Shown: one piece after another, positions 1 to 64,000 of the stretch | Layout of the letters: each line of letters opens with the position of its first letter | How positions within the stretch are numbered: the first letter of the stretch is position 1 | Assembly: GCF_003206715.1 (NCBI RefSeq) | Contig: NZ_PZJU01000002.1 | Span: forward strand, 1 to 64,000 | DNA: 64,000 bases | Source of the DNA: Salinicola peritrichatus | GTDB taxonomy: Bacteria > Pseudomonadota > Gammaproteobacteria > Pseudomonadales > Halomonadaceae | Direction of reading: 5' to 3' | Position numbers and translations under genes: made by a program | The notes under the pieces: generated by a model | Seen by the model: only the letters and a program-made list of their open reading frames with translations | Databases searched by the model: none | Told to the model about the DNA's origin: nothing

Positions 1-423
1 GTCGCGGCGGGCGCCGCCGAAGGCGGCGTCGAAGCCGTACTTGTCCAGCGCCATCTTGAGCGACTGGGTCTTCATGATGTCGGTGTACTTGGCGCTGCCG
101 TGATCGAAGGGGTTGACGCCGGCGGCGCGTCCTTCCTCGTTGATGTGCTCGATCAGTTCCATGCCGACCTGGGCCGCCATGCGATCACGGAACTCGATCA
201 TTTCGCGGAACTTCCAGGTGGTGTTGACGTGCATCAGCGGGAACGGCGGCGGCCCGGGATAGAACGCCTTGCGCGCCAGGTGCAGCATCACCGAGGAGTC
301 CTTGCCGATCGAGTAGAGCATCACCGGGTTGCGGAACTCGGCGGCGACCTCGCGGATGATGTGGATCGACTCCGCCTCGAGTTGCTTGAGGTGGGTTTGG
401 CGTTCGGGGGTAAGCTCTGTCAT
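1..423 (-). CDS. cysD: Sulfate adenylyltransferase subunit 2 (CysD), partial
   Basis: This is the N-terminal 141 codons of CysD, which with the GTPase CysN makes adenosine 5'-phosphosulfate from sulfate and ATP in cytosolic sulfate assimilation. The gene starts at the ATG complementary to 421-423 and reads off the left edge. The start [20 protein letters not shown] and the PP-loop-like [17 protein letters not shown] at about residues 43-59 are typical of the family. cysN(C) would be expected beyond the edge. cysQ lies upstream on the same strand, which fits a sulfate-assimilation group. The C-terminal half cannot be judged. Confidence 0.95.
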
Positions 424-471
424 GTGATTTCCATAAAAGCAGTGTCGATCAAGTATCAAGAAGGAAGAGAT

Positions 472-571
472 AAGCGCCGCTACGCGGCTAGAAGAAGGAA
501 GAAAAATTCTCTGCTCTCATCTCTTAATGCACATTTTTACCTCTTCCTTCTTCCCTCTTCCCTCTTCCGTC
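472..571. repeat. Interspersed repeat with polypurine/polypyrimidine flanks
   Basis: Between cysQ and cysD, positions 472-501 match 62734-62763 at 29 of 30 bases. The unit has a small palindrome (GCCGC..GCGGC) followed by GAAGAAGGAAG. A CT-rich tract of CTTCC/CTTCTTCC repeats follows at 539-575 and could pair with the AG-rich part. A similar AG-rich/CT-rich arrangement recurs at 62731-62940. It resembles a REP-like intergenic repeat rather than a gene. Confidence 0.6.
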
Positions 572-1393
572 TTAATTCTTCCAACTGGCGCGTAGCGCCC
601 CTTCCCAGCGAAAATCCCGCTGCCCGCAGACGATGAAGAACGGGTTGAGGTAGCTCTCTTTCTGGTTGCAGCGCAGCGGTTCGAGGGTTTCGGCATCGAG
701 CACTTCGCCACCGGCGGCGGTGACCACGGCCTGGGCGGCGGCGGTGTCCCATTCGCAGGTCGGCGCCAGGCGCGGGTAGAGGTCGGCGGCGCCTTCGGCG
801 ACCAGGCAGAGCTTGAGCGAGCTGCCCATGGAGACGCGCTCGTGCGTGGGCAGTTGGGCGCAGAAGGCTTCGAAGGCTTCCGAGCCATGCGAACGGCTGC
901 CGACCACCAGCCAGGGCCGTTCGTCCGCCGCCGGCAGCTCGCGCGCCTGGATCCGGCTCTCGCCATCGGCGGTGATCTTGAAGGCGCCGGCCTGGGCGTC
1001 GCCCCACCAGGTCGTTGCGAGTACCGGCGCATGAACGATGCCGAAGACGGGGATGCCGTTCTCGACCAGGGCGACGTTGAGCGTGAATTCGCCGTTCTTC
1101 TTGATGAATTCCTTGGTGCCGTCGAGCGGGTCGATCAGCCAGTAGCGCTGCCACTGCCGGCGCGTGTCGAAGGCAATCGCTTCGCTCTCTTCGGAAAGGA
1201 TCGGAATATCGGGCGTCAGGCGCTCCAGCATGGCCGTGAGCGCCCGGTGCGAGGTCATGTCCGCCTGGGTCAGCGGGCTGTCGTCGGCCTTGGTCTCGAC
1301 ACTGAAGTCCTGGGCGTAAATGCCAAGGACCTGTTCGCCGGCCTCGGAAACGCCTTCGAGTAGTTCGCGCCGCAGCGCTTCGTCGATAGTCAT
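572..1393 (-). CDS. cysQ: 3'(2'),5'-bisphosphate nucleotidase CysQ
   Basis: A 273-aa member of the inositol-monophosphatase-like, Mg-dependent, Li-sensitive phosphatases. CysQ removes the 3'-phosphate of PAP/PAPS formed during sulfate assimilation. The metal-binding motif is visible as EESE followed by LIDPLDGTKEF (about residues 65-92), and the C-terminal CEWDTAAAQAVV motif is present near residue 205. I chose the ATG at 1393, preceded by GAGGGG at proper spacing, over a further upstream start at 1420. The length is close to the usual 245-275 aa. It sits next to cysD, so a sulfur role is consistent. Confidence 0.93.
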   Translation of the reverse strand: MTIDEALRRELLEGVSEAGEQVLGIYAQDFSVETKADDSPLTQADMTSHRALTAMLERLTPDIPILSEESEAIAFDTRRQWQRYWLIDPLDGTKEFIKKNGEFTLNVALVENGIPVFGIVHAPVLATTWWGDAQAGAFKITADGESRIQARELPAADERPWLVVGSRSHGSEAFEAFCAQLPTHERVSMGSSLKLCLVAEGAADLYPRLAPTCEWDTAAAQAVVTAAGGEVLDAETLEPLRCNQKESYLNPFFIVCGQRDFRWEGALRASWKN

Positions 1394-1416
1394 CGTATAC
1401 CCCTCATTAGTTCGGC

Positions 1417-1740
1417 TCACGCAAAGCCCAGGAATAGGGCCAGGGCCCGGTTAACGGCAATCATGGCGGTGTCGTCGAGACGGCCAAACGGCTCCCCCAA
1501 CCTGTCCCGTTTCACCGTCATGGCCTTGTCCACCATGATCTGCGACCGCTTACGCAGGCGATTCCCTGGGCTGGGGTCCACATCCAGGCGAATCAACGGC
1601 GCATCGACCAGCGTTCCCGACAATAGCAACACCGTCACGGTGGCCGTGTCTGGGAATTGATCGGATTGAACCACGAGTGCCGGGCGCGGCTTGCCGAAAT
1701 CACCCGGCAAGGCAATGGTCACCAAATCGCCACGCCTCAT
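1417..1740 (-). CDS. PemK/MazF-family endoribonuclease toxin
   Basis: A 107-aa protein with the MazF/PemK start pattern RRGDLVTIALPGDFGKPRPALVV, the usual beta-barrel beginning of this toxin family; family members cleave mRNA. Its start overlaps the stop region of the upstream antitoxin gene (1737-1982) by 4 bp, so the pair is translationally coupled with antitoxin first. The length is normal and there is no disruption. The specific cleavage sequence cannot be told. It lies just upstream of cysQ on the same strand, so read-through into cysQ is possible. Confidence 0.88.
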   Translation of the reverse strand: MRRGDLVTIALPGDFGKPRPALVVQSDQFPDTATVTVLLLSGTLVDAPLIRLDVDPSPGNRLRKRSQIMVDKAMTVKRDRLGEPFGRLDDTAMIAVNRALALFLGFA

Positions 1741-1982
1741 CTCTTCCTCTCGTCGTCCACATCCAGCTCGCCACCCACATCCAAAAGCGCCGCATCCATG
1801 AAGCCCTGCAAGTCGTGATCCTCGGCGTCAGCCTCGGCCACCACCTGGCACTGACGGCGGACCTCTTCGGCGAAGCCCGGGCGGCGGGTATCGGGCACCC
1901 AAATCTGAATCGGACGCAGCCCGGCTGCCCTCAAGGCCTCACGATGCTTCCGCACCCTCGAGTTCACATTCGTAGTCGTCAT
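1737..1982 (-). CDS. MazE-like (DUF3018) antitoxin
   Basis: An 81-aa protein starting MTTTNVNSRVRKHREALRAA, followed by GLRPIQIWVPDTRRPGFAEE, typical of the DUF3018 'antitoxin MazE family' proteins encoded directly before MazF-like toxins. The ATG at 1982 has AGGAGAGA upstream, so it is preferred to the in-frame ATG at 2006. The acidic C-terminus (DVGGELDVDDE) is the likely toxin-wrapping tail. The basic N-terminal half would bind DNA and autoregulate the operon (family knowledge). Confidence 0.85.
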   Translation of the reverse strand: MTTTNVNSRVRKHREALRAAGLRPIQIWVPDTRRPGFAEEVRRQCQVVAEADAEDHDLQGFMDAALLDVGGELDVDDERKR

Positions 1983-2068
1983 GCCATCTCTCCTGAATCG
2001 TTTCATGAAACAGGTTATGCGAAGATCGCGTTACATGAAACCGTCATTCGACAATATCCGGCTCACCG

Positions 2069-3832
2069 CTAGAAAGGCCAGATCAACGGTATGAGCAGAA
2101 TACTGACCATGCCGACGATCAGGCTGAGCGGTACGCCGAGCTTGAGATAGTCGTGCATGCGGTATCCGCCAGGCCCCATCACCATCAGGTTGGTCTGGTA
2201 GCCCAGCGCGGTCATGAAGCTGGCCGAAGCAGCGATGGTGATGGCGATGACGAACGGCATGAAATCCACGCCCAACTGCTGCGAAACCGCCACCCCGATG
2301 GGAAACATCAGCACGGCGGCGGCGTTGTTGGTGATCATCTCGGTGAACAGCACCGTCATCAGATAAACGAACGCCAGCGCCAGCCAGGGCGAGTCGATGT
2401 GCCCGACGACCTGCTCGGCGATGGTCTGGGCCGCGCCGGACTGGGTCATGGCGGTACCCAGCGAGAACGAGGCGGCGATCACGATCAATACCGAAAGGTC
2501 GATATACCGACGCGCCTTGCCCATGGTCAGGCAACCGGTCATCAACAGCGCGCCAGCCGCGAGAAACGCAGCCTCGAGGATCGACATCAGATTGGTCGCG
2601 CTGAGCAGCACCATCAACCCGAGAATGCCGAGGGAGAGCGGCGCTTTCTGGAAGTTGGGCGGCGTCGAATCGTTGAGCTGGCTGACCAGCAGGAAGTCCT
2701 TGCGGTAGCGATACTGCTCGACGAACTCCTGCCCCGTCTCCAGCAGCAGGGTGTCGCCCACCTGCAGCTCGATGTCGCCGACCTTGCCATCCAGCCGGCG
2801 GCCGTGGCGCGAAATCGACAGGATCACCGCCTGGAAACGGGAGCGGAAACGGGATTCGCGTACCGAACGGCCGATGCCGGTGAAGTCGGGACCGATGACG
2901 GCCTCGACCAGGCAGCGGCGATGATGGGCGACCTTGAGTTTCTGCACGTTGCCGTTGGCCGGCACCAGGCCACGAATCTCGCGCAGTTCGCGCGCGCATT
3001 CCGGCGCACCGATGAAGACCAGCGTGTCGCCGCCCAGCAGTTTGGTATCCGGCGGTACGGCGGTCATCAGGTGCCCGTCGCGCTCGATATCGGCGAGATA
3101 GCCGAACTGCAGGTTACGCAGGCCAGCATCGGCGATGCTCTTGCCCACCAGCGGGCCGCTGGATTCGACCATGACCTCCACGCAGTATTCGCGGACCTGA
3201 TCCAGCTGCGCCCCGGTGCCATCGCGTTGCGGCAACAGCCAACTGGCGAAGAGCAGGATGAAACCACCGCCGATGATCAGTATCGGCAGGCCGATCCAGG
3301 TGAGCTCGAACATGCCCAGCGAGATACCTTGCTGGCTCTGCAGCAGGCCATCGATGACCAGGTTGGTACTGGTGCCGATCAACGTGCAGGTGCCGCCGAG
3401 GATGGAGATGTAACTGAGCGGGAGCAGCAGCTTGGAAGGCGGCAGACGCAGGCGGCTGGACCAGTCCTGAATCGCCGGGATGAACATCGCCACCACGGTG
3501 GTGTTGTTCATGAAGGCGCTGAGCACGGAAGCCGGCAGCATGACCCGCCACTGGGCGCGGCGGAGTGTCGAGGGCTGCCCCAGCAGTTGGCCGGCGATCC
3601 ATTTGATCGCGCCGGTCTCCTTGAGCGCGGCGGCGACTACGTAGAGCGCGGCGATGGTCATCACGCCGGTATTGGCGAAGCCCGCCAGGGCTTCCTGCGG
3701 CGTGAGCACATCGGTGAAGATCAAGAACGCCATTGCGCCGACCAGAATGGCATCCGGCGCAATCCGCGTGAAAACCAGCGTGCCCAAGACAGCAACGACG
3801 GCAGCGACGCTCAACCAGGCATCAATATCCAT
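2069..3832 (-). CDS. SLC13/DASS-family permease with TrkA-C (RCK) domains
   Basis: A 587-aa inner-membrane transporter. Residues ~1-185 and ~390-587 are hydrophobic membrane halves, with family-typical GTSTNLV in the first half and TNNAAAVLMFP in the second. The central ~205-370 region carries two RCK/TrkA-C-like regulatory domains (VREYCVEVMV..., and GDTLLLETG near the end). This architecture is typical of bacterial sodium- or proton-coupled sulfate/dicarboxylate permeases. Closeness to cysD/cysQ makes sulfate uptake attractive but unproven. The ATG at 3832 with AGAGGTAG upstream was chosen over the longer ORF start at 3919. Confidence 0.85.
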   Translation of the reverse strand: MDIDAWLSVAAVVAVLGTLVFTRIAPDAILVGAMAFLIFTDVLTPQEALAGFANTGVMTIAALYVVAAALKETGAIKWIAGQLLGQPSTLRRAQWRVMLPASVLSAFMNNTTVVAMFIPAIQDWSSRLRLPPSKLLLPLSYISILGGTCTLIGTSTNLVIDGLLQSQQGISLGMFELTWIGLPILIIGGGFILLFASWLLPQRDGTGAQLDQVREYCVEVMVESSGPLVGKSIADAGLRNLQFGYLADIERDGHLMTAVPPDTKLLGGDTLVFIGAPECARELREIRGLVPANGNVQKLKVAHHRRCLVEAVIGPDFTGIGRSVRESRFRSRFQAVILSISRHGRRLDGKVGDIELQVGDTLLLETGQEFVEQYRYRKDFLLVSQLNDSTPPNFQKAPLSLGILGLMVLLSATNLMSILEAAFLAAGALLMTGCLTMGKARRYIDLSVLIVIAASFSLGTAMTQSGAAQTIAEQVVGHIDSPWLALAFVYLMTVLFTEMITNNAAAVLMFPIGVAVSQQLGVDFMPFVIAITIAASASFMTALGYQTNLMVMGPGGYRMHDYLKLGVPLSLIVGMVSILLIPLIWPF

Positions 3833-4251
3833 TTCTACCTCTGACGTTCTGTCGAAAATCCAGACAGACCTAAATTCATGCCCTGATTGGCTCGCGTGGC
3901 GCTTCCCATCTCGGCACATCGCTTAGCCAAAGCCCAAGCGACATTCGGCCGAGTGCCACGAAGCGCATTCTAATGGTGCCCCCATACCCAGTTCCAGAAG
4001 CATTCCCCGAGAGGGTATTTACAAAAGGGCTGCGCTCGGCAATACCGCGTTGAAATCGTCCTCAAAATGCTCATTTACCCCGTGTAAACTCCGCTTTATT
4101 CGTTCGATTTCGCCTTGTCTTGCCTTCGCTCGCCTATTTTGTAAACACCCTCTGAGACACAATGGCATGAATGTCTACGCGGGGTTTTAAAGCTCCCTGC
4201 TGAAATCGACCATGCGTCACCTCGCCTATCCATGGCGGTTCCGTACAAACC
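3833..4251. other. Intergenic region upstream of the permease
   Basis: About 420 bp without a supported gene. It should hold the permease promoter. Composition is more AT-rich around 4060-4160 than the flanking genes. No RNA gene or strong repeat seen. Confidence 0.5.
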
Positions 4252-4522
4252 CTAGGGGCTGTTGACGTTTCAGCGCGAACCGCGTTGCTGCGTCAAATGG
4301 TGCCAGGCCAGGCGCGGGATGCAGAGAATGGTGATTCCCTTGTCAAGTCCCGCAACGCCGCATGGCGCCATTTGCCGCGCAACCCAGAGGGCCTGGCCAG
4401 TTTTCGCACGGTGCTGCGTTATTCGTCGTTCATTTGAAATGACCAAACTACTCTCCTCATGCCTTACCCCGCACAAAAACTGGCTTCGGCGCGGCCGCGC
4501 ATGAAACGTCAACAGCCCCTAG
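4252..4522. mobile_element. MITE-like element with 21-bp perfect terminal inverted repeats
   Basis: The 21-bp left end (4252-4272, beginning CTAGGGGCTGTTGACG) is repeated exactly in inverted orientation at 4502-4522. The 271-bp interior encodes no convincing protein. Its interior from about 4279 (CGCGTTGCTGCGTCAAATG) resembles the element at 20629-20782, which also begins CTAGGG. This is the structure of a non-autonomous miniature transposable element. No clear target-site duplication was seen. Confidence 0.75.
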
Positions 4523-4858
4523 CCCAGCATCGTATCGCTCCGTTCTCGTCTCTCGAAAGATACCCACCGTATCGACCAAGCTTGCCAAAGGGAGAAGCCG
4601 GTGCCATGAGGAATTCCGTGCGCTTTCGTTGCCATCGGTAATCCCGGCGGGTGACGATTTTGCGCGACATTGCCCGTCTCCGATCGCCGACGACTACGAC
4701 TTAAGTCTTTGACCATAAAGGTCGCTATCATGACGATTCCGATATTCGGGGCTCCGCCGGGCATTGAACTGTGTTAATCCCCGTGCGGAAAGATCACCAA
4801 GTAGATACAGAAATCTACATTCACTTCCGCTCCTCTGGCCATGGCCTTTTGCCCTGGC
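4523..4858. other. Intergenic region, no gene recognised
   Basis: About 336 bp between the MITE-like element and the 3' end of the kinase-like gene. Short ORFs here have no recognisable features. A small inverted repeat GTAGAT/ATCTAC lies near 4801-4818. Confidence 0.4.
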
Positions 4859-6049
4859 CTATCGAGGCACCGGCCGGCGCGCCGAGAGACGGGGCCTCGA
4901 TAGGTTCACGAATCGTTGACCGAGATAGCGCGCTTCGTCACTGCCGATGAAGTCAGGCTGGCGTAGCGCGAGAGCCAGATAGGTGAAGATCGCCCATCCC
5001 AGCCGCAGCTCTCGCGAACCGCCAATCCACGCTTCCGCCTGGCGTGGCGGGACACCGAGCAACAAGCGGGAAAGATCGAAACCGACCGGCAGAATGCCGG
5101 CCCGATCCCAGTCGATCAGCATCGGCCTGCCGCTGCCCGCTTCGATGATGACGTTGTCGCGATGCAGGTCGCCGTGGGAAAAGACCCGTGGCAGGCGCCC
5201 CGCCACCCACAGCATGCCGGCGAGCAGCCAGCAATCCCGACGGCGCTGGCCGGCCAGCAGTTGACGCCAGTTCCGGCCAACGATCCGGTCGGCGGAAGAG
5301 CGTTCCCGAAGTCCGGGCTCCAGCTCCGAGGGCGGCTTCAAGGCATTGAGACGCTTGGCGCACTCGATGGTCCGGCGTATCGCCGGTTCGGCGTCGATCC
5401 CCAGTTTGTCCAGCGTCTCGCCGGCAACGTAGTCGACACCCAGCGTGACGCCGCCCGTGGGGTCGGCAAGCATTTCGATGCCGGGACAAGGTACACGGCT
5501 GGGTTCGAGAACCCGTTTGTAGAGGCTTTCCAGCCGGCGTGCGCGATGCATGGGAAACGCGAGGGAGATCACCAGGCGCCGCTCGGGAGTCTGGATCGCA
5601 ACCGCCGAGAGCGCTCCCGTCTGGCCGAACAGCGGGCGAAACGCGACGATTTCGAACCTGGGTCGGAGCGTCTCGAGAGCCCTGCGGAAAGCCGGCAGTT
5701 CACCGTAGACATCGATGGGGAGGAAGCCATCGACGTCCGAGCGGGCGCGAACACGGCTCTCGCCGATGACCGCCACCCCCTTGTTGAGAACCATGCCATC
5801 GGCGAGCGAGCGCGCACGGACCAGATCGCCGGTCTCGAACGTCAGCGGCGCCTGAAAACCGACGTTGGGGTCCCGGGAAGCTCCCGCCTGCACCACATCC
5901 GGCCGCGAATCCTGGCAAAAAGCGCAGAAGCGGTCGATGTCGTTGACGGATATGACTACGGCTCGAGGCCGGTTTCTCGCCTTTGTGCCTCTGGCGGCAT
6001 ACCAGCCCGAGAGGCCCGAGCCATTGATGCGATCGACGAAGCCAGGCAT
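4859..6049 (-). CDS. Aminoglycoside-phosphotransferase-fold kinase with N-terminal accessory domain
   Basis: A 396-aa protein. The C-terminal ~200 residues carry protein-kinase-like/APH motifs: SHGDLHRDNVII (catalytic loop, ~residues 292-303) and MLIDWDRAG (metal-binding Asp). The N-terminal ~90 residues (GFVDRINGSGLSGWYAARGT, then RPDVVQAGASRDPNVGF) resemble a small domain often attached to glycosyltransferases and sulfotransferases of surface-glycan loci. The middle ~100-190 may be a nucleotidyl- or sugar-binding part. This suggests phosphorylation of a sugar or lipid in envelope glycan metabolism, not drug resistance; that is inference. It stands alone, with no operon partner. Confidence 0.7.
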   Translation of the reverse strand: MPGFVDRINGSGLSGWYAARGTKARNRPRAVVISVNDIDRFCAFCQDSRPDVVQAGASRDPNVGFQAPLTFETGDLVRARSLADGMVLNKGVAVIGESRVRARSDVDGFLPIDVYGELPAFRRALETLRPRFEIVAFRPLFGQTGALSAVAIQTPERRLVISLAFPMHRARRLESLYKRVLEPSRVPCPGIEMLADPTGGVTLGVDYVAGETLDKLGIDAEPAIRRTIECAKRLNALKPPSELEPGLRERSSADRIVGRNWRQLLAGQRRRDCWLLAGMLWVAGRLPRVFSHGDLHRDNVIIEAGSGRPMLIDWDRAGILPVGFDLSRLLLGVPPRQAEAWIGGSRELRLGWAIFTYLALALRQPDFIGSDEARYLGQRFVNLSRPRLSARRPVPR

Positions 6050-6215
6050 GTTGCCTCCGAGTGACGACGAAGCTCTAGAGGAATGCTACAGCGTCACCGC
6101 GCGCCAGGCAGGAACCAATTTTCGGCTCATTACAGTTGATGAAAAGAATCGTAAACGGCCCGCTCATGACGGACACATTTTCCCTGCCCAGTGAAACCCG
6201 GCGCCGGTTCGGCGT

Positions 6216-6959
6216 TCAGCGCAACGACCGGCGCCGAGCCTCTGCCCCGGCGGAGGAGTTGTCCCAACGCGCCGGTAACCAGTGGCGCGGCCAGCGCGCC
6301 ATGATGGCGATGACGACCACCGCGAACGCCAATCGCACCCAGAGTACGGCCCACAGATCCGCCCCCAGCAACAGAATCAGCAAGGTGTCCTCGATCACGC
6401 TGTGACAAAGCCCCAGAAAGCACAGTGCCAGCACGCTGTCCCGCCTGCCCATGGCACCGCTGTCCACGTCACGGATCAGCAGTCCCGCGCCATAGGTCAG
6501 CCCGAGAGTCGCGCCAATGACCGTGACATTGGCCGCCGCTCGCCCAATGCCGAGCATTCTCAGCAACGGTGTCAGTGCCATGTGGATCACGCGCTCGATA
6601 CCCAGCCATCTGAGCGCGACAAGCAATGTCATCAGGGCAAGGATGATCAAAAAGGCCATGGCCAACGTCTCCAGTTGGCTCACCAGCCAACCCCCCAGCC
6701 CCGATGCCACGGGCTCCGGCCGCCACACCAACTCGACCTGTCGAGTATCACCCAGCAGGCGATAGCAACCGGCGAGCAGTGCCGCAAACAGCAGCGCGCC
6801 TCCCATGCGTAGGACAAGCGTCGCCCACCAGGGTACTCCGGCCCTGCGTGCCACGGCCCCTTCCACCGGCAGCGAGTGCCCGATCAGCAACAATCCGCTG
6901 AAGACGCTGATCTGCGCCACGCTGAGTGGCGTGTCCCCCGCGATCTCGAAGAAGACCAC
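6216..6959 (-). pseudogene. Nucleoside-recognition-domain membrane protein, 5'-truncated
   Basis: From the GTG at 6959 this encodes 247 residues with several membrane segments. It matches the later part of inner-membrane 'nucleoside recognition domain' (Gate/SpmA-like) proteins. The reading frame stays open upstream to a stop at about 7032 and still reads DIFTGIVVFFEIAGDTPLS, which corresponds to the middle of the family, so about the first 80-100 residues (normally including a GLPG..WATAML segment) are missing. The truncation point abuts the antitoxin gene at 7032. It may still be expressed from the GTG but is probably a remnant. Confidence 0.7.
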
Positions 6960-7031
6960 TATGCCGGTAAAAATGTCATGCCTTGGCCTGTTGCAGCGGC
7001 TCCCGGCGATAGTGTCGGAGATCGAACTGGC

Positions 7032-7319
7032 TCAATGAGCCAAGTCCATATCGTTTACGGCCCGCTCGATGACTTCGGGAGACACGCCTTGAGCTTTCAG
7101 AGATTCCACCAGGCGCACGACGCTGTCATCGAGATATTGTGCCTCATCCCTACGCAATCCCTCGCTAACATAGGCCTTGAGTAATGTCTGATACCCCTGG
7201 AAGCCCTTTAACGGTGCGATCTTCTTGAGCGATTCCACGACATCGACAGGCACCCGCAGGGTGACCGTGGTCATGGGGCGGTCCTTGGCCAAACGTTTCT
7301 TCAAAATATCACTGTGCAT
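7032..7319 (-). CDS. CopG/BrnA-like antitoxin (ribbon-helix-helix)
   Basis: A 95-aa protein from the ATG at 7319, which has a very strong AGGAGG site 7 nt upstream. The core TVTLRVPVDVVESLKKIAP then GFQGYQTLLKAYVSEGL is the typical CopG-antitoxin family pattern (beta strand plus two helices), usually paired with BrnT toxins. Here the toxin partner immediately upstream is reduced to a short remnant (7320-7403), so this is an orphan antitoxin. It may still autoregulate or neutralise related toxins elsewhere. Confidence 0.82.
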   Translation of the reverse strand: MHSDILKKRLAKDRPMTTVTLRVPVDVVESLKKIAPLKGFQGYQTLLKAYVSEGLRRDEAQYLDDSVVRLVESLKAQGVSPEVIERAVNDMDLAH

Positions 7320-7403
7320 AGATCGCCTCCTCTTTGCGTGTCGCTCGGCTTTTTCCTTGTTCCAGACAAAGACAGTGCCATGGCGATCGATCCGAGTGTC
7401 CAT
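7320..7403 (-). pseudogene. BrnT toxin N-terminal remnant
   Basis: From the ATG at 7403 (GGAGGGC upstream) the sequence reads MDTRIDRHGTVFVWNKEKAE. This looks like the N-terminus of BrnT toxins (family pattern F-W-(D/N)-x-x-K-A). After about 28 residues it runs in frame straight into the antitoxin gene, where an intact BrnT would continue for ~60 more. An internal deletion has removed the toxin body but kept the antitoxin RBS and the frame, so a 123-aa fusion could be made. Confidence 0.6.
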
Positions 7404-7479
7404 TTGCCCTCCGCGTAAACACATTGTATTTACGCGCATTCAGGGCAGCTATGCAATATTGCGTTATTGCAATAGCCAC

Positions 7480-8901
7480 TCATTCAGTAGAGATGTCTTT
7501 TTCCGTCGCCCCCTGCGTCTCGGTCTCGGTGTGCTGCCGCCATTGCTGAATCAGGGTGTCATCGAACCGGCTCGGATCCAGCCGCTGTGACCAGCCGATG
7601 ATCGGGATCATGTCATTATCGGGGCCGCCGCGTTCCGGGACGATGTATTCCCAGGCGATACGTCCGTCGCGGGTCACTTCGACCAGCCGGCCACCATCGG
7701 ACTCGCTGATCAGCGTGTTGCCGTTGTCCAGCCGGTGTTGATCGCCGCGGATTTCGCTTTCCAGCGGATGTTCGGGGGTACCGGCGTATTGCCATACGAT
7801 CTGCATGGTGCGCGGGTTGAATTCGAGAATGCGGGTCTCGCCTTCCGGCTCGTGATAATGGCCACGATTGTCGAACAGCGTGATGTCGCCGTTGGGCAGC
7901 ACATTGGGGTCGTGCTGGCGTATCCAGGGACCGCGCGTCGCCCAGGTCAGCTTCTGGGTGCGCGGGTCGAACACGGCGATGGAACTGGTCTCGCGGAACG
8001 ACAATAGCAGGTCGCCTTCCTTGCCGAACGCGAAATTGCGCGCCTTGTCGGCATCGATGTAGTCGACCGCGTTGGCATGGATCGGGTCGCCGACCATGAT
8101 GCCGGGTACGTTGTCCAGCAGCTCGCTGTACTTGGAGTCGTGGATCACCGGCAGCAGCCGTGTACGCTGCAGCTCCTTGCCATCCGGCGACAGCACCACC
8201 AGCGAGTCCTCCAGGCGAGGCGGCTTGAGATAGTCGAAGCCTTGGATCTCATCGTCGAAGATGCCGTGGATCAGGGCGTAGATCTTGCCGTCCGGGGCGA
8301 CGGCGAATTGGTGATGCGCACGCCCGGCGTAGCGCCAGATCACGTTGGAATCCTTGTCCAGCTTGACCAGCCCGTAGCCGTAGGGCGTATCGCCATTGCC
8401 CTCGTAGAGCGCGATCAGGTCGCCGTTGGGCTGGACCTGGGCATTGCGGAAGTGGATGAATTCATCGGGGCGCGGGTTGGGCACGCCGTCACCGTCGGGC
8501 CACACTTCGCTGTAGGGTTTGCGCCACTCGTGAACCTTGTTGCCGTTCATGTCGATCAGGTAGGCGGCGGGCTCGGTCCCGGTGGTGTAGAGCGTCAGGC
8601 CATTGCGGGCGAGCTGCGGATCGTACTGGGTCACCCCCTTGGCATCGGTACGCTGCGTGCGCCAGATATCGCCCTTGTAGACGTCGTTGTAGTCGGTCAT
8701 CTGATGGTAGAGCGCCTGCCCGGCCTGGTAGGCGTGCTGGATCTGCGGGCCGGGGAAGATTTCGCTGACCACCGAGAAAGCGCCAACGATGAAAACGATC
8801 ACCAGCAGCGCAATGATCGACAACGCCTTGAACAGCTTGTCCGTAAACGTTTCGGCATCACGCAGCATCGGCGGACGCCCGGAAGTCTTTGACGGGTCCA
8901 T
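7480..8901 (-). CDS. Arylsulfotransferase (ASST)-family, membrane-anchored protein
   Basis: A 473-aa protein with one N-terminal membrane segment (about residues 22-43, KALSIIALLVIVFIVGAF) followed by a large beta-propeller-like periplasmic domain. Repeated blades such as AYLIDMNGNKVHEWRK, VIWRYAGRAHHQFAVAPDGK, DPIHANAVDYID and TLISESDGGRLVEVTRDG fit the ASST family. True ASSTs transfer sulfate between phenols by a periplasmic His; candidates are His in HHQF and DPIHAN. The enzymatic role is inferred from the family only. I chose ATG 8901 over 8994 because it places the membrane anchor near the N-terminus. Confidence 0.75.
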   Translation of the reverse strand: MDPSKTSGRPPMLRDAETFTDKLFKALSIIALLVIVFIVGAFSVVSEIFPGPQIQHAYQAGQALYHQMTDYNDVYKGDIWRTQRTDAKGVTQYDPQLARNGLTLYTTGTEPAAYLIDMNGNKVHEWRKPYSEVWPDGDGVPNPRPDEFIHFRNAQVQPNGDLIALYEGNGDTPYGYGLVKLDKDSNVIWRYAGRAHHQFAVAPDGKIYALIHGIFDDEIQGFDYLKPPRLEDSLVVLSPDGKELQRTRLLPVIHDSKYSELLDNVPGIMVGDPIHANAVDYIDADKARNFAFGKEGDLLLSFRETSSIAVFDPRTQKLTWATRGPWIRQHDPNVLPNGDITLFDNRGHYHEPEGETRILEFNPRTMQIVWQYAGTPEHPLESEIRGDQHRLDNGNTLISESDGGRLVEVTRDGRIAWEYIVPERGGPDNDMIPIIGWSQRLDPSRFDDTLIQQWRQHTETETQGATEKDISTE

Positions 8902-9215
8902 GTCTCTTGTCTCTATCCCAGTGGATACACAATAGCCAAAGCCCAACGAATTCAATAATCCGGGGCCGACGTCGCAACCGGTTTTTAGAGCCAAGGAATA
9001 GAAGAAAGGTTCAACGGGGAACGGTATCTTAATGTTTCCTTAAGACACGCTTTGGGTATTTTATGGCGCTCGATCTCATTCGGGAGTCGATGCTTGAGGA
9101 ATGTCGGGTGACATCGGGAACCACGTCGGCCTATAGCCGTAAGTGCGTCTTGAAGCGCGGGGTCGAACAGCGCCCCGCGTCAAGTACAACGTCTCATTGG
9201 CGGCTAGCGGCGTCG
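8902..9215. other. Intergenic region between ASST-family gene and TctC gene
   Basis: About 314 bp; it should hold the promoter of the ASST-family gene. A GC hairpin (stem CGCGGGG 9156-9162 with CCCCGCG 9173-9179) lies 3' of the TctC gene but lacks a T tract on that strand. No gene seen. Confidence 0.4.
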
Positions 9216-10214
9216 TTACTCCTGGATCAGCCCGACTTCGCGGGAAACCTGGTTGAGTTTCGCGACCTGATCGTTCACGAAGGTATCGAAGTCCTTGCCA
9301 AAGCGTTCGAACGGCACCAGGCCATTCTGCTTCATGATCTGGCGCCACTCTTCCGTCTCGCTGGCCTGGCGCAGGGTAGACACCCACCACTCGTACTCGG
9401 CATCGCTGACGCCCTTGGGCATATAGAAACCGCGCCAGTTGGATGCTTCGACATCCAGCCCCAGCTCGGTTGAGGTCGGAATCTCGTCCAGTGGCGGTGC
9501 TAGCCGCTTATCATTCAGCACGGCCAACGGCCGTAGATCGCCGGATTCGATGAAGCCTTGAGAGGACGACACCACGCCGACCAGCGCATCGATATGCCCA
9601 CCGATGACCTGCGTCACCGCCGAACCGCCGTTGTTGTAAGAGAGATACTTGATCTTGTTCAGATTCTTGACGCCGGCCTCGTGCGCCGTCATCAGGATCT
9701 TGAGGTGATCCCATCCCCCCACCGCACTGGCACCGGCGAAGGTAACCGACGCGGGATCTTCCTTCAGTGCCGCAAGCAACTGATCCAGCGATGTATAGGG
9801 AGAATCCTTCTTGACGGCGATGATCCCCGGATCGGCCCCGATGGCGCCCACCCAGCGCACCATGTCAGCCGTCATGCCGGGGAACTGCCCTTGGGCGAGC
9901 CGCGCAGTGGTGGCCGTGCTGGCAGCGGCGATGACCTTGGGATCGTTACCTCGCTTGGTAATGATGTGCGCGTAGCCGACGCCGCCTCCCGCGCCCGGCA
10001 TGTTCTTCGTCTGCACGTTTACCTGATGGTCGGTTGCCCCACCGATGATCTGCCCCAGGCTACGGCAGGTGAAATCCCAACCGCCGCCTGGCCCTGCTGG
10101 CGCTATGCAATCCACGGTCCCGGTGATGTCGGCATCCTGGGCCGTCGCGGCTCCCGACAGCATCACGGTCAATGCGGCGATGGCATACGCTGACTTTCTC
10201 GTTCTGGAAAGCAT
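9216..10214 (-). CDS. Tripartite tricarboxylate transporter binding protein (TctC/Bug family)
   Basis: A 332-aa periplasmic protein with a clear signal peptide (MLSRTRKSAYAIAALTVML..., cleavage after GAATA). Family-typical segments include CIAPAGPGGGWDFTCR, MPGAGGGVGYAHI and FAGASAVGGWDHLK. It would capture a tricarboxylate for a TctAB permease. No tctA or tctB is in the window, so the membrane part must lie elsewhere. ATG 10214 has AGGAGCG upstream and gives the proper signal peptide; the longer start at 10286 is rejected. It is divergent from a GntR regulator and close to tcuBA, suggesting tricarballylate or a similar acid as ligand. Confidence 0.88.
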   Translation of the reverse strand: MLSRTRKSAYAIAALTVMLSGAATAQDADITGTVDCIAPAGPGGGWDFTCRSLGQIIGGATDHQVNVQTKNMPGAGGGVGYAHIITKRGNDPKVIAAASTATTARLAQGQFPGMTADMVRWVGAIGADPGIIAVKKDSPYTSLDQLLAALKEDPASVTFAGASAVGGWDHLKILMTAHEAGVKNLNKIKYLSYNNGGSAVTQVIGGHIDALVGVVSSSQGFIESGDLRPLAVLNDKRLAPPLDEIPTSTELGLDVEASNWRGFYMPKGVSDAEYEWWVSTLRQASETEEWRQIMKQNGLVPFERFGKDFDTFVNDQVAKLNQVSREVGLIQE

Positions 10215-10275
10215 GCTCGCTCCTGTTTTTCTTATGAACAATTGAATAATCATGGGATCGATCTGAAAGAATGCT

Positions 10276-10285
10276 AGCGTATACA
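10276..10285. promoter_or_regulatory. Putative GntR operator upstream of the TctC gene
   Basis: The decamer AGCGTATACA lies 62 bp upstream of the TctC start, in the divergent gap with the GntR gene. The same decamer occurs at 13693-13702 upstream of tcuA. Its core GTATAC is palindromic, as expected for a FadR/FCD-type GntR dimer site. Confidence 0.5.
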
Positions 10286-10418
10286 TGTGAATACATCAAA
10301 CATTCACTCATTCGTACAAGTTCCTTAAAATCAGGGAATTAGATTTACTGAACCGCTTTGTCTCTCTAGACTTTGGGCTAAGAAGCGGGAGGCATAGCGC
10401 ACCATCGGGGGGGAAGAC

Positions 10419-11075
10419 ATGGCGGAAAATTTCTCGCGCAGCGAGCAGGCTTACCAAAAGATTCTGGAAGGCATCCGGGAAGGCACCTTGAAACCGGGAA
10501 GCCGAATCAAGGAATCCGATATTGCGGACTGGCTGAGTTTCAGTCGTACGCCGGTGAGAGAAGCCTTGAAACGGCTCGAAGCCTCCGGGCTGCTGGTCGT
10601 TGCGCCTTATAGCGGCATGCAGATAGCCAAGCTGGGCTATCAGGAAGTCATGGAGCTCTACTACATGCGTGAGGTGCTGGAGAGTTCCGCTGCCGGCCTG
10701 GCTGCCCGACACGCCAGTGATGCGGAGATCTATTCGCTGAACGAGATCATGGGCAAATACGAGGCCGCCAGCTCTCCCGCCGAACAGGCGCGTCATAATC
10801 GCCTCTTCCATAACGGCATCTATCATGCCGCCCACAACCGCTACTTGTTGAAATCGCTCAATTCCCTGCGCGACTCCATGGCACTGCTGGGCAAGACGAC
10901 TTACGAGGTTCCCGGCCGCGCCGATGCCGTGGTGAAAGAGCACCGGGCCATCCATGAATCCATCGCCAATCGGGATGTCGAGAAGGCGCAGGAGATGGCA
11001 GCGCTGCATATTCGTGAGGCGCAGAAAGCAAGGATCCAGCTCATGGGCGATGAGCTGGACGACTATCAGCAATGA
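10419..11075 (+). CDS. GntR-family (FCD) transcriptional regulator
   Basis: A 218-aa regulator. Residues ~5-70 form the winged helix (YQKILEGIREGTLKPGSRI, then FSRTPVREALKRLEASGLL). Residues ~80-210 are an all-helical FCD effector domain with spaced His/Asp (HNRLFHNGIYHAAHN; VKEHRAIHESI), likely binding a metal and an organic acid. It lies between a TctC gene and tcuBA and probably controls both. This replaces the LysR-type TcuR of Salmonella. Start ATG 10419. Confidence 0.88.
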   Translation: MAENFSRSEQAYQKILEGIREGTLKPGSRIKESDIADWLSFSRTPVREALKRLEASGLLVVAPYSGMQIAKLGYQEVMELYYMREVLESSAAGLAARHASDAEIYSLNEIMGKYEAASSPAEQARHNRLFHNGIYHAAHNRYLLKSLNSLRDSMALLGKTTYEVPGRADAVVKEHRAIHESIANRDVEKAQEMAALHIREAQKARIQLMGDELDDYQQ

Positions 11076-11162
11076 CTGCTCGACCATGAACGATCGATAA
11101 TAGCCAGGCCGAAAAGGACCACGCTTTATTCCCTCTCTGCGTGCCCTTTCCAGCCCCGTTCG

Positions 11163-12260
11163 TCATTTCTCGTTGTGGTATTTGAGCAATGCGCCCAACC
11201 TGAAGAAGATATGAATGAACTTGCTGAATGGCAGCACGGCGAATAGCGCCGCGACCACGCCGAGATGTACGATCAACAGCACGCCCATCGCCGACGTATC
11301 ACGCAGCCCGAGCAGGACCAACCCCGTCAGACTGACCCAGAAAAGCAAGCTCAGGAAGGCGTAATCCATGCCCAGTACGGCCTTCCAGCTCGGGCCATCG
11401 TGCATGCGTAGCTTGACCCAGCTCAGCCCCGCCGTACCGATGATGATACCCACGCCGCCGGCCGTCCCTAGAATGACGGGCAGGCTGGTCAGCGCATAGG
11501 GGGCGACCCAGCCGAACACGTAGTCGTAGATCGTCGCGACCGAAGTGGCGGCAAAGCAGAGCAGGAAACCGTACATCATCAGATGATGATAGCGGCGTCG
11601 ACGGTTGCTGAAGGTGCTGTCTTCATCGTTGCAACCGCTGCCATCGCTTCCCAGGTGCTTGAGTGTCATGGCGTCGTGCAGCGCGCTGCGCATCGCGTCA
11701 CGATTGGTAAGATAGGAAACCCGCCCGCCGATGGCTCTCCAGAAGTTCCGCACCCCCAGGCCGATGGCGAGAATATCGAACAGGAAGATGATACCGGCGA
11801 TGCCAGCCATGATTCCGTGGGGAATGATACGGTAGAACGCCCCTGGCCCTTGCTGAACGCTGAACAGGCTGCCGGCGTCGGCATAGAGCAGCCCGCAAAG
11901 CATGACCAGCGAGAACGCCAGCGCGGTGATCATCGAGATCACGGTGCCGTTCTTGCGAAATACCTTTCCGAGCGCCTTCGGCCAGACATACTCCTCGTAG
12001 CTTTCCTGCCTGACCTTGGTCAGCGCTTGCGGCACGTTCATGTCGAAGACATGAGGTGTCGTGTACTGGCAGGCGTGATAGCAGCCCGTGCAGTTATGGC
12101 AGAGATTGGAGAGGTACTGGATGGTTTCCCGGTCGAAACTGCGCCGGCTTTCGATCGCCGGGAACACGGCACAGAAACCTTCACAGTAGCGACACGAGTT
12201 GCATATCTCGATATTGCGGCGCGCGTCCTGCGTTACGTCCAGAATACTAATGGATTCCAT
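11163..12260 (-). CDS. tcuB: Tricarballylate utilization iron-sulfur membrane protein TcuB
   Basis: A 365-aa protein. The N-terminal ~75 residues hold two 4Fe-4S clusters: CNSCRYCEGFCAVFP and CHNCTGCYHACQYTTPH. It is followed by six or so hydrophobic segments (about 105-355), some with His that could hold heme. TcuB (CitB-like) reoxidises FADH2 of TcuA and passes electrons to the quinone pool. Its start overlaps the 3' end of tcuA by 14 bp, so it is the second gene of a coupled pair. Length matches the family. Confidence 0.9.
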   Translation of the reverse strand: MESISILDVTQDARRNIEICNSCRYCEGFCAVFPAIESRRSFDRETIQYLSNLCHNCTGCYHACQYTTPHVFDMNVPQALTKVRQESYEEYVWPKALGKVFRKNGTVISMITALAFSLVMLCGLLYADAGSLFSVQQGPGAFYRIIPHGIMAGIAGIIFLFDILAIGLGVRNFWRAIGGRVSYLTNRDAMRSALHDAMTLKHLGSDGSGCNDEDSTFSNRRRRYHHLMMYGFLLCFAATSVATIYDYVFGWVAPYALTSLPVILGTAGGVGIIIGTAGLSWVKLRMHDGPSWKAVLGMDYAFLSLLFWVSLTGLVLLGLRDTSAMGVLLIVHLGVVAALFAVLPFSKFIHIFFRLGALLKYHNEK

Positions 12261-13659
12261 TTGCCGCCTCCTGCCCTGCGGTGATACCGAACACGGTTCC
12301 TATCGCCATTCCGAATCCAGCCAGATAGCCCTGGCCCAGGATATTTCCTGCCATGATCTCTCCCGCGGCAAATATCGTATTCGAGGGTCCCGTCTCTTCG
12401 AAGATGACCTGTGCCTTGTCGGTGACCTTCACGCCCATGTAGGTAAAGGTGATACCGGGCGCCAACGTGTAGCCGTAATAAGGTGGTGTATCGATCCTGC
12501 GCGCCCAGTTCGTCTTGTCGACGTCCAGCCCCGTGGTTCCGCAACCATCCAGTACGTCCTTGTCGAACGGGGTGTCACCGATAGCGGCATTGAATGTCGT
12601 GATCGTTTGTTTCAGTGCCGAGGGGTCCAGCTTGAGCTTTGTCGCCAGCTCTTCCACGGAATCTGCCTCCAGCGGCGGGAAGACCGACGGCATGAAGTCA
12701 TTGATCGCCTTGGAGTCGATGATCACGTAACCCACCTGATCGGGCTGCTGGGCGATGAGCCGCCCCCAGATCGCGTACCGTTTCGGCCAGAAATCCTCTC
12801 CTTCGTCGTAGAATCGGCGGCAATACTTGTCGACCACGATGCCGAAGGAGACGCAGTCCAGACGCGTGACGATACCGCCGTCATACTTCGGCGCTCGTCC
12901 GTCGATGGCGACGGCATGGCACTGGTCGGGTTCCCCGATGATGCTGGCGCGATGACGCATGAACTCCTTGATCATCAGGCCCTGGTTGAATTGCGTGCCC
13001 CGGATGAGGAAATTGCGCGCGCTCGGCCCCCAGGCTTCCTCCAACCACTCCAGGTTCGACTCGAACCCGCCCGAGGCCACGACCAGCCGCTTGGCGTGGA
13101 CCTCGTGACGTATCCCCTTGCAGAGCACCACGGCGGACTTGAACTCCCCCGCTTCAATATCGAGCTCGATCGCCTGGGCGTCATAGACGATCCGTACGCC
13201 CTTGCGCTCGGCGGTGTTGTAATAGGCATTGACCAGCGCCTTGCCGCCGCCAAGAAAGAAGGCGTTGGTGCGGGACAGACTGAGCGTCCCGCCCAGGGAC
13301 GGCTGAAACCGGACACCGTTGGCTGTCATCCAGTCGTAGGCGTCGTAGGACCTCCGAATCGTCATCCGCGCCAGCTCCGGATCGGTCTTGCCGGCGGTGA
13401 CTCGCATCAGGTCCTCGAAATACTCCTCTTCCGTATAGTCGCCAGCGAGGATGCCTTTCGGCCCTTCGTGCATGCAGCGGAAGTTACGCGTGTGCTGGCT
13501 GTTGCCGCCACGAAGCGATTTCGGAGCATGCTCGACCATGAGCACGTTGCACCCGGCATCCGCCGCGGAAATCGCCGCACACAACGCCGCGTTGCCGCCT
13601 CCGATCACCAGCACATCGGAAAACAGCGCGTCTCCCGTCTTGTAATCCTTTCGATCCAT
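12247..13659 (-). CDS. tcuA: FAD-dependent tricarballylate dehydrogenase TcuA
   Basis: A 470-aa flavoprotein of the fumarate-reductase/succinate-dehydrogenase superfamily. The N-terminal dinucleotide motif DVLVIGGGNAALCAAISA (about 15-32) and the flavin-contacting RGGNSQHTRNF are visible. The C-terminal GAGITFTYMGVKVTD-like and IFAAGEIMAGNILGQGYL segments are the closing FAD part. It oxidises tricarballylate to cis-aconitate, feeding the TCA cycle. First gene of tcuAB. The promoter region contains AGCGTATACA at 13693-13702. A related acid could be the real substrate. Confidence 0.9.
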   Translation of the reverse strand: MDRKDYKTGDALFSDVLVIGGGNAALCAAISAADAGCNVLMVEHAPKSLRGGNSQHTRNFRCMHEGPKGILAGDYTEEEYFEDLMRVTAGKTDPELARMTIRRSYDAYDWMTANGVRFQPSLGGTLSLSRTNAFFLGGGKALVNAYYNTAERKGVRIVYDAQAIELDIEAGEFKSAVVLCKGIRHEVHAKRLVVASGGFESNLEWLEEAWGPSARNFLIRGTQFNQGLMIKEFMRHRASIIGEPDQCHAVAIDGRAPKYDGGIVTRLDCVSFGIVVDKYCRRFYDEGEDFWPKRYAIWGRLIAQQPDQVGYVIIDSKAINDFMPSVFPPLEADSVEELATKLKLDPSALKQTITTFNAAIGDTPFDKDVLDGCGTTGLDVDKTNWARRIDTPPYYGYTLAPGITFTYMGVKVTDKAQVIFEETGPSNTIFAAGEIMAGNILGQGYLAGFGMAIGTVFGITAGQEAANGIH

Positions 13660-14102
13660 AGTCTCTCGCCAACCCGAATACTATTGAGTGCAAGCGTATA
13701 CAATTAGGATCGGCAAAACAATATGGCGCGAATCCCGCATCCGTATTGCATCAGTCTGGAGAGGTTCGAGATGAGCCGAAATGACGAGGATCGCGCGCTG
13801 ACCAATGATCGGCGCGCAACAAGACTTCAAGCGAACCAAGATCGCGATGGATTAGAAAGCTGGAGGGCAGGTCACCATGGTCGAGTCTCGCGCGATACCA
13901 TGGGCAATAATCCGTCATATCTATGGCAAATGGCATGGCGATGAAGTCCGTATCCATGTCGCAACGGCTGGTGTTCGCGATCTCGAAAGTGCAAGTCATC
14001 TTCGCCCACAGCGATCCCAGCTGGCCTACCACTAGACCGATACCGCCGAGAATATCCAGAAGCGCTGGCCGATACTGCCCTGGTTAGGAGTTTCCACCGT
14101 AT
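13660..14102. other. tcuA promoter region and unidentified remnant DNA
   Basis: The first ~60 bp hold the tcuA promoter and the shared decamer. On the minus strand about 13751-14090 stays largely open and includes a hydrophobic stretch (LLDILGGIGLVVGQLGSLW), which may be a remnant of a membrane protein. I do not recognise it and see no valid start or family signature. Confidence 0.35.
13693..13702. promoter_or_regulatory. Putative GntR operator upstream of tcuA
   Basis: AGCGTATACA, identical to 10276-10285, lies 34 bp upstream of the tcuA start codon, a position suited to repression by the adjacent GntR regulator. Confidence 0.5.
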
Positions 14103-14372
14103 TCATTGTCCTGATTGGCCATTCGGTATCAGCAGCACGCGCCCTTTCACCCGCCGCTCGAGCAAATCATTGAGCGCGATGGCGAAGTCTTCCAGCGCAT
14201 AGCGCTTGCACGGCCCCGGCACGATCTCCCCCTTGGTAGCCAGGTTAAGAATCTCCCGGAAAGCACGCTGCATGATCTGGGGACAACGTTTGCGGTAGTC
14301 GCTCACCTGTACGCCGCTGACCTCGATGTTCTTCAACATGAGGTAGTTAGCCTTGATCGTCGGAATGCGTCC
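14103..14372 (-). pseudogene. Quinone oxidoreductase (MDR family), C-terminal fragment
   Basis: The last ~89 codons read GRIPTIKANYLMLKNIEVSG, then a DYRKR..P segment, LNLATKGEIVPGPCKRYALED and RRVKGRVLLI. This is the characteristic C-terminus of NADPH:quinone reductases of the medium-chain dehydrogenase family. The N-terminal ~240 residues, with the Rossmann fold, are absent; upstream sequence is unrelated. It marks the left junction of the copper module, as if the module or a deletion cut the gene. Confidence 0.75.
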
Positions 14373-14606
14373 GGCGGACTCCTTGGACGAATTATCAAAG
14401 TTGGTTGCCTGTTTAAAGAAACGGGAAGCTGCACACGCGGAGGAGATGAGTCGTATCCATGTGCAGAATGCGTCACAGGCGGCATTGTCCAAGCTTCGAC
14501 AAAGCGAGTAGCCGATACAAAGTCAGCAGCGATGCATTGCACCTCAACCCGCTCAATCGTCCCCAGCTCTCGGAGTGGGCCATTCCCCCCCTGCACCAAG
14601 GAGAGC

Positions 14607-15020
14607 ATGACAAGCTTGGATTTATCGGGTCAACGAGAGTATCGTCATGCCATGATGCGATCGATCGTGTTGCTGTTGACGATACTGGTGTTGAATGCTG
14701 CGCCCTTCGTGAGTTCGGCCCATGCGCTGGGCATGACATCAGCCGGGGTGCGGGCGATGTCGCACATGTCCGTTTCCTGCGACCACGAATCGCAGCATGC
14801 TGCCGACACCGATCAGTGTCATTCGACGATCGCCTGCAACTCGCATGCGGCAGCCAATTGCGCCAGAGCCTGCGCAGGCATGGTCGGATTCTCACTGCCG
14901 GCGCAGGGCGTCATGGCCATCATGATAGAACGCTCCTCACCCGTTCCTTCCACCGCACTGGTGCCCGAAGATCCCATCCCTCAAGGAATCGATCGACCTC
15001 CCAAATTGCGTCTCCTCTGA
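14607..15020 (+). CDS. Small secreted Cys/His-rich protein of the copper module
   Basis: A 137-aa protein with an N-terminal hydrophobic signal (MRSIVLLLTILVLNAAPFVS at about residues 17-36) ending near SAHA. The mature part is rich in Cys and His (MSVSCDHESQHAADTDQC, CNSHAAANCARACAG), a plausible copper-binding set. ATG 14607 has AAGGAG upstream; ATG 14652 would give a shorter signal and is the alternative. It precedes the multicopper oxidase by 66 bp on the same strand, likely one operon. I do not recognise a named family; a periplasmic copper-binding or sensing role is inference. Confidence 0.65.
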   Translation: MTSLDLSGQREYRHAMMRSIVLLLTILVLNAAPFVSSAHALGMTSAGVRAMSHMSVSCDHESQHAADTDQCHSTIACNSHAAANCARACAGMVGFSLPAQGVMAIMIERSSPVPSTALVPEDPIPQGIDRPPKLRLL

Positions 15021-15086
15021 AGCTTACGCCCGGCATTCTACCGGAGCCTAACCGAGCCCAAATGGGCCCTTCTTCTGGAGACGGAC

Positions 15087-16598
15087 ATGACCCCGATTTC
15101 CCGGCGCGCTTTTCTCGCCGCCAGTTCCGCTGCGCTTGCAGTCACCGCGCTACCGCGCGTGCTCTTCGCCGACTCACCGGCAATCCCGCTCAAGGCCACC
15201 TCCCGGGTGCTCGATATCGATGGACGGGCGGCTACCGTTTACGGGTTGCAAGGTCCGTCCGGCCAAGGGTTATGGCTGAACCCGGGCGAACACTTTCGGG
15301 TGGCTCTGACCAACGACCTCGATGAATCGACGATCATTCACTGGCATGGGCAGATTCCCCCGAACGTGCAGGATGGCGTTCCCGATCTGCCCATGCCGAT
15401 GCTGAAACCAGGCGAGACCCGCGGCTATGACTATGCGCCAAACCCCGGAACTTACTGGATGCACTCTCATGTGCCCCTACAAGAGATGCATCTCCTGGCG
15501 GCCCCGCTGATCGTTCGCAGCCATGAGGATCTCGCCGCCGATCGCCAGGATGTGGCGATGTTCCTGCACGACTTCTCGTTCAAGTCTCCCGAGGAAGTGA
15601 TGATGGAGATCATGGCGGGACATGTACAAGGGGGGAATGACACTCATGGTGAGATGCATGCCGGCGGCATGTCGGGCATGGATCACTCCATGATGTCGGA
15701 TATGGATCACTCGATGATCTCGAACATGCGCCACGGCAATATGGCCATGAACGACCAGGCCGGCATGAACGGCATGGCGATGGATCTGAACGACTACGAT
15801 TGGGATGCCTACCTGGCCAACGACCGGACTCTGTCCGACCCCGACATCGTCCGGGTGGAGCGTGGCGGACGCATCCGGCTGCGGATCGTCAATGCCTCGG
15901 CGGCCACGGTATTCTGGATCGACACCGGAGAGGTGCCGGCACGCTTGGTGGCGGTGGACGGCCACGCCGTGCAGCCGCTGACCGGTCGCCGTTTCGGGGT
16001 GGCAATGGCCCAGCGTCTCGATCTGGAGATCGACCTGCCCAATGGAGAGGGCGCCTGGCCAATTCTGGCCTTGCGTGAAGGCGCGCGCGAACGTACGGGC
16101 TTGATATTGGCCACATCCGGTGCCGCGATAACGAAGGTCGATTCCCTGGGCAACGACAACGCGCCACCCTTCGATACCGATCTGGCGCAGGAAGCGCGGC
16201 TCGTCGCGCAGGACCCGCTGCCGGAGCGCGCGGTTCAGCGTCATCAGACACTGGTGCTGGGGGGCGGTATGCAACCCTATCGCTGGACGATCGACAATGC
16301 GATCTGGAGTCACCATGTGCCCGTCCCGGCCCGTTCCGGGGAGCGCGTGGAGCTGAGTTTTCGTAATGCCTCGATGATGGGCCATCCAATGCATCTGCAT
16401 GGACATACCTTCCAGGTGGTCGAGTTGAATGGCCGACGCATCGCCGGCGCGCGTCGCGATACCGTACATGTGCCGCCCATGGCGACGGTCAAGATCGCGC
16501 TCGATGCCGGCGAGGCGGCCAGATGGATGCTTCACTGTCACCATATGCCACATCTCGAGACGGGAATGATGACGGAATTCGAGGTCACTTCCGCCTAG
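15087..16598 (+). CDS. Multicopper oxidase (periplasmic, CopA/CueO type)
   Basis: A 503-aa Tat-exported enzyme (MTPISRRAFLAASSAALAVT). Copper ligands are visible: HWHGQ (~88), HSHVPLQEMHLL (~128), then near the C-terminus HPMHLHGHTF and MLHCHHMPHLETGMM, covering T1, T2 and T3 sites. Residues ~185-235 are Met/His-rich (repeats like GMDHSMMSDMDHSM), as in copper-resistance oxidases. It likely oxidises Cu(I) to less toxic Cu(II) in the periplasm. It lies between the small Cys/His protein and the Cu ATPase. Confidence 0.93.
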   Translation: MTPISRRAFLAASSAALAVTALPRVLFADSPAIPLKATSRVLDIDGRAATVYGLQGPSGQGLWLNPGEHFRVALTNDLDESTIIHWHGQIPPNVQDGVPDLPMPMLKPGETRGYDYAPNPGTYWMHSHVPLQEMHLLAAPLIVRSHEDLAADRQDVAMFLHDFSFKSPEEVMMEIMAGHVQGGNDTHGEMHAGGMSGMDHSMMSDMDHSMISNMRHGNMAMNDQAGMNGMAMDLNDYDWDAYLANDRTLSDPDIVRVERGGRIRLRIVNASAATVFWIDTGEVPARLVAVDGHAVQPLTGRRFGVAMAQRLDLEIDLPNGEGAWPILALREGARERTGLILATSGAAITKVDSLGNDNAPPFDTDLAQEARLVAQDPLPERAVQRHQTLVLGGGMQPYRWTIDNAIWSHHVPVPARSGERVELSFRNASMMGHPMHLHGHTFQVVELNGRRIAGARRDTVHVPPMATVKIALDAGEAARWMLHCHHMPHLETGMMTEFEVTSA

Positions 16599-16664
16599 GA
16601 ACCCGTTCACGATCGGCGCAAGGCGCATTCATGCATCCCACATTAGCTGTTACAGGAATGCCAG

Positions 16665-18986
16665 ATGACACACCACGACCCTCACATGCACGAGACCGCC
16701 GAAGGCACCTCGACCGCAACGGACCCCGTGTGCGGGATGAACGTCACGGTCGGCCCCGATACCCGGCATGCCGAATTCCAGGGACGGACCTTTCATTTCT
16801 GCTCGGACAAATGTCGGCAGCGTTTCGATAGCGACCCTTACTTCTATGCCTCGGGACATGCGCAAGATCATGAGGCAGCGACGCCCGAGGGCACGCAGTG
16901 GACCTGCCCGATGCATCCTCAGATCGTGCGCGAAGCCCCCGGTTCATGCCCGATCTGCGGCATGGCGCTGGAGCCGGTGATTCCCACCGAAGGGGAAAAT
17001 CCCGAACTCGCCGATTTCACTCGCCGTCTATGGGTCAGCGTCGCCTGCTCGGTACCGCTGCTGATCCTGACAATGGGCGGCATGATTGGTCTGCCCTTTC
17101 GCGACTGGATCGGACATGGCCCAGCCAACTGGGTCGAATTCGTCCTGGCCAGCCCCGTCGTCCTGTGGGCCGCGTTGCCGTTCTTTCGGCGGGGTTGGGA
17201 ATCGATCGTCAATCGCTCGCCCAACATGTGGACACTGATCTCGCTGGGCGTGGGATCGGCCTATCTCTACTCGATCCTCGCCACACTGCTACCGGGCCTA
17301 TTCCCCGAGCATTACCGGACGAACGGCGCGGTCGGCACCTATTTCGAGGCCTCGGCGGTCATCGTTGCCCTGGTCTTCGTCGGCCAGGTACTGGAGCTGC
17401 GAGCACGCGAACGCACCGGCGATGCGATCCGCGCATTGCTGGATCTCGCACCGAAGACCGCCCGCCGGGTGCTGGAGGATGGCAGTGAATACGACGCACC
17501 ACTTGAGAACATCGTGGAGGGGGATCGGCTGCGCGTCCGTCCCGGCGATGCCGTGCCGGTCGATGGCGAGGTCATCGAAGGCCGCTCCTCGATCGACGAA
17601 AGCATGATCACCGGCGAGGCTGTTCCGGTCGGCAAGGGCCCCGGTGACAGCGTCACCGGCGGTACGCTCAATGCCAACGGTTCGCTGGTGATCGCCGCGC
17701 GTCGCGTGGGGGCCGACACAGTCCTGTCGCAGATCGTGGCGATGGTCGCCTCGGCGCGGCGTTCGCGCGCGCCGATCCAGGGGCTCGCGGATCGCGCTTC
17801 GGCGATCTTCGTTCCCACGGTGGTAGGTGTCGCCCTCCTGGCCTTTATCGGCTGGCTGGTCTGGGGGCCTCAACCCTCGCTGATCTCGGCCATCGCCGCC
17901 GCCGTCTCGGTGCTGATCATCGCCTGCCCTTGTGCGCTGGGGCTGGCGACGCCGATCTCGATCACCACCGCCGCCGGGCGCGGCGCGCAGGCCGGCGTTC
18001 TGATCCGCGATGCAGAGGCCCTGGAACGAATGGCGGTGGTCGATGTCCTGGTCGTCGACAAGACCGGCACCTTGACCGAGGGCAAACCGAAGCTGACCGA
18101 TGTCAGGGCACTCGCGGACGTATCGGAAAGCGAGCTTTTATCCTTCGCCGCCGCCCTGGAGACCGGCTCCGAGCATCCCCTGGCCGAAGCGATCATCGAC
18201 GGCGCGCGCGAGCGCGGTGCACCACGCCGCTCGGCCGAGACGTTCGAGGCCGTCACCGGCAAAGGGGTCAAGGGCCGGATTCAAGGGCAGGACGTCGCAC
18301 TCGGCAATGCCACGATGCTGAACGACGTCGGAGCGGAAGCCGAATCGGCCGCCGAGTCGCTGCGCGCCGAGGGCAAGACGGCGATGTTCATCGCCCTCGA
18401 CGGCAAGGTGGCGGGTATCGTCGCGGTGGCCGACCCGGTCAAGGAGACTACCGCCGAGGCGATCTCCGCCCTGCACGCGCTCGGCCTTCGCATCATCATG
18501 GCGACGGGGGACAGCCAGCGCACCGCCGAGGCGGTCGCCGCGACGTTGAATATCGACGACGTCCGGGCGGGCGTGCTGCCCGAGGACAAGAAGGCACTCG
18601 TCGAGGAACTGAAGGCACGGAAATCCGTGGTCGCGATGGCCGGTGACGGCGTGAACGATGCGCCCGCGCTGGCCGCGGCGGACATCGGCATCGCCATGGG
18701 CACCGGCGCCGACGTGGCCATGGAGAGCGCCGGTCTGACCCTGTTGGGCGGCGACCTGAACGGGGTCGTGCGTGCCCGCCGCCTGGCCGAGGCCACGCTG
18801 CGCAACATCAAGCAGAACCTGTTCTTCGCCTTCGCCTACAACTCGGCGGGAATCCCCATCGCGGCCGGCGTGCTGTATCCGCTGACCGGCACCCTGCTCT
18901 CACCGATGATCGCGGCGGCGGCGATGAGTCTCTCTTCGGTCTCGGTCATTGCCAACGCGCTGCGTCTGCGCCGCGCGAAGCTTTGA
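16665..18986 (+). CDS. Copper-exporting P1B-type ATPase with YHS and metal-binding N-domains
   Basis: A 773-aa inner-membrane pump. N-terminal domains: YHS/TRASH (DPVCGMNVTVGPDTRHAEF, about 22-65) and a heavy-metal-binding zinc-ribbon-like domain (WTCPMHPQIVREAPGSCPIC, about 78-100), instead of classical CxxC HMA domains. Core motifs: CPC in the membrane (ACPCALGLATP), phosphorylation DKTGTLTEG, SEHPLAEAI, and GDGVNDAPALAAADIG. It exports Cu(I) (or Ag(I)) to the periplasm, where the oxidase acts. It is the third gene of the copper module. A putative hairpin follows at 19062-19095. Confidence 0.94.
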   Translation: MTHHDPHMHETAEGTSTATDPVCGMNVTVGPDTRHAEFQGRTFHFCSDKCRQRFDSDPYFYASGHAQDHEAATPEGTQWTCPMHPQIVREAPGSCPICGMALEPVIPTEGENPELADFTRRLWVSVACSVPLLILTMGGMIGLPFRDWIGHGPANWVEFVLASPVVLWAALPFFRRGWESIVNRSPNMWTLISLGVGSAYLYSILATLLPGLFPEHYRTNGAVGTYFEASAVIVALVFVGQVLELRARERTGDAIRALLDLAPKTARRVLEDGSEYDAPLENIVEGDRLRVRPGDAVPVDGEVIEGRSSIDESMITGEAVPVGKGPGDSVTGGTLNANGSLVIAARRVGADTVLSQIVAMVASARRSRAPIQGLADRASAIFVPTVVGVALLAFIGWLVWGPQPSLISAIAAAVSVLIIACPCALGLATPISITTAAGRGAQAGVLIRDAEALERMAVVDVLVVDKTGTLTEGKPKLTDVRALADVSESELLSFAAALETGSEHPLAEAIIDGARERGAPRRSAETFEAVTGKGVKGRIQGQDVALGNATMLNDVGAEAESAAESLRAEGKTAMFIALDGKVAGIVAVADPVKETTAEAISALHALGLRIIMATGDSQRTAEAVAATLNIDDVRAGVLPEDKKALVEELKARKSVVAMAGDGVNDAPALAAADIGIAMGTGADVAMESAGLTLLGGDLNGVVRARRLAEATLRNIKQNLFFAFAYNSAGIPIAAGVLYPLTGTLLSPMIAAAAMSLSSVSVIANALRLRRAKL

Positions 18987-19061
18987 GCGGGTGGGACCGT
19001 GCGGTGGTTTTCCAACGTGAGTTGCACCTGGAGCCCCGACAAACACGCGGACAATCACCCA

Positions 19062-19095
19062 TTCTTGCCCCGAGCGGTAGCGCTCGAGGCGAGAA
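19062..19095. terminator. Hairpin between the Cu ATPase gene and aldA
   Basis: Arms 19062-19076 and 19081-19095 pair at 13 of 15 positions with a GTAG loop. It sits between convergent genes, so it could terminate either. No clear T tract follows. Confidence 0.5.
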
Positions 19096-19102
19096 CGGGC
19101 GG

Positions 19103-19151
19103 AACGTGCCTATCAAACGTGCCTATGCAAACGTGCCTATGCAAACGTGCG
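19103..19151. repeat. Short tandem repeat AACGTGCCTATGCA
   Basis: AACGTGC recurs at 19103, 19116, 19130 and 19144, giving a 13-14 bp unit in nearly four copies directly 3' of aldA. Function unknown. Confidence 0.7.
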
Positions 19152-20594
19152 TCACTCGGTTTCGATGTAGGCGACCTGCGTGCGCGTGTATTCATAGAGC
19201 CCATGCTTGCCATCGGCGCCACCGATGCCGGATTTGCGCGTACCGGCGTGGAAGCCTTGCATGGCTTCGAAGTTTTCCCGGTTGACATAGGTCTCGCCGT
19301 AGTCGATCTCGCGAATCGCGTGCATGGCGCGGTTCAGGCTGCGTGTATAGACCGAGGAAGTGAGGCCATACTCGGAGTCGTTGGCCAGCGCAATCGCCTC
19401 GTCGAGATCGTCGACGACCTGGATCGGCAACACCGGGCCGAATATCTCGTCACGCATGATCCGCATGTCGGCACGACAATTCCCAAGCACCGTCGGCTGA
19501 TAGTGAAAACCGGCACCGAGATCGGCGACCTGGCCTCCGGTCATCAATTCGGCCCCGTCCCGGATCGCCCGCGTGACCATTTGGGAGACCTTGTCGAGTC
19601 CCTCGCGGTTGATCAGCGGCCCCATCTCCACGTCAGGCTGGGCCGTGGGATCGCCATAGGTCGTCGCCGCCATCGCCTTGGCGATCTTGTCGCTGAATTC
19701 ATCGGCAACCTTGCGCTCGACATAGACCCGTTCGGCGCAGTTGCAGACCTGGCCACTGTTGATGATACGCGAGGCGCGAATGGCTTTTACCGCCAGATCG
19801 ATGTCGGCGTCATCGAGCACGATGGCCGGGGCCTTCCCACCCAGTTCCAGATTGACCTTGGTGATGTTGTCGGCGGCGTTGCGCATGATGTGCGAACCGG
19901 TGGCGACGCTGCCGGTAAAACTGATCATGTCGACCAGCGGGCTCGCTGTCAGTGCGCTGCCGGTGCTGGCGCCGCCGCCGCTGACCACGTTGAAGACCCC
20001 GGCCGGTAGACCGATCTGGTCGAGCAGACGAGTATATTCGAAGCAGTTGTTGGGCGTTTCCTCGCTGGGCTTGATCACTACGGTATTGCCGGTCACCAGC
20101 GCTGGCGCCATCTTGCGCGCGATCAGGAAGAACGGAAAGTTCCACGGCAGGATACCGGCGACGACCCCGAGCGGCTTGCGAAACAGAAAGATCGATTCCC
20201 GGGGCCGGTCGCTCTCGATGATCTCGCCCTCGATGCGCCGCGCCCACTCGGCCATGTAATCGAGATAGTCGGCGGTGAAGTTGACCTCGGTTTCGGCCAG
20301 GCCACCGATCTTGCCCTGCTCCAGCGTGATGACACGAGCCAAGGCCTTGGCCTCGCCACGGATCTTGTCGGCCAGCGTATGCAAGTATGCCGCACGCTCG
20401 ACCGCCGGCTTACGCGCCCAATCCTTCTGCGCCCCGTGGGCCGCTTGAAGTGCGCGCTGGACATCGTCGGGCGACGACTCCGGCACCCTCGACAGCACCT
20501 CGCCGTTGGCGGGATTGCGTACGTCGAGCATCTGCGAAGCGGCTTCGAAGCGACCGCCAATATAGTTCTGGTAGATTTTCACGTTACTGGTCAT
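19152..20594 (-). CDS. aldA: Lactaldehyde/aldehyde dehydrogenase AldA
   Basis: A 480-aa NAD-dependent aldehyde dehydrogenase close in pattern to AldA. Motifs: ILPWNFPFFLIARKMAPAL (cofactor fold, ~150), LELGGKAPAIVLDDAD (general base Glu), and NSGQVCNCAERVYV (catalytic Cys). In the operon it would oxidise the L-lactaldehyde released by the aldolase to L-lactate. It is the last gene of the rhamnose operon. ATG 20594 has AGGAG upstream. An interspersed repeat separates it from the aldolase gene. Confidence 0.9.
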   Translation of the reverse strand: MTSNVKIYQNYIGGRFEAASQMLDVRNPANGEVLSRVPESSPDDVQRALQAAHGAQKDWARKPAVERAAYLHTLADKIRGEAKALARVITLEQGKIGGLAETEVNFTADYLDYMAEWARRIEGEIIESDRPRESIFLFRKPLGVVAGILPWNFPFFLIARKMAPALVTGNTVVIKPSEETPNNCFEYTRLLDQIGLPAGVFNVVSGGGASTGSALTASPLVDMISFTGSVATGSHIMRNAADNITKVNLELGGKAPAIVLDDADIDLAVKAIRASRIINSGQVCNCAERVYVERKVADEFSDKIAKAMAATTYGDPTAQPDVEMGPLINREGLDKVSQMVTRAIRDGAELMTGGQVADLGAGFHYQPTVLGNCRADMRIMRDEIFGPVLPIQVVDDLDEAIALANDSEYGLTSSVYTRSLNRAMHAIREIDYGETYVNRENFEAMQGFHAGTRKSGIGGADGKHGLYEYTRTQVAYIETE

Positions 20595-20628
20595 CGCATT
20601 TTACTCCTGTTGATGACAGTCGATGGCG

Positions 20629-20782
20629 CTAGGGCCTGTTCACACTATGCGCCGCGAGCCGCGTTGCTGCGTCAAATGCGTTCAGGCAAGGCGCGGGACG
20701 CCGATTAAGGGTGGCTTCCTTATCCAGTCACGCAACGAAGCCTGGGCGTATTTGACGCGCAACCCGAAGGGACGGGCCCTAG
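20629..20782. mobile_element. MITE-like interspersed repeat inside the rhamnose operon
   Basis: This 154-bp unit begins CTAGGGCC (20629-20636) and ends GGCCCTAG (20775-20782). Internally, GCGTCAAATGCGTTCAGGC and GCCTGGGCGTATTTGACGC form a long imperfect inverted repeat. It shares CGCGTTGCTGCGTCAAATG with the 4252-4522 element. It ends 5 bp before the aldolase stop codon and starts 34 bp upstream of aldA, so it lies in the operon message and could fold as a large hairpin. Confidence 0.7.
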
Positions 20783-20787
20783 TCGGC

Positions 20788-21585
20788 TCAATAGCCGCTG
20801 GATGAACCCGACACCGGCTTTTCGCCCTTGTAGCGGGCGACGGTATCGACCGCCGCCTGACGCAACAGGCTGATATCGATACCCACGGCGATGAAATCGA
20901 ACCCCCATTCTGCGTATCGTCGGGCATCCGCTTCGGCCGGCGCCAGAATGCCGGCCGCCTTGCCCGCCGCTCGGGTGGCGTCGAGCGTATGCCGAATCAT
21001 GGCTTGCACGTCGGGGTGATTGGGATTACCGACATGGCCAACGCCGGTCGAGAGATCGACCGGACCGACGAAGATCGCATCCACTCCCGGCGTGGCGGCA
21101 ATCGCTGCGGCATTGTCGACCCCGGCGCGGGATTCCACCTGCACGATCAGGCACAGCTCCTCGTGAGCGCGTGCCATGTAGTCCGCGACGCCATCCCAGC
21201 GCGTGGCACGGGTCAGACCGCCGCCAACACCGCGAAAACCGTGCGGCGGATAGCGCGTGGCGGCGACCAGTTTGGCCGCCTGCTCGGCACTGTCGACCAT
21301 CGGAATCATCAATGTCTGCGCGCCGATGTCGAGCAGGCGTTTGATCAGCGCTGGGTCGTGGTTGACGGCACGCACCACTGGCGCGCTGGGATACGGCGCC
21401 ACGGCCTGCAACTGGGCCAGGATCGAGGGCACGGTGTTGGGCGCGTGTTCACCGTCGATCAATAACCAGTCGAAGCCGGTGCTGGCGAGAATCTCGGCGG
21501 CGTAGCCGGTGCCGAAACCGGTCCAACAGCCGTAACGGGGCTCTCCGGTCAACAAGGCCTTGAAGGAGTTGCGGGGTAATTGCAT
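20788..21585 (-). CDS. rhmA: 2-keto-3-deoxy-L-rhamnonate aldolase (HpcH/HpaI family)
   Basis: A 265-aa class II (metal-dependent) aldolase. Motifs: FDWLLIDGEHAPN (~38-50), VVRAVNHDPALIKRLLDIGA, VQVESRAGVDNA (metal Glu) and DAIFVGPVDLS. In this operon it would split 2-keto-3-deoxy-L-rhamnonate into pyruvate and L-lactaldehyde. Length is normal for RhmA/HpaI. The family also contains 4-hydroxy-2-oxoheptanedioate aldolases, so the assignment leans on context. Confidence 0.85.
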   Translation of the reverse strand: MQLPRNSFKALLTGEPRYGCWTGFGTGYAAEILASTGFDWLLIDGEHAPNTVPSILAQLQAVAPYPSAPVVRAVNHDPALIKRLLDIGAQTLMIPMVDSAEQAAKLVAATRYPPHGFRGVGGGLTRATRWDGVADYMARAHEELCLIVQVESRAGVDNAAAIAATPGVDAIFVGPVDLSTGVGHVGNPNHPDVQAMIRHTLDATRAAGKAAGILAPAEADARRYAEWGFDFIAVGIDISLLRQAAVDTVARYKGEKPVSGSSSGY

Positions 21586-21625
21586 GACTGGCGATTCCTA
21601 TGACTGGATTGTCGTCGATACAACT

Positions 21626-22396
21626 TTATTGAAGGTTGACGAACATGCCTCCGTCCACCAGCAACGAGGCACCGGTCACGTACTGCGCCATGTCCGACGC
21701 CAGAAACACGATCGGGCCGCCCATGTCTTCCGGTCGCCCCAGGCGCCCGAGCGGGGTGCGGCCGATCATGTAATCGCGCTTCTCCTGGTCGGCCAGATCC
21801 TCCTTGTTGATGTCGGTCTCGATCGTTCCCGGCAGCACGGCGTTACAGCGAATGCCATACGGACCCAGCGCGATGGCGCATGACTGCATCAACGACAGTA
21901 GCCCTGCCTTGGTCGGCGTATAGTGGGTCTGCATACCGCCGCCGACCAGCGCACTGATGGAACTCACCGCGATGATGGCACCTCCGCGACCTTGATCCTT
22001 CATGCGGTTGGCGGCTGCCTGAACGGCAAAGTAGGCGCCATTCAAGTTGGTGTTGACCGTCTCAAGATAGGTCTCGCGCGGCATGTCTAGGAAGCTGTGG
22101 AACGGGCAGATACCGGCGTTATTGACGAACACATCGACACCGCCGAAGGCATCGACGGCGGCTTTGACCAGCTTGTCGCCGGTATCCGGATCACCGGCCG
22201 GCGCGCCGACCTCGACCGCTTTTCGGCCAAGTGACTCGATCTCGGCGATCAGATCCTTGACCAGCGGCCGGCTGGACTCGCTGCCACTGTAACCGATGAC
22301 GACATTGGCCCCCTGGCGGGCACATTCGAGCGCGGCGGCGGCACCGATACCGCGTGAGGCACCGGTGATGATGACGGACTTGTTCTCGAGCAACAT
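21626..22396 (-). CDS. SDR-family L-rhamnose 1-dehydrogenase (probable)
   Basis: A 256-aa classical short-chain dehydrogenase. Cofactor motif TGASRGIGAAAA, NNAGI, and catalytic Ser-Tyr-Lys in VSSISALVGGG...HYTPTKAG. Starting at MLLENKSVIITGASRGI (ATG 22396, AGGAG upstream), it lies in the operon with mutarotase, lactonase, dehydratase and aldolase genes, so it is the natural candidate to oxidise L-rhamnose to L-rhamnono-1,4-lactone. Its closeness to characterised L-rhamnose dehydrogenases is my impression, not a search. The ORF could be extended to 22447 but without RBS support. Confidence 0.82.
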   Translation of the reverse strand: MLLENKSVIITGASRGIGAAAALECARQGANVVIGYSGSESSRPLVKDLIAEIESLGRKAVEVGAPAGDPDTGDKLVKAAVDAFGGVDVFVNNAGICPFHSFLDMPRETYLETVNTNLNGAYFAVQAAANRMKDQGRGGAIIAVSSISALVGGGMQTHYTPTKAGLLSLMQSCAIALGPYGIRCNAVLPGTIETDINKEDLADQEKRDYMIGRTPLGRLGRPEDMGGPIVFLASDMAQYVTGASLLVDGGMFVNLQ

Positions 22397-22467
22397 GACG
22401 GACTCCTCATGGATGGAAGATAAAATGGGCGAAAAGAACAAAAGCATTCACTGCAGGGACGCTACTC

Positions 22468-22519
22468 ACTGTAGGTGGCGACCGTAGATGGCTACTGTAA
22501 ATAGTTACCGTAGCCGACC
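22468..22519. repeat. Four degenerate 13-bp direct repeats at the rhaT stop
   Basis: ACTGTAGGTGGCG, ACCGTAGATGGCT, ACTGTAAATAGTT and ACCGTAGCCGACC follow each other head to tail (22468-22519). They span the last codons of rhaT and the gap to the dehydrogenase gene. They may reflect slippage. Confidence 0.45.
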
Positions 22520-23550
22520 ATGCAGACCGAGATCAGAATGGTGGCGATGCCGGCGACCAAAACTTGCCGATTGCGTCGGCCGGTTCCCTGCCATTCGCGG
22601 AAGAACAGCCCCCACAGGTTGGAAACGATGATGATGAACGACATGTGCAGCACCCAGGAGCTGGCGTCGTTGCCAAGGCGACTCTCGCCCATGCCATAGA
22701 AGAAGAACTGCAGAAACCAGATGGTGCCGGCACTGGCCGAGAGCAGATAGTTGCGGGCCAGCGGTGTGGCGCGGTCGATATAGTTGGCGAAACTGCGATT
22801 CTTGGCGTTGAGCAGGAAGCACCAGATCGCGTTGGTGGTAAGCCCGCCCCACATGATCACCATGAACGTGACGTTGTTCTGGAACAGGTCGTTGGCCCCG
22901 GCGGCCACGGCGGCATCGGCGAGCGGGCGGCCGGCAGCGATACCATAGCTGAAGCAGGCGCTCAGCACGCCGGAGATCAATGCGACGGTAATCCCCTTCG
23001 ACAGCGAGAACTCGGCCACGCTCTGGTACTTGGTCTCGTCGGGCACCTCGCGCTCTTTCATCATCCCGGCACGGCCGCAGATGGCGATGCCGACGAGCGA
23101 GACGGCAACCCCGATCAACACCCAATGCCCCCCGGCACTGCCCAGCATCTCGCTCAGCGTGCCCTCGGTGGCATTGGTAAACAGGTCGCGATAGATCGGC
23201 GGGATCAGCGAGCCGAAGGCCGAGGTCAAGCCCATGATCACCGACATCCCCAGCGACAGCCCGAGATAACGCATGGTAAGCCCGAAGGTCAGCCCGCCGA
23301 TGCCCCACAGCACGCCGAAGAGATAGGTCCAGCCCAGCGTTGAGACGCTGGCCTCGCCGAGAATGTCGAGAAAGCCGGGCACGGTCAGCCAGGCGGCGAT
23401 CCAGGGCACGAACAGCCAGGAAAACAACCCACCGACGATCCAGTAGCTTTCCCAGGACCAGTCGCGGACCTTCTTGAATGGAATATAAAAGCTTCCCGAG
23501 GCGAAGCCGCCAATGAAGTGCAGGAAGACTCCGAGCAATATGATTTCCAT
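22492..23550 (-). CDS. rhaT: L-rhamnose/proton symporter RhaT
   Basis: A 352-aa inner-membrane transporter with about ten hydrophobic segments. The N-terminus (LLGVFLHFIGGFASGSFYIP, then WSWESYWIVGGLFSWLFVPW) and the internal MGESRLGNDASSWVLHM-like segment are typical of RhaT. It imports L-rhamnose with protons. It is embedded in the catabolic operon on the same strand. Length agrees with the E. coli protein (344 aa). No disruption seen. Confidence 0.93.
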   Translation of the reverse strand: MEIILLGVFLHFIGGFASGSFYIPFKKVRDWSWESYWIVGGLFSWLFVPWIAAWLTVPGFLDILGEASVSTLGWTYLFGVLWGIGGLTFGLTMRYLGLSLGMSVIMGLTSAFGSLIPPIYRDLFTNATEGTLSEMLGSAGGHWVLIGVAVSLVGIAICGRAGMMKEREVPDETKYQSVAEFSLSKGITVALISGVLSACFSYGIAAGRPLADAAVAAGANDLFQNNVTFMVIMWGGLTTNAIWCFLLNAKNRSFANYIDRATPLARNYLLSASAGTIWFLQFFFYGMGESRLGNDASSWVLHMSFIIIVSNLWGLFFREWQGTGRRNRQVLVAGIATILISVCMVGYGNYLQ

Positions 23551-23597
23551 CAGTGGCGTTCTCGATCGTTTTGGTTATGGGTTTTCGCGAGTCCTCG

Positions 23598-24479
23598 CTA
23601 CAGTCGATAGAGCCGTCTGGCGTTGTCAACGAACAGCGCCCGGCGTTCATCGACCGAAGCGTCGCCGACGATTGAGGCGTAGGTTCGCCACAAGCGGCCA
23701 TAATCGGTATACAGACCATCCACGGGGAAGTTGGAGGCGAACAGACAGCGCGCCACGCCGAAGGCATCGATACCCTCGAGAATCAACGGGCGCAGGCTGT
23801 CCTCGGTCCAGCAGTGATCGAGCATGCCGAAACCGCTGAGTTTCAGGCAGACGTTGTCGCGTGCTGCCAGTAAGCGCAGACCATCCCGCCATTCGCGCCA
23901 GCCCTCGACGCCGTGGCGATCGACATACATGCCGGCATGGTTGAGCAGAAACAGCGTCTCGGCATGTTCGGCTGCCAGCCGGGCCGCTTGCGCCATCTGC
24001 GAGGGATAAAGCTGCAGATCGAAAGAGAGTCCGTGCTGCGCCAGCAGGCCGAAGTTCTGGCGCCAGCGCGATTCCTGCATGAAGTGGCGCCCGACATAGT
24101 CGTAGAGCGGATCGGCGTGGACATTGAGGATCTGGCGCACACCGCGCACCCGGTCGCTCAAGGCGAGCTGGCGTTCCAACGTCTCGGCAGCGTCCGGCCG
24201 TGAAAGATCGGCGCCGATGACGAGCGCTAACGGTAAATCGGTATGGCCGACGACTTGCGACAACCAGCGTGTCTCCTTGAGCGGATCGACGGCATCGGCC
24301 TCGATATGCACGGCACCGAGGATATCGATATCGCCGCAGCCGGCCAGCAGCTCTCGCGGGCCGAAATCTTTCGCCATCGGCGAGTAGTCGCCAAGTAGAT
24401 TGGGTTCGGGGTGTGCGAGCCACGGCTGGTTGTTCTGGGCGATTTCCCAGAAGTGAACGTGGGCATCGATTACCTGCAT
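23598..24479 (-). CDS. Amidohydrolase-2 family L-rhamnono-lactonase (probable)
   Basis: A 293-aa TIM-barrel hydrolase beginning MQVIDAHVHFWEIAQNNQPW, with the HxH metal motif at residues 6-8. Later motifs include FLLNHAGMY and CLFASNFPVDGLYTDYG (metal Asp region). By context it hydrolyses L-rhamnono-1,4-lactone to L-rhamnonate. ATG 24479 overlaps the 3' end of rhaM by 10 bp, indicating translational coupling; the longer ORF start at 24578 is rejected because it would overlap most of rhaM. Confidence 0.85.
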   Translation of the reverse strand: MQVIDAHVHFWEIAQNNQPWLAHPEPNLLGDYSPMAKDFGPRELLAGCGDIDILGAVHIEADAVDPLKETRWLSQVVGHTDLPLALVIGADLSRPDAAETLERQLALSDRVRGVRQILNVHADPLYDYVGRHFMQESRWRQNFGLLAQHGLSFDLQLYPSQMAQAARLAAEHAETLFLLNHAGMYVDRHGVEGWREWRDGLRLLAARDNVCLKLSGFGMLDHCWTEDSLRPLILEGIDAFGVARCLFASNFPVDGLYTDYGRLWRTYASIVGDASVDERRALFVDNARRLYRL

Positions 24480-24805
24480 GTCTTTGTCTCCCCGCCGAGC
24501 GCGAACATTTCTTCCAGCGCGACTTCGACCGGGGCATCGTCGTCGCGGGTCTCCATGATCCCGGCCATGTGATGCCACCAGCGCCGCATGATCGGTAACG
24601 CCGGCAGTTCCTCGACGCGGTGGTCGTCGGCGAGCGTCATGATCGCGAACAGATGGTGGCTATCGGGATCGAGAAAGATCCGATACTCCTCGATACCCGC
24701 TGCGTGCAGGGCATCGGTCAGTTCCGGCCAGATGGCATCATGCCGGCGCCGATACTCCTCGGCCTGACCGGGATGCAGATTCATGCGAAACGCACGTATA
24801 GGCAT
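24470..24805 (-). CDS. rhaM: L-rhamnose mutarotase RhaM
   Basis: A 111-aa protein that interconverts alpha- and beta-L-rhamnopyranose. Family features: MPIRAFRMNLHPGQAEEYRR, RHDAIWPEL (catalytic His region), EYRIFLD and MRRWWHHMAGIME. Length matches RhaM/YiiL (104-110 aa). RBS ACAGGAG upstream. It is the second gene of the operon, after rhmD. Confidence 0.93.
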   Translation of the reverse strand: MPIRAFRMNLHPGQAEEYRRRHDAIWPELTDALHAAGIEEYRIFLDPDSHHLFAIMTLADDHRVEELPALPIMRRWWHHMAGIMETRDDDAPVEVALEEMFALGGETKTCR

Positions 24806-24869
24806 GGTCTCGGCTCCTGTGCAGAGGCGGACGCTCTGACGCCCGCCCTAGTAGAGTTGCGCCCCGAAT

Positions 24870-26051
24870 TCAGTGCGTGTAAGGCCGGGCCAGATCGCTT
24901 TCCGGATTCAGGCGCACGCCGAAGCCGGGAGCATCGAGGGCGGAGGCGCGCAGTCGACCGCTTTCGGGTACCGGCTCGTCGAGCAACAGTGGCGTGAACA
25001 TCGGCACCACTTCGTCGGCCTGTGGCGCCATCATCAGGAATTCCGCGAAAGGGCTGTTGTGACGCGTGATCACGAAGTGATAGCTGTAGACGGAAGAGCC
25101 GTGCGGCACCACCAGCTTGTGGTGGGCGTCGGCCAGCGCCGAGATCTTGATCAATTCGGTCATCCCGCCGCACCAGTTGACGTCCGGCTGGATCACGTCG
25201 CAGCAATCCATCTCCATCAACAACCGGAATCCCCAGCGCGTGGCTTCGTGTTCGCCGGTGTTGACCAACATGCCGGCTGGTACATTCCGTTTGAGTTCCG
25301 CATAGCCCCAGTAATCATCGGGCGGCAGTGCTTCCTCGATCCATTTGAGGCCGAACTCCCGAGCGGCGTGGGCGAGACGCGTCGCATAGTTGATGTCGAG
25401 GCTCATCCAGCAGTCGTACATCAGCCAGAAGTCGTCACCGACTTTCTCTCGCATGTCGGCCAAGCGCGCCAGATTCCGTTTGAGCCCTTCCTCGCCCTCG
25501 CTGGGGCTGTGCTTCAGCGGCATCTTGCCACCGATGAAGCCCATGTTTTTTGCTAGATCGGGCCGCGCACCGGTGGCATAGAACGTAAGCTCGTCGCGTA
25601 CCGGGCCACCGAGCATGGCGTGAACGGGTTCGTCGCGGAGCTTGCCAAGCAGATCCCAAAGCGCCAGGTCGACACCGGAGAGGGTGTTGAGCACCACGCC
25701 CTTGCGGCCATAGAACAGGGTGGCGTTGTACATCTGGTCCCAGATTTTCTCGAGGTCGGTGACCCGCTGCCCTTCGAGGAAGCGCGCCAGGTGCCTTTCG
25801 ACGATGAAGGCACCGATGTCACCGGCGGTGGTTACCGCGAACCCCACCGTGCCATCACTGGCCTCGATCTCGACGACCAGCGTGCCCAGCACATCGAGCC
25901 CGAAGCTCTTGCGGGTGGCACGGTACTCGGGGTACTTGCTCATCGGCGTCGAAATCTGGGTATCGATCCAGTGACCGTCGCCCTGGTCGTGATAGTCGGC
26001 ACCGCCACCGCGGACGGTATAGGCGCGGACCTGCTTGATGGTGGTCTTCAT
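24870..26051 (-). CDS. rhmD: L-rhamnonate dehydratase RhmD
   Basis: A 393-aa enolase-superfamily enzyme that dehydrates L-rhamnonate to 2-keto-3-deoxy-L-rhamnonate. Metal ligands are in [10 protein letters not shown] (Asp), [10 protein letters not shown] (Glu) and [12 protein letters not shown] (Glu); [12 protein letters not shown] carries the catalytic His expected for RhmD. The N-terminal capping domain holds [16 protein letters not shown]. It is the first gene of the seven-gene minus-strand operon, divergent from the LysR gene. ATG 26051, AGGAG upstream. Confidence 0.93.
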
Positions 26052-26341
26052 TAGACGTGATTCTCCTGTCGAGAGCGTGAATTAGGCTCGCTCGGGCTGG
26101 CGGCGTAACCACCACCGACTGGCGTGTAGGGAGATGTATCACCAGCAAGAAGCGATAACTAATACGGAGTGCGGACGTTCTGATACCTAAAAGGTATCAG
26201 GACTACGCCATGTCAGGCGCCGTGGCGTTTGGCGGTTTGGACAGGCTGAGCGTGGTCTATGGCGTATTCGACCAATGTCTGATGGGCAGTAGCAGTAATG
26301 TCTTTAGGTTATCGCCATACCTTCGCGTCACGAGGCAGGCC
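26052..26341. other. Divergent control region of the rhamnose operon
   Basis: 290 bp between rhmD and the LysR start, containing the palindrome described separately at 26180-26200. No gene seen. Confidence 0.6.
26180..26200. promoter_or_regulatory. Perfect palindrome, candidate LysR-type operator
   Basis: CTGATACC (26180-26187), TAAAA spacer, GGTATCAG (26193-26200). It contains TACC-N5-GGTA, a T-N11-A LysR box, centred between rhmD and the LysR gene. Confidence 0.72.
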
Positions 26342-27286
26342 ATGGAGGACATGGATCACTACGCAGCGCTGATCAACCGGCTGCGCTACAAGCATCTGTC
26401 GATGATCTCGCTGCTGGATCGTCATCGGAACCTGCATCAGGCGGCAGGCGCACTGAACATGTCCCAACCGGCGGCCACGCGCATGCTGCGCGAGATCGAG
26501 ACCACCTTCGAATGCCAACTGTTCGAGCGCACTCCTCGCGGTTTGACGCCGACGCCGCTGGGCGAAGTCCTCATCGGCTTCGCCGACAATGCCCTCACCC
26601 GGCTGGATCGCTTCGCGGAGGAGTTGCATCGCCACCGTAGCGGCGATCACGGACAGCTCGTCGTCGGTGCCATCATGGGTGCCGCACCGGATCTGGTGGC
26701 GGATGCCGTCATCGCGATGAAGCGCGACAGGCCGCGTCTGCGTCTACGCCTGATGGGCGAGACCAGCGATCAGTTGGTATCGCTACTGGCACACAATCGT
26801 ATCGACCTCGCCATCGCGCGTTTCGCCACGGCAATGGAGCACAACCTGTTCGACTTCGAGCCACTGGGTAACGAGACGATGATGGCGGTCGTGCGGCGTG
26901 AACATCCGCTGGCGGGTGATCGCGATCTTTCACTCGAACCACTGCTCGAAGCCTGGCCCTGGATTCTGCAGCCCCTGGCGACACCGGCGCGTCAACTGCT
27001 GGAAAAGGAGCTCGAGCTCCACGGCCTGGTCTCCCCCCGCGATGTCGTCGAATGCGGGTCGATCTTCGCCGCGCTGCAACTCGTCCAGCGCAGCGACGCC
27101 ATCCTGGTCATGTCGGAGTCCGTGCTTCGCGACTATCTGGCTTTCGATATTCTGACGCCGCTGTCGGTCTCGATCGGCCAGACACTGGCGCCTTTCGGCC
27201 TGCTGACGCGTAAGAACGAAACGCTCAACGAACCGGCACGCCACTTCTGTGAGATATTGAGACAGGCAGCTATGCTGAAACGGTGA
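26342..27286 (+). CDS. LysR-family regulator of the rhamnose operon (GbpR-like)
   Basis: A 314-aa LysR-type activator. The helix-turn-helix is at about residues 12-70 (RYKHLSMISLLDRHRNLHQA, then MSQPAATRMLREIE), followed by a substrate-binding domain. The sequence style is that of the galactose-binding-protein-regulator subgroup, which governs sugar and aromatic catabolism. I chose ATG 26342 (MEDMDHYAALINRLRYKH), since the upstream 44 codons of the longer ORF run through the promoter region and the palindrome. Effector is probably a rhamnose-pathway intermediate (inference). Confidence 0.85.
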   Translation: MEDMDHYAALINRLRYKHLSMISLLDRHRNLHQAAGALNMSQPAATRMLREIETTFECQLFERTPRGLTPTPLGEVLIGFADNALTRLDRFAEELHRHRSGDHGQLVVGAIMGAAPDLVADAVIAMKRDRPRLRLRLMGETSDQLVSLLAHNRIDLAIARFATAMEHNLFDFEPLGNETMMAVVRREHPLAGDRDLSLEPLLEAWPWILQPLATPARQLLEKELELHGLVSPRDVVECGSIFAALQLVQRSDAILVMSESVLRDYLAFDILTPLSVSIGQTLAPFGLLTRKNETLNEPARHFCEILRQAAMLKR

Positions 27287-27301
27287 ATCACTTCGTGATT
27301 C
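27285..27301 (+). terminator. Hairpin at the LysR stop codon
   Basis: GAATCAC-TTC-GTGATTC is a perfect 7-bp stem with 3-nt loop starting inside the stop codon. Only a weak T-poor tail follows. Confidence 0.45.
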
Positions 27302-27551
27302 TCGTTCAAACGAATTGGATCACCATGACGCACGGGCCAATATCAAGAGCGTGATGCTCTGTTCTTCGACCCACTCGCCGGTAGCGCTGGACATCAAGAC
27401 CGAAGCCACGGCGATCTCCGATGCCGAGCATCAGATGGCGGATGAAAAACTCATCGCCGCCGAAAAGATCGTCATGGAAACGGCCCAGTGGCTGAGATCG
27501 AAACCATTCGGATGAATAAAACCATTTGGACAGATGAAGCGACCGGCAGGA
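27302..27551. other. Gap with an unidentified short open frame
   Basis: On the plus strand about 27351-27515 reads VMLCSSTHSPVALDIKTEAT and ends QWLRSKPFG. It looks like the C-terminus of some protein without its beginning. I do not recognise the family; treat as a possible remnant. Confidence 0.3.
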
Positions 27552-28640
27552 TCAGCCCGGTACTTCGGCGGACTGCTCGATCGCGTCCACCCACTCGTGC
27601 AGGGCAACCGCATCCTGGAAGGTCGGCGCCGTGCGCGTACCGTGGCGGATGTCGTCGGCCAGGCGCGCATAAATGCGCGCCACGTTGCGCGCCGCGGCTT
27701 GCTTCGGCCAGTTCGCATAGGCCGACTCGGGCGGCATCAGCGGCGCCAGTGTCTTGTCCTCGCCGCGCGCGCCACGCACGGTCAATGGCACCATTTGCGC
27801 ATGACCCAGCCCCGCCGTCACCTGGATGTCGCCCTCGGTGCCGTTGATTTCCCAGAGCAGGTTGGTGCCGCGGCAGACACCGCCGCGATAGTGGATGGAA
27901 ACCGCGGCGCCGCTCGCCAGGGTGCCATGCGCCATGATCTGGTCGGGTGCGGTTTTGGGGCGCGTCTCGCCGGTGTCGGTGACCCGGACGGTATCGAAAC
28001 GGCTGGCGAAGCGGGCGGAGAGCGCCCCGAAATCACCCAGCACGTCACGCATGGCCGCCAACGTATGCGCCAGCGGAATCGATTGCATGGTCGCGCCGTT
28101 TTTCTTGTCGAACAGGTAGTAATAGTCGGCAGTGGTCTCGCCGGCCCAGTTGCCCCCCGATCCGACCAACGTCGTCGACAGAACCTCTCCCACGTAGCCA
28201 TCGGCGATCAGCTTACGCACATGCTCGACCTCGAGCGCCGTACGCGCCTGGGTGCCGGCGACCGCGACCACGCCCCTTTCCTGCGCGAGCTGGGCAAGCT
28301 TTCGAGCCTCGACCAGTCCATTGCCGAGCGGCCATTCACAGTAGACGTGCTTACCGGCTTCCAGCGCAGCCGTCACCAGTTCCAGATGATGAGGGACCTT
28401 GACGGTCACGACGACGAGATCGACCTCCGGTGAGGCGACCAGATCCTTGGCACTGGCAAAGGCATGCGGCAGGCCAAGCGCCTCGGCGGTATGGCGACCG
28501 CTCTCCGGCGTGCTGTTGGCGACGCCGACCACGGTGAAGGTGTCGGACAGCGCCCTGAGCGCGGGAATATGCGCGGTCGCCGCCCAATGGCTGTCCGGAT
28601 TGAGACCAATGAAGCCAACGCGGATGGGGTGATCAGTCAT
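27552..28640 (-). CDS. Gfo/Idh/MocA-family oxidoreductase
   Basis: A 362-aa NAD(P)-dependent dehydrogenase. N-terminal Rossmann fold: IRVGFIGLNPDSHWAATAHI (~6-25) and VDLVVVTVKVPHHLELV; the EWPLG motif (~102) is the family's EKP-like position, here Glu-Trp-Pro. The C-terminal domain forms the substrate sheet. The pattern is close to yeast Gal80/galactose-1-dehydrogenase-like members. Substrate unknown, probably a sugar or polyol. Last gene of the minus-strand set cupin-MFS-dehydrogenase-dehydrogenase. ATG 28640 has AAGGAGA upstream. Confidence 0.85.
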   Translation of the reverse strand: MTDHPIRVGFIGLNPDSHWAATAHIPALRALSDTFTVVGVANSTPESGRHTAEALGLPHAFASAKDLVASPEVDLVVVTVKVPHHLELVTAALEAGKHVYCEWPLGNGLVEARKLAQLAQERGVVAVAGTQARTALEVEHVRKLIADGYVGEVLSTTLVGSGGNWAGETTADYYYLFDKKNGATMQSIPLAHTLAAMRDVLGDFGALSARFASRFDTVRVTDTGETRPKTAPDQIMAHGTLASGAAVSIHYRGGVCRGTNLLWEINGTEGDIQVTAGLGHAQMVPLTVRGARGEDKTLAPLMPPESAYANWPKQAAARNVARIYARLADDIRHGTRTAPTFQDAVALHEWVDAIEQSAEVPG

Positions 28641-28771
28641 GGTGACGTCTCCTTCTGCAGGACTCGGGAACGATACTTTTCCGGGCCCGGAATGCTTCAT
28701 TCTGCGACGTAGCAGCGCAGAGCTGCGGCAGGCCGCGCTCGCGATTCGCCCCCGGGCCGAAATGATCAAGC

Positions 28772-29413
28772 CTATCCATAGCGCTCGAAGCGATAAGTCA
28801 GTTTCGGATTGACGCCGGGGGCATAGGCTAGCTGGGCGGTGAGCATGGCGAATGGCTCGATGTAACGGGCCACATGGAGCGGTCCGGCATCCACGGGATC
28901 GAATCCTACATCGCCGATCAGGCTCGCAGCCACGGCTCTCGCCTCGGCATCATTACTACAATAGACGACATTCGGACGCTCGGGCCGACCCCGAGCCGCG
29001 AAGACGTCGAAGAATGCCTCGCTGGGAACGGTCTGAAACGCGGCCACTACCTTCGCCTGAGGAATGCGCCGCGCCAGTGCCTCCGCGCCCGACTGCATGT
29101 GCGCTATGACGAGTTGCGTGTCGGAGGGGTCCAACGGCACGCAGCAGGTCAGGACGACCTTGCCGGACAGATCCCCAGCTTGACGCAATACATCTTCCAG
29201 TTGGGACCAGTATACCGCGAGCAATATCGCATCGGCCCCGTTCGCCGCTTCCGCCGGCGTACCGGTACTTGCCCTCGCCCCTGCCTGATGGGTCAGATCA
29301 TCCAGTTTCGCTTGGCGGCGGGAATAGCTGAAAATGACCTCGTGTCCCGCGTGGGCGAACAGTACACCCAGTTTCCCGCCCATTCGACCGCATCCCAGAA
29401 TGCCAATCTTCAA
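28772..29413 (-). CDS. NADPH-dependent F420 reductase-like dehydrogenase
   Basis: A 213-aa protein with an N-terminal NADP-binding motif KIGILGCGRMGGKLGVLFAH (residues 2-21) and FSYSRR, as in NADPH:F420 oxidoreductase-like proteins of bacteria that do not use F420. The start codon is TTG at 29413, preceded by AAGGAGGAG; the alternative starts would remove the nucleotide-binding motif. Real substrate unknown. Its C-terminal part (YIEPFAMLTAQLAYA) fits the family's dimerisation helix. Confidence 0.8.
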   Translation of the reverse strand: MKIGILGCGRMGGKLGVLFAHAGHEVIFSYSRRQAKLDDLTHQAGARASTGTPAEAANGADAILLAVYWSQLEDVLRQAGDLSGKVVLTCCVPLDPSDTQLVIAHMQSGAEALARRIPQAKVVAAFQTVPSEAFFDVFAARGRPERPNVVYCSNDAEARAVAASLIGDVGFDPVDAGPLHVARYIEPFAMLTAQLAYAPGVNPKLTYRFERYG

Positions 29414-29484
29414 GACATCTCCTCCTTATCCAACGAGTGGACTTGTGGTCTCATCTCAAGGCGTGTGCCCAGCACATCTCTCGT

Positions 29485-30699
29485 TCATGCAGCTTGCCGT
29501 GGCACCTCACGATACTCGGAGGCCGGGTTCCTGGCCGCGATCAGCGTGACGACGCAGGCGATGATCGCCAGCGCCCAGTAGCCGCTCAGCACCTGCGGCA
29601 GGCTCAAGAAGCGCGCGAACTGCCCCGCCACCAGCGAGGGAATCGCCGCGCCGCAGTAGCAGGTGGTGAAAATCACCGAGAAGACGCCCGCGCGTTCGTG
29701 GGGCTCGGCGTTGGCGAGCAAGCCCCGGATGCTCCCCGACAGCACCGCTCCCTGCGCCACGCCGGCACAGGCGCTGGCGACGAGGAACGGGACGACCAGG
29801 CTCGACATCAACGATGCCAGCAGCCCGCCCACGCAGACGGCAAAGGCCACGGTCCCGATGCGTTGCGCCCCGGCGGGAGATAGCCTGCTGCTCAAGGGAC
29901 CGCCCAACGCGCTGGGTGCCATGTAGGAGGAGAAGACGATGGCGGCGATCAGAGCGCTCGACGTGCCGAGTTGGTCCGTCGCCAACGATGGACCGAACGC
30001 CTGGAAGAATCCGCCCAGCGCCCAGGTAGCGACGAAGATGCAACTGGCGACGGGAAACAGCTTCCAACTCGCGTGCGGCAGCGCGAATCGGGGCCGCAGG
30101 GAGGCGAACGCACCCGCATGGCGAGGCGATGTCTCACGACTCAGCAGCACCAAGACGGCGCAGATCGCCAGGCCGGCCATGATCGTCAGATAAGGCACGA
30201 CCGTTCTCAGCGGCGCATATTCGAACAGCGCGCCGGAGATGATGGCACCGATCGTCAGGCCGATCATGGTGCCGGTGCCGGTCACGGCGGGCGCGAGCCA
30301 GGCCGGCTTATGCGGGGCGTTATCGGTGACGAAGGCCGCAGCGGCACTGGACGCCAGGCCGCAGGATAATCCTTGTAGAACCCGGCCGACGATCAACGGC
30401 GTCACGCTGGAGACGTTCAAGAACACCACGCATGCCAGCGTGCCCAGAACGACAGAGAGCAACACGACCGGACGCCGGCCGATATAGTTCGACAAGCGGC
30501 CGAAAATCAAGAGTGCCGTGATCGCGCTTGCGAAATAGAAGACGGCGGTCAACGAGAGGTCGAAATAGGACAACCCCTCGGCAGCGCGATAGATCGCATA
30601 CAATGGAATGGGCGTCGCCGAGGCGGCGAAAACCACAATGAGCGATAACGACGCCGCCCAGAAACCCAGCCAGTGCGGGGTGTGTGAAGGAGATGACAT
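29485..30699 (-). CDS. MFS transporter
   Basis: A 404-aa major facilitator protein with about twelve membrane segments. The loop 2-3 motif FGRLSNYIGRRPVVLLSVVL (about 64-83) is the canonical MFS signature, and RVLQGLSCGLASSAAAAF is segment 4. Drug or metabolite efflux is the usual role of this DHA1-like type. It sits between the cupin gene and the two dehydrogenase genes; substrate unknown. ATG 30699 with GAGGACG upstream. Confidence 0.87.
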   Translation of the reverse strand: MSSPSHTPHWLGFWAASLSLIVVFAASATPIPLYAIYRAAEGLSYFDLSLTAVFYFASAITALLIFGRLSNYIGRRPVVLLSVVLGTLACVVFLNVSSVTPLIVGRVLQGLSCGLASSAAAAFVTDNAPHKPAWLAPAVTGTGTMIGLTIGAIISGALFEYAPLRTVVPYLTIMAGLAICAVLVLLSRETSPRHAGAFASLRPRFALPHASWKLFPVASCIFVATWALGGFFQAFGPSLATDQLGTSSALIAAIVFSSYMAPSALGGPLSSRLSPAGAQRIGTVAFAVCVGGLLASLMSSLVVPFLVASACAGVAQGAVLSGSIRGLLANAEPHERAGVFSVIFTTCYCGAAIPSLVAGQFARFLSLPQVLSGYWALAIIACVVTLIAARNPASEYREVPRQAA

Positions 30700-30884
30700 C
30701 AGGCGTCCTCTTGCATCCCTTGTAGAGACAGATGAAATCGATCATGTACCGCCCCATGGACCAGGCGCCTCCTTCCAAGCAGCCAGCCACCCAGCGACAT
30801 GATCGTGTGAGAGATGCCCTTGGGCCGAACCCACCATCTCCTCCAACACGCTCTCTATGCGTCAAATCGACGCGGCGCGGGTTC

Positions 30885-31286
30885 TTACGCTTTGCCTTCG
30901 TACTCGTCGTCCTTGACCTTTTCCAGCCAAGTGACCGGGCTCCCGTCGATGGACTCCTGAATGGCGATATGAGTCATCGCGACATCCGGCGCGGCGCCAT
31001 GCCAGTGTTTCTCGCCGGCCGGGAACCACACCACGTCGCCGGGGCGGATCTCTTCGATAGGGCCGCCCTCGCGCTGCACCCTGCCGAAACCAGCCGTCAC
31101 GATCAATGTCTGCCCGGCGGGATGAGTGTGCCAGGCAGTACGCGCGCCAGGCTCGAACGTCACCGCCGCACCGCCGGTCCGGCCAGGCTCCTCGGCACTG
31201 AATAGCGGATCGATGCGCACCGTACCGGTAAAATAGTCTTCCGGCCCCGGCACGGAGGGTTGTGTCCCTACTCGGTTGATTTTCAT
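30885..31286 (-). CDS. Cupin-domain protein (cytosolic)
   Basis: A 133-aa single cupin. Metal-site motifs: [17 protein letters not shown] (cupin motif 1) and [17 protein letters not shown] (motif 2). It has no signal peptide. It is divergent from the LysR gene at 31409 and strikingly similar to the secreted cupin at 32577-33041 (shared [27 protein letters not shown]). ATG 31286 has AGGAGGAG upstream. Family members of this type are annotated as quinone- or carboxymuconolactone-linked cupins; activity unknown. Confidence 0.85.
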
Positions 31287-31408
31287 AATCTCCTCCTGAA
31301 CACAGTGGATGAAGTGTCGATTCATAGTGATAGCATCGTCCATCTTAGCAGCCCGTTCTCGAGTGATAATGGACGAACCTCGGCAGCACCTATGAAAGGA
31401 GCTCATAA

Positions 31409-32299
31409 ATGCTCAGAGAGAACATGACGGGATTGGTGGCATTCGCCACGGTTGCCAGGGCGGGCACGTTTACCAAGGCGGCGGCGCAGTTGGGCGTTTC
31501 CCAATCGGCGCTCAGCCATACCGTTCGCGATCTCGAAGAGAGATTGGGCGTTCGTGTCCTGGCCCGGACCACGCGCAAGGTCGCCCCTACCGTCGAGGGC
31601 CAACGGCTGCTGGAACGCGTGGTGCCGATGCTCGACGAACTCGAGGATGAGCTCTGGTCGGTGATCGATACGCGGGAAAAACCGATGGGTCATTTCCGCA
31701 TCACGACGACCGACTACGCGGCCGATACGCTCATCTGGCCGAAACTTCGCCCCGTGTTGAAGCAGTATCCGGATATCAGTGTCGAGGTGATCACGGATTA
31801 CCAACTCACGGATATCGTCGAATCACAGTTCGACGCAGGCATTCGCCTTGGAGAACAAGTCAGCGAAGGGATGATCGCGGTGCGCATCGGACCCGATTTC
31901 GCCATGCGTGCCGTAGGCGCGCCCAGCTACTTTCAGGAGCGTGGCAAACCCCAGACGCCACAGGAACTCACAAAACACAACTGCATCAATCTAAGATTGC
32001 CCACGCATGGCGGTTTATACGCGTGGGAGTTCGAAAAAGACGGTCGGGAGATCAAGGTCAAGGTTCAAGGACAACTCACGTTCAACACGATCGACCCCGT
32101 TCTGCGAGCGGCCGTCGACGGCTATGGGATCGGCTACGTGCCCGATGGCCTGGCGGCGGATTCCATTGCCCGAGGGGAACTCGAAGCCGTACTCGAGGAG
32201 TGGTCTCCTCCATTCACCGGCTATTTTCTCTACTATCCTCATCGAAGACAGTCTTCTCCCGCCTTCTCGATACTGATCAAGGCACTATGCGTGGATTGA
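31409..32299 (+). CDS. LysR-family transcriptional regulator
   Basis: A 296-aa LysR regulator: N-terminal helix-turn-helix ([40 protein letters not shown]) and a C-terminal effector domain with [20 protein letters not shown], typical of the DmlR/YafC subgroup. It stands between the two cupin genes and probably regulates both directions. Start ATG 31409, GAAAGGAG upstream. Confidence 0.9.
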
Positions 32300-32395
32300 A
32301 CCTTGCATTCGGAGACGACGTCTTCCCGTCATAACCTTCCGCCTCCCGTCAACGAGCGATCGAGGTCATCGACTTTTCAGTGCACTGGAACTGCC

Positions 32396-32436
32396 TGAAT
32401 TCATGAAATCTCCTCATGAGTGTTTTCATGAATTCA
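32396..32436. promoter_or_regulatory. Three-part palindrome of TCATGA sites upstream of the secreted cupin
   Basis: TGAATTCATGAAA (32396-32408) and TTTCATGAATTCA (32424-32436) are perfect 13-bp inverted arms. The spacer contains CTCATGAG (32413-32420), itself palindromic. Thus three TCATGA centres lie 12-13 bp apart. It may be an operator array for the LysR or another dimeric regulator. Confidence 0.55.
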
Positions 32437-32446
32437 ATGTGGCCGC

Positions 32447-32485
32447 CCCTGGAGAGCTATGCGAAGGTTCTCCAGGGTTCTTTTA
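32447..32485 (+). terminator. Rho-independent terminator
   Basis: CCCTGGAGA (32447-32455) pairs with TCTCCAGGG (32469-32477), followed by TTCTTTTAG and an AT-rich stretch. It would end the LysR transcript before the secreted cupin gene. Confidence 0.72.
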
Positions 32486-32576
32486 GATGATTATTTTATT
32501 TAAGTTTTTCTTAAGATCTTCAACTTCTTCAACATTTGAAACTTCAATGAGTCACTGACAGGTGGAGGTTAACCTC

Positions 32577-33041
32577 ATGAAAACCAGCAAGCTGATAGCG
32601 GCATTAGGCCTGACGATAATGGCAGGCATGGCACACGCTCAAAACATGGAGATCACGCATAACGAGGAGCGTCAGACCGTCGTGGGATGTTCCGATCTGT
32701 TCGTCGGGCATGCTCTGATCAATCCGCTGTTCGGAAGTACCGAACATACACGGGCAACGGCTGGAGAAGTCACCTTCTCTCCCGGCGCGCGCTCCAACTG
32801 GCACACCCATCCCGCGGGTCAGACCTTGATCGTGACCTCCGGCTCCGGCTGGATTCAGGATGAGGGTGGCGAGAAACGTGAGATCAAGTCGGGAGACGTG
32901 ATCTGGATACCGCCCGGCGTCAAGCACTGGCATGGGGCATCGGCTGACAACTCCATGACCCACATCGCCATCCAGGAAGAAGTCGATGGCAACAATGTGG
33001 AGTGGATGGAGCCGGTCAGCGACGATCAGTACCAAGACTGA
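32577..33041 (+). CDS. Secreted cupin-domain protein
   Basis: A 154-aa protein with a signal peptide ([20 protein letters not shown], cut near AHA-QN) and one cupin domain: [19 protein letters not shown] and [17 protein letters not shown]. It is a periplasmic paralogue of the cytosolic cupin on the other side of the LysR gene. ATG 32577, GTGGAGG upstream. It is followed by the CMD lipoprotein gene; the pair may act together on an envelope quinone or peroxide substrate (inference). Confidence 0.85.
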
Positions 33042-33060
33042 TCGGAAATACCGCTCCCTC

Positions 33061-33095
33061 CGACATCCGACCCACGAACGATGGGCCGGATGTCG
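33061..33095. terminator. Long hairpin between secreted cupin and CMD genes
   Basis: Arms 33061-33074 and 33082-33095 pair at 13 of 14 positions with a 7-nt loop. No strong T tract follows, so it may attenuate rather than terminate. Confidence 0.5.
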
Positions 33096-33148
33096 TGATC
33101 GTTCTCCGTCGTTCTCCCCAGCCACGGTTTCCCCAGAGGATCGACGTC

Positions 33149-33943
33149 ATGCGCTCGAAAAGTCTCTATGTATTCCCGCTTATGGGTCTGCTAACGGCCT
33201 GCAGCCAGCTTCCCGAGTCCCAATCGGTGAGAGATTACACACCCGCGCCGGATGCCACGGAGATGAAGCGCGTCTCGCCGGCTTTCGCTCACTACAGCGA
33301 CGACATGGTCATCGGCGATCTCTGGCATCGCGCCGGGTTGAGCCCGAGGGACCGCAGCATCGTCACGCTGTCGGCGCTCATTACGCAACAGCAGGTCGCC
33401 GAGTTGCCCTATCACTTCAACCTGGCACTCGATAACGGCGTCACCCCCAACGAGCTGTCGGAAATCATCACTCACCTGGCCTTCTACACGGGTTGGGGCA
33501 ATGGGACGACGGCCGTTGCAATCCTGAACGATGTCTTCGAGGAGCGCGGCATCGACAATTCGTCGTTGCCTTCCGAGCCGACGCAGCGCCTCCCCCTGAA
33601 CGAGGAAGCCGAGGCGACACGCAAAGCGCTGGTCGACGAGCGCTTCGGCGATGTCTCCCCCGGCGTGGTCCAGTACACCACCGATGCGCTGTTCCGCGAT
33701 CTCTGGCTGCGTCCCGGTCTGGCGCCACGGGATCGCAGTCTGGTCACCGTCAGCGCGCTCGTTGCCGCCGGCCAACCCGAACAGGTGACTTTCCACCTCA
33801 ATCGTGCCATGGACAACGGTCTGACCAAGGAAGAGGCGTCAGAAACCCTCACGCAATTGGCGTTCTATGCAGGATGGCCGAAGGTCTTCTCCGCGCTGCC
33901 AGTATTCAAATCGGTCTTCGAGTCCCGGGGCTTGGAAAGCTGA
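33149..33943 (+). CDS. Tandem carboxymuconolactone-decarboxylase-domain lipoprotein
   Basis: A 264-aa protein with a lipoprotein signal (MRSKSLYVFPLMGLLTACSQ; lipobox LLTAC, Cys at residue 18). It carries two copies of a CMD/AhpD-like domain: LWHRAGLSPRDRSIVTLSAL ... HLAFYTGWGNGTTA, and LWLRPGLAPRDRSLVTVSAL ... QLAFYAGWPKVFSA. The AhpD CxxC pair is absent, so disulfide peroxidase activity is unlikely. The double domain plus membrane anchor is unusual. ATG 33149 is chosen because it gives the lipobox. It follows the secreted cupin and precedes two SDR genes. Confidence 0.85.
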   Translation: MRSKSLYVFPLMGLLTACSQLPESQSVRDYTPAPDATEMKRVSPAFAHYSDDMVIGDLWHRAGLSPRDRSIVTLSALITQQQVAELPYHFNLALDNGVTPNELSEIITHLAFYTGWGNGTTAVAILNDVFEERGIDNSSLPSEPTQRLPLNEEAEATRKALVDERFGDVSPGVVQYTTDALFRDLWLRPGLAPRDRSLVTVSALVAAGQPEQVTFHLNRAMDNGLTKEEASETLTQLAFYAGWPKVFSALPVFKSVFESRGLES

Positions 33944-34220
33944 GAGGCGTCGTTCGAAAGCCTCATATCGATCGAGAATCCCATTATTGAAATGGCTGCT
34001 TGATCTTCGAGCGGTGGTCATTATCGATCATTCGCAAGGGGATATGAGTGAGACATCGCACCGGCATTTCATATGGGTTATCGACGGATAAACATGTTCA
34101 TTCTCCCGTCTATGAGAGCGGATTATCATTCATGAAGCCAACTACTAAGTCCTATTGCCTTGGCGGCCTTATCAAAACAATACCTCAGGTCTAGCCTTGT
34201 CGGTTCATCCAAAGGAGGCA
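33944..34220. other. Intergenic region before the SDR genes
   Basis: About 277 bp, AT-richer than neighbours, probably a promoter region for the SDR genes. No gene seen. Confidence 0.4.
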
Positions 34221-34988
34221 ATGAACATGGAAACCTACTTTTTCGACAAGGTCGCCCTGGTCACTGGCGCGGCCATGGGCATGGGCTTCGCCACAGCCAG
34301 GGCGTTCGCCGAGGAAGGTGCCAAGGTCGTGCTCTCCGACATCAGCCAGAAGGCACTCGACGAGGCGGTGCGGACGCTCAAGAACGAAGGTCACGACGTG
34401 ACCGGCATTCTCTGCGACGTAGCCAAGGAAGAACAGGTCGCCAATCTCGTCGAACGGACCGTCGCCACCTACGGCCGCCTGGACGCAGCCTTCAACAATG
34501 CCGGCGTGCAGAGCGACGCCGCCGAGACCGCCGATGCCACCAGCGAGGAGTTCGCCCGCGTCAACTCGATCAACCTGTTCGGCGTGTGGTGCTGCATGAA
34601 GTACGAGCTCGCCCAGATGCGCAAGCAAGGCAGCGGCGCCATCGTCAATTGTTCTTCGCTCGGCGGACTGGTCGGGTTGCCCGGCCGCTCGATCTATCAC
34701 GGCACCAAGCATGGCGTGGTTGGCATGACCAAGAGCACGGCGCTGGAGTATGCCTCGCGTGGCATCCGGGTCAACGCGGTGTGTCCCGGCACCATCGATA
34801 CGCCGATGGTCGCGAAGATGGTCGAGAGCGGCGACCTGCCGCTGGAGGACATTCTGCGCGAACAGCCGATCGGCCGTCTGGGCAAACCCGAGGAGATCGC
34901 CTCCGCCGTGGTCTGGCTGTGTGGCCCGGGTTCCACCTTCGTCATCGGCCATTCGCTACCGGTCGACGGCGGCTTCACCGCCCACTAG
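34221..34988 (+). CDS. SDR-family oxidoreductase
   Basis: A 255-aa classical short-chain dehydrogenase: TGAAMGMGFATARA (cofactor), NNAGVQSDAA, NCSSLGGLVGLPGRSIYHGTK-like Ser-Tyr-Lys site and VNAVCPGTIDTPM. ATG 34221 has AAAGGAGG upstream. Substrate unknown; glucose/ribitol-type dehydrogenase fold. It precedes a second, divergent SDR gene by 84 bp and may share its operon. Confidence 0.87.
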   Translation: MNMETYFFDKVALVTGAAMGMGFATARAFAEEGAKVVLSDISQKALDEAVRTLKNEGHDVTGILCDVAKEEQVANLVERTVATYGRLDAAFNNAGVQSDAAETADATSEEFARVNSINLFGVWCCMKYELAQMRKQGSGAIVNCSSLGGLVGLPGRSIYHGTKHGVVGMTKSTALEYASRGIRVNAVCPGTIDTPMVAKMVESGDLPLEDILREQPIGRLGKPEEIASAVVWLCGPGSTFVIGHSLPVDGGFTAH

Positions 34989-35072
34989 GGCAACCCTCGA
35001 CGTACGCTCTCGAAGCGTAGGCCGCGCGCCGCCGAGAATTCACCGAATCCCGTCATGCCACAGGAGTCAGTC

Positions 35073-35819
35073 ATGAGCAACAGTATCGCAGGCAAGGTCA
35101 TCGTCATCACCGGGGGCAGCAGCGGGCTGGGCGAAGCCACCGCGCGCCACCTCGCCGCCCACGGTGCCATCGTCGTGCTCGGCGCACGTCGTCTGGATCG
35201 TCTGCAGGCCATCGTCGATGAGATCAATACCGCTGACGGTACCGCACTGGCGATCAAGACCGACGTCACGCATCGGGAACAAGTCCAGGCACTGGTGGAT
35301 ACCGCCGTCTCGACCTATGGCAAGATCGATGTGCTGTTGAACAATGCCGGTCTCATGCAGCAGTCAGCGCTCGAGAAGTTGAAGGTCGAAGAGTGGGACA
35401 GCATGATCGACATCAACGTCAAGGGCACGCTCTACGGCATTGCCGCGGCGCTGCCGCACATGAAGTCGCAGAAATTCGGGCACGTGATCAACGTCTCGTC
35501 GGTCGCGGGTCATAAGGTCACACCGGCCGGCACCGTCTACAGCGCGACCAAGCATGCCGTGCGCGCGATCAGTGAAGGATTTCGCCAGGAGGTCAAGGAC
35601 TATAATCTGAGATCGACGATCATCTCTCCCGGCGCCGTGGATACGGAACTGCCCAGCCACATCACCGATCCGGAATCCTCGCAAGCGATCGGCAGTTTCT
35701 ACAAGGCGGCGGCCGTTCCCGCGGACTCTTTCGCGCGCGCGGTCTTTTTCGCCATCTCGCAGCCCGATGACATCGATATCAACGAAATCCTCTATCGCCC
35801 GACAGCGCAACCGCTCTGA
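35073..35819 (+). CDS. SDR-family oxidoreductase
   Basis: A 248-aa short-chain dehydrogenase: [51 protein letters not shown] with catalytic Tyr-Lys, and [14 protein letters not shown]. This pattern is like the YdfG/serine-type SDRs often found in LysR-regulated oxidoreductase clusters. ATG 35073 has AGGAG upstream; the upstream ATG 35055 lacks one. Substrate unknown. Confidence 0.87.
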
Positions 35820-35874
35820 ACGAGCACGTCCGGCGGGCATGCATGTGCACGCCGTCCAAACAGGAGAATGTCTC

Positions 35875-36112
35875 ATGCCCCATGTCACATTGAAGCTGGC
35901 CTCGGGCCGTTCCGAACAAGTCAAGCAGCAGTTGGCCTTTCACCCGTGCGCTGGTCGATCTAGCCGGCGCGAATGAGGCACAGGTCTCGGTGGCCATCGA
36001 GGATGTCGATATCGGCGACTGGCGCCGCAGCGTATATGAACCCGAGATCGAGCCCGCGCTGCCGAATCTCTACAGGAAGCCCGGCTACAAACCCACGGAT
36101 CTGCCGGGATAG
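35875..36112 (+). pseudogene. 4-oxalocrotonate tautomerase-family gene with +1 frameshift
   Basis: The ATG at 35875 (AGGAG upstream) starts MPHVTLKLASGRSEQVKQQL. One extra T in TTT near 35938-35940 shifts the frame; removing it continues FTRALVDLAGANEAQVSVAI and ends KPGYKPTDLPG at 36112. The 238-bp length is one base over a multiple of three. Pro at position 2 after Met processing is the tautomerase catalytic base, so the enzyme would be functional without the extra base. Either recent mutation or a homopolymer sequencing error. Confidence 0.8.
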
Positions 36113-36120
36113 CGTCGCGA

Positions 36121-36579
36121 ATGAACGGCATCCTTCGTGGCCTCGTCCGGCTGGGCCTGATCGCCCTGTGGTTCGGCAGCGCTGCGCAGGCGGCCGAGCC
36201 TTCTCATGCTCCAGGAGCACCATCCATGAATATCGTTTTCGAAGTCGAGGATCAGCGGGTTACCGCCATCCTGGACGATACCCCCGTCGCCCGTGCTTTC
36301 GCGGAGATGCTACCGCTCGATCTCGAACTCAGCGACTTCGGTGGCGGCGTCGAGAAAATCGCCGACCTCCCCGCTAGCCTTCCAACGAACGATGCCCCGA
36401 GCGGCATGAAGCCGGTGGCCGGCGACATCACCTATTACTCACCTTGGGGCAATCTGGCGATCTTCCGCAAGGGCTTCAGCCATGCCAATGGACTGATCAA
36501 GCTGGGCCGGTTCACCTCGGACTTCGGCCCCATCGACCGCTCCGGGCCGGTGTCGGTTCGCATCCAGCACGAGGAGTAA
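36121..36579 (+). CDS. Cyclophilin-like fold protein, secreted
   Basis: A 152-aa protein with an N-terminal signal (GLVRLGLIALWFGSAAQA, about residues 7-24). The rest (TAILDDTPVARAFAEMLPLD, then ADLPASLPTNDAP, GDITYYSPWGNLAIF) matches the cyclophilin-like (DUF369-type) family, which has a cyclophilin fold but no proven isomerase activity. It lies 8 bp after the tautomerase and 4 bp before the DUF2255 gene, so it is clearly co-transcribed. Function unknown. Confidence 0.82.
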   Translation: MNGILRGLVRLGLIALWFGSAAQAAEPSHAPGAPSMNIVFEVEDQRVTAILDDTPVARAFAEMLPLDLELSDFGGGVEKIADLPASLPTNDAPSGMKPVAGDITYYSPWGNLAIFRKGFSHANGLIKLGRFTSDFGPIDRSGPVSVRIQHEE

Positions 36580-36583
36580 CGGC

Positions 36584-36961
36584 ATGAGCGATTGGGATCG
36601 CAATACGCTGTCACGTATCGTCGAAGCCGATGACCTTCACGTCGCGCCTTTCCGTGGAGACGGTCAGACGCCCGGCACCCCGACCTGGATCTGGGCGATC
36701 GAAGTCGACGGTGCGCTCTACGTGCGCGCTTACAACGGCACCCGCTCGCGCTGGTATCGATCCGCCCGTGACCAGGGTGCCGGCCAGATCGTCGCGGCGG
36801 GGGATCGTTACGATGTCACGTTCGAGCCGATCGACGATGCCGGTCTCAACGATCGCATCGATGCAGCCTACCGGCAAAAGTACGCAGACAGCGCCTATCT
36901 GCCAGCAATGATCGGCGAGCGGACCCGGGCCGCGACGATTCGCATCCGCCCACGCCAATAG
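36584..36961 (+). CDS. DUF2255-family protein
   Basis: A 125-aa cytosolic protein. Conserved features: DDLHVAPFRGDGQTPGTPTW, WAIEVDGALYVRAYNGTRSR, WYRSARDQGAG. This matches DUF2255, whose fold resembles flavin/F420-binding split barrels. The gene often occurs with cyclophilin-like, SDR and aldo/keto reductase genes. Function unknown. It closes the apparent oxidoreductase operon. Confidence 0.85.
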   Translation: MSDWDRNTLSRIVEADDLHVAPFRGDGQTPGTPTWIWAIEVDGALYVRAYNGTRSRWYRSARDQGAGQIVAAGDRYDVTFEPIDDAGLNDRIDAAYRQKYADSAYLPAMIGERTRAATIRIRPRQ

Positions 36962-37213
36962 GGCGACCCTCGACAAACATTGCCGTCGACTCGGATCGCC
37001 GTTACGGGACAACTCGAAGATTTGGGCAACAATAGCCGCGCTACGCCTTGTCGTTGGCATAGCAGATGTCGGGCTCTCTCCTTCACATCACCATAGGACG
37101 CCCTATCGATCAGTGCCGAGCAAGACTTCGGCTCTCTGAATTTGAGGTTTCGCAAGGCTCTGCCATAGTTGAAGCCATGGTCGACGTACGAAGTCAAACT
37201 AAACGGAGGTCAG

Positions 37214-38278
37214 ATGAAACGGTTTCTCCTGGGCATGCAGAGCGGTCTGATCGTCGCCGACGAAAGCGAAACGGGTTGGCTTAGCAGCCGCCGCTTGGAA
37301 GGCATGCAACCGACAGCTATCGCGGTCGACCCCGGCAAGCCCGGTCGCCTGTATTGCGCGACGTACAATCGTGGGTTGTGGCGCAGCGAAGACCACGGCG
37401 ACCATTGGCGTCCGATCGGCGGGCCGCTGCCCTACCACGAGCCGCACAACGGACCGGAAATTCCTTTGCTCGAGATGACGAGCGTGGCCATTGCGCCGTC
37501 ACCCAACAGCAAGCAGTGGCATGATCTCTATGTGGGGACCGAACCCAGCCGCCTGTTCCACTCGGACGATGGGGGCGATCACTGGCAAGAGTTGACCGGG
37601 ATCCAGTCGATGCCATCCAAGGCGCAATGGCAGTTTCCGCCGCGGCCTTATACCCACCATGTGCGCTGGATAAACTCCAGCCCGGAGGATAGCGCCTGCC
37701 TGTACGTCTCGATCGAATTTGGGGCGCTGCTCCGCAGCGTTGATCATGGCTCGACCTGGCACGATCGCACAGCCGATAGCCCGAAGGACGCCCATGTCCT
37801 GCTCTCTCATCCGCGCGCGCCCGGGCGGCTATACGCAGCCTGCGGAGACGGCTACATGGAGCAGGGTTATTCGTTCGGCGACAGCCGGGATGGCGGCGAT
37901 AGCTGGCATTACACGAGCGCGGGCCTGGAGGAGGAGCCTTACCTCTACGGGCTGGCCGTCAATCCGGCCGACCCCGACGATATCCGCGTGGCCGCCGCCT
38001 CCAGTCCGCGCACGGCACACGGTCGCCTCGGGTCCGCAAGCGTGTATTGCAACGTCGAACAGGGTTGGCAGCGAGATAGCGACGGCTTGCCCATCGAGGA
38101 CAGCTTTATCGCGGTTCTGGCCGCCGACCCGCAGCAACCGGGGACGTTCTATGCCCTCAATAATCACGGGGTGTTTTGTCAACGCGGGCGCGAGGAGACC
38201 TGGCAACGCATACCGCTCGATTGGGACGATGCCTATCTCGACGAGCACCCCATGTGCCTGGCGGTGCTGGATCGATGA
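37214..38278 (+). CDS. BNR/sialidase-like beta-propeller protein
   Basis: A 354-aa protein built of repeats with Asp-box-like motifs: RSEDHGDHWRPIG, HSDDGGDHWQELTG, RSVDHGSTWHDRT, DSRDGGDSWHYTS. Such 'WD40/YVTN/BNR repeat-like' proteins form propellers; catalytic sialidase residues are not evident. There is no signal peptide, so it appears cytosolic. ATG 37214 has CGGAGGTCAG upstream; the longer start at 37169 lacks support. Function unknown. Confidence 0.78.
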   Translation: MKRFLLGMQSGLIVADESETGWLSSRRLEGMQPTAIAVDPGKPGRLYCATYNRGLWRSEDHGDHWRPIGGPLPYHEPHNGPEIPLLEMTSVAIAPSPNSKQWHDLYVGTEPSRLFHSDDGGDHWQELTGIQSMPSKAQWQFPPRPYTHHVRWINSSPEDSACLYVSIEFGALLRSVDHGSTWHDRTADSPKDAHVLLSHPRAPGRLYAACGDGYMEQGYSFGDSRDGGDSWHYTSAGLEEEPYLYGLAVNPADPDDIRVAAASSPRTAHGRLGSASVYCNVEQGWQRDSDGLPIEDSFIAVLAADPQQPGTFYALNNHGVFCQRGREETWQRIPLDWDDAYLDEHPMCLAVLDR

Positions 38279-38484
38279 AGAGACAGTCCGCCCTGGAGAA
38301 CCGCTGAGTCATACGCCGTCGGGCAGCCATTTTCTGATTCGCTCGGTCAGATTGTTGCTTCTCGGCGGGGGCAATGTCTCGAGACCATGCGGCCTACGCT
38401 GACAGAACATTTGAACACACCAGCGGACTCCGAGTTTATCGTTCCCGCCTGGGCTTCGGCGAGCGGAGTCTTATCCGGGGACTC

Positions 38485-38706
38485 CTTCGGCATCGTGGCC
38501 GAAGAACTCGCGGAAAACCGCCGCCCTCTCTCACTAGCAGCACATCGCCCTTCGACTTGAAGTAGAAAAAGCCCGGCGCGCGATTCCCACTGACGCCGCG
38601 ACCATATCCAGCGTCGTGGCTTGGAAGCCGTTTCTCATGAACAGTTCCAGGCCCACTGCCACGATCCGCTTGTGCGTCTCGCGCCGCTGCGCCCGCGCCT
38701 CAATTC
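38485..38706 (-). pseudogene. TetR-family regulator remnant
   Basis: Reading the minus strand from about 38706: IEARAQRRETHKRIVAVGLE, LFMRNGFQATTLDMVAASVG, then after a shift of frame FFYFKSKGDVLL. This is the N-terminal helix-turn-helix of a TetR regulator. There is a stop before any start codon, a frameshift at about 38575, and no C-terminal ligand domain. Confidence 0.7.
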
Positions 38707-38916
38707 GTACCTACTTCTCATGGTCAAGAGGCGCTGAAGAACGACTCGGTGTCTGGAGCGCACGGGCCAACATTTCCATCGCCGCGCAAGGCTGTCGTCC
38801 CGATACGTAATTCGTTGGATTCGACCGAAGGTACAGAGCATATTTATGCGCAACAGAAGGGCCGGTCGTCAGTCCCTGTACAGTATTTCCCTTCACGCAT
38901 GGGGTGACGGTCCCCT

Positions 38917-39585
38917 TCAAATATTCAAGCCGCCAGCCACCGTGACGGAGATCCCGGTAATCTGTCTTGCTGCTGGGCTCGCCAGAAAAGCCACGGCGGC
39001 CGCCACGTCTTCCGGCATGCCGTAGCGGCCAAGAGGCGTCATGCCGCGCAGTTCGTTGGCGTGATCGCTATTGGCGGGATTCATGTCGGTATCGGTCGCT
39101 CCCGGCTGAACCAGATTCACGGTGATCTCACGAGGCCCAAGCTCGCGGGCGAGACCTCGCGTCAAGGATACTTGCGCGGATTTGGTCATTGCATACCTCG
39201 TCACGCCCGGAGAGACGATGCGATCGGCGAGAGACGAACCGATGAAGATGATACGCCCCCCCTTGCTCGAGATACGGGATGGCTGCCTGCGCGACGAGTA
39301 TGGCCGCACGCACATTGACATTCAGGAGCGCGTCGATATCGGCGAGGCTCATGTCCTCAAACGCGCCATGGTGAGCAATCCCAGCATTGTTGACGAGGAT
39401 ATCGAGGCCGCCCAGCTTTTTGGCGGCCTCCTCGGCCAAACGCTTCATGACCGCCGGATCGGCACTGTCGGCCTGAATGGCGAACCCGCACTGACCTTTT
39501 TCCTCGATCCCCCCGGACAACCTCGGCTGCGCGATCGACCGAATGCTCATAACTGATGGCCACATCCGCGCCCTTGTCCGCTAAC
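38917..39585 (-). pseudogene. SDR-family gene, multiply frameshifted and cut by IS5
   Basis: Three frames in succession give one SDR: ALADKGADVAISYEHSVDRA, then KKLGGLDILVNNAGIAHHGA (about 39440-39350), then FIGSSLADRIVSPGVTRYAM and SLTRGLARELGPREITVNLV to the stop at 38917. Its N-terminus with the glycine motif is missing because the IS5-type element begins at 39586. The order of decay cannot be told. Confidence 0.82.
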
Positions 39586-40319
39586 GCTACGCTTTGTCTG
39601 AAAAATGATGCCTTGCTAGCCTTTCCTCCATCAGGCTTGAAGGTGTAGTCATGGCAGGACGTTACGAGATTTCCGATCAGGGTTGGGCATTGATTGAAGA
39701 TATCGTTTCGCCTGATATGCCCGCGAACGTGTCCTGTCACGCCTTCACCTGAGGCTGCGGGAAGATGGCTATATGGATCTCGATACCTGGATGGCCGATT
39801 CCACCTCGATTCGAGCGACTCGCTCTGCCGCTGGTGGCGGTAAAAAGGGGGCTCTCAGGAACCGTTAGACCAAGATCCATCTGGTTTGCGATACCCATGG
39901 CGTGCCCCTGAGCTTCCTGCTATCGCCTGGTCAGCAGGCCGATTCACGCTATCTCGTTCCTGTCATGGAGCGGGATCCGCTTGCCAGGTCATACGGGACG
40001 TCCACGAAAGCGCTGCCGTCATATGCTGGCCGACCGAGGTTACGATAGTGATCGATTGCGTCGATACTGCGACCGGTACGGAATACGACCGACGATCCGA
40101 CACCGACAGATGCACCGCCGCCCCAAGCCAGGACTACCACGCCTGTTCGAACGACCGCGTTATCGGCGTCGCAATGTGATAGAGCGTCTGTTTGGCTGGA
40201 TGAAGGAAAAGCGGCGACTCTGTACTCGCTACGACAAGCTGGCGAAAAGTTACCGCGCCATGGTGACGCTGGCGTGCATCGAGCGCTGTCTGCGGATCTA
40301 TTTTTCAGACAGAGCGTAG
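39586..40319 (+). mobile_element. IS5-family insertion sequence, degenerate
   Basis: Ends are imperfect inverted repeats: CTACGCTTTGTCTGAAAAA at 39586-39604 and its complement CTACGCTCTGTCTGAAAAA at 40301-40319 (one mismatch). The 734-bp length is short for the family (usually ~850 bp or more) because of an internal deletion. No target duplication could be seen. Confidence 0.85.
39651..40319 (+). pseudogene. IS5-family transposase, inactivated
   Basis: Starts MAGRYEISDQGWALIEDIVS, then jumps after about residue 24 to HLRLREDGYMDLDTWMADST, showing a deletion of about 60 residues near 39722. A stop (TAG near 39867) follows ALRNR, then TKIHLVCDTHGVPLSFLLSP; another frameshift lies near 39970. 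The C-terminal half reads HMLADRGYDSDRLRRYCDRY and NVIERLFGWMKEKRRLCTRY. The DDE residues are all still visible (WMADS, ADRGYD, NVIE), but the enzyme cannot be made. Confidence 0.85.
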
Positions 40320-40565
40320 GCCTCTTGTTGGACCGCTTGAATGAGTCGGTTTATCCGGACACGAGCGGTGGAAGTCCTATGAGATTGTGATGTGGCCCTC
40401 TACCGATCGAAGTCTACGGTGGCGAGGCGATCTCGCGCGTGGCGGTTTCGATGAGATACGCGCACTGTGTGATCAAAATCATGCATCACGCTTAATACGA
40501 CTGCATTGACGCATATGTCAATCTACGCTAATTACAGTCGTATTGCCCTTTTGCGAGATAACCAC

Positions 40566-41513
40566 ATGATGCCTCCAGTCACTCATCACCAGGTCGACGC
40601 ACGAGGGATCAGCCTGCACGTCGTCGAACAGGGCAGCGGCCCTGCCGTGCTGTTCTGCCACGGCTTTCCAACGACTTGGTATAGCTGGCGCTCGGCAATG
40701 GAGGCAACGGCTGCGTCGGGATTTCGCGCGATTGCGCTCGACATGCGCGGATATGGTGACAGCGATGCCCCCGAGGCGGCGCATCTCTACACGGCCTTTC
40801 ACACCGTCGGCGATCTCGTCGCGGTTCTCGACTACTTTGGCATAGAGTCCACCATCCTGGTTGGACACGATTTCGGCGCGAGCATCGCCTGGAACGCCGC
40901 CATGATGAGGCCGGATCGCGTTGGGGCCGTTTTCGCCATCAGCGTCAGTTTTCGCGTACTGGGGGAAGCCAGCTTTCTCGATCAGATCAGAGCCGCCGGA
41001 AAGTCCGATTTCTACATGTTCGGGCAAATGCGCGCCGAAGCCGATGCCGAATGGGCCGATGCCGAAAGAACCATTCCCGCCTCTCTCTATTGGTTGTCAG
41101 GCGAGGCCCCAGCGGATGAACGCTGGGATCCATTCGATCCAGAAAAGAACATGCTTCGTCCAGTCGCCAATCCGCCGGAAAGTATTGCGCCCGACTATAT
41201 CGAAGAGATGATCCGCGTGTTCGGTAAGACTGGTTTCCACGCGCCACTAAACTATTACCGCTCAATCGATGATTATTTCGTGATTGCGAACCGGGCATTT
41301 TCCGGCGCCATGATCCATCAGCCCAGCTTCTTTCTCACGGGCAAGGCCGACGGCCTCAACCTTCTCCTTCAGCCGACGGAGGAATCGCTTCGCCATAGCG
41401 TACCCGGACTACGCGGCTTCGCTGAACTCGACGGCGTGGGCCATTGGCCGCAGCTAGAAGCGCCAAAATCATGCAATACGGCACTTGTCGAGTTTCTGAA
41501 AAGCTTGACTTGA
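40566..41513 (+). CDS. Alpha/beta hydrolase (epoxide hydrolase-like)
   Basis: A 315-aa hydrolase. HGFPTTWYSW (oxyanion region, ~32-41), VGHDFGASIAWN (nucleophile Asp in the elbow, ~103-114), NYYRSIDDYF in the cap domain, and GVGHWPQLEAP with the catalytic His. The Asp nucleophile with cap tyrosines fits epoxide hydrolases or haloalkane-type enzymes better than esterases. Start uncertain: ATG 40566 or 40569 (MMPPVTHHQVDARG) or the upstream ATG 40506; none has a strong RBS. It follows the IS5 remnant directly, so it may be part of the transferred segment. Confidence 0.82.
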   Translation: MMPPVTHHQVDARGISLHVVEQGSGPAVLFCHGFPTTWYSWRSAMEATAASGFRAIALDMRGYGDSDAPEAAHLYTAFHTVGDLVAVLDYFGIESTILVGHDFGASIAWNAAMMRPDRVGAVFAISVSFRVLGEASFLDQIRAAGKSDFYMFGQMRAEADAEWADAERTIPASLYWLSGEAPADERWDPFDPEKNMLRPVANPPESIAPDYIEEMIRVFGKTGFHAPLNYYRSIDDYFVIANRAFSGAMIHQPSFFLTGKADGLNLLLQPTEESLRHSVPGLRGFAELDGVGHWPQLEAPKSCNTALVEFLKSLT

Positions 41514-41648
41514 GTGGCTTATATCATGAGACCTGTACAATCGCTTCATCCCCTCCCACTGTTCTCTTCAATGGGCCGTAACTGAACACGATTTTCAGCA
41601 TGAGTTGTGAAATATCGAGGAGAACCGCTGGTTGTACCGGACACACAG

Positions 41649-42048
41649 TCAACCGAAAATTTCAGTTGCATGCATGAGGTCGGTATACTCCTTCACTTCG
41701 GCGATTTTTCCAGCTCGAATCCTGAAAATCATGTGATAGTCGTTCTCGTAAATCTTTCCAGTTTTGGTAGTGGCATAAGAGCGAATTTCAGCCGCCACGC
41801 GATCGTCTTCCGCGATCATGCCGACGACCTCCATCTTCAGCCCGCCTTGCAGCGAGGCGTAAAGGTCAATGCCAAGCCTGGGCCATTTCCGTTTTGGTCC
41901 GGGTTCCCGCATCGGCGAACAGGTGCGGCTTGCCATTGACCCACCAGGTGGCATCCTCGCTCATCATGGCAAGCACCTGGTCGATGGCGGATCGTTCGAA
42001 GTGGCCGCAGAACGTTTCGACCATGCGCTTGTTGTCCTGAATGCTCAT
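41649..42048 (-). pseudogene. SnoaL/ketosteroid-isomerase-like (NTF2 fold) gene, frameshifted
   Basis: From ATG 42048: MSIQDNKRMVETFCGHFERS, then MMSEDATWWVNGKPHLFADA and TKTEMAQAW, after which one extra base (about 41875) shifts the frame; it continues GIDLYASLQGGLKMEVVGMI and ends at 41649 with YTDLMHATEIFG. The length of 400 bp is one over a multiple of three. It is the third gene downstream of the TetR-divergent set. Confidence 0.78.
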
Positions 42049-42097
42049 CTGGCGTCCTCTTTCAATGTCGGATGCTGCATGGGCACACAAGAAAGAC

Positions 42098-43114
42098 CTA
42101 AGGATTCCGATCACTGGGTCGGTTCAAAAGCCACCCCGGATATTCGATAGGCAGTTGGCTGACGGCGTCGAGCTCGGTCATGTCACTGTCATCCAGTTGC
42201 ACCTCGGTCGCTCGAACGTTTTCAGCCAACTGCTCGACACGCTTCGCGCCGATGATGACGCTCGACACGGCCGATTGCTTCAGCAGCCAGGCGATGGAAA
42301 CCTGCGCCGGACTGCAACCATGCTTTTGCGCGACGTCTCTCAGGACCGGGATCAGCACCGAACCGCGCGACCGGTCGATCGGCGGAAAATCCAGCTCCGT
42401 CCGCCGGCCGCCAACGCTGTCGCCGTCATCCGCATATTTGCCGGTCAGATAGCCGCCCGCCAGCGGGCTCCACACCATGAGGCCGACGCATTCGGAGGCA
42501 AGCATCGGCATGATCTCGCGTTCGATATCGCGACCCACGAGCGTGTAATAGGCTTGCAGCGAGATGATCGGCGCCAGGTTTCGCGCGCGCCCGATGCCAA
42601 GCGCCTTCATGATCTGCCAGGCGGCCCAGTTCGAAAGGCCGACATAGCGAACGTCGCCTGCCCGAACGAGCGTGTCGAGCGCTTCCAGCGTTTCCTCGAT
42701 CGGCGTCGCGGGATCGAATTCGTGGATCTGATAGAGATCGATATAGCCCAGGCCGAGCCGCGCCATGCTGGCGCGGCACTGACTGAGAATATGCCGCCGC
42801 GAGGCACCACGCCTGTTCTGATCCTCGCCCATGGGTGCCGCGACCTTGGTAGCGATCACGACATCGTCTCGCGCAACGCCCAGATTCCTGAGCGATTGGC
42901 CGAGAATTTCCTCGCTCCGACCGGCGGCATAGATGTTCGCCGTGTCGATGAAGTTGATGCCCGCATCGAGCGCGGCCTTCACCAGTGCATCGGCCTCGTC
43001 CTGCCCGAGTTTTCCGACCTGGCCCCATATGCCCTCGGACCCGCCGAAGGTCATCGCGCCGAAGCACAGTTCCGATACAAACAATCCGCTCTCGCCGAGC
43101 CTTCGCATCCGCAT
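42098..43114 (-). CDS. Aldo/keto reductase
   Basis: A 338-aa NADPH-dependent TIM-barrel reductase. Motifs: LCFGAMTFGG, FIDTANIYAAGRSEEILGQ (catalytic Asp-Tyr), ATKVAAPMGED (Lys), YIDLYQIHEFDP (His) and the C-terminal SVIIGAKRVEQL (cofactor). It reduces aldehydes or ketones; quinone or methylglyoxal detoxification is typical. Part of the minus-strand set with the quinone-type oxidoreductase (43241-44275), divergent from tetR. AGAGGAC upstream of ATG 43114. Confidence 0.9.
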   Translation of the reverse strand: MRMRRLGESGLFVSELCFGAMTFGGSEGIWGQVGKLGQDEADALVKAALDAGINFIDTANIYAAGRSEEILGQSLRNLGVARDDVVIATKVAAPMGEDQNRRGASRRHILSQCRASMARLGLGYIDLYQIHEFDPATPIEETLEALDTLVRAGDVRYVGLSNWAAWQIMKALGIGRARNLAPIISLQAYYTLVGRDIEREIMPMLASECVGLMVWSPLAGGYLTGKYADDGDSVGGRRTELDFPPIDRSRGSVLIPVLRDVAQKHGCSPAQVSIAWLLKQSAVSSVIIGAKRVEQLAENVRATEVQLDDSDMTELDAVSQLPIEYPGWLLNRPSDRNP

Positions 43115-43240
43115 GTCGCGTCCTCTCTTCCCAATGGATAGGCGCCCCGTTCCTGGAAGGGCTGCTGGCCTATGCTTGCAGCCCTTGAAGTGGACGCGTT
43201 CAAACGGTAGCCGCCCGGTATCGAGAACTGGAGCCGCCTC

Positions 43241-44275
43241 TCATTGGTCGTGGGCGTCCCCGAGCCTGACGATCAGCTTGCCGCGATGGCTGCCGTCGAA
43301 CAGCCTGAAGAAAGTCGAAGGAATCTTCTCGAACCCGTCCACAAATTCTTCACTGTATTTGACTTTACCGTCGGCAACCCACGGCGCCACCTCGGCGAGG
43401 AAGTCGGGATAGCAGTCCAGATGGTTGGTGACCGAAAATCCCTGGACCTGCAGGAACCGATAGAGGAACAGATTGAGCAGACGCGGCAGATGGTCCGACC
43501 GTTTTGGCATGGTCGTGTCGCTATAGCCCGCGATCGTCCCGCCGATGACGATCTGCGCCCTCTCGTTGAAAGCGTTCATGACCGCCTCGAACATGTAATC
43601 ACCAACATTGTCGTAGAATGCGTCGATGCCGTTGGGCAGAGCGCGACTGAGCTGCTCTTCGAAATCGTCGGCCTTATAGTCGACGGTCGCGTCGAGGCCG
43701 AGCTCGACCTTGAGATAGGCGGCCTTGTCGGGCCCGCCGGCAATCCCGACGACGCGCAGCCCGCGCTGCTTGCCGATCTGCGCCGCGAGCGAGCCGACCG
43801 CCCCCGCCGCCGCGGTAACGACCAGCGTACCGCCAGGTTTCGGGTTCATGAACTTGGTCATGCCGACCCAGGCGGTAAGCCCTGTGTGTCCCAGCACACT
43901 CAAGGCTGTCGATATCGGTGCCACATTTGGATCGAGCTTTCTCAGATCCGACCCATCGGACACTGCGTGCTCCTGCCAGCCCGACCAAGTCTGAACATGG
44001 TCGCCCACCGCGAACGCAGGATTCCGACTCTCCTCGACAATGGCCACGGTCGGCCCTGACATCGGCGTGCCGACGTCGATCGGCGGCAGCTCGGATGAGC
44101 CGTTGCCCATCAGGTTGCGCTGATAAGGATCAACCGAGACCAGCGTGTTGCGAAACAGGACCTCACCGTCTTTGGGCGAGGGGATTCGCTTTTCCACCAG
44201 TTCGAAATCACTCAGTTTGGCCATGCCGTTGGGGCGGGCCGCCAACAGGATCTGACGGTTCGACGTCTTTGCCAT
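43241..44275 (-). CDS. NADP-dependent zinc-free oxidoreductase (CurA/leukotriene-reductase type)
   Basis: A 344-aa medium-chain dehydrogenase without zinc ligands. Landmarks: PKDGEVLFRNTLVSVDPYQR (N-terminal signature), VLGHTGLTAWVGM, VVTAAAGAVGSLAAQIGKQRG (cofactor), FYDNVGDYMFEAVMNAF and GGTIAGYSD. This is the alkenal/one reductase group (E. coli CurA), acting on alpha,beta-unsaturated carbonyls. ATG 44275 with GAAGGA upstream. It is divergent from the TetR gene, which likely represses it. Confidence 0.88.
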   Translation of the reverse strand: MAKTSNRQILLAARPNGMAKLSDFELVEKRIPSPKDGEVLFRNTLVSVDPYQRNLMGNGSSELPPIDVGTPMSGPTVAIVEESRNPAFAVGDHVQTWSGWQEHAVSDGSDLRKLDPNVAPISTALSVLGHTGLTAWVGMTKFMNPKPGGTLVVTAAAGAVGSLAAQIGKQRGLRVVGIAGGPDKAAYLKVELGLDATVDYKADDFEEQLSRALPNGIDAFYDNVGDYMFEAVMNAFNERAQIVIGGTIAGYSDTTMPKRSDHLPRLLNLFLYRFLQVQGFSVTNHLDCYPDFLAEVAPWVADGKVKYSEEFVDGFEKIPSTFFRLFDGSHRGKLIVRLGDAHDQ

Positions 44276-44420
44276 TTCTTTTCCTTCAGTGGTTCGATGT
44301 TCGGGGACATCGCGTGACCGCCAATGAGCCACTCACTCAGAATCGTATTATTAATTAGCGATCGATACATAAATAGCTTAACATGCTTCCGAGATGGATC
44401 AATAATTTTTGTAGCGAACG

Positions 44421-45086
44421 ATGCAGAAATCAAAGCAACCGATAAAAGTCGACAAGAAGACATCGGCGCGCGGCCGCGGCCGTCCCCGCGCCTTTGACCG
44501 CGAAGCGGCTCTGGCGCGGGCGACCCAGCTGTTCTGGTCCAAAGGCTATGAGGCGACCTCCATCGCCGACCTCACGGAGGCAATGGGGATCGGTCCACCC
44601 AGTCTGTACGCGGCCTTCGGCTCCAAGGACGCGCTCTACGCGGAGGCGTTGCACCATTACCGCAAGCATTACGAGGCGCTTGTCTGGGACAAGTTCTTTG
44701 CTGCGGACACGGCCCGCGAGGCCGTCAGATCCCTGCTGATGGACTCCGCCGCCGCCTTGACGGGGTGTCTCGGCGACATGCCTCTCGGTTGCATGGTGAC
44801 GCTCTCCTCAGTCGGCAGCGAGGGGCATTCGGAATTGGGCGAGCAGGTGCGATCAGCGCGTGCCGCCACATTGGACCACTTGGAGATCCGACTGCGTCAG
44901 GCCATGACGAATGGAGAGATCCCGACTTCGGTCGATATCCATGCGCTTGCCCGCTTCGTGCAGACCGTGCAGAACGGCATGTCCATCCTGGCGCGCGATG
45001 GGGCGGATCGCGCCGAGCTGGAAGATGTGGCCCGGGTCGCGATGCTGGGGTGGGATGCCCGCACCGATCCGGCCGCGGACGCATGA
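44421..45086 (+). CDS. TetR-family transcriptional regulator
   Basis: A 221-aa repressor. N-terminal helix-turn-helix RGRPRAFDREAALARATQLF, then KGYEATSIADLTEAMGIGPP, SLYAAFGSKDALYAEAL. The C-terminal domain (CLGDMPLGCMVTLSSVGSEG) resembles the AcrR/Rutr-like C-terminal domain with a Cys pair region that could sense electrophiles. Divergent from the CurA-type oxidoreductase gene. A perfect hairpin follows at 45092-45118. Confidence 0.9.
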   Translation: MQKSKQPIKVDKKTSARGRGRPRAFDREAALARATQLFWSKGYEATSIADLTEAMGIGPPSLYAAFGSKDALYAEALHHYRKHYEALVWDKFFAADTAREAVRSLLMDSAAALTGCLGDMPLGCMVTLSSVGSEGHSELGEQVRSARAATLDHLEIRLRQAMTNGEIPTSVDIHALARFVQTVQNGMSILARDGADRAELEDVARVAMLGWDARTDPAADA

Positions 45087-45091
45087 GTGCG

Positions 45092-45118
45092 CAGCAACCG
45101 TCGTAACGACGGTTGCTG
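45092..45118 (+). terminator. Hairpin after tetR
   Basis: CAGCAACCGTCG-TAA-CGACGGTTGCTG is a perfect 12-bp stem with a 3-nt loop, 6 bp after the stop codon. T tract lacking. Confidence 0.6.
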
Positions 45119-45359
45119 GCGGTACGTCGGGAGACTGCACCCTACCCGCGGATCAGTCCTCGGATACGGTCGGGTATCGGCCCGCCATTCAAGCTTGGGC
45201 AGTTGGACGGATGACGCCTCGAGATCGCTGCGGCGCCGGCCATAGCTCGTCCATCGCCTCCCCCAGAATCCGCTCCATCTCGACGTAGAGGGCGCTCTTG
45301 CGCGCACGCAGCGCCTCGGTCGAGTGCATCAACCGATCGATGGCGATGGATTCTTGCGT
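45119..45359. other. Remnant DNA
   Basis: On the minus strand about 45200-45345 reads IDRLMHSTEALRARKSALYV and ILGEAMDELWPAP before a stop, apparently a C-terminal piece of an unknown protein. No complete gene. Confidence 0.35.
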
Positions 45360-45590
45360 CTACCAGCACTTCGGCCGCCTCGACGCGATCCTATACAACG
45401 CCGGCTACGGCTACATGAGCGCGGTCGAGGAGATCGACCTCGTCGAGGCCCAGGCGAACTTCGATACCAACGTCTTCGGGACGCTCTCCGTCATCCAGGC
45501 GGCGCTGCCATTTCTACGCGACCAGCGCAGCGGCCACATTATCACCCTGTCGAGCATCGGCATGAGTTCCGACATCTGTCGATGTTCGGC
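45360..45590 (+). pseudogene. SDR-family internal fragment
   Basis: The plus strand reads HFGRLDAILYNAGYGYMSAV, EEIDLVEAQANFDTNVFGTL and FLRDQRSGHIITLSSIGMSS. This is the middle of a short-chain dehydrogenase (NAG motif to catalytic Ser). Both ends, including the glycine motif and the Tyr-x3-Lys, are missing. Confidence 0.75.
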
Positions 45591-45728
45591 GAATGCATAG
45601 CCGGATTGCACGGCCCTCGATGCCGTGCGCTCGGATGCCTTGAAGATTCGGTCCGCCACCACCTGATAACCGCAGGGGCTACTGCCTATGGCCCGTCGGA
45701 TTTGTCTGCCCTTGGCTCAACATCGTGC
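45591..45728. other. Intergenic, nothing recognised
   Basis: Short gap between the SDR fragment and the SDR gene at 45729. No feature seen. Confidence 0.3.
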
Positions 45729-46496
45729 TCAATTCGGATATACCCCCAGCTTTTGCAAGGTCTCGAGCATCTGCGTCTTATCGTAGGAGACGTAATCCTT
45801 GTCCGTCGCGGCGGGGTCGGCGGCGATGCCGGTCGTAACCAGCCCCACTTCCCGATTGGACACCCAGTCGGGCTCGTAGCGTCGGCGTGCCCGAGTAACG
45901 ACCGGCCCCAGCACCTGGGCGGCGACGCGGGTCCGGTCGCCGAGCTCGGCCGACAGAACGTGGCGCATCATCAGCAGCGCCGCTTGCTGCATGTTGATGA
46001 TCGACGCACCGGGCACGGGCTCGACCGCACTGCCGCCAAGGATCAACTGGTAACTGCCGTGTGGCGGCAGATGCGGCACCCAGGCCCGGGCCGTGGAGAC
46101 ATGGGCGGTACTCATATCGACGAAATAGCGTTGCCAATCGTCTTCCGTGATCTCCCACAGCGACTCGCCTTGCCACCAGCCACCGATCGAGGCCACGACA
46201 TCCGTGACCGCGCCGTATTCGGCGATGATTTGCTCGGCCGTGGCTCGAGCCGCTTCGAAACCGGTGTAACGGCCGGTCACGAAACTCAGATTCTCGGGTT
46301 TGCCGATGTCGGACAGCACCTGGCGGAATCGCTCGATCTTGTCTTCGGTACGTGACGGCACGATCACATGCGCGCCGGTCTTCAGCCAGGCGCGGACGAC
46401 GCCCTCGCCCACATCGCCCGTACCGCCCGCGATGACGACGCGGCGATCGCCGAGATCCGGATAGCGTGCCTTGTCAAGGTTAATGGTCTCGCTCAT
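45729..46496 (-). CDS. SDR-family oxidoreductase
   Basis: A 255-aa SDR: RRVVIAGGTGDVGEGVVRAW (cofactor motif, ~19-38), VVASIGGWWQGESLWEIT. The usual catalytic Tyr-x3-Lys is not evident: after ILGGSAVEPVPG the helix reads ASIINMQQAALLMMRHV, with neither Tyr nor Lys. It may therefore be an atypical, non-catalytic or differently acting member. ATG 46496 lies one base after the stop of the NmrA-like gene, so it is coupled to it. Confidence 0.75.
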   Translation of the reverse strand: MSETINLDKARYPDLGDRRVVIAGGTGDVGEGVVRAWLKTGAHVIVPSRTEDKIERFRQVLSDIGKPENLSFVTGRYTGFEAARATAEQIIAEYGAVTDVVASIGGWWQGESLWEITEDDWQRYFVDMSTAHVSTARAWVPHLPPHGSYQLILGGSAVEPVPGASIINMQQAALLMMRHVLSAELGDRTRVAAQVLGPVVTRARRRYEPDWVSNREVGLVTTGIAADPAATDKDYVSYDKTQMLETLQKLGVYPN

Positions 46497-46497
46497 G

Positions 46498-47418
46498 TCA
46501 CAGTCCCTCGTTTCGAACATAGTCGGCAACCGTGACCGGCTCGATGTGTGGATACCGGTCGTTGGCAATCGCATGGAGCTTGGCCTTCCCCGAGAGCATC
46601 GCGCGCCAGTACATGAGCGGCAGCCAGTCGAACAGGTTGTCGGGTTCGGTCTGCCGGCGTCGCTGGATCTCGTCGTCGAGGTCGGCCAGCGTGCCCATCC
46701 TGCTGACGGTCACGGAGTGCCCCGAAGCGCCCTCATAGGCCTTCACGAGTTGATGAAAGTCCAGGGTATCGCCGGCGAATGCCAAGACGCTCGGCAGGGC
46801 CTCCTCGTCGACGGCCGCCTCGGCCGTGAAGCGGGCGGTATCAGCATAAGTGGTGAAATCCATCTCGGCCGTGCCGTCACCCCACAGGAAGGCCTGCCTG
46901 GCGTCGAGATCGAAGGCGCCGAGAAAACCGAACAGGATCCTGCGATCGAGGAAGGCACCGATCTGGATCTGGACGACCTCCACGTCGCCCCGGGCCTCGT
47001 CGGCGACACGCGCGAAGGTGCGCAGGATATCCGAGTTGAGGTTCTCGCCCTCCCCCAGACCGAAGATGTTGTAGGAAAAATAAGAGGGGATGAAGCGCCG
47101 CACGCCGGCCCGACGAGCAGCCTCGAGAAGACGGCGCTGCGCGTCGATCATGACGTCGGGACCGCCCTGTAGCGCCGAAATTACGACGAAAGCACCGTGC
47201 ATCGCCTCGTTCAGGAGTTCATCCTGATCCTGGCGATCCAGATCGATTTCCACGACCTCCACGCCGCGCTCACGCAGTGCCGCGACCTTGGTAACACTTT
47301 GGGGGCGCACGAGGAGTCGCAGTTGCACCCCGGGCTTGTCCAGCAGCGCCTGCGCGATCAAGGATCCCAGATTCCCCGTCGCACCCGCCAACACGGCAAC
47401 CTTGCTCATTTCGCTCAT
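46498..47418 (-). CDS. NmrA-family NAD(P)-binding protein (aromatic-alcohol-reductase-like)
   Basis: A 306-aa atypical SDR beginning MSEMSKVAVLAGATGNLGSL with the GxxGxxG cofactor site. IPSYFSYNIFGLGEGENLNS and FTTYADTARFTAEAAVDEEA match the NmrA/isoflavone-reductase-like group. It may reduce quinone-like or aromatic substrates or sense redox. ATG 47418 has GAGGT upstream; the long N-terminal extension to 47616 would run through the divergent hxlR promoter. First gene of a two-gene operon. Confidence 0.85.
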   Translation of the reverse strand: MSEMSKVAVLAGATGNLGSLIAQALLDKPGVQLRLLVRPQSVTKVAALRERGVEVVEIDLDRQDQDELLNEAMHGAFVVISALQGGPDVMIDAQRRLLEAARRAGVRRFIPSYFSYNIFGLGEGENLNSDILRTFARVADEARGDVEVVQIQIGAFLDRRILFGFLGAFDLDARQAFLWGDGTAEMDFTTYADTARFTAEAAVDEEALPSVLAFAGDTLDFHQLVKAYEGASGHSVTVSRMGTLADLDDEIQRRRQTEPDNLFDWLPLMYWRAMLSGKAKLHAIANDRYPHIEPVTVADYVRNEGL

Positions 47419-47644
47419 GTTCGACCTCATCTTGGTGACATTCACTGGAGGCGGCGCAGATCGCCGGCGACCGGTGGCCAACGAAGCCATGGTCTTGTTG
47501 GCCGGGAGGCAAGTTCGACACTCCAAGGACCGCTCGCACCAAGTCGATGTTCCGCATCGGCACTTGGTTCCTCTTGGTAACTCGGTACAGTATGGATCCT
47601 TCACCAGGCGCCGCAAGACGGCACAATCTTGATACCGAGGTCAC

Positions 47645-48031
47645 ATGGAAGAAACAGAGCCCGTTGTTCACCGGATGGATGACTGCATGCGCGTCTCGCG
47701 AGTGCTCTCGAGCATCGCCGGGAAGTGGAGCGTACTCGTCGTCATGCTGCTGCGGGAACAGCCACGGCGTTTCAGCGAGTTGAAGCACGGCGTCGACGGC
47801 ATTTCGCAGCGGATGCTGACGCGCACGCTGCGCAACCTAGAGCGGGATGGACTCGTCACACGAACGGTCACGCCGTCGATCCCGCCCCGGGTCGACTACG
47901 CACTGACCGAATTGGGGCATTCGCTCGCAGAACCGATTCAGACGCTCGGTCTATGGGCCTTCCGTCACCTGGCGCAGATCGAAGCGGCACAGGCTCGTTA
48001 CGATGCCAAGGCACCGAGCTCTGAATCTTGA
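47645..48031 (+). CDS. HxlR-family transcriptional regulator
   Basis: A 128-aa winged-helix regulator: CMRVSRVLSSIAGKWSVLVV, RFSELKHGVDGISQRMLTRT, LRNLERDGLVTRTVTPSIPP, VDYALTELG. HxlR proteins respond to aldehydes or quinones, often through a conserved N-terminal Cys; a Cys is present at residue 15. Divergent from the NmrA-SDR operon, which it likely controls. Confidence 0.92.
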   Translation: MEETEPVVHRMDDCMRVSRVLSSIAGKWSVLVVMLLREQPRRFSELKHGVDGISQRMLTRTLRNLERDGLVTRTVTPSIPPRVDYALTELGHSLAEPIQTLGLWAFRHLAQIEAAQARYDAKAPSSES

Positions 48032-48065
48032 GTCCGTGATATCGATAACGCGCGACAACGTCGAC

Positions 48066-48095
48066 CAGGGGACATGTCTTCCGACATGTCCCCTG
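48066..48095. terminator. Bidirectional terminator between hxlR and paoC
   Basis: CAGGGGACATGTC (48066-48078), TTCC loop, GACATGTCCCCTG (48083-48095): a perfect 13-bp stem between convergent genes. Confidence 0.7.
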
Positions 48096-48177
48096 TGCTA
48101 CCGAGGTCCATCGGATCCAGTGGCGATTCACCCCGCCTGCGCGTTACCGTGTCTGCCGGCTCTGCCGACAGACGGGA

Positions 48178-50358
48178 TCAGACTGGCGGCAGCCGATCGA
48201 TCATACGATCCAGCGTGATCGGATAATCGCGCACGCGGATGCCGGTAGCGTTGTAGGCCGCGTTGGCGATCGCCGCCGCCACGCCGCAGAGCCCCAGTTC
48301 GCCGACGCCCTTGGCCTTGAGCGGCGTCGCCACGCCGTCGACGGTATCGAGGAAGACGACTTCCTGGCGCGGGATATCGGCGTGCACCGCGACCTCATAG
48401 CCGGCCAGGTCGTGATTGACGAAGAAGCCGTGCTCGAGATCGACTGCCAGCTCCTCCGACAGCGCCGCACCGGTCCCCATCACCATGCCGCCGATCACCT
48501 GGCTGCGCGCGGTGATCGGGTTGAGGATGCGCCCGGAATCGCACACCGCCAGCATCCGCCGCACACGCGTCTCGCCGGTGGCGACGTGTACGCCGACCTC
48601 GACGAAGTGTGCGCCGAAGGTCGCCATCAGGTACTCCTCGGTCTGGAAGCCACCGAAGTTGATCGAGTCCTCGGCACTCAACTCTTCGCTGATCGCGGCG
48701 AGCGGCGTGACGTCATCGCCGGCGATGACGTTGCCGTCACGGAACTCGGGATCCTCGACACCCAGACGCTCGGCGATCTGCTGGCGCAGCGCCACGCAGG
48801 CCGCGTAGACGCCGGCGGTCGAGCTGGCGGCGCCGAACTGCCCACCGGAGCCGGAAGAGACCGGCCAGGCGCTGTTGCCCAGGCGCACCTCGACTCGGCC
48901 CAACGGTAGCCCCATCGTCTCCGCCGCCGTCTGCGCAAGGATGGTGTAGGAGCCGGTGCCGATGTCGGTCATGTCGGTCTCGATCACCACCCGACCGTTG
49001 GAGAGCGTGGCTCGCGCGCCGGACTTCAGGTTCAAGTGGCCGCGATAGGCGCCCGCCATGCCGTGACCGATCAGCCACATGCCCTCGCGGCGCCCGCCCG
49101 GCGTCGGGTTGCGGTCGGCCCAGCCAAAGCGCTCCGCCCCCTCTCGCAGACACTCGACGAAGTGGCGTTCGGAGAACGGGATCGACGGATCGCTCGGATT
49201 GACCTGGGTGTCATTGAGAACACGGAACTCGACCGGATCCATCTCGAGCTTCTCCGCCATCTCGTCCATGGCAATCTCCAGTGCCATCAGCCCCGACGCC
49301 TCGCCTGGCGCGCGCATGTCCGAGGCTTCCGGCAGATGCATCTCGACCAGGTGGTGAATCACGCGGCGGTTGGGCGCGGCGTAGAAGTAAGGCGTCTGTG
49401 CGGTGGCGTTCTCCCCGCGTCCGCCCGGCAACGTATGAGACGCGGCCTCGTGATCGATCGCCGTCAGCTTGCCGTCGGCACCCGCCGCCAGCCGGATGCG
49501 CTGGATCGTGGCGGAGCGGTGCGTGGTGTTGTTGATCATGAACGGTCGCGGCAGCGCCAGCTTGACCGGCGCCCCGACGGCCCGCGAGCCGATCGCGGCG
49601 AGCACCGCATCGGCGCGCAGCCACAGCTTGCCGCCGAAGCCCCCGCCGATGTATGGACTTTCTACGCGGATGCGGTCGGGCTCGATGCCGAAGGTGGTCG
49701 CCAGCGACTGGCGATTCCACTCGATCATCTGGTTCGAGGTCCAGACGGTCATCTGACCGCCGTCGGCCCAGTCGACGATCGAGGCGTGGGGCTCCATCAT
49801 GGCGTGACTCTGCGATGGCGTATGGTACATCTCGTCGAGCGTGACAGCGGCGCTCTCGAACGCCGCGTCGACGTCGCCGACCTGGGTCGAGGGCTCACCA
49901 GTGCCTTGCAGGCGCTGCCAGCCGGCCTCGAGGTCGACATCAATGTCATCGCGCTCGTAGGTGGTCTCGATCAGCGCCGCGGCGGCGCGCGCCTGTTCGA
50001 AGGTCTCGGCAACAACCACGGCGATCGCCTGCTGGTAGTGCTCGACCACATCGCCGCCGAACAGCCGGGCGACGTTGTAGTCCCAGATGCCGAGCGGCTC
50101 TATGTCCAGCGTGGTGACGACACTACGCACGCCGGGCGCGCCACGTGCGGCTTCGGTATCGATGGCCACGATACGCCCCTTCGCAATGGCCGAGCCGACG
50201 GGATAGCCGTAGAGCTGGCCCGCGATCACATCGTGCCGTTCATAGGCATAGGGCGCCGTGCCGGTTACCTTGAGCAGGCCGTCGATCCGCGCATGCGGCT
50301 TGCCGACGACCGTGGCACGGTCGAAAAGGTTCTGGTCTGCCGGTTGATTGAAGTCCAT
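48178..50358 (-). CDS. paoC: Periplasmic aldehyde oxidoreductase, molybdenum-binding subunit PaoC
   Basis: A 726-aa xanthine-oxidase-family large subunit. IGGGFGGKLWLRADAVLAAI (MCD cofactor), QFGAASSTAGVYAAC, and C-terminal KGVGELGLCGVAAAIANA with the catalytic Glu. With PaoA and PaoB it oxidises aldehydes to acids, with molybdenum cytosine-dinucleotide, in the periplasm. Starts 3 bp after paoB. Length matches E. coli PaoC (732). A cytosine-dinucleotide chaperone (PaoD) gene is not seen here. Confidence 0.9.
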   Translation of the reverse strand: MDFNQPADQNLFDRATVVGKPHARIDGLLKVTGTAPYAYERHDVIAGQLYGYPVGSAIAKGRIVAIDTEAARGAPGVRSVVTTLDIEPLGIWDYNVARLFGGDVVEHYQQAIAVVVAETFEQARAAAALIETTYERDDIDVDLEAGWQRLQGTGEPSTQVGDVDAAFESAAVTLDEMYHTPSQSHAMMEPHASIVDWADGGQMTVWTSNQMIEWNRQSLATTFGIEPDRIRVESPYIGGGFGGKLWLRADAVLAAIGSRAVGAPVKLALPRPFMINNTTHRSATIQRIRLAAGADGKLTAIDHEAASHTLPGGRGENATAQTPYFYAAPNRRVIHHLVEMHLPEASDMRAPGEASGLMALEIAMDEMAEKLEMDPVEFRVLNDTQVNPSDPSIPFSERHFVECLREGAERFGWADRNPTPGGRREGMWLIGHGMAGAYRGHLNLKSGARATLSNGRVVIETDMTDIGTGSYTILAQTAAETMGLPLGRVEVRLGNSAWPVSSGSGGQFGAASSTAGVYAACVALRQQIAERLGVEDPEFRDGNVIAGDDVTPLAAISEELSAEDSINFGGFQTEEYLMATFGAHFVEVGVHVATGETRVRRMLAVCDSGRILNPITARSQVIGGMVMGTGAALSEELAVDLEHGFFVNHDLAGYEVAVHADIPRQEVVFLDTVDGVATPLKAKGVGELGLCGVAAAIANAAYNATGIRVRDYPITLDRMIDRLPPV

Positions 50359-50361
50359 GGA

Positions 50362-51312
50362 TCACCCCTCGGCCAGCATGCCGGCGAGCGTGCGCTCGGC
50401 CAGACGGATCTTGAAAGCGTTCTCTTCGGTCGGGCTGGCACCATCCAGAAGGCGCGACATCACCGCGTTGGCCCCATCGGGCAGCGCGGCATCGGCGGCA
50501 GCCCGACGCCACGGCTGTGGTGCCACGCCCCCCAGGGCGACACGCCCGCTGCCATCGGCCTGGCGCACCAGCGCCACCGAAACCAGGGCGAAGGCGTAGG
50601 AGGCGCGATCGCGCACCTTGTGGTACGCCTGCCGCCCGCCGACCGGCGGCGGCAACGTCACCGCGGTAATGAACTCGCCGGGCATCAGAACCGTCTCGAC
50701 ATCCGGCGTATCGCCCGGCAGCCGATAGAACTCGTCCAGCGGAATCGTGCGCGAGGCACCGGAGGGCGTGATCGTTTCCACCTCGGCATCCAGCACGCGT
50801 AGCGCCACCGCCATGTCGGAAGGATGCGTGGCGATGCAGGCGTCCGACGTGCCGATGATGCCGAGCTGACGCGAGAACGCGCCCTGCCCCAAGGCTGCAC
50901 AGCCGGCCCCCGGAGAGCGCTTGTTGCACGGCATCGCGGTGTCGTAGAAATACGGGCAGCGGGTGCGCTGCAGCAGGTTGCCAGCAGTGGTCGCCTTGTT
51001 GCGCAATTGCCCGGAGGCGCCGGACATTAGCGCCCGCGTCAGCACGCCGTAGTCGCGCCGTACCCGCTCGTTGGCCGCCAGATCGGTATTGCTGACCAGC
51101 GCGCCGATGCGCAGGCCCCCGTCTTCGGTTGCGGTGATGCCGTCGAGCCCCGTGCCACTGACATCGATCAGGTGCATCGGCGTCTCGATCTCGAGTTTCA
51201 TCAGGTCGAGCAGATTGGTCCCACCGGCGATGAACTTGGCGCCGGGAATCTCGGCCGCGCGCGAGGCGGCCTGCGCCGGCTCGCTGGCCCGTTCGTAGGA
51301 AAACGCTCTCAT
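50362..51312 (-). CDS. paoB: Aldehyde oxidoreductase FAD-binding subunit PaoB
   Basis: A 316-aa FAD subunit. [20 protein letters not shown] (FAD motif), and the extra cysteine set [20 protein letters not shown] typical of PaoB, which carries a 4Fe-4S cluster. ATG 51312 overlaps the paoA stop as ATGA. The longer ORF to 51687 is only a shadow over paoA. It passes electrons from the molybdenum centre to an external acceptor. Confidence 0.9.
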
Positions 51313-51944
51313 GCCTGTTCCCCCGCCGCCTGGTGGATCGCTTCGAGGATGTTGGCATAGGCGCCGCAGCGGCAGATGTTGCCCGACATGCGCTCGCGAA
51401 TCTCCTCGTCGGTAGCCTCGATCCGCGCCGTCAAATCCTTCGTCACATGGCTTGGCACGTTGTCGCGGATCTCCTGCAGCACGGCCTTGGCCGAACAGAT
51501 CTGCCCGGGGGTGCAGTAGCCGCACTGGAAGCCGTCGTGATCGAAGAACGCCTGCTGCATCGGGTCGAGCTGCTGGGGCGTTCCGAGACCTTCGATGGTG
51601 GTCACCTCGTCGCCCTGATGCATCACCGCGAGACTCAGGCAGGAATTGATGCGCTCGCCGTTGACGTGGACCGTGCAGGCGCCACACTGGCCATGGTCGC
51701 AGCCCTTCTTGGTGCCGGTCAGCTCAAGGTGTTCGCGCAGCGCGTCGAGCAGCGTGGTGCGGTTGTCCACCGCCAGCTCGCGCGTCTCGCCGTTGACGAC
51801 GAGCGTGAAGGTGGAGCGGTCCGGCCCCGCGAGCGAGGTCGGCTGGGCGCTGGCGCGCCAGGGAATATTGGCGGCAACGACGGCACTGGCGGTTCCCACC
51901 AGGAAGGTTCGTCGACGCATCTCGAATCGAATGGGAGGGCTCAT
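51309..51944 (-). CDS. paoA: Aldehyde oxidoreductase 2Fe-2S subunit PaoA, Tat-exported
   Basis: A 211-aa subunit with a Tat signal ([20 protein letters not shown] from about residue 9). First 2Fe-2S site [20 protein letters not shown] (plus distal Cys), second site [15 protein letters not shown] and NICRCGAY. Tat export by this subunit brings the whole folded PaoABC complex to the periplasm, as in E. coli (209 aa there 229). First gene of paoABC. Confidence 0.9.
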
Positions 51945-52189
51945 AAGCTAGATCCTGTCGTACGCGATGTCGTTGAATTTTTATGGGTAGCACGGTGATC
52001 CTTATCGCTGTCATTACAGACTAATATCATCTGTAAAGATGAGAACCATGGCTGAGATAATGGTAGTCATGAACTTTGTTCATGCATGTCTTCGACATAC
52101 CCCATTTCCGAATCACCGAACTTCGCCTTGCATGAAAGCATCGAATGCTGGCGCGAAATCGGCATACCAACGCGAGAGCGCACCCCGAT
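51945..52189. other. paoABC promoter region
   Basis: About 245 bp upstream of paoA. AT-rich near 52000-52070, likely promoter. The right part (52067-52190) is an open frame with no recognised match on the minus strand. No operator recognised. Confidence 0.4.
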
Positions 52190-52515
52190 GACATCATCCC
52201 AGAGTGTAGGATTCGGCAGCGCATCGCACCCACCGATAATTCCGGCGTTGTTCATCAATACGAAGATCGGACCGATGCGTGAACGGATAGTTTCCGCCAA
52301 CGCATCGACGCCCGCATGATTACTCATGTCCACGGATTACTCATGTCCATGATGAAGCCTTCGCAGCCTTCGCCCAGTTGCCGAGCGAGATCGATCACAT
52401 TCGGCGCCTTGTCAAGCAGGCAGACCCGCATCCCCATACCGGCCAGCCGCTTGGCTGCGGCTAATCCGATGCCACTGGCGGCACCTGTCGACCGCCACGT
52501 TACCGGATACAATGG
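52190..52515 (-). pseudogene. SDR-family N-terminal remnant with 17-bp duplication
   Basis: From about 52512 on the minus strand: GAASGIGLAAAKRLAGMGMR and LARQLGEGCEGFIMDMS, then a frame change into SNHAGVDALAETIRSRIGPI and MNNAGIIGGCDALPNPTLWD. The frame change is caused by a 17-bp tandem duplication (GATTACTCATGTCCA at 52318-52332 and 52335-52349). The sequence stops resembling an SDR near 52190, so the C-terminal half is lost. Confidence 0.8.
52318..52349. repeat. 17-bp tandem duplication in an SDR pseudogene
   Basis: GATTACTCATGTCCA repeats with period 17 and shifts the reading frame of the SDR remnant. Confidence 0.8.
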
Positions 52516-52559
52516 TCATAGAATGCTCTTATTCTATAGCTAAATGGGAGATATCGCGC

Positions 52560-52870
52560 TAACCCACTGGGATGCGGCGACCCGTGGGGTCTGGTCTACG
52601 CTGGGGTTTGCGCGAACCAGACGGCCAGCACACTACCCGCAATGGGTGATCATCCAGCACGGCTACCGGCGTCATGCCCTCGGACGCGTCCTGTGTGATA
52701 CGCCCCGTCAACCGGTGACCCACCCAAACAGCTTCCGATGGACGCAGCGAAAGCGGCGGCCGTAGCTTGTCCGGTATACATGAGTGCCAACGCACGCACT
52801 AAGCGCTCCTCAGAAACCAGACGCATGATGACGGCAGTGGCCAGAGCCCAGAAGCGCCATCGCCGCGACG
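52560..52870 (-). pseudogene. MFS transporter remnant
   Basis: On the minus strand: RFWALATAVIMRLVSEERLV, RALALMYTGQATAAAFAASI, GSCLGG, then frame-shifted LFGWVTG and VLAVWFAQTP. This is segments 4-6 of a sugar/arabinose-efflux type MFS protein. No start, no C-terminus; heavily decayed. Confidence 0.55.
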
Positions 52871-53126
52871 GCACCCCACGCACTGGCCTGCATATGGCCC
52901 GCCGTTATCGTGTTTACTGGGGTCGTAGTGGTCTCTTGACGATTCGGATTGCTGGTTGAATTCCGCCAGCAGATATCGATCAATCGGTGAGATTGAATAA
53001 TAGGCCGGTCGTCAAAGACAACAACCCGTCTGGAATCATTGTATTAATGAATACAGTGCATGGATAAGTGATTCCAAAGCCGGTGTATCAGCGTAAACTC
53101 AGTAATGGATCTATCGGAGATAATCG
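52871..53126. other. Intergenic, nothing recognised
   Basis: About 256 bp with no identifiable gene. AT-rich around 52980-53100 and probably the former promoter of the LysR pseudogene. Confidence 0.35.
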
Positions 53127-54048
53127 ATGCAACGGGAAGAGCTAGGAGACTTGGCCGCCTTCGTGGCGGTGGCGGAGGAAAAGAACTTCACGTGCGACAG
53201 TCCGGCTGGGTATCTCACAATCAGCAGTCAGTCACATCATTCGGCGACTGGAAGTGTCCGTTGGCCTACGACTGCTGAACCGCACGTCACGGCGGGTAAC
53301 GGTCACCGATGCGGGGGAAAAGCTGCTCGCGGCGTTGCGTCCCGGATTTGGCCAGATACAAGCACGAATCGAGGAGTTGCGTTTACTCGGCGACGCTCCT
53401 CAAGGTCTCGTGAGGCTGACGGCTAGCAAGCCGGCTGCTCGAACGAGCTTCATGCCGGTACTGTCCCAAATCGTCAAGGACTATCCCGAAGTACGAATCG
53501 AGTTGAACCTCGATGGGCGCCTCTCGGACCTGGCCGAGGATCGCTTCGATGCTGGCGTACGTTTGGGAGAATTCGTCGGACCTGACATGATCGCGGTCAA
53601 GGTAGGGCCACCGTTACGCATTGCAGCCGTCGCGACACCGGAATACTTTAAAAAGCATGGCGTTCCCGAACACCCCGTCGACCTCAACGCCCATGATTGT
53701 CTTGCGCTTCGTTTCAGCCCCCATGCCGCGCCTTACGATTGGGAATTCGAGAAGAATGGGGAGCAGATCGTGAAAAAAGTTTCCGGCTCTTTTATTTTCA
53801 GTGAAAGCGATATTTGTCTCGAAGCCTGTAAAGCGGGGCATGGTATTGCATTTGTCACGGAGCCAGAAGTCATCATGGATCTTCAAGACGGCAGCTTGCG
53901 TCGAATTCTTGCGGATTGGTGCCCGAAGTTCGATGGCTATCATCTGTTTTTTTCCGGCCGGCGCCAAGTCAGTTCTGGCCTTCGGCTAGTCATTGATCGG
54001 TTGCGCTACCAAGACTGCTTGGCCGCCAATTCTGAGTGCAACACCTGA
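53127..54048 (+). pseudogene. LysR-family regulator, frameshifted and 3'-altered by an IS30 end
   Basis: Begins MQREELGDLAAFVAVAEEKN at 53127; a short deletion near 53193 shifts the frame, and homology resumes as ATVRLGISQSAVSHIIRRLE, LEVSVGLRLLNRTSRRVTVT. The effector domain is complete (FDAGVRLGEFVGPDMIAVKV). The last residues ANSECNT are encoded by what looks like the left inverted repeat of the IS30 remnant (54030-54041). Related in type to the LysR at 31409. Confidence 0.8.
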
Positions 54049-54688
54049 CCAAATCATCGGTAAGTTATTGTATCCACGTCATATTCTGAACTCTGCATCG
54101 GAGAACGTGCGACGATCCAGATCAGCCTCGAGCAAAGCTTGAGCCTCAGGACGGTGGCGGCTCTGCTCGAGCGGTCTCCGCCGACGATGAGTCGAGAGAT
54201 ACGCCGCAATCGATCGCCCGATGGCCGATACCGCGTGCCACACGCTCAATAGCGTCGCCATGACCGCCGGACAGTTTGCCGGCCAAGGCGCAGCAACCAC
54301 CATCTCTGCCGTGGAAGGCTTTAGCGCAGCGTTGAACCGCATGCCGTTGGCCGCACGGAAGAGCATGGACATATGACCAAGGGCGCGAGATGGCGCAACA
54401 CGCCAAGATTAACCAGAATACCGGTGTCGCCAGCTACTTTTGTGATCCGCACAGCCCATGGCAGAGAGGCGCCAACGAAAATATCAATGGGCTCATACGG
54501 CAGTACTTGCCAAGGGAACGGACCTATCGGTCTACAGCCAAAAGGAACTCGATGAAATAGCGCTTTAAGCTGAACATGCGGCCGCGAAAGCACTTCGACT
54601 TCAAGTGTCCCATTGAGATGATGAGCGAACTGATGGCGAAGTACCATGAGGCTCCGTCATCGACGCATTGACGGTATTGCTCTCAGAA
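54030..54688 (+). mobile_element. IS30-family element remnant
   Basis: TTCTGAGTGCAA (54030-54041) and TTGCTCTCAGAA (54677-54688) are inverted copies with one mismatch and flank a decayed IS30 transposase. At about 659 bp it is about 40% shorter than a full IS30 element (about 1.1 kb). Confidence 0.7.
54088..54671 (+). pseudogene. IS30-family transposase fragments
   Basis: N-terminal helix-turn-helix: LCIGERATIQISLEQSLSLR, VAALLERSPPTMSREIRRNR. After an internal deletion: [40 protein letters not shown] (catalytic Glu region), RPRKHFDFKCPIEMMSELMA. Several stops and shifts; inactive. Confidence 0.82.
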
Positions 54689-54800
54689 ACTATATCCGCC
54701 ACCGTTGCAGAAATACGCGTAACTGCATTTCATCCAATCGTGAATTGAATGAATGTAGAGACTGCAACTTATGAAACACAAATTTTTCGGCATACGCCGA

Positions 54801-54876
54801 TGGCTCCCCGAGCAGGACTCGAACCTGCGACCCAATGATTAACAGTCATTTGCTCTACCAACTGAGCTATCGGGGA
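54801..54876 (-). tRNA. tRNA-Asn(GTT)
   Basis: A 76-nt cloverleaf read on the minus strand: TCCCCGATAGCTCAGTTGG..., anticodon loop CTGTTAA, TTCGAGTC T-loop, encoded CCA. First of three identical copies. Confidence 0.97.
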
Positions 54877-54907
54877 ACGATATGACAACGGCAATGGAAG
54901 GCGGTGA

Positions 54908-54983
54908 TGGCTCCCCGAGCAGGACTCGAACCTGCGACCCAATGATTAACAGTCATTTGCTCTACCAACTGAGCTATCGGGGA
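54908..54983 (-). tRNA. tRNA-Asn(GTT)
   Basis: Second identical copy, 31 bp from the first; anticodon GTT, encoded CCA. The three are probably one transcript. Confidence 0.97.
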
Positions 54984-55010
54984 TCGGTTTCACCGTCGGC
55001 TGATGAATGT

Positions 55011-55086
55011 TGGCTCCCCGAGCAGGACTCGAACCTGCGACCCAATGATTAACAGTCATTTGCTCTACCAACTGAGCTATCGGGGA
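55011..55086 (-). tRNA. tRNA-Asn(GTT)
   Basis: Third identical copy, 27 bp from the second; anticodon GTT, encoded CCA. Nearest to the shared promoter. Confidence 0.97.
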
Positions 55087-55412
55087 CCATCCTTCAGCAC
55101 GCGGCGTAGTATACGCGCTGGACTGTTTGCGTCAAGAGCGAATCCCCGTCGGATCCGCAAAACCGCCGAATGCATTTCCCCTGCACAATCAATACGCTGC
55201 ATAACGGCTCCCGGCACCTCGACAGAACGCGCCATAGCATGCCCTGGCGACCCTGTCCTCCACGTAGGCAGAACGGCATTGACACGGCCAGCCGGTCGCC
55301 TTAGCGTGAAATTTATTATAACAATTTGCAGCGACTTGGCGCCCGAGGACGACCCGGGCCAGCGGTCCCCTCGGCCGTGAACAACAACAACGTCATCGAC
55401 AAGGAGGTGCGC
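55087..55412. other. Divergent promoter region of tRNA-Asn array and transporter operon
   Basis: About 326 bp without a gene. The AT-rich stretch near 55308-55327 may be the transporter promoter; GTATAC near 55109 lies close to the tRNA promoter. Confidence 0.45.
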
Positions 55413-56827
55413 ATGACAGCGCATGCCACTACCACGGCTACTCGTAAACCGTGGTACCAACGTATTCCCCACCCCGCCATCCTGATCTTCTGCCTGCTCT
55501 GCGTGGTATGGGCGCTGACGCTGATTATCCCCGCCGGCAGTTACGAACGTCACGAGGTCAATGGCCGCAGCGCGGTAATACCCAGTACTTTCCACTTCAT
55601 CGATCAAGCTGCACCGTCAGTATTGGAGATATTCCATGCCATTCCGCTCGGCATGATCGGTGCCGCCAGCATCATCTTCATCGTCTTCATTGGCGGCGGC
55701 CTGTTCCGGGTGATGGAGGCGACCGGCGCACTGGAGAACCTGGTCGGCACTCTGGTCAAGAAGCTGGGGCACGAGCGACCGGCACTACTGATCTGGTTGA
55801 TGACTTTCGTGTTCGGCGTGCTGGGCATTGCGGTCGGCTACGAGAACAATATCGCCCTGATACCGATCGCGGTTCTCCTCGGGCTCGCCATGGGCGGCGA
55901 CCGGCTGGTCGGCACGGCGATCGCCCTGGGTGGCGTCGGCATCGGCTTCGCGACCTCGCCGATCAACGTCTATACCGTGGGCGTATCGGATCAGATCGCG
56001 CAGTTGCCGATGTTTTCCGGCGCCGGGCTGAGAAGCGTGTTGTGCCTCGGTGCCTTGGCACTGCTGGCCCATCACACCAGCCGCTACATGAAGCGCCTGC
56101 GCGCGGACGCCAAGGCGTCGCTGCTCGAACCGGACGAACAGGATGCCGCCCTGAACAAGCCGCTACATGACTACCACCTGTCGGGCTCGGATCTGCGCGT
56201 CATCGGCACTTTCGTCGTCGGCCTCGGCATCATGCTGTATGGCGTTTTCGCCCATGGCTGGTACATCAACGAGATTTCCGGCGTATTCGTGGCCATGTCG
56301 ATCGCCATCGGCCTGGTGGCGAAACTCTCGCCGGCGAAGATCAATCAGTATTTCTTCGAAGGCGCGGCCTCGGTGGCCACCGGCGCGCTGCTGGTGGGTC
56401 TGGCCCGGGCGCTGCAGGTACTGCCGAACAGGGCGCCATCGGCGATACCATCGTGCATGGCCTGGCCGAACCACTGGCCGGCCTGCCGGTACTGATCTCG
56501 ACCCTGGCGATGACGCTGGTGCATTCGATCATCAATATCTTCATTCCCTCCGGCAGCGGACAGGCGATGGCCACCATGCCGATCATGATTCCGCTGTCGG
56601 ATCTGATCGGCATGACCCGGCAGACCGCGATCCTGGCCTTCCAGGTCGGCGATGGCCTGACTAACCTGGTGGTACCGACCTCGGGCGGCACGCTGGCAAT
56701 GCTGGCCATCGCCCGCGTTCCTTACGACTGCTGGGTACGCTTTTTCTTTCCCTTGTTGCTCAAGGCCTTCCTGCTCAGTTGGGGAGTGCTGGCGTTTGCG
56801 GTCGCGATCGGCTGGGGGCCGGCATGA
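55413..56827 (+). pseudogene. YfcC-family C4-dicarboxylate/basic-amino-acid transporter, one frameshift
   Basis: From ATG 55413 (AAGGAGG upstream) the first ~337 residues are a membrane protein (ALTLIIPAGSYERHEVNGRS, FIGGGLFRVMEATGALENLV, GYENNIALIPIAVLLGLAMG). Near 56424 one base is missing; in the next frame the protein continues EQGAIGDTIVHGLAEPLAGL ... GGTLAMLAIARVPYDCW to 56827. Length 1415 bp is one short of a multiple of three. This is the YfcC/ArcD-like superfamily. Function is intact if the base was lost in sequencing. Linked to argE, so arginine or acyl-amino-acid uptake is plausible. Confidence 0.82.
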
Positions 56828-57591
56828 GCCGCAAGCGTTCCGACCAGATCGCCGAGGGGCTGCGCCAGCGCATCCTTTCGGGCGAGCTTCCCCCCGGCGC
56901 CCGGCTGGAAAACGAGGCGACGCTGACCGCTCGCCTGGAAACCAGCAGATGGACGTTGAGGGAGGCACTGAAATCTCTTGAGACCCAAGGGTTGGTGCGG
57001 GTCAGAAGTGGCCCCGGAGGCGGGGCCAGCATCACCGAAGTGAGTGCCGCAACGGCCAACGAACTGTTATGGAACTTCTGCTTCAGCCGCGATCTGTCGG
57101 TGCCGGACATCTACGCGCTGCGCAAGCTGCTGGAGCCGGCCCTGGCCCGTCAGGTCACGCCATTGCTGGACGAGCGGACCCTGGCCCAACTGGCCGCCAC
57201 CGCGGATCGCTGCTGCAGCTACCGTCACGAAGGGCGCGGCGTCTCGGAACGCGAGGATGAGCTCAATTTCCACAACCTGCTGGCTGCCGTTTCCCCCAAC
57301 CCGTTGCTGCGCTTCCTGGTCGAGTTCCTGAACGGGCTGTTGCTCAAGGTCGTGGCCGCCCAACATCTCGACCCAGCCCTGGCCGGGGTCGACCTCAACT
57401 ACCATGGCCACGACTACCACCTGGAACTGATCGAGGCGTTCCGGGAGCGCAATGCCGAGCGCGCCGGACGATTGATGTACGAACACATGGAGGCCGGCGA
57501 GCGTTACATGGCCGAGGTGACCGCCCTGGCCACGAGCCGCGCTGCCGCACGCTCCGCCACCCATGACAGCGAGGAATCCCAATGCCCATGA
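56824..57591 (+). CDS. GntR-family (FadR/FCD) regulator
   Basis: A 255-aa regulator: IAEGLRQRILSGELPPGARL, ETSRWTLREALKSLETQGLV and RVRSGPGGGASI (wing). The C-terminal FCD domain has LNFHNLLAAV and HDYHLELIEAF with metal-binding His. ATG 56824 overlaps the transporter stop (ATGA) and its own 3' end overlaps argE by 10 bp, so the three genes are one operon. It likely senses the imported substrate and autoregulates. Confidence 0.9.
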   Translation: MSRKRSDQIAEGLRQRILSGELPPGARLENEATLTARLETSRWTLREALKSLETQGLVRVRSGPGGGASITEVSAATANELLWNFCFSRDLSVPDIYALRKLLEPALARQVTPLLDERTLAQLAATADRCCSYRHEGRGVSEREDELNFHNLLAAVSPNPLLRFLVEFLNGLLLKVVAAQHLDPALAGVDLNYHGHDYHLELIEAFRERNAERAGRLMYEHMEAGERYMAEVTALATSRAAARSATHDSEESQCP

Positions 57592-58751
57592 AACTGCCGA
57601 CCGCCTCCGAGATGCTGGCCAAACTGGTCGGCTTCGATACCGTGTCGCGCCATTCCAACCTGAAGCTGATCGAGTTCGTCGAAGAGTACCTGGCCGAATA
57701 TGGCATCGAGAGTCAGCGCATCGCGAACGACGACGGCAGCAAGGCCAACCTGCTGGCGAGGATCGGGCCGAACGTCGAGGGCGGCGTGGTGCTGTCCGGC
57801 CATACCGACGTGGTGCCCGTCGACGGCCAGCCCTGGACCACCGACCCGTTCACCCTTACCGCCCGTGACGGCAAGCTCTACGGCCGAGGCAGTTGCGACA
57901 TGAAGGGGTTCATCGCCTGCGCCCTGGCCGAAGTCCCCGACTGGGTCGGGCGGGAGCTCTCGCGGCCGATCTGGCTGGCCTTCTCCTATGACGAGGAGAT
58001 CGGCTGCCTGGGCGCGCCGCGGATGATCGAACGGATGGTGGCGGACTGCCCCCGCCCGGCGGCGGTGATCGTCGGCGAACCGACGATGATGCGAGCGGTG
58101 ACGCAACAAAAAGGCATCACCTCGCTGAAGACCGTGGTACATGGCGTGGAGTCGCATTCGAGCCAGGTCAACCAGGGCATCTCGGCGATCCACGTGGCCG
58201 CCCGCCTGGTGAGCAAGATCGAGGAGATCATGAGCGAACTGGTCCAGGCCGGTTGCTGCAACCCGGCGTTCAATGTCGAGCACTCCAGTCTTCACGTCGG
58301 CCGCATCCATGGCGGTACCGCGATCAATATCATGGCGCGAGAGTGCACTTTCGAGTGGGAAATCCGCCACCTGCCGGAAGATGGCTTCGAGGCGGTGTTC
58401 GATCGATTCACGGCTTTCAGCAACCGGCTCGAGGCCGAACTGCAGGCCCGCGATTCACGCTTCGGTATCGAAACCATCCGGTTGACACCGACGGTGCCGG
58501 GCCTGGCAGGAAGCGGCAACGCGGAAGCGATCGCGCTGTGCGAGCGTCTGCTTGGCCCCCAGCAACCCGAGGCCGTGGCCTACGCCACCGAAGCCGGTCA
58601 GTTCCAGCAAGCGGGAATCGAAGCGATCATCTGCGGGCCGGGCAGCATCGGCCAGGCCCACCAGCCGGACGAATTCATCAGCCAGGAACAGCTGGAACAA
58701 GGCGCACGGTTTATGCGCAAACTAGGGGAACGGGCGGCAAACGAAGAGTGA
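57582..58751 (+). CDS. argE: Acetylornithine deacetylase ArgE (M20 family)
   Basis: A 389-aa zinc amidohydrolase. VVLSGHTDVVPVDGQPW (metal His, Asp), GRGSCDMKGFIACA (bridging Asp), AFSYDEEIGCLGA (catalytic Glu pair), and C-terminal GPGSIGQAHQPDEFI (metal His). ArgE hydrolyses N-acetylornithine in arginine synthesis. Its location behind a transporter and GntR regulator suggests instead a catabolic deacylase of an imported N-acyl amino acid. ATG at 57582. Confidence 0.88.
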   Translation: MPMKLPTASEMLAKLVGFDTVSRHSNLKLIEFVEEYLAEYGIESQRIANDDGSKANLLARIGPNVEGGVVLSGHTDVVPVDGQPWTTDPFTLTARDGKLYGRGSCDMKGFIACALAEVPDWVGRELSRPIWLAFSYDEEIGCLGAPRMIERMVADCPRPAAVIVGEPTMMRAVTQQKGITSLKTVVHGVESHSSQVNQGISAIHVAARLVSKIEEIMSELVQAGCCNPAFNVEHSSLHVGRIHGGTAINIMARECTFEWEIRHLPEDGFEAVFDRFTAFSNRLEAELQARDSRFGIETIRLTPTVPGLAGSGNAEAIALCERLLGPQQPEAVAYATEAGQFQQAGIEAIICGPGSIGQAHQPDEFISQEQLEQGARFMRKLGERAANEE

Positions 58752-58819
58752 AGAGTGCGAAGTGCCGCCCTTCCAGGTGCGCAGCACCGCTCTTCGAGCT
58801 ATTGGGTAAGGAATTCGGT

Positions 58820-58896
58820 TGGTGGCTACGCCCTGATTCGAACAGGGGACCCCATCATTATGAGTGATGTGCTCTAACCAGCTGAGCTACGTAGCC
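58820..58896 (-). tRNA. tRNA-Met(CAT)
   Basis: A 77-nt cloverleaf on the minus strand: GGCTACGTAGCTCAGCTGG..., anticodon loop CTCATAA, TTCGAATC T-loop, encoded CCA. The G1-C72 pair and regular acceptor indicate an elongator Met tRNA (or tRNA-Ile with a modified CAT). Confidence 0.95.
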
Positions 58897-59000
58897 ATCC
58901 GAAAGGAAGGTGGCGCTGGCGGAAATCTCGCCAGCGCAACGGGGGCGAATTATGCCTGCGGACTCGCTCGATCACAAGCCTGCAGACATGGTTTGATGGA

Positions 59001-59951
59001 TTAAAGACCGAGAGACTGCTTCACCGCCGGCAGACCCGGTTCGCCATCGGCGGTATTCACGCCTTCGAGCCAGGCATCCAGCGTGTCCGGGTGCGCTTTC
59101 AGCCAGTCACGCGCGGCATCCTGGGCGTCTTCGCCGTCGTCCATGATGGCACCCATGACTTCGTTCTCCATATCGAGAGTGAAGCTCAGGTTCTGCAGCA
59201 GCTGGCCGACGTTACCGCACTCTTCCATGTAGCCGGCACGAGTATTGGTATAGACGGTCGCCCCGCCGTAATCCGGTCCGAAGTAGTCATCGGCGCCCGA
59301 TAGATAGCCGATGTCGAAGTTCGTGTTCATCGGATGCGGCGCCCATCCCAGGAAGACCATCCATTCGTCGCTCTGGGTACGTGCCTTCACTTCGGCGAGC
59401 ATCCCGGCTTCGCTGGAGTCGACCAGATCCCAGTCGCCCAGGCCGAAGGCATCGTCGTCGATCATCTGTTGAATGATCATGTTGCCGTCGTTGCCCGCTT
59501 CGATGCCGAACAGTTTGTGGCCGAACTGGTCGGCGTGGGCGTCGAGATCCGCTACCGAAGTGACGCCGGCGTCGATCACGTACTGCGGCACCGCCAGCGT
59601 GTACTTGGCGCCCTCGAGATTGGCGCGCGGCCGATCGACCTGCCCTTTATCGATGTAGGGATCGCTGATCGACTTCATCGACGGCATCCAGTTGCCCAGG
59701 AAGACATCGAAATCGCCCTGTGTCATGCCTGCGTAGGCGACCGGCACCGAGACCGTGTCGGAACTCGCCTCGTACCCCAGGCCATCGAGCACCACGCTCG
59801 CCATGGCGGTGGTCGCCTGAATATCGGTCCAGCCGACCTCGGCGAAGTGCACGCTCCGGCAGCTTTCCGGCACCTCTTGCGCCTGCGCCAGACTCGAAGC
59901 GGCCAGCCCGGCGCCGGCGATCGTTCCCAGAATCAGATAATGACGTTTCAT
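59001..59951 (-). CDS. choX: Choline/glycine-betaine ABC transporter binding protein (ChoX-like)
   Basis: A 316-aa periplasmic OpuAC-type protein with a signal peptide (MKRHYLILGTIAGAGLAASS, cut near AQA-QEV). VHFAEVGWTDIQATTAMASV, VFLGNWMPSM and DEWMVFLGWAPHPMNTNFDI carry the aromatic box for quaternary amines. It is divergent from betI across a BetI-type operator. No permease or ATPase gene follows downstream before the tRNA-Met, so it is an orphan in the window. ATG 59951 is chosen for the signal peptide. Confidence 0.88.
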   Translation of the reverse strand: MKRHYLILGTIAGAGLAASSLAQAQEVPESCRSVHFAEVGWTDIQATTAMASVVLDGLGYEASSDTVSVPVAYAGMTQGDFDVFLGNWMPSMKSISDPYIDKGQVDRPRANLEGAKYTLAVPQYVIDAGVTSVADLDAHADQFGHKLFGIEAGNDGNMIIQQMIDDDAFGLGDWDLVDSSEAGMLAEVKARTQSDEWMVFLGWAPHPMNTNFDIGYLSGADDYFGPDYGGATVYTNTRAGYMEECGNVGQLLQNLSFTLDMENEVMGAIMDDGEDAQDAARDWLKAHPDTLDAWLEGVNTADGEPGLPAVKQSLGL

Positions 59952-60081
59952 CTCGCTTGAACTCCCGTTGTTGATTATCAGTCGTTGTTCGTCTTGACCC
60001 TTTTGCAGCCGACTGCCGCCAGGAATGGATAACCGCCCATTATTGAAACGCCAGCGTTCCATTCCAGACAAACATACTCTA

Positions 60082-60111
60082 TTTTTTATTGATTGACCGT
60101 TCAATAAAAAA
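60082..60111. promoter_or_regulatory. BetI operator in the choX-betI divergent promoter
   Basis: TTTTTTATTGA (60082-60092) and TCAATAAAAAA (60101-60111) form perfect 11-bp arms. The whole resembles the E. coli betT-betI operator (TTGATTG-N-CGTTCAAT). Release by choline would induce both sides. Confidence 0.75.
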
Positions 60112-60423
60112 ATCTCATAATTGTTCCCGCCTGGAATGGATACCTTGCCTCGCTTTGAGCGTTGAACGCACCGGCATCGAAGGACGCGGTCCTTAACGAA
60201 CAGCTCCGTGATACGAACGGCTCCTTGATTTGCTCGCCTGGTGTTGCTCGTTGTTGCTTCCAGGGGCGCATCCGATCAGAAGCTGCGCGCCGAAATTCAC
60301 GAGTCGAGGCCGATGCCAGAGGAGGTTGACCCGCGATGGGGCGCCACGTCCGAAGGCCTGGCAGAATCGATCCGAACTGAAAGTTTGGCAGTATCGAAAG
60401 AGATAAAAGAACAGGAGCGTGTC

Positions 60424-61044
60424 GTGCCAAAACTCGGAATGCAGCCCATCCGGCGCAGTCAACTGATTCAGGCGACGCAGGAAGCGATCGACGAAGTCGG
60501 CCTCGCCGATGCCACCATCGCGCGTATCGCCAAGCGTGCCGGTGTATCGACGGGGATCATCAGCCACTACTTCACCGGCAAGGATGGCCTGCTGGAAGCC
60601 ACCATGCGGCACATTCTTTCCGATCTGGGCAAGGCCGTGCGTCAACGTCGGGATGCACTGGGGGATGCGCCGCCGCAGGCCCATCTCCACGCGATCATCG
60701 ACGGCAACTTCGATCGCAGCCAGACCAGCCGCTCGGTGATGAAGACGTGGCTGGCGTTCTGGGCCAGCAGCATGCATCGCCCTCCGCTGCAGCGTCTTCA
60801 GCGCGTCAACGATCGCCGGCTTTACTCCAACCTGAGCTGTCAGTTCCGGCGCGTGCTGCCCAAGCGCCAGGCCCGGGACGCCGCCCGCGGCCTTGCCGCG
60901 CTGATCGACGGTTTGTGGTTGCGCGGCGCCCTGGCACCGGAGGGCTTGAATGTCGACCGCGCGCGACAACTCGCCTACGACTACGTGCGCGAACAGCTCG
61001 AAGACACGCGACGCTATCAGACGCGCGCCAACGAATACGCCTGA
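60424..61044 (+). CDS. betI: Choline-responsive repressor BetI
   Basis: A 206-aa TetR-family repressor. It starts at the GTG at 60424 giving [15 protein letters not shown], as in E. coli BetI; AGGAG lies upstream. [20 protein letters not shown] (HTH), [20 protein letters not shown] and [14 protein letters not shown] are family landmarks. It represses choline-to-betaine genes and is released by choline. First gene of betIBA. Confidence 0.94.
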
Positions 61045-61082
61045 CGGCCCGTAACCGCATCAGCACGTCAGCGACAGATTTA

Positions 61083-61225
61083 GGAGATGCTGAATAAATC
61101 GGCGAGCAGGATGAAGCGCAAGGCGCACGGAGCGCAGAAGGCGAGACATAACATGGGGTTAGGCGAGTCTTCGAGCACCGCGTAACGCAGCGATTCGCCT
61201 GCGCAGGCATTTATGCAGCGTTTCC
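61083..61225. mobile_element. MITE-like element between betI and betB
   Basis: Left end 61083-61099 (GGAGATGCTGAATAAAT) and right end 61209-61225 are inverted copies at 14 of 17 positions. The 143-bp interior has no gene. It is a different family from the CTAGGG elements at 4252 and 20629. Confidence 0.65.
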
Positions 61226-61251
61226 CTTACTCCATACGAAGGAGAGCCACC

Positions 61252-62721
61252 ATGACACGACTCGAGACGCAAACACTGTATATCGACGGCCGTCGCACGC
61301 CGGCCGGCGGCGATGAAACCTTCGATGCCATCAATCCGGCCAATGGCGAGGTGATCGCCAGTGTTCAGCAGGCCACCGCCGCCGACGTCGACAAGGCCGT
61401 CGCCAGCGCCCGGCGCGGCCAGCGGCGATGGGCTGCAATGACCGGCATGGAGCGCTCGCGCATTCTGTTGAAGGCGGTTGCCCTGCTACGCCAGCGCAAC
61501 GACGAACTGGCCGAACTGGAGACGCTCAACACCGGCAAACCGATCAGCGAGACCGCCAGTGTCGATATCGTCACCGGCGCGGACGCTCTCGAGTACTTCG
61601 CCGGGCTGGCGCCGGCCATCGAAGGCACGCAGATTCCGTTGCGGGAAGATTCGTTCGTCTATACCCGGCGCGAGCCGCTGGGCGTGGTCGGCGCCATCGG
61701 CGCGTGGAACTACCCGATCCAGATCGCTTGCTGGAAGGCCGCGCCGGCCCTGGCCGCCGGTAACGCGGTGGTATTCAAGCCGAGCGAGGTCACCCCGCTC
61801 ACGGCGATGAAACTGGCCGCGATCTTTACCGAAGCCGGTCTTCCCGATGGCGTTTTCAACGTCGTTCACGGCGACGGCCGCGTCGGCGCGATGCTCACCG
61901 AGCACGCCGACATCGCCAAGATCAGCTTCACCGGCGAGGTCGGCACCGGCAAGAAGGTGATGTCCGCCGCCGCGGGCTCCACGCTCAAGGACGTCACCAT
62001 GGAACTGGGTGGCAAATCGCCGTTGATCGTGTTCGACGACGCCGATCTCGACCGCGCCGCCGACGCCGCGATGATGGCCAACTTCTACTCCAGCGGCCAG
62101 GTCTGCACCAACGGCACCCGGGTGTTCGTGCACCGCTCGGTCAAGCAGGCGTTCGAAGCCAGGATCGTCGAACGCGTCAATCGGGTGAAGGCCGGTGACC
62201 CGCTCGATCCGGAGACCAACTTCGGTCCGCTGGTCAGCTTCGAGCATCTGGAAAAAGTCTCGAGCTATCTGGAGATCGCCCGGCAGGACGGCGCGCGCCT
62301 GCTCGCCGGCGGCAAGCGCATGACCGATGGCGAGTTCGCCAACGGCGCCTGGGTCGCCCCGACGGTCTACACCGACTGCAGCGACGACATGCGCATCGTC
62401 CGCGAGGAGGTCTTCGGGCCGATCATGGCGATCCTGGCCTTCGATGACGAAGAAGAGGTCATTCGGCGCGCCAACGACACCGAGTACGGCCTGGCCGCCG
62501 GCCTGTTCACCGAAGGACTCAACCGCGCCCACCGCGTGATCCAGCGTATCGAAGCCGGCATCTGCTGGATCAACACCTGGGGCGACTCCCCGGCCGAAAT
62601 GCCGGTCGGCGGCTACAAGCAGTCCGGTATCGGCCGCGAGAACGGCGTCGAGACGCTGGCGCACTACACCCAGACCAAATCCGTCCAGGTCGAGATGGGG
62701 CCGTTCGTTTCGGTGTTTTGA
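61252..62721 (+). CDS. betB: Betaine aldehyde dehydrogenase BetB
   Basis: A 489-aa NAD-dependent aldehyde dehydrogenase: [20 protein letters not shown] (cofactor fold), [20 protein letters not shown] (general-base Glu), [15 protein letters not shown] (catalytic Cys) and [17 protein letters not shown]. It oxidises betaine aldehyde to glycine betaine, the compatible solute. ATG 61252 has GAAGGAG upstream; the start at 61213 would lie in the MITE-like element. Second gene of betIBA. Confidence 0.95.
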
Positions 62722-62730
62722 CGAGGAAGA

Positions 62731-62850
62731 GTGAAGCGCCGCTGCGCGGCTAGAAGAAGGAAGTACGAAGTGAAGCGCCGCTGCGCGGCTAGAAGAGAGA
62801 AGTACGAAGTGAAGCGCCGCTGCGCGGCTAGAAGAGAGAAGTACGGCGCT
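62731..62850. repeat. 39-bp tandem repeat array, three copies
   Basis: Units start at 62731, 62770 and 62809; they share GTGAAGCGCCGCTGCGCGGC then an AG-rich part ending GAAGTACGAA. A partial fourth unit follows. Each unit has an internal palindrome. A near-copy of part of it lies at 472-501. Confidence 0.85.
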
Positions 62851-62964
62851 GCGCGCCTGAAGGAGGAAGAAAACATATAGTTTACTTCTCTGTACGTCTT
62901 CTTATTTCTTCCCTCTTCCTTCTTCCCTCTTGTCTCTTAACTTTCTTTTCTCAGGAGCGCGTCC

Positions 62965-64000
62965 ATGCAACAGGCTCGCGAATTCGACTACATCATCATT
63001 GGTGCCGGCTCGGCGGGTAACGTGCTGGCAACGCGCCTGACCGAGGATCCCGATGTCAGCGTGCTGCTGCTGGAAGCGGGCGGACCGGACTATCGCGCCG
63101 ATTTCCGCACGCAAATGCCGGCGGCACTGGCCTATCCGCTACAGGGCAAGCGCTACAACTGGGCCTTCGAGACCGATCCCGAACCACACATGGACAACCG
63201 TCGCATGGAGTGCGGTCGCGGCAAGGGCCTGGGCGGTTCGTCATTGATCAACGGCATGTGCTATGTCCGCGGCAATGCGCTGGATCTGGATAACTGGGCC
63301 AAGCAGCCGGGGCTGGAGGATTGGCGCTATCTCGACTGTCTGCCCTACTACAAGAAGGCGGAGGCCCGGGATATCGGCCCCAACGACTACCATGGCGGCG
63401 ACGGCCCGCTGAGCGTGACCACGCCCAAGGATGGCAACAACCCGCTCTACCAGGCCTTTATCGAGGCCGGCGTTCAGGCGGGCTATCCGCGTACTGACGA
63501 CCTCAACGGCTACCAGCAGGAAGGTTTCGGTCCGATGGACCGTACCACCACGCCGAACGGCCGCCGTTCGTCCACCGCGCGGGGTTATCTCGACATCGCC
63601 AAGCAGCGTGGCAATCTGACCATCGTCACCCACGCCACCACCGACCGTATTCTGTTCGAGGATCAGCGTGCCATCGGCGTCAATTACCTGCACGATCATC
63701 TCAACAACAGCCAACCGCGTCAGGCCCTGGCCCGGCGCGAGGTGCTGCTGTGCGCCGGCGCCATCGCCTCGCCGCAGATCCTGCAGCGTTCCGGGATCGG
63801 CGACCCGGAGCTACTGAAGCAGCATGGCATTCCCGTCGTTCACGACCTCAAGGGCGTCGGCGAGAATCTCCAGGATCATCTGGAGATGTACATCCAGTAC
63901 GAATGCAAGCAGCCGATTTCGCTCTATCCGGCGCTGAAGTGGTACAACCAGCCGAAGATCGGCGCGGAGTGGATGCTCCTGGGCCGTGGCCTGGGCGCCA
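62965..64000 (+). CDS. betA: Choline dehydrogenase BetA, partial
   Basis: The first 345 codons of a GMC-family flavoprotein; it runs off the right edge. [20 protein letters not shown] (FAD motif, ~9-28), [15 protein letters not shown] (GMC signature 1) and [16 protein letters not shown] (signature 2). It oxidises choline to betaine aldehyde at the inner membrane, giving BetB its substrate. ATG 62965 has CAGGAG upstream. Third gene of betIBA, separated by the 39-bp array and a CT-rich tract. Confidence 0.95.

Follow-up and report, generated by a model that had tools for sequence, protein, structure and literature searches.

In this work, we focused on a small open reading frame (ORF) that heads a copper module of Salinicola peritrichatus, within a stretch of 64,000 nucleotides (hereafter the window). 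This ORF very probably encodes a CutF-like leader peptide which, by analogy with CutF, would control translation of the downstream multicopper oxidase (MCO) in cis, and it is most likely a copper-sensing switch acting in cis rather than a copper carrier. Leaders of this kind are already known (CutF); we add here the exact 41-residue spacing between a cysteine motif and a proline pair, and an anti-Shine-Dalgarno (anti-SD) sequence lying inside the last codons. The coding sequence, the CXXXC and PP motifs, their spacing, the predicted helix and the covariation were computed here, and the switch mechanism is inferred from the analogy with CutF.

Sequence sets and searches

Related loci were the best 80 of 377 MCO relatives together with six plasmid loci (86 in total), and the window was added to them when the 41-residue spacing was counted. 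This spacing played no part in the selection of leader ORFs. As many of the sequences are near-identical, the family counts given below are not independent. A smaller protein set (i.e. without L017, L022, L026, L028 and L052) was used for comparisons of spacers. The 45-sequence protein alignment (A3) was made without six further near-duplicates, alignment A4 without plasmid-record rows and further near-duplicates, and the RNA alignment (A2) without L026 and the window. An RNA model built from the unguided RNAalifold structure (R1) was set aside. Codon use for L065 was estimated on 57 codons only. Weak matches to the leader were screened over about 3 kb for ORFs of 60 aa or more that have PP in their last 15 residues and CXXXC 38-48 residues earlier.

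Leader gene and copper module

The preliminary description had presented a secreted protein with clusters of Cys, His and Met at the head of a copper module; an exported-type protein containing Cys, His and Met was borne out in this position, the MCO gene and a copper-type ATPase gene following 3' (Table 1).

Table 1. Features of the leader region and of the copper module in the window
Feature	Position	Strand	Basis
AAGGAG, candidate ribosome-binding site of the leader ORF	14598..14603	+	read off the sequence
cutF-like leader ORF, 137 aa	14607..15020	+	ATG 14607 to TGA 15020, plus relatives
Sec-like N-terminus, residues 16-40, AHA at end	14652..14726	+	hydrophobic stretch, modelled helix
Four-cysteine stretch C71-x5-C77-x7-C85-x3-C89 (CXXXC = C85-C89)	14817..14873	+	sequence and alignment
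Asp-Arg-Pro-Pro, residues 129-132, presumed pause motif	14991..15002	+	conservation in 45 aligned sequences
Anti-SD CGTCTCC in R135, L136 and first base of L137	15009..15015	+	predicted pairing, family covariation
Predicted intergenic hairpin, counterpart of family helix 2	15024..15051	+	folding, with low certainty in the window
Predicted hairpin GCCC-AAAT-GGGC, counterpart of helix 3	15056..15067	+	folding; family helix
Shine-Dalgarno (SD) region of the MCO, GGAGACG	15077..15083	+	sequence, predicted pairing
MCO, twin-arginine start MTPISRRAFLAAS, Met/His-rich insert	15087..16598	+	domain and family profiles
Copper-type P1B ATPase, N-terminal YHS + HMBD domains	16665..18986	+	Pfam, NCBIfam

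Three bases separate the candidate ribosome-binding site from the ATG of the leader. The frame is open upstream to 14115 and Met16 (14652) is better conserved than Met1 among aligned relatives, so that the start may lie at 14607, 14652 or 14655; counted from Met16, the leader measures 122 aa. A hydrophobic stretch at residues 20-31 is followed by AHA at 38-40, and the predicted structure contains an N-terminal helix of high confidence. Outside this signal region the model is poor (mean pLDDT 66.8): of the ten blocks beyond residue 40, nine have pLDDT values of 52-62 and one of 73. Residues 41-137 (97 residues) comprise five Cys, five His and six Met. The central CXXXC reads C85-ARA-C89 and the PP pair is P131-P132 of 137, i.e. 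inside the last 15 residues of a protein that ends in IDRPPKLRLL. Among the 45 aligned sequences, P131 and P132 are invariant and R130 is at least 90 % conserved.

The MCO gene lies on the same strand, 66 nt after the leader. Pfam recognised three Cu-oxidase domains in its product (PF07731 at E 1.7e-29, PF00394 at E 3.5e-13), and since its scores stayed below the NCBIfam cut-offs for copper_res_A (197 of 479 bits) and CueO (76 of 525 bits), we name it only as an MCO. The ATPase exceeded the NCBIfam copper-ATPase cut-off (589 of 397 bits) and also, with a lower score, that of the cadmium family (388 of 313.5). A scan for promoters and terminators over 14380-15100 found none. The left edge of the module is marked by no sharp break in base composition, and G+C rises to 0.685 across the ATPase. 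Upstream of the module and adjoining it, a fragment on the reverse strand (14103-14492) shows similarity to the terminal part of a zinc-type dehydrogenase (ADH_zinc_N_2; E 0.001, short of the cut-off) and is perhaps a decayed gene at an insertion edge.

Family assignment

According to the preliminary description the protein was undescribed and could be placed in no family. As regards profile libraries, the latter point stood: the only Pfam row had an E-value of 0.19, below its cut-off, and NCBIfam, whose library we take to include a CopL model, returned no family at E up to 10. PF11162 (DUF2946) was absent from the Pfam rows at E up to 10, and gave a single row (E 0.21) against seven aligned leader proteins. 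The point on novelty did not hold, since the leader fits the rules published for CutF-like proteins (PMC8456105), as far as these were tested. The rule set asks for fewer than 150-170 aa, a Sec signal, a central CXXXC, PP in the last 15 residues, an MCO with PF00394 or PF07731 at a small distance on the same strand, an RNA structure over the MCO SD and copper-dependent control of the MCO in cis (PMC8456105/PMC9973294); the leader has 137 aa (122 from Met16), CXXXC, PP and an adjacent MCO on the same strand. The class so defined is large, with 5,334 published entries (PMC9973294).

Direct searches with the leader protein gave no match in plasmid records and no relative in the genome_contigs set. 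Among 275 genomes of the family, nine matched at E up to 0.01, i.e. the own genome and eight at 0.002-0.01. Profile A1 matched 14 of 369 class genomes at E up to 0.01, the own genome and 13 others, the latter at 14 places (E 9.6e-6 to 0.0075) of which nine contain internal stops. All 22 weak places (eight from family genomes, 14 from class genomes) were rejected as leaders, the CXXXC/PP-type ORF being missing throughout.

Leaders upstream of related oxidases and their fixed spacing

Constant adjacency to copA-type genes had been suggested as a check on the protein. Viewed from the MCO side, a leader-type ORF lies upstream of the MCO in 75 of the 86 loci (best 80 of 377 plus six plasmid loci) and is missing under the stated filter from the other 11: L023, L024, L025, L029 and L037 have no leader ORF, in L055 the contig breaks off in the leader region, and L072, L073, L076, L077 and L083 have in common a form whose tail continues beyond the usual stop, for which reason the filter rejects it. 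L037 nevertheless retains the hairpin and the SD (GGGACTGCGGTCCCGAGGAGACG) immediately 5' of its MCO (at 1274), a pattern that would fit loss or replacement of the leader. CXXXC is present in 74 of the 75 ORFs, the exception being L021. With the window included, this set comprises 76 leader loci, 75 with CXXXC, and 56 distinct C-termini. RPP occurs in the last 15 residues of 51 of these 56 and RLL ends 43 of them, while the pattern C-x4-6-C-x6-9-C-x3-C is found in 44 of the 56 distinct leaders and the exact four-cysteine spacing of the window in 32.

On the six plasmids the leaders are annotated 'hypothetical protein', measure 109-133 aa and lie 71-83 nt upstream of the MCO. They are 23-33 % identical to the window's leader, with CXXXC and the PP tail in common; two of them end in RPPKLRLL, three in RPPxxRLL or RPPELRLV and one in QPPKFV.

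The last Cys of CXXXC precedes the last PP by 41 residues in 51 of the 55 distinct CXXXC-bearing C-termini, that of the window included; the four exceptions have 37 (two), 42 and 44 residues. The smaller protein set gives 49 of 51, and as it lacks L022, L026 and L028, which break the spacing, 51 of 55 is the count to use. In the smaller set, the spacer of the window is 10-22 % identical to those of other leaders, 483 of 1176 spacer pairs are less than 30 % identical, and the stretch ahead of CXXXC varies from about 60 to 87 residues (start codons chosen by rule). The two strands of the 80 loci (best of 377) contain 3265 ORFs of 60 aa or more. PP in the last 15 residues together with CXXXC exactly 41 residues earlier is found in 64 of them, each situated 40-145 nt upstream of the MCO match; the combination of leader features upstream of MCOs exceeds chance. 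A second ORF of the window (27488-27847, + strand) also has a Cys motif 41 residues ahead of PP; its end is rich in Arg and Ala, no link to an MCO was seen, and its spacing is probably due to chance.

The published positions of Rhodobacter capsulatus CutF, i.e. C69-C73, P109EPEGPPPRL118 and PP 115-116 (PMC8456105), yield a spacing of 41 as well. According to the authors of the CutF work, a short spacing ('45 amino acids') could be of critical importance, and the copper site would thereby come to lie in the vestibule of SecY on the periplasmic side (PMC9973294). In CruR, copper regulation survives the addition or removal of one or two spacer residues and is largely lost with five more (PMC9426467). 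In the parts of the CutF literature available to us, we found no statement of an exact family-wide spacing.

Anti-Shine-Dalgarno sequence in the last leader codons

The leader of the window closes with CGT-CTC-CTC-TGA, complementary to the MCO SD, and most leaders end in the same CGT CTC CTC TGA, complementary to GAGGAGACG of the MCO. Pairing of 15009-15015 with 15077-15083 was predicted with probabilities of 0.81-1.00. At least five pairs between the last codons and the SD region were expected in 48 of 53 unique sequences; L014 (1.2), L027 (2.7), L072 (3.8), L045 (4.5) and L091 (just under 5.0) remained lower. The codons CGT CTC CTC were used by 32 of the 39 unique sequences ending in RLL*, against an expectation of 0.26 if codons were used as in the MCO that follows. 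In 41 of 50 unique sequences, synonymous versions that pair with the SD equally well or better had a weighted share of at most 5 %; the window is outside these 41, its own control being weak (weighted P 0.08, unweighted 0.026).

A structure specified by us was then applied to 51 sequences without the window. Its cells paired in 89.1 % of cases, against 39-53 % when it was slid by 1-3 columns. Changes on both sides were seen at 15 of its 24 pairs, above all 500 shuffles and the six slid versions, and at four of the eight pairs of the anti-SD helix. Because the structure was named after the sequences had been viewed, and because the sequences are related, this covariation is support and not a probability. 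L068 is an example: its tail is LHLL, Arg giving way to His where the SD goes from GAGACG to GAGATG, and the substitution creating this His codon is matched by that in the SD. The complementarity of the last codons to the MCO SD and the compensatory changes in the family suggest that the conserved tail RLL* partly reflects an RNA constraint.

An RNA model built without the window matched it once, at 14994-15089, and had no other match at E up to 10 anywhere in the genome (E 5.8e-5; 150 of 2747 first-look candidates scored). A sequence-only model matches the window too (E 3.6e-6), so that the RNA-model match alone is no proof of structure. RNAalifold on the raw alignment yielded one 4-pair hairpin only, the anti-SD helix being absent; the window fold was no more stable than shuffles (z -0.71), and the three Rfam matches were all below gathering scores and of unrelated types. 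On the pairing probabilities, the family covariation and the single match of the RNA model in the genome, we regard a structure shielding the MCO SD as predicted for the window, the prediction being weak if the window is taken alone. The CutF literature, in the parts available to us, contained no statement that we could find of an anti-SD in the last leader codons.

Distribution and probable transfer of the module

Among the 275 family genomes, the MCO was found at E up to 1e-60 in the own genome only. Relatives of the MCO occurred in 97 plasmid records, mostly alphaproteobacterial among the 60 listed, and 77 of the best 80 of 377 relatives are, judging by genus, presumably alphaproteobacterial (exceptions L023, L025 and L065). 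Since only the own genome was matched convincingly among the 369 class genomes, we infer that the host acquired the module. Across 398 genomes of the phylum the RNA model matched the own genome and G949, which has a leader of the same type and an MCO; the stricter filters of that search make absence from the others weak evidence. Six loci from different alphaproteobacterial genera (L071, L075, L078, L079, L085 and L086) have in common an identical sequence of 2007 nt that begins with the leader and ends with the MCO, which points to recent transfer of the module. L074, L090 and L096 have the last 102 nt before the MCO in common with these six, not the whole. ATPases 62 % identical to that of the window are encoded elsewhere in the own genome (G000:C94:3835-5985) and in a congener (G185:C79:56659-58809), and the ATPase is thus less confined than the leader and the MCO, which among the 275 family genomes were found in the own genome only.

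The host also carries a DUF2946/CruR-like ORF (PF11162, 61.4 bits) at L115:1480-1893 (-), i.e. G000:C41:29073-29426. It has CGYC, 45 residues (counted by eye) and RAPP near its C-terminus, like CruR of Bordetella pertussis, and is followed 3' by a gene for a PepSY-type membrane protein (named by eye).

Proposed mechanism and alternatives

By analogy with CutF, the leader chain would be exported co-translationally via Sec. Without copper, the chain would be pulled through, the ribosome would finish, the helix 15009-15015/15077-15083 would re-form and the MCO would stay untranslated. With copper, metal bound to the cysteines would lengthen a pause at Arg-Pro-Pro; the paused ribosome would cover or melt the anti-SD, and a second ribosome could start on the MCO. 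The finished leader peptide would be dispensable. The footprint of a ribosome extends about 15 bases, and a pause with the first Pro in the P site could free the SD, as the footprint would then reach the start of the anti-SD (14997 + 15); alternatively, the helicase action of the ribosome may do so. Exposure of the SD is not a given, since in a folding test with blocked bases the freed SD formed a new helix with codons near the start of the MCO (-8.9 kcal/mol, a stronger pairing than in any other of the 53 sequences). As to the pause, fusions of the CutF C-terminus did not stall and stalling by CutF was only inferred (PMC9973294); a remark in PMC10987492 likewise treats it as unproven.

The preliminary description saw in the leader a secreted copper-binding protein, and regulation of the MCO in cis during translation is the likelier job. 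If the product were instead a stable Cu(I)-binding protein, secreted or residing in the periplasm, it could buffer copper or load the MCO with it; this would accord with the exported-type N-terminus, the five Cys, five His and six Met in 97 residues and the copper neighbours, and a productive CutF-CutO interaction was left open by the CutF authors in 2021 (PMC8456105). We consider such a protein improbable, given a predicted model that is poor outside the signal region (mean pLDDT 66.8), and a 41-residue spacing and synonymous-site constraint at the end of the gene that would be unexpected of a chaperone; moreover, R. capsulatus CutF fails to complement in trans and is rapidly degraded (PMC9973294). 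The cysteine motif, fixed spacing and C-terminal PP are equally the architecture of CruR (PMC9426467), and a CruR-like ORF exists elsewhere in the host genome, so that copper might instead relieve the pause, uncovering RNA for Rho termination before the MCO and turning the downstream gene off. This appears slightly less probable still: there would be little point in copper shutting off a likely detoxifying MCO, the gap of 66 nt, with a predicted helix that sequesters the SD, compares with one of 162 nt in CruR (PMC9973294), and PF11162 does not match the leader protein. The anti-SD, placed as it is in the last codons, would be opened by any ribosome at the stop, and plain translational coupling, in which the MCO start is opened whenever the leader is translated and copper acts on transcription alone, could operate on that basis; alone, it leaves the conserved CXXXC, the invariant PP and the 41-residue spacing unexplained, and we rate it the least probable of these explanations.

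Returning to the CutF-like leader, a more far-reaching proposal, to which we give even chances, is that protein and RNA are overwritten in one copper gauge. The 41 residues would act as a ruler that sets the copper site at one point between the tunnel exit and the Sec channel while PP is in the ribosome, the codons after PP would be the anti-SD, and RLL* would be dictated by the RNA; the whole would be a regulator-free cis cassette that moved between alphaproteobacteria and, with its oxidase, into an unrelated host. Since the oxidase seems to move together with its leader and RNA switch, the gene would bring its copper control along wherever it goes.

The guess of a new copper-binding protein is thereby turned into a testable regulatory mechanism. 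Research on CutF gains two handles, a spacing that can be adjusted by residues and an anti-SD that can be changed synonymously, and a caution, in that C-terminal conservation in such leaders may mirror a constraint on the RNA and not on the peptide.

Comparison with known systems

The closest likeness is to CutF of R. capsulatus (cutFOG), compared here through published descriptions. Both are small exported-type proteins 5' of a Tat-type MCO, with CXXXC, a C-terminal PP, a 41-residue spacing (by the published positions for CutF) and a structure, predicted in the case of the window, shielding the SD of the MCO. The window's leader differs by its four-cysteine pattern and its tail (RPPKLRLL vs GPPPRL), and the MCO is followed by a copper ATPase gene in the window and by cutG in R. 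capsulatus. CutF is exported co-translationally, its translation is required in cis, its function requires CXXXC and the proline tail, and it is needed only if the SD-shielding stem-loop is present (PMC9973294). The model has been restated in a review (PMC10502375), and no further paper on the mechanism was noticed among the literature matches listed. CopL of the Xanthomonas/Stenotrophomonas copLAB operons, proposed to be isofunctional with CutF (PMC9973294), is by description similar in preceding a copper oxidase gene and in lacking action in trans.

CruR (Bp2923, DUF2946) of B. pertussis resembles the window's leader as a leader ORF with a Cys motif, a C-terminal PP and a conserved spacing, which in CruR is 45 residues from CXXC to RAPP (PMC9426467). 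CruR has CXXC and RAPP where the window has CXXXC and DRPP, and PF11162 finds no match here. CruR works through Rho, copper turning expression off (PMC9426467), and its arrest has been demonstrated in vitro (PMC12992588). In arrest peptides of the SecM/RAPP type, a C-terminal Arg/Pro motif likewise pauses the ribosome (PMC10987492, PMC12992588), and SecM pausing opens an RNA structure that blocks an SD, as is presumed for the window's leader. SecM and its kin sense export, and their motif is RAPP/RAGP-like, whereas the presumed pause motif is DRPP in the window and mostly ERPP in its relatives.
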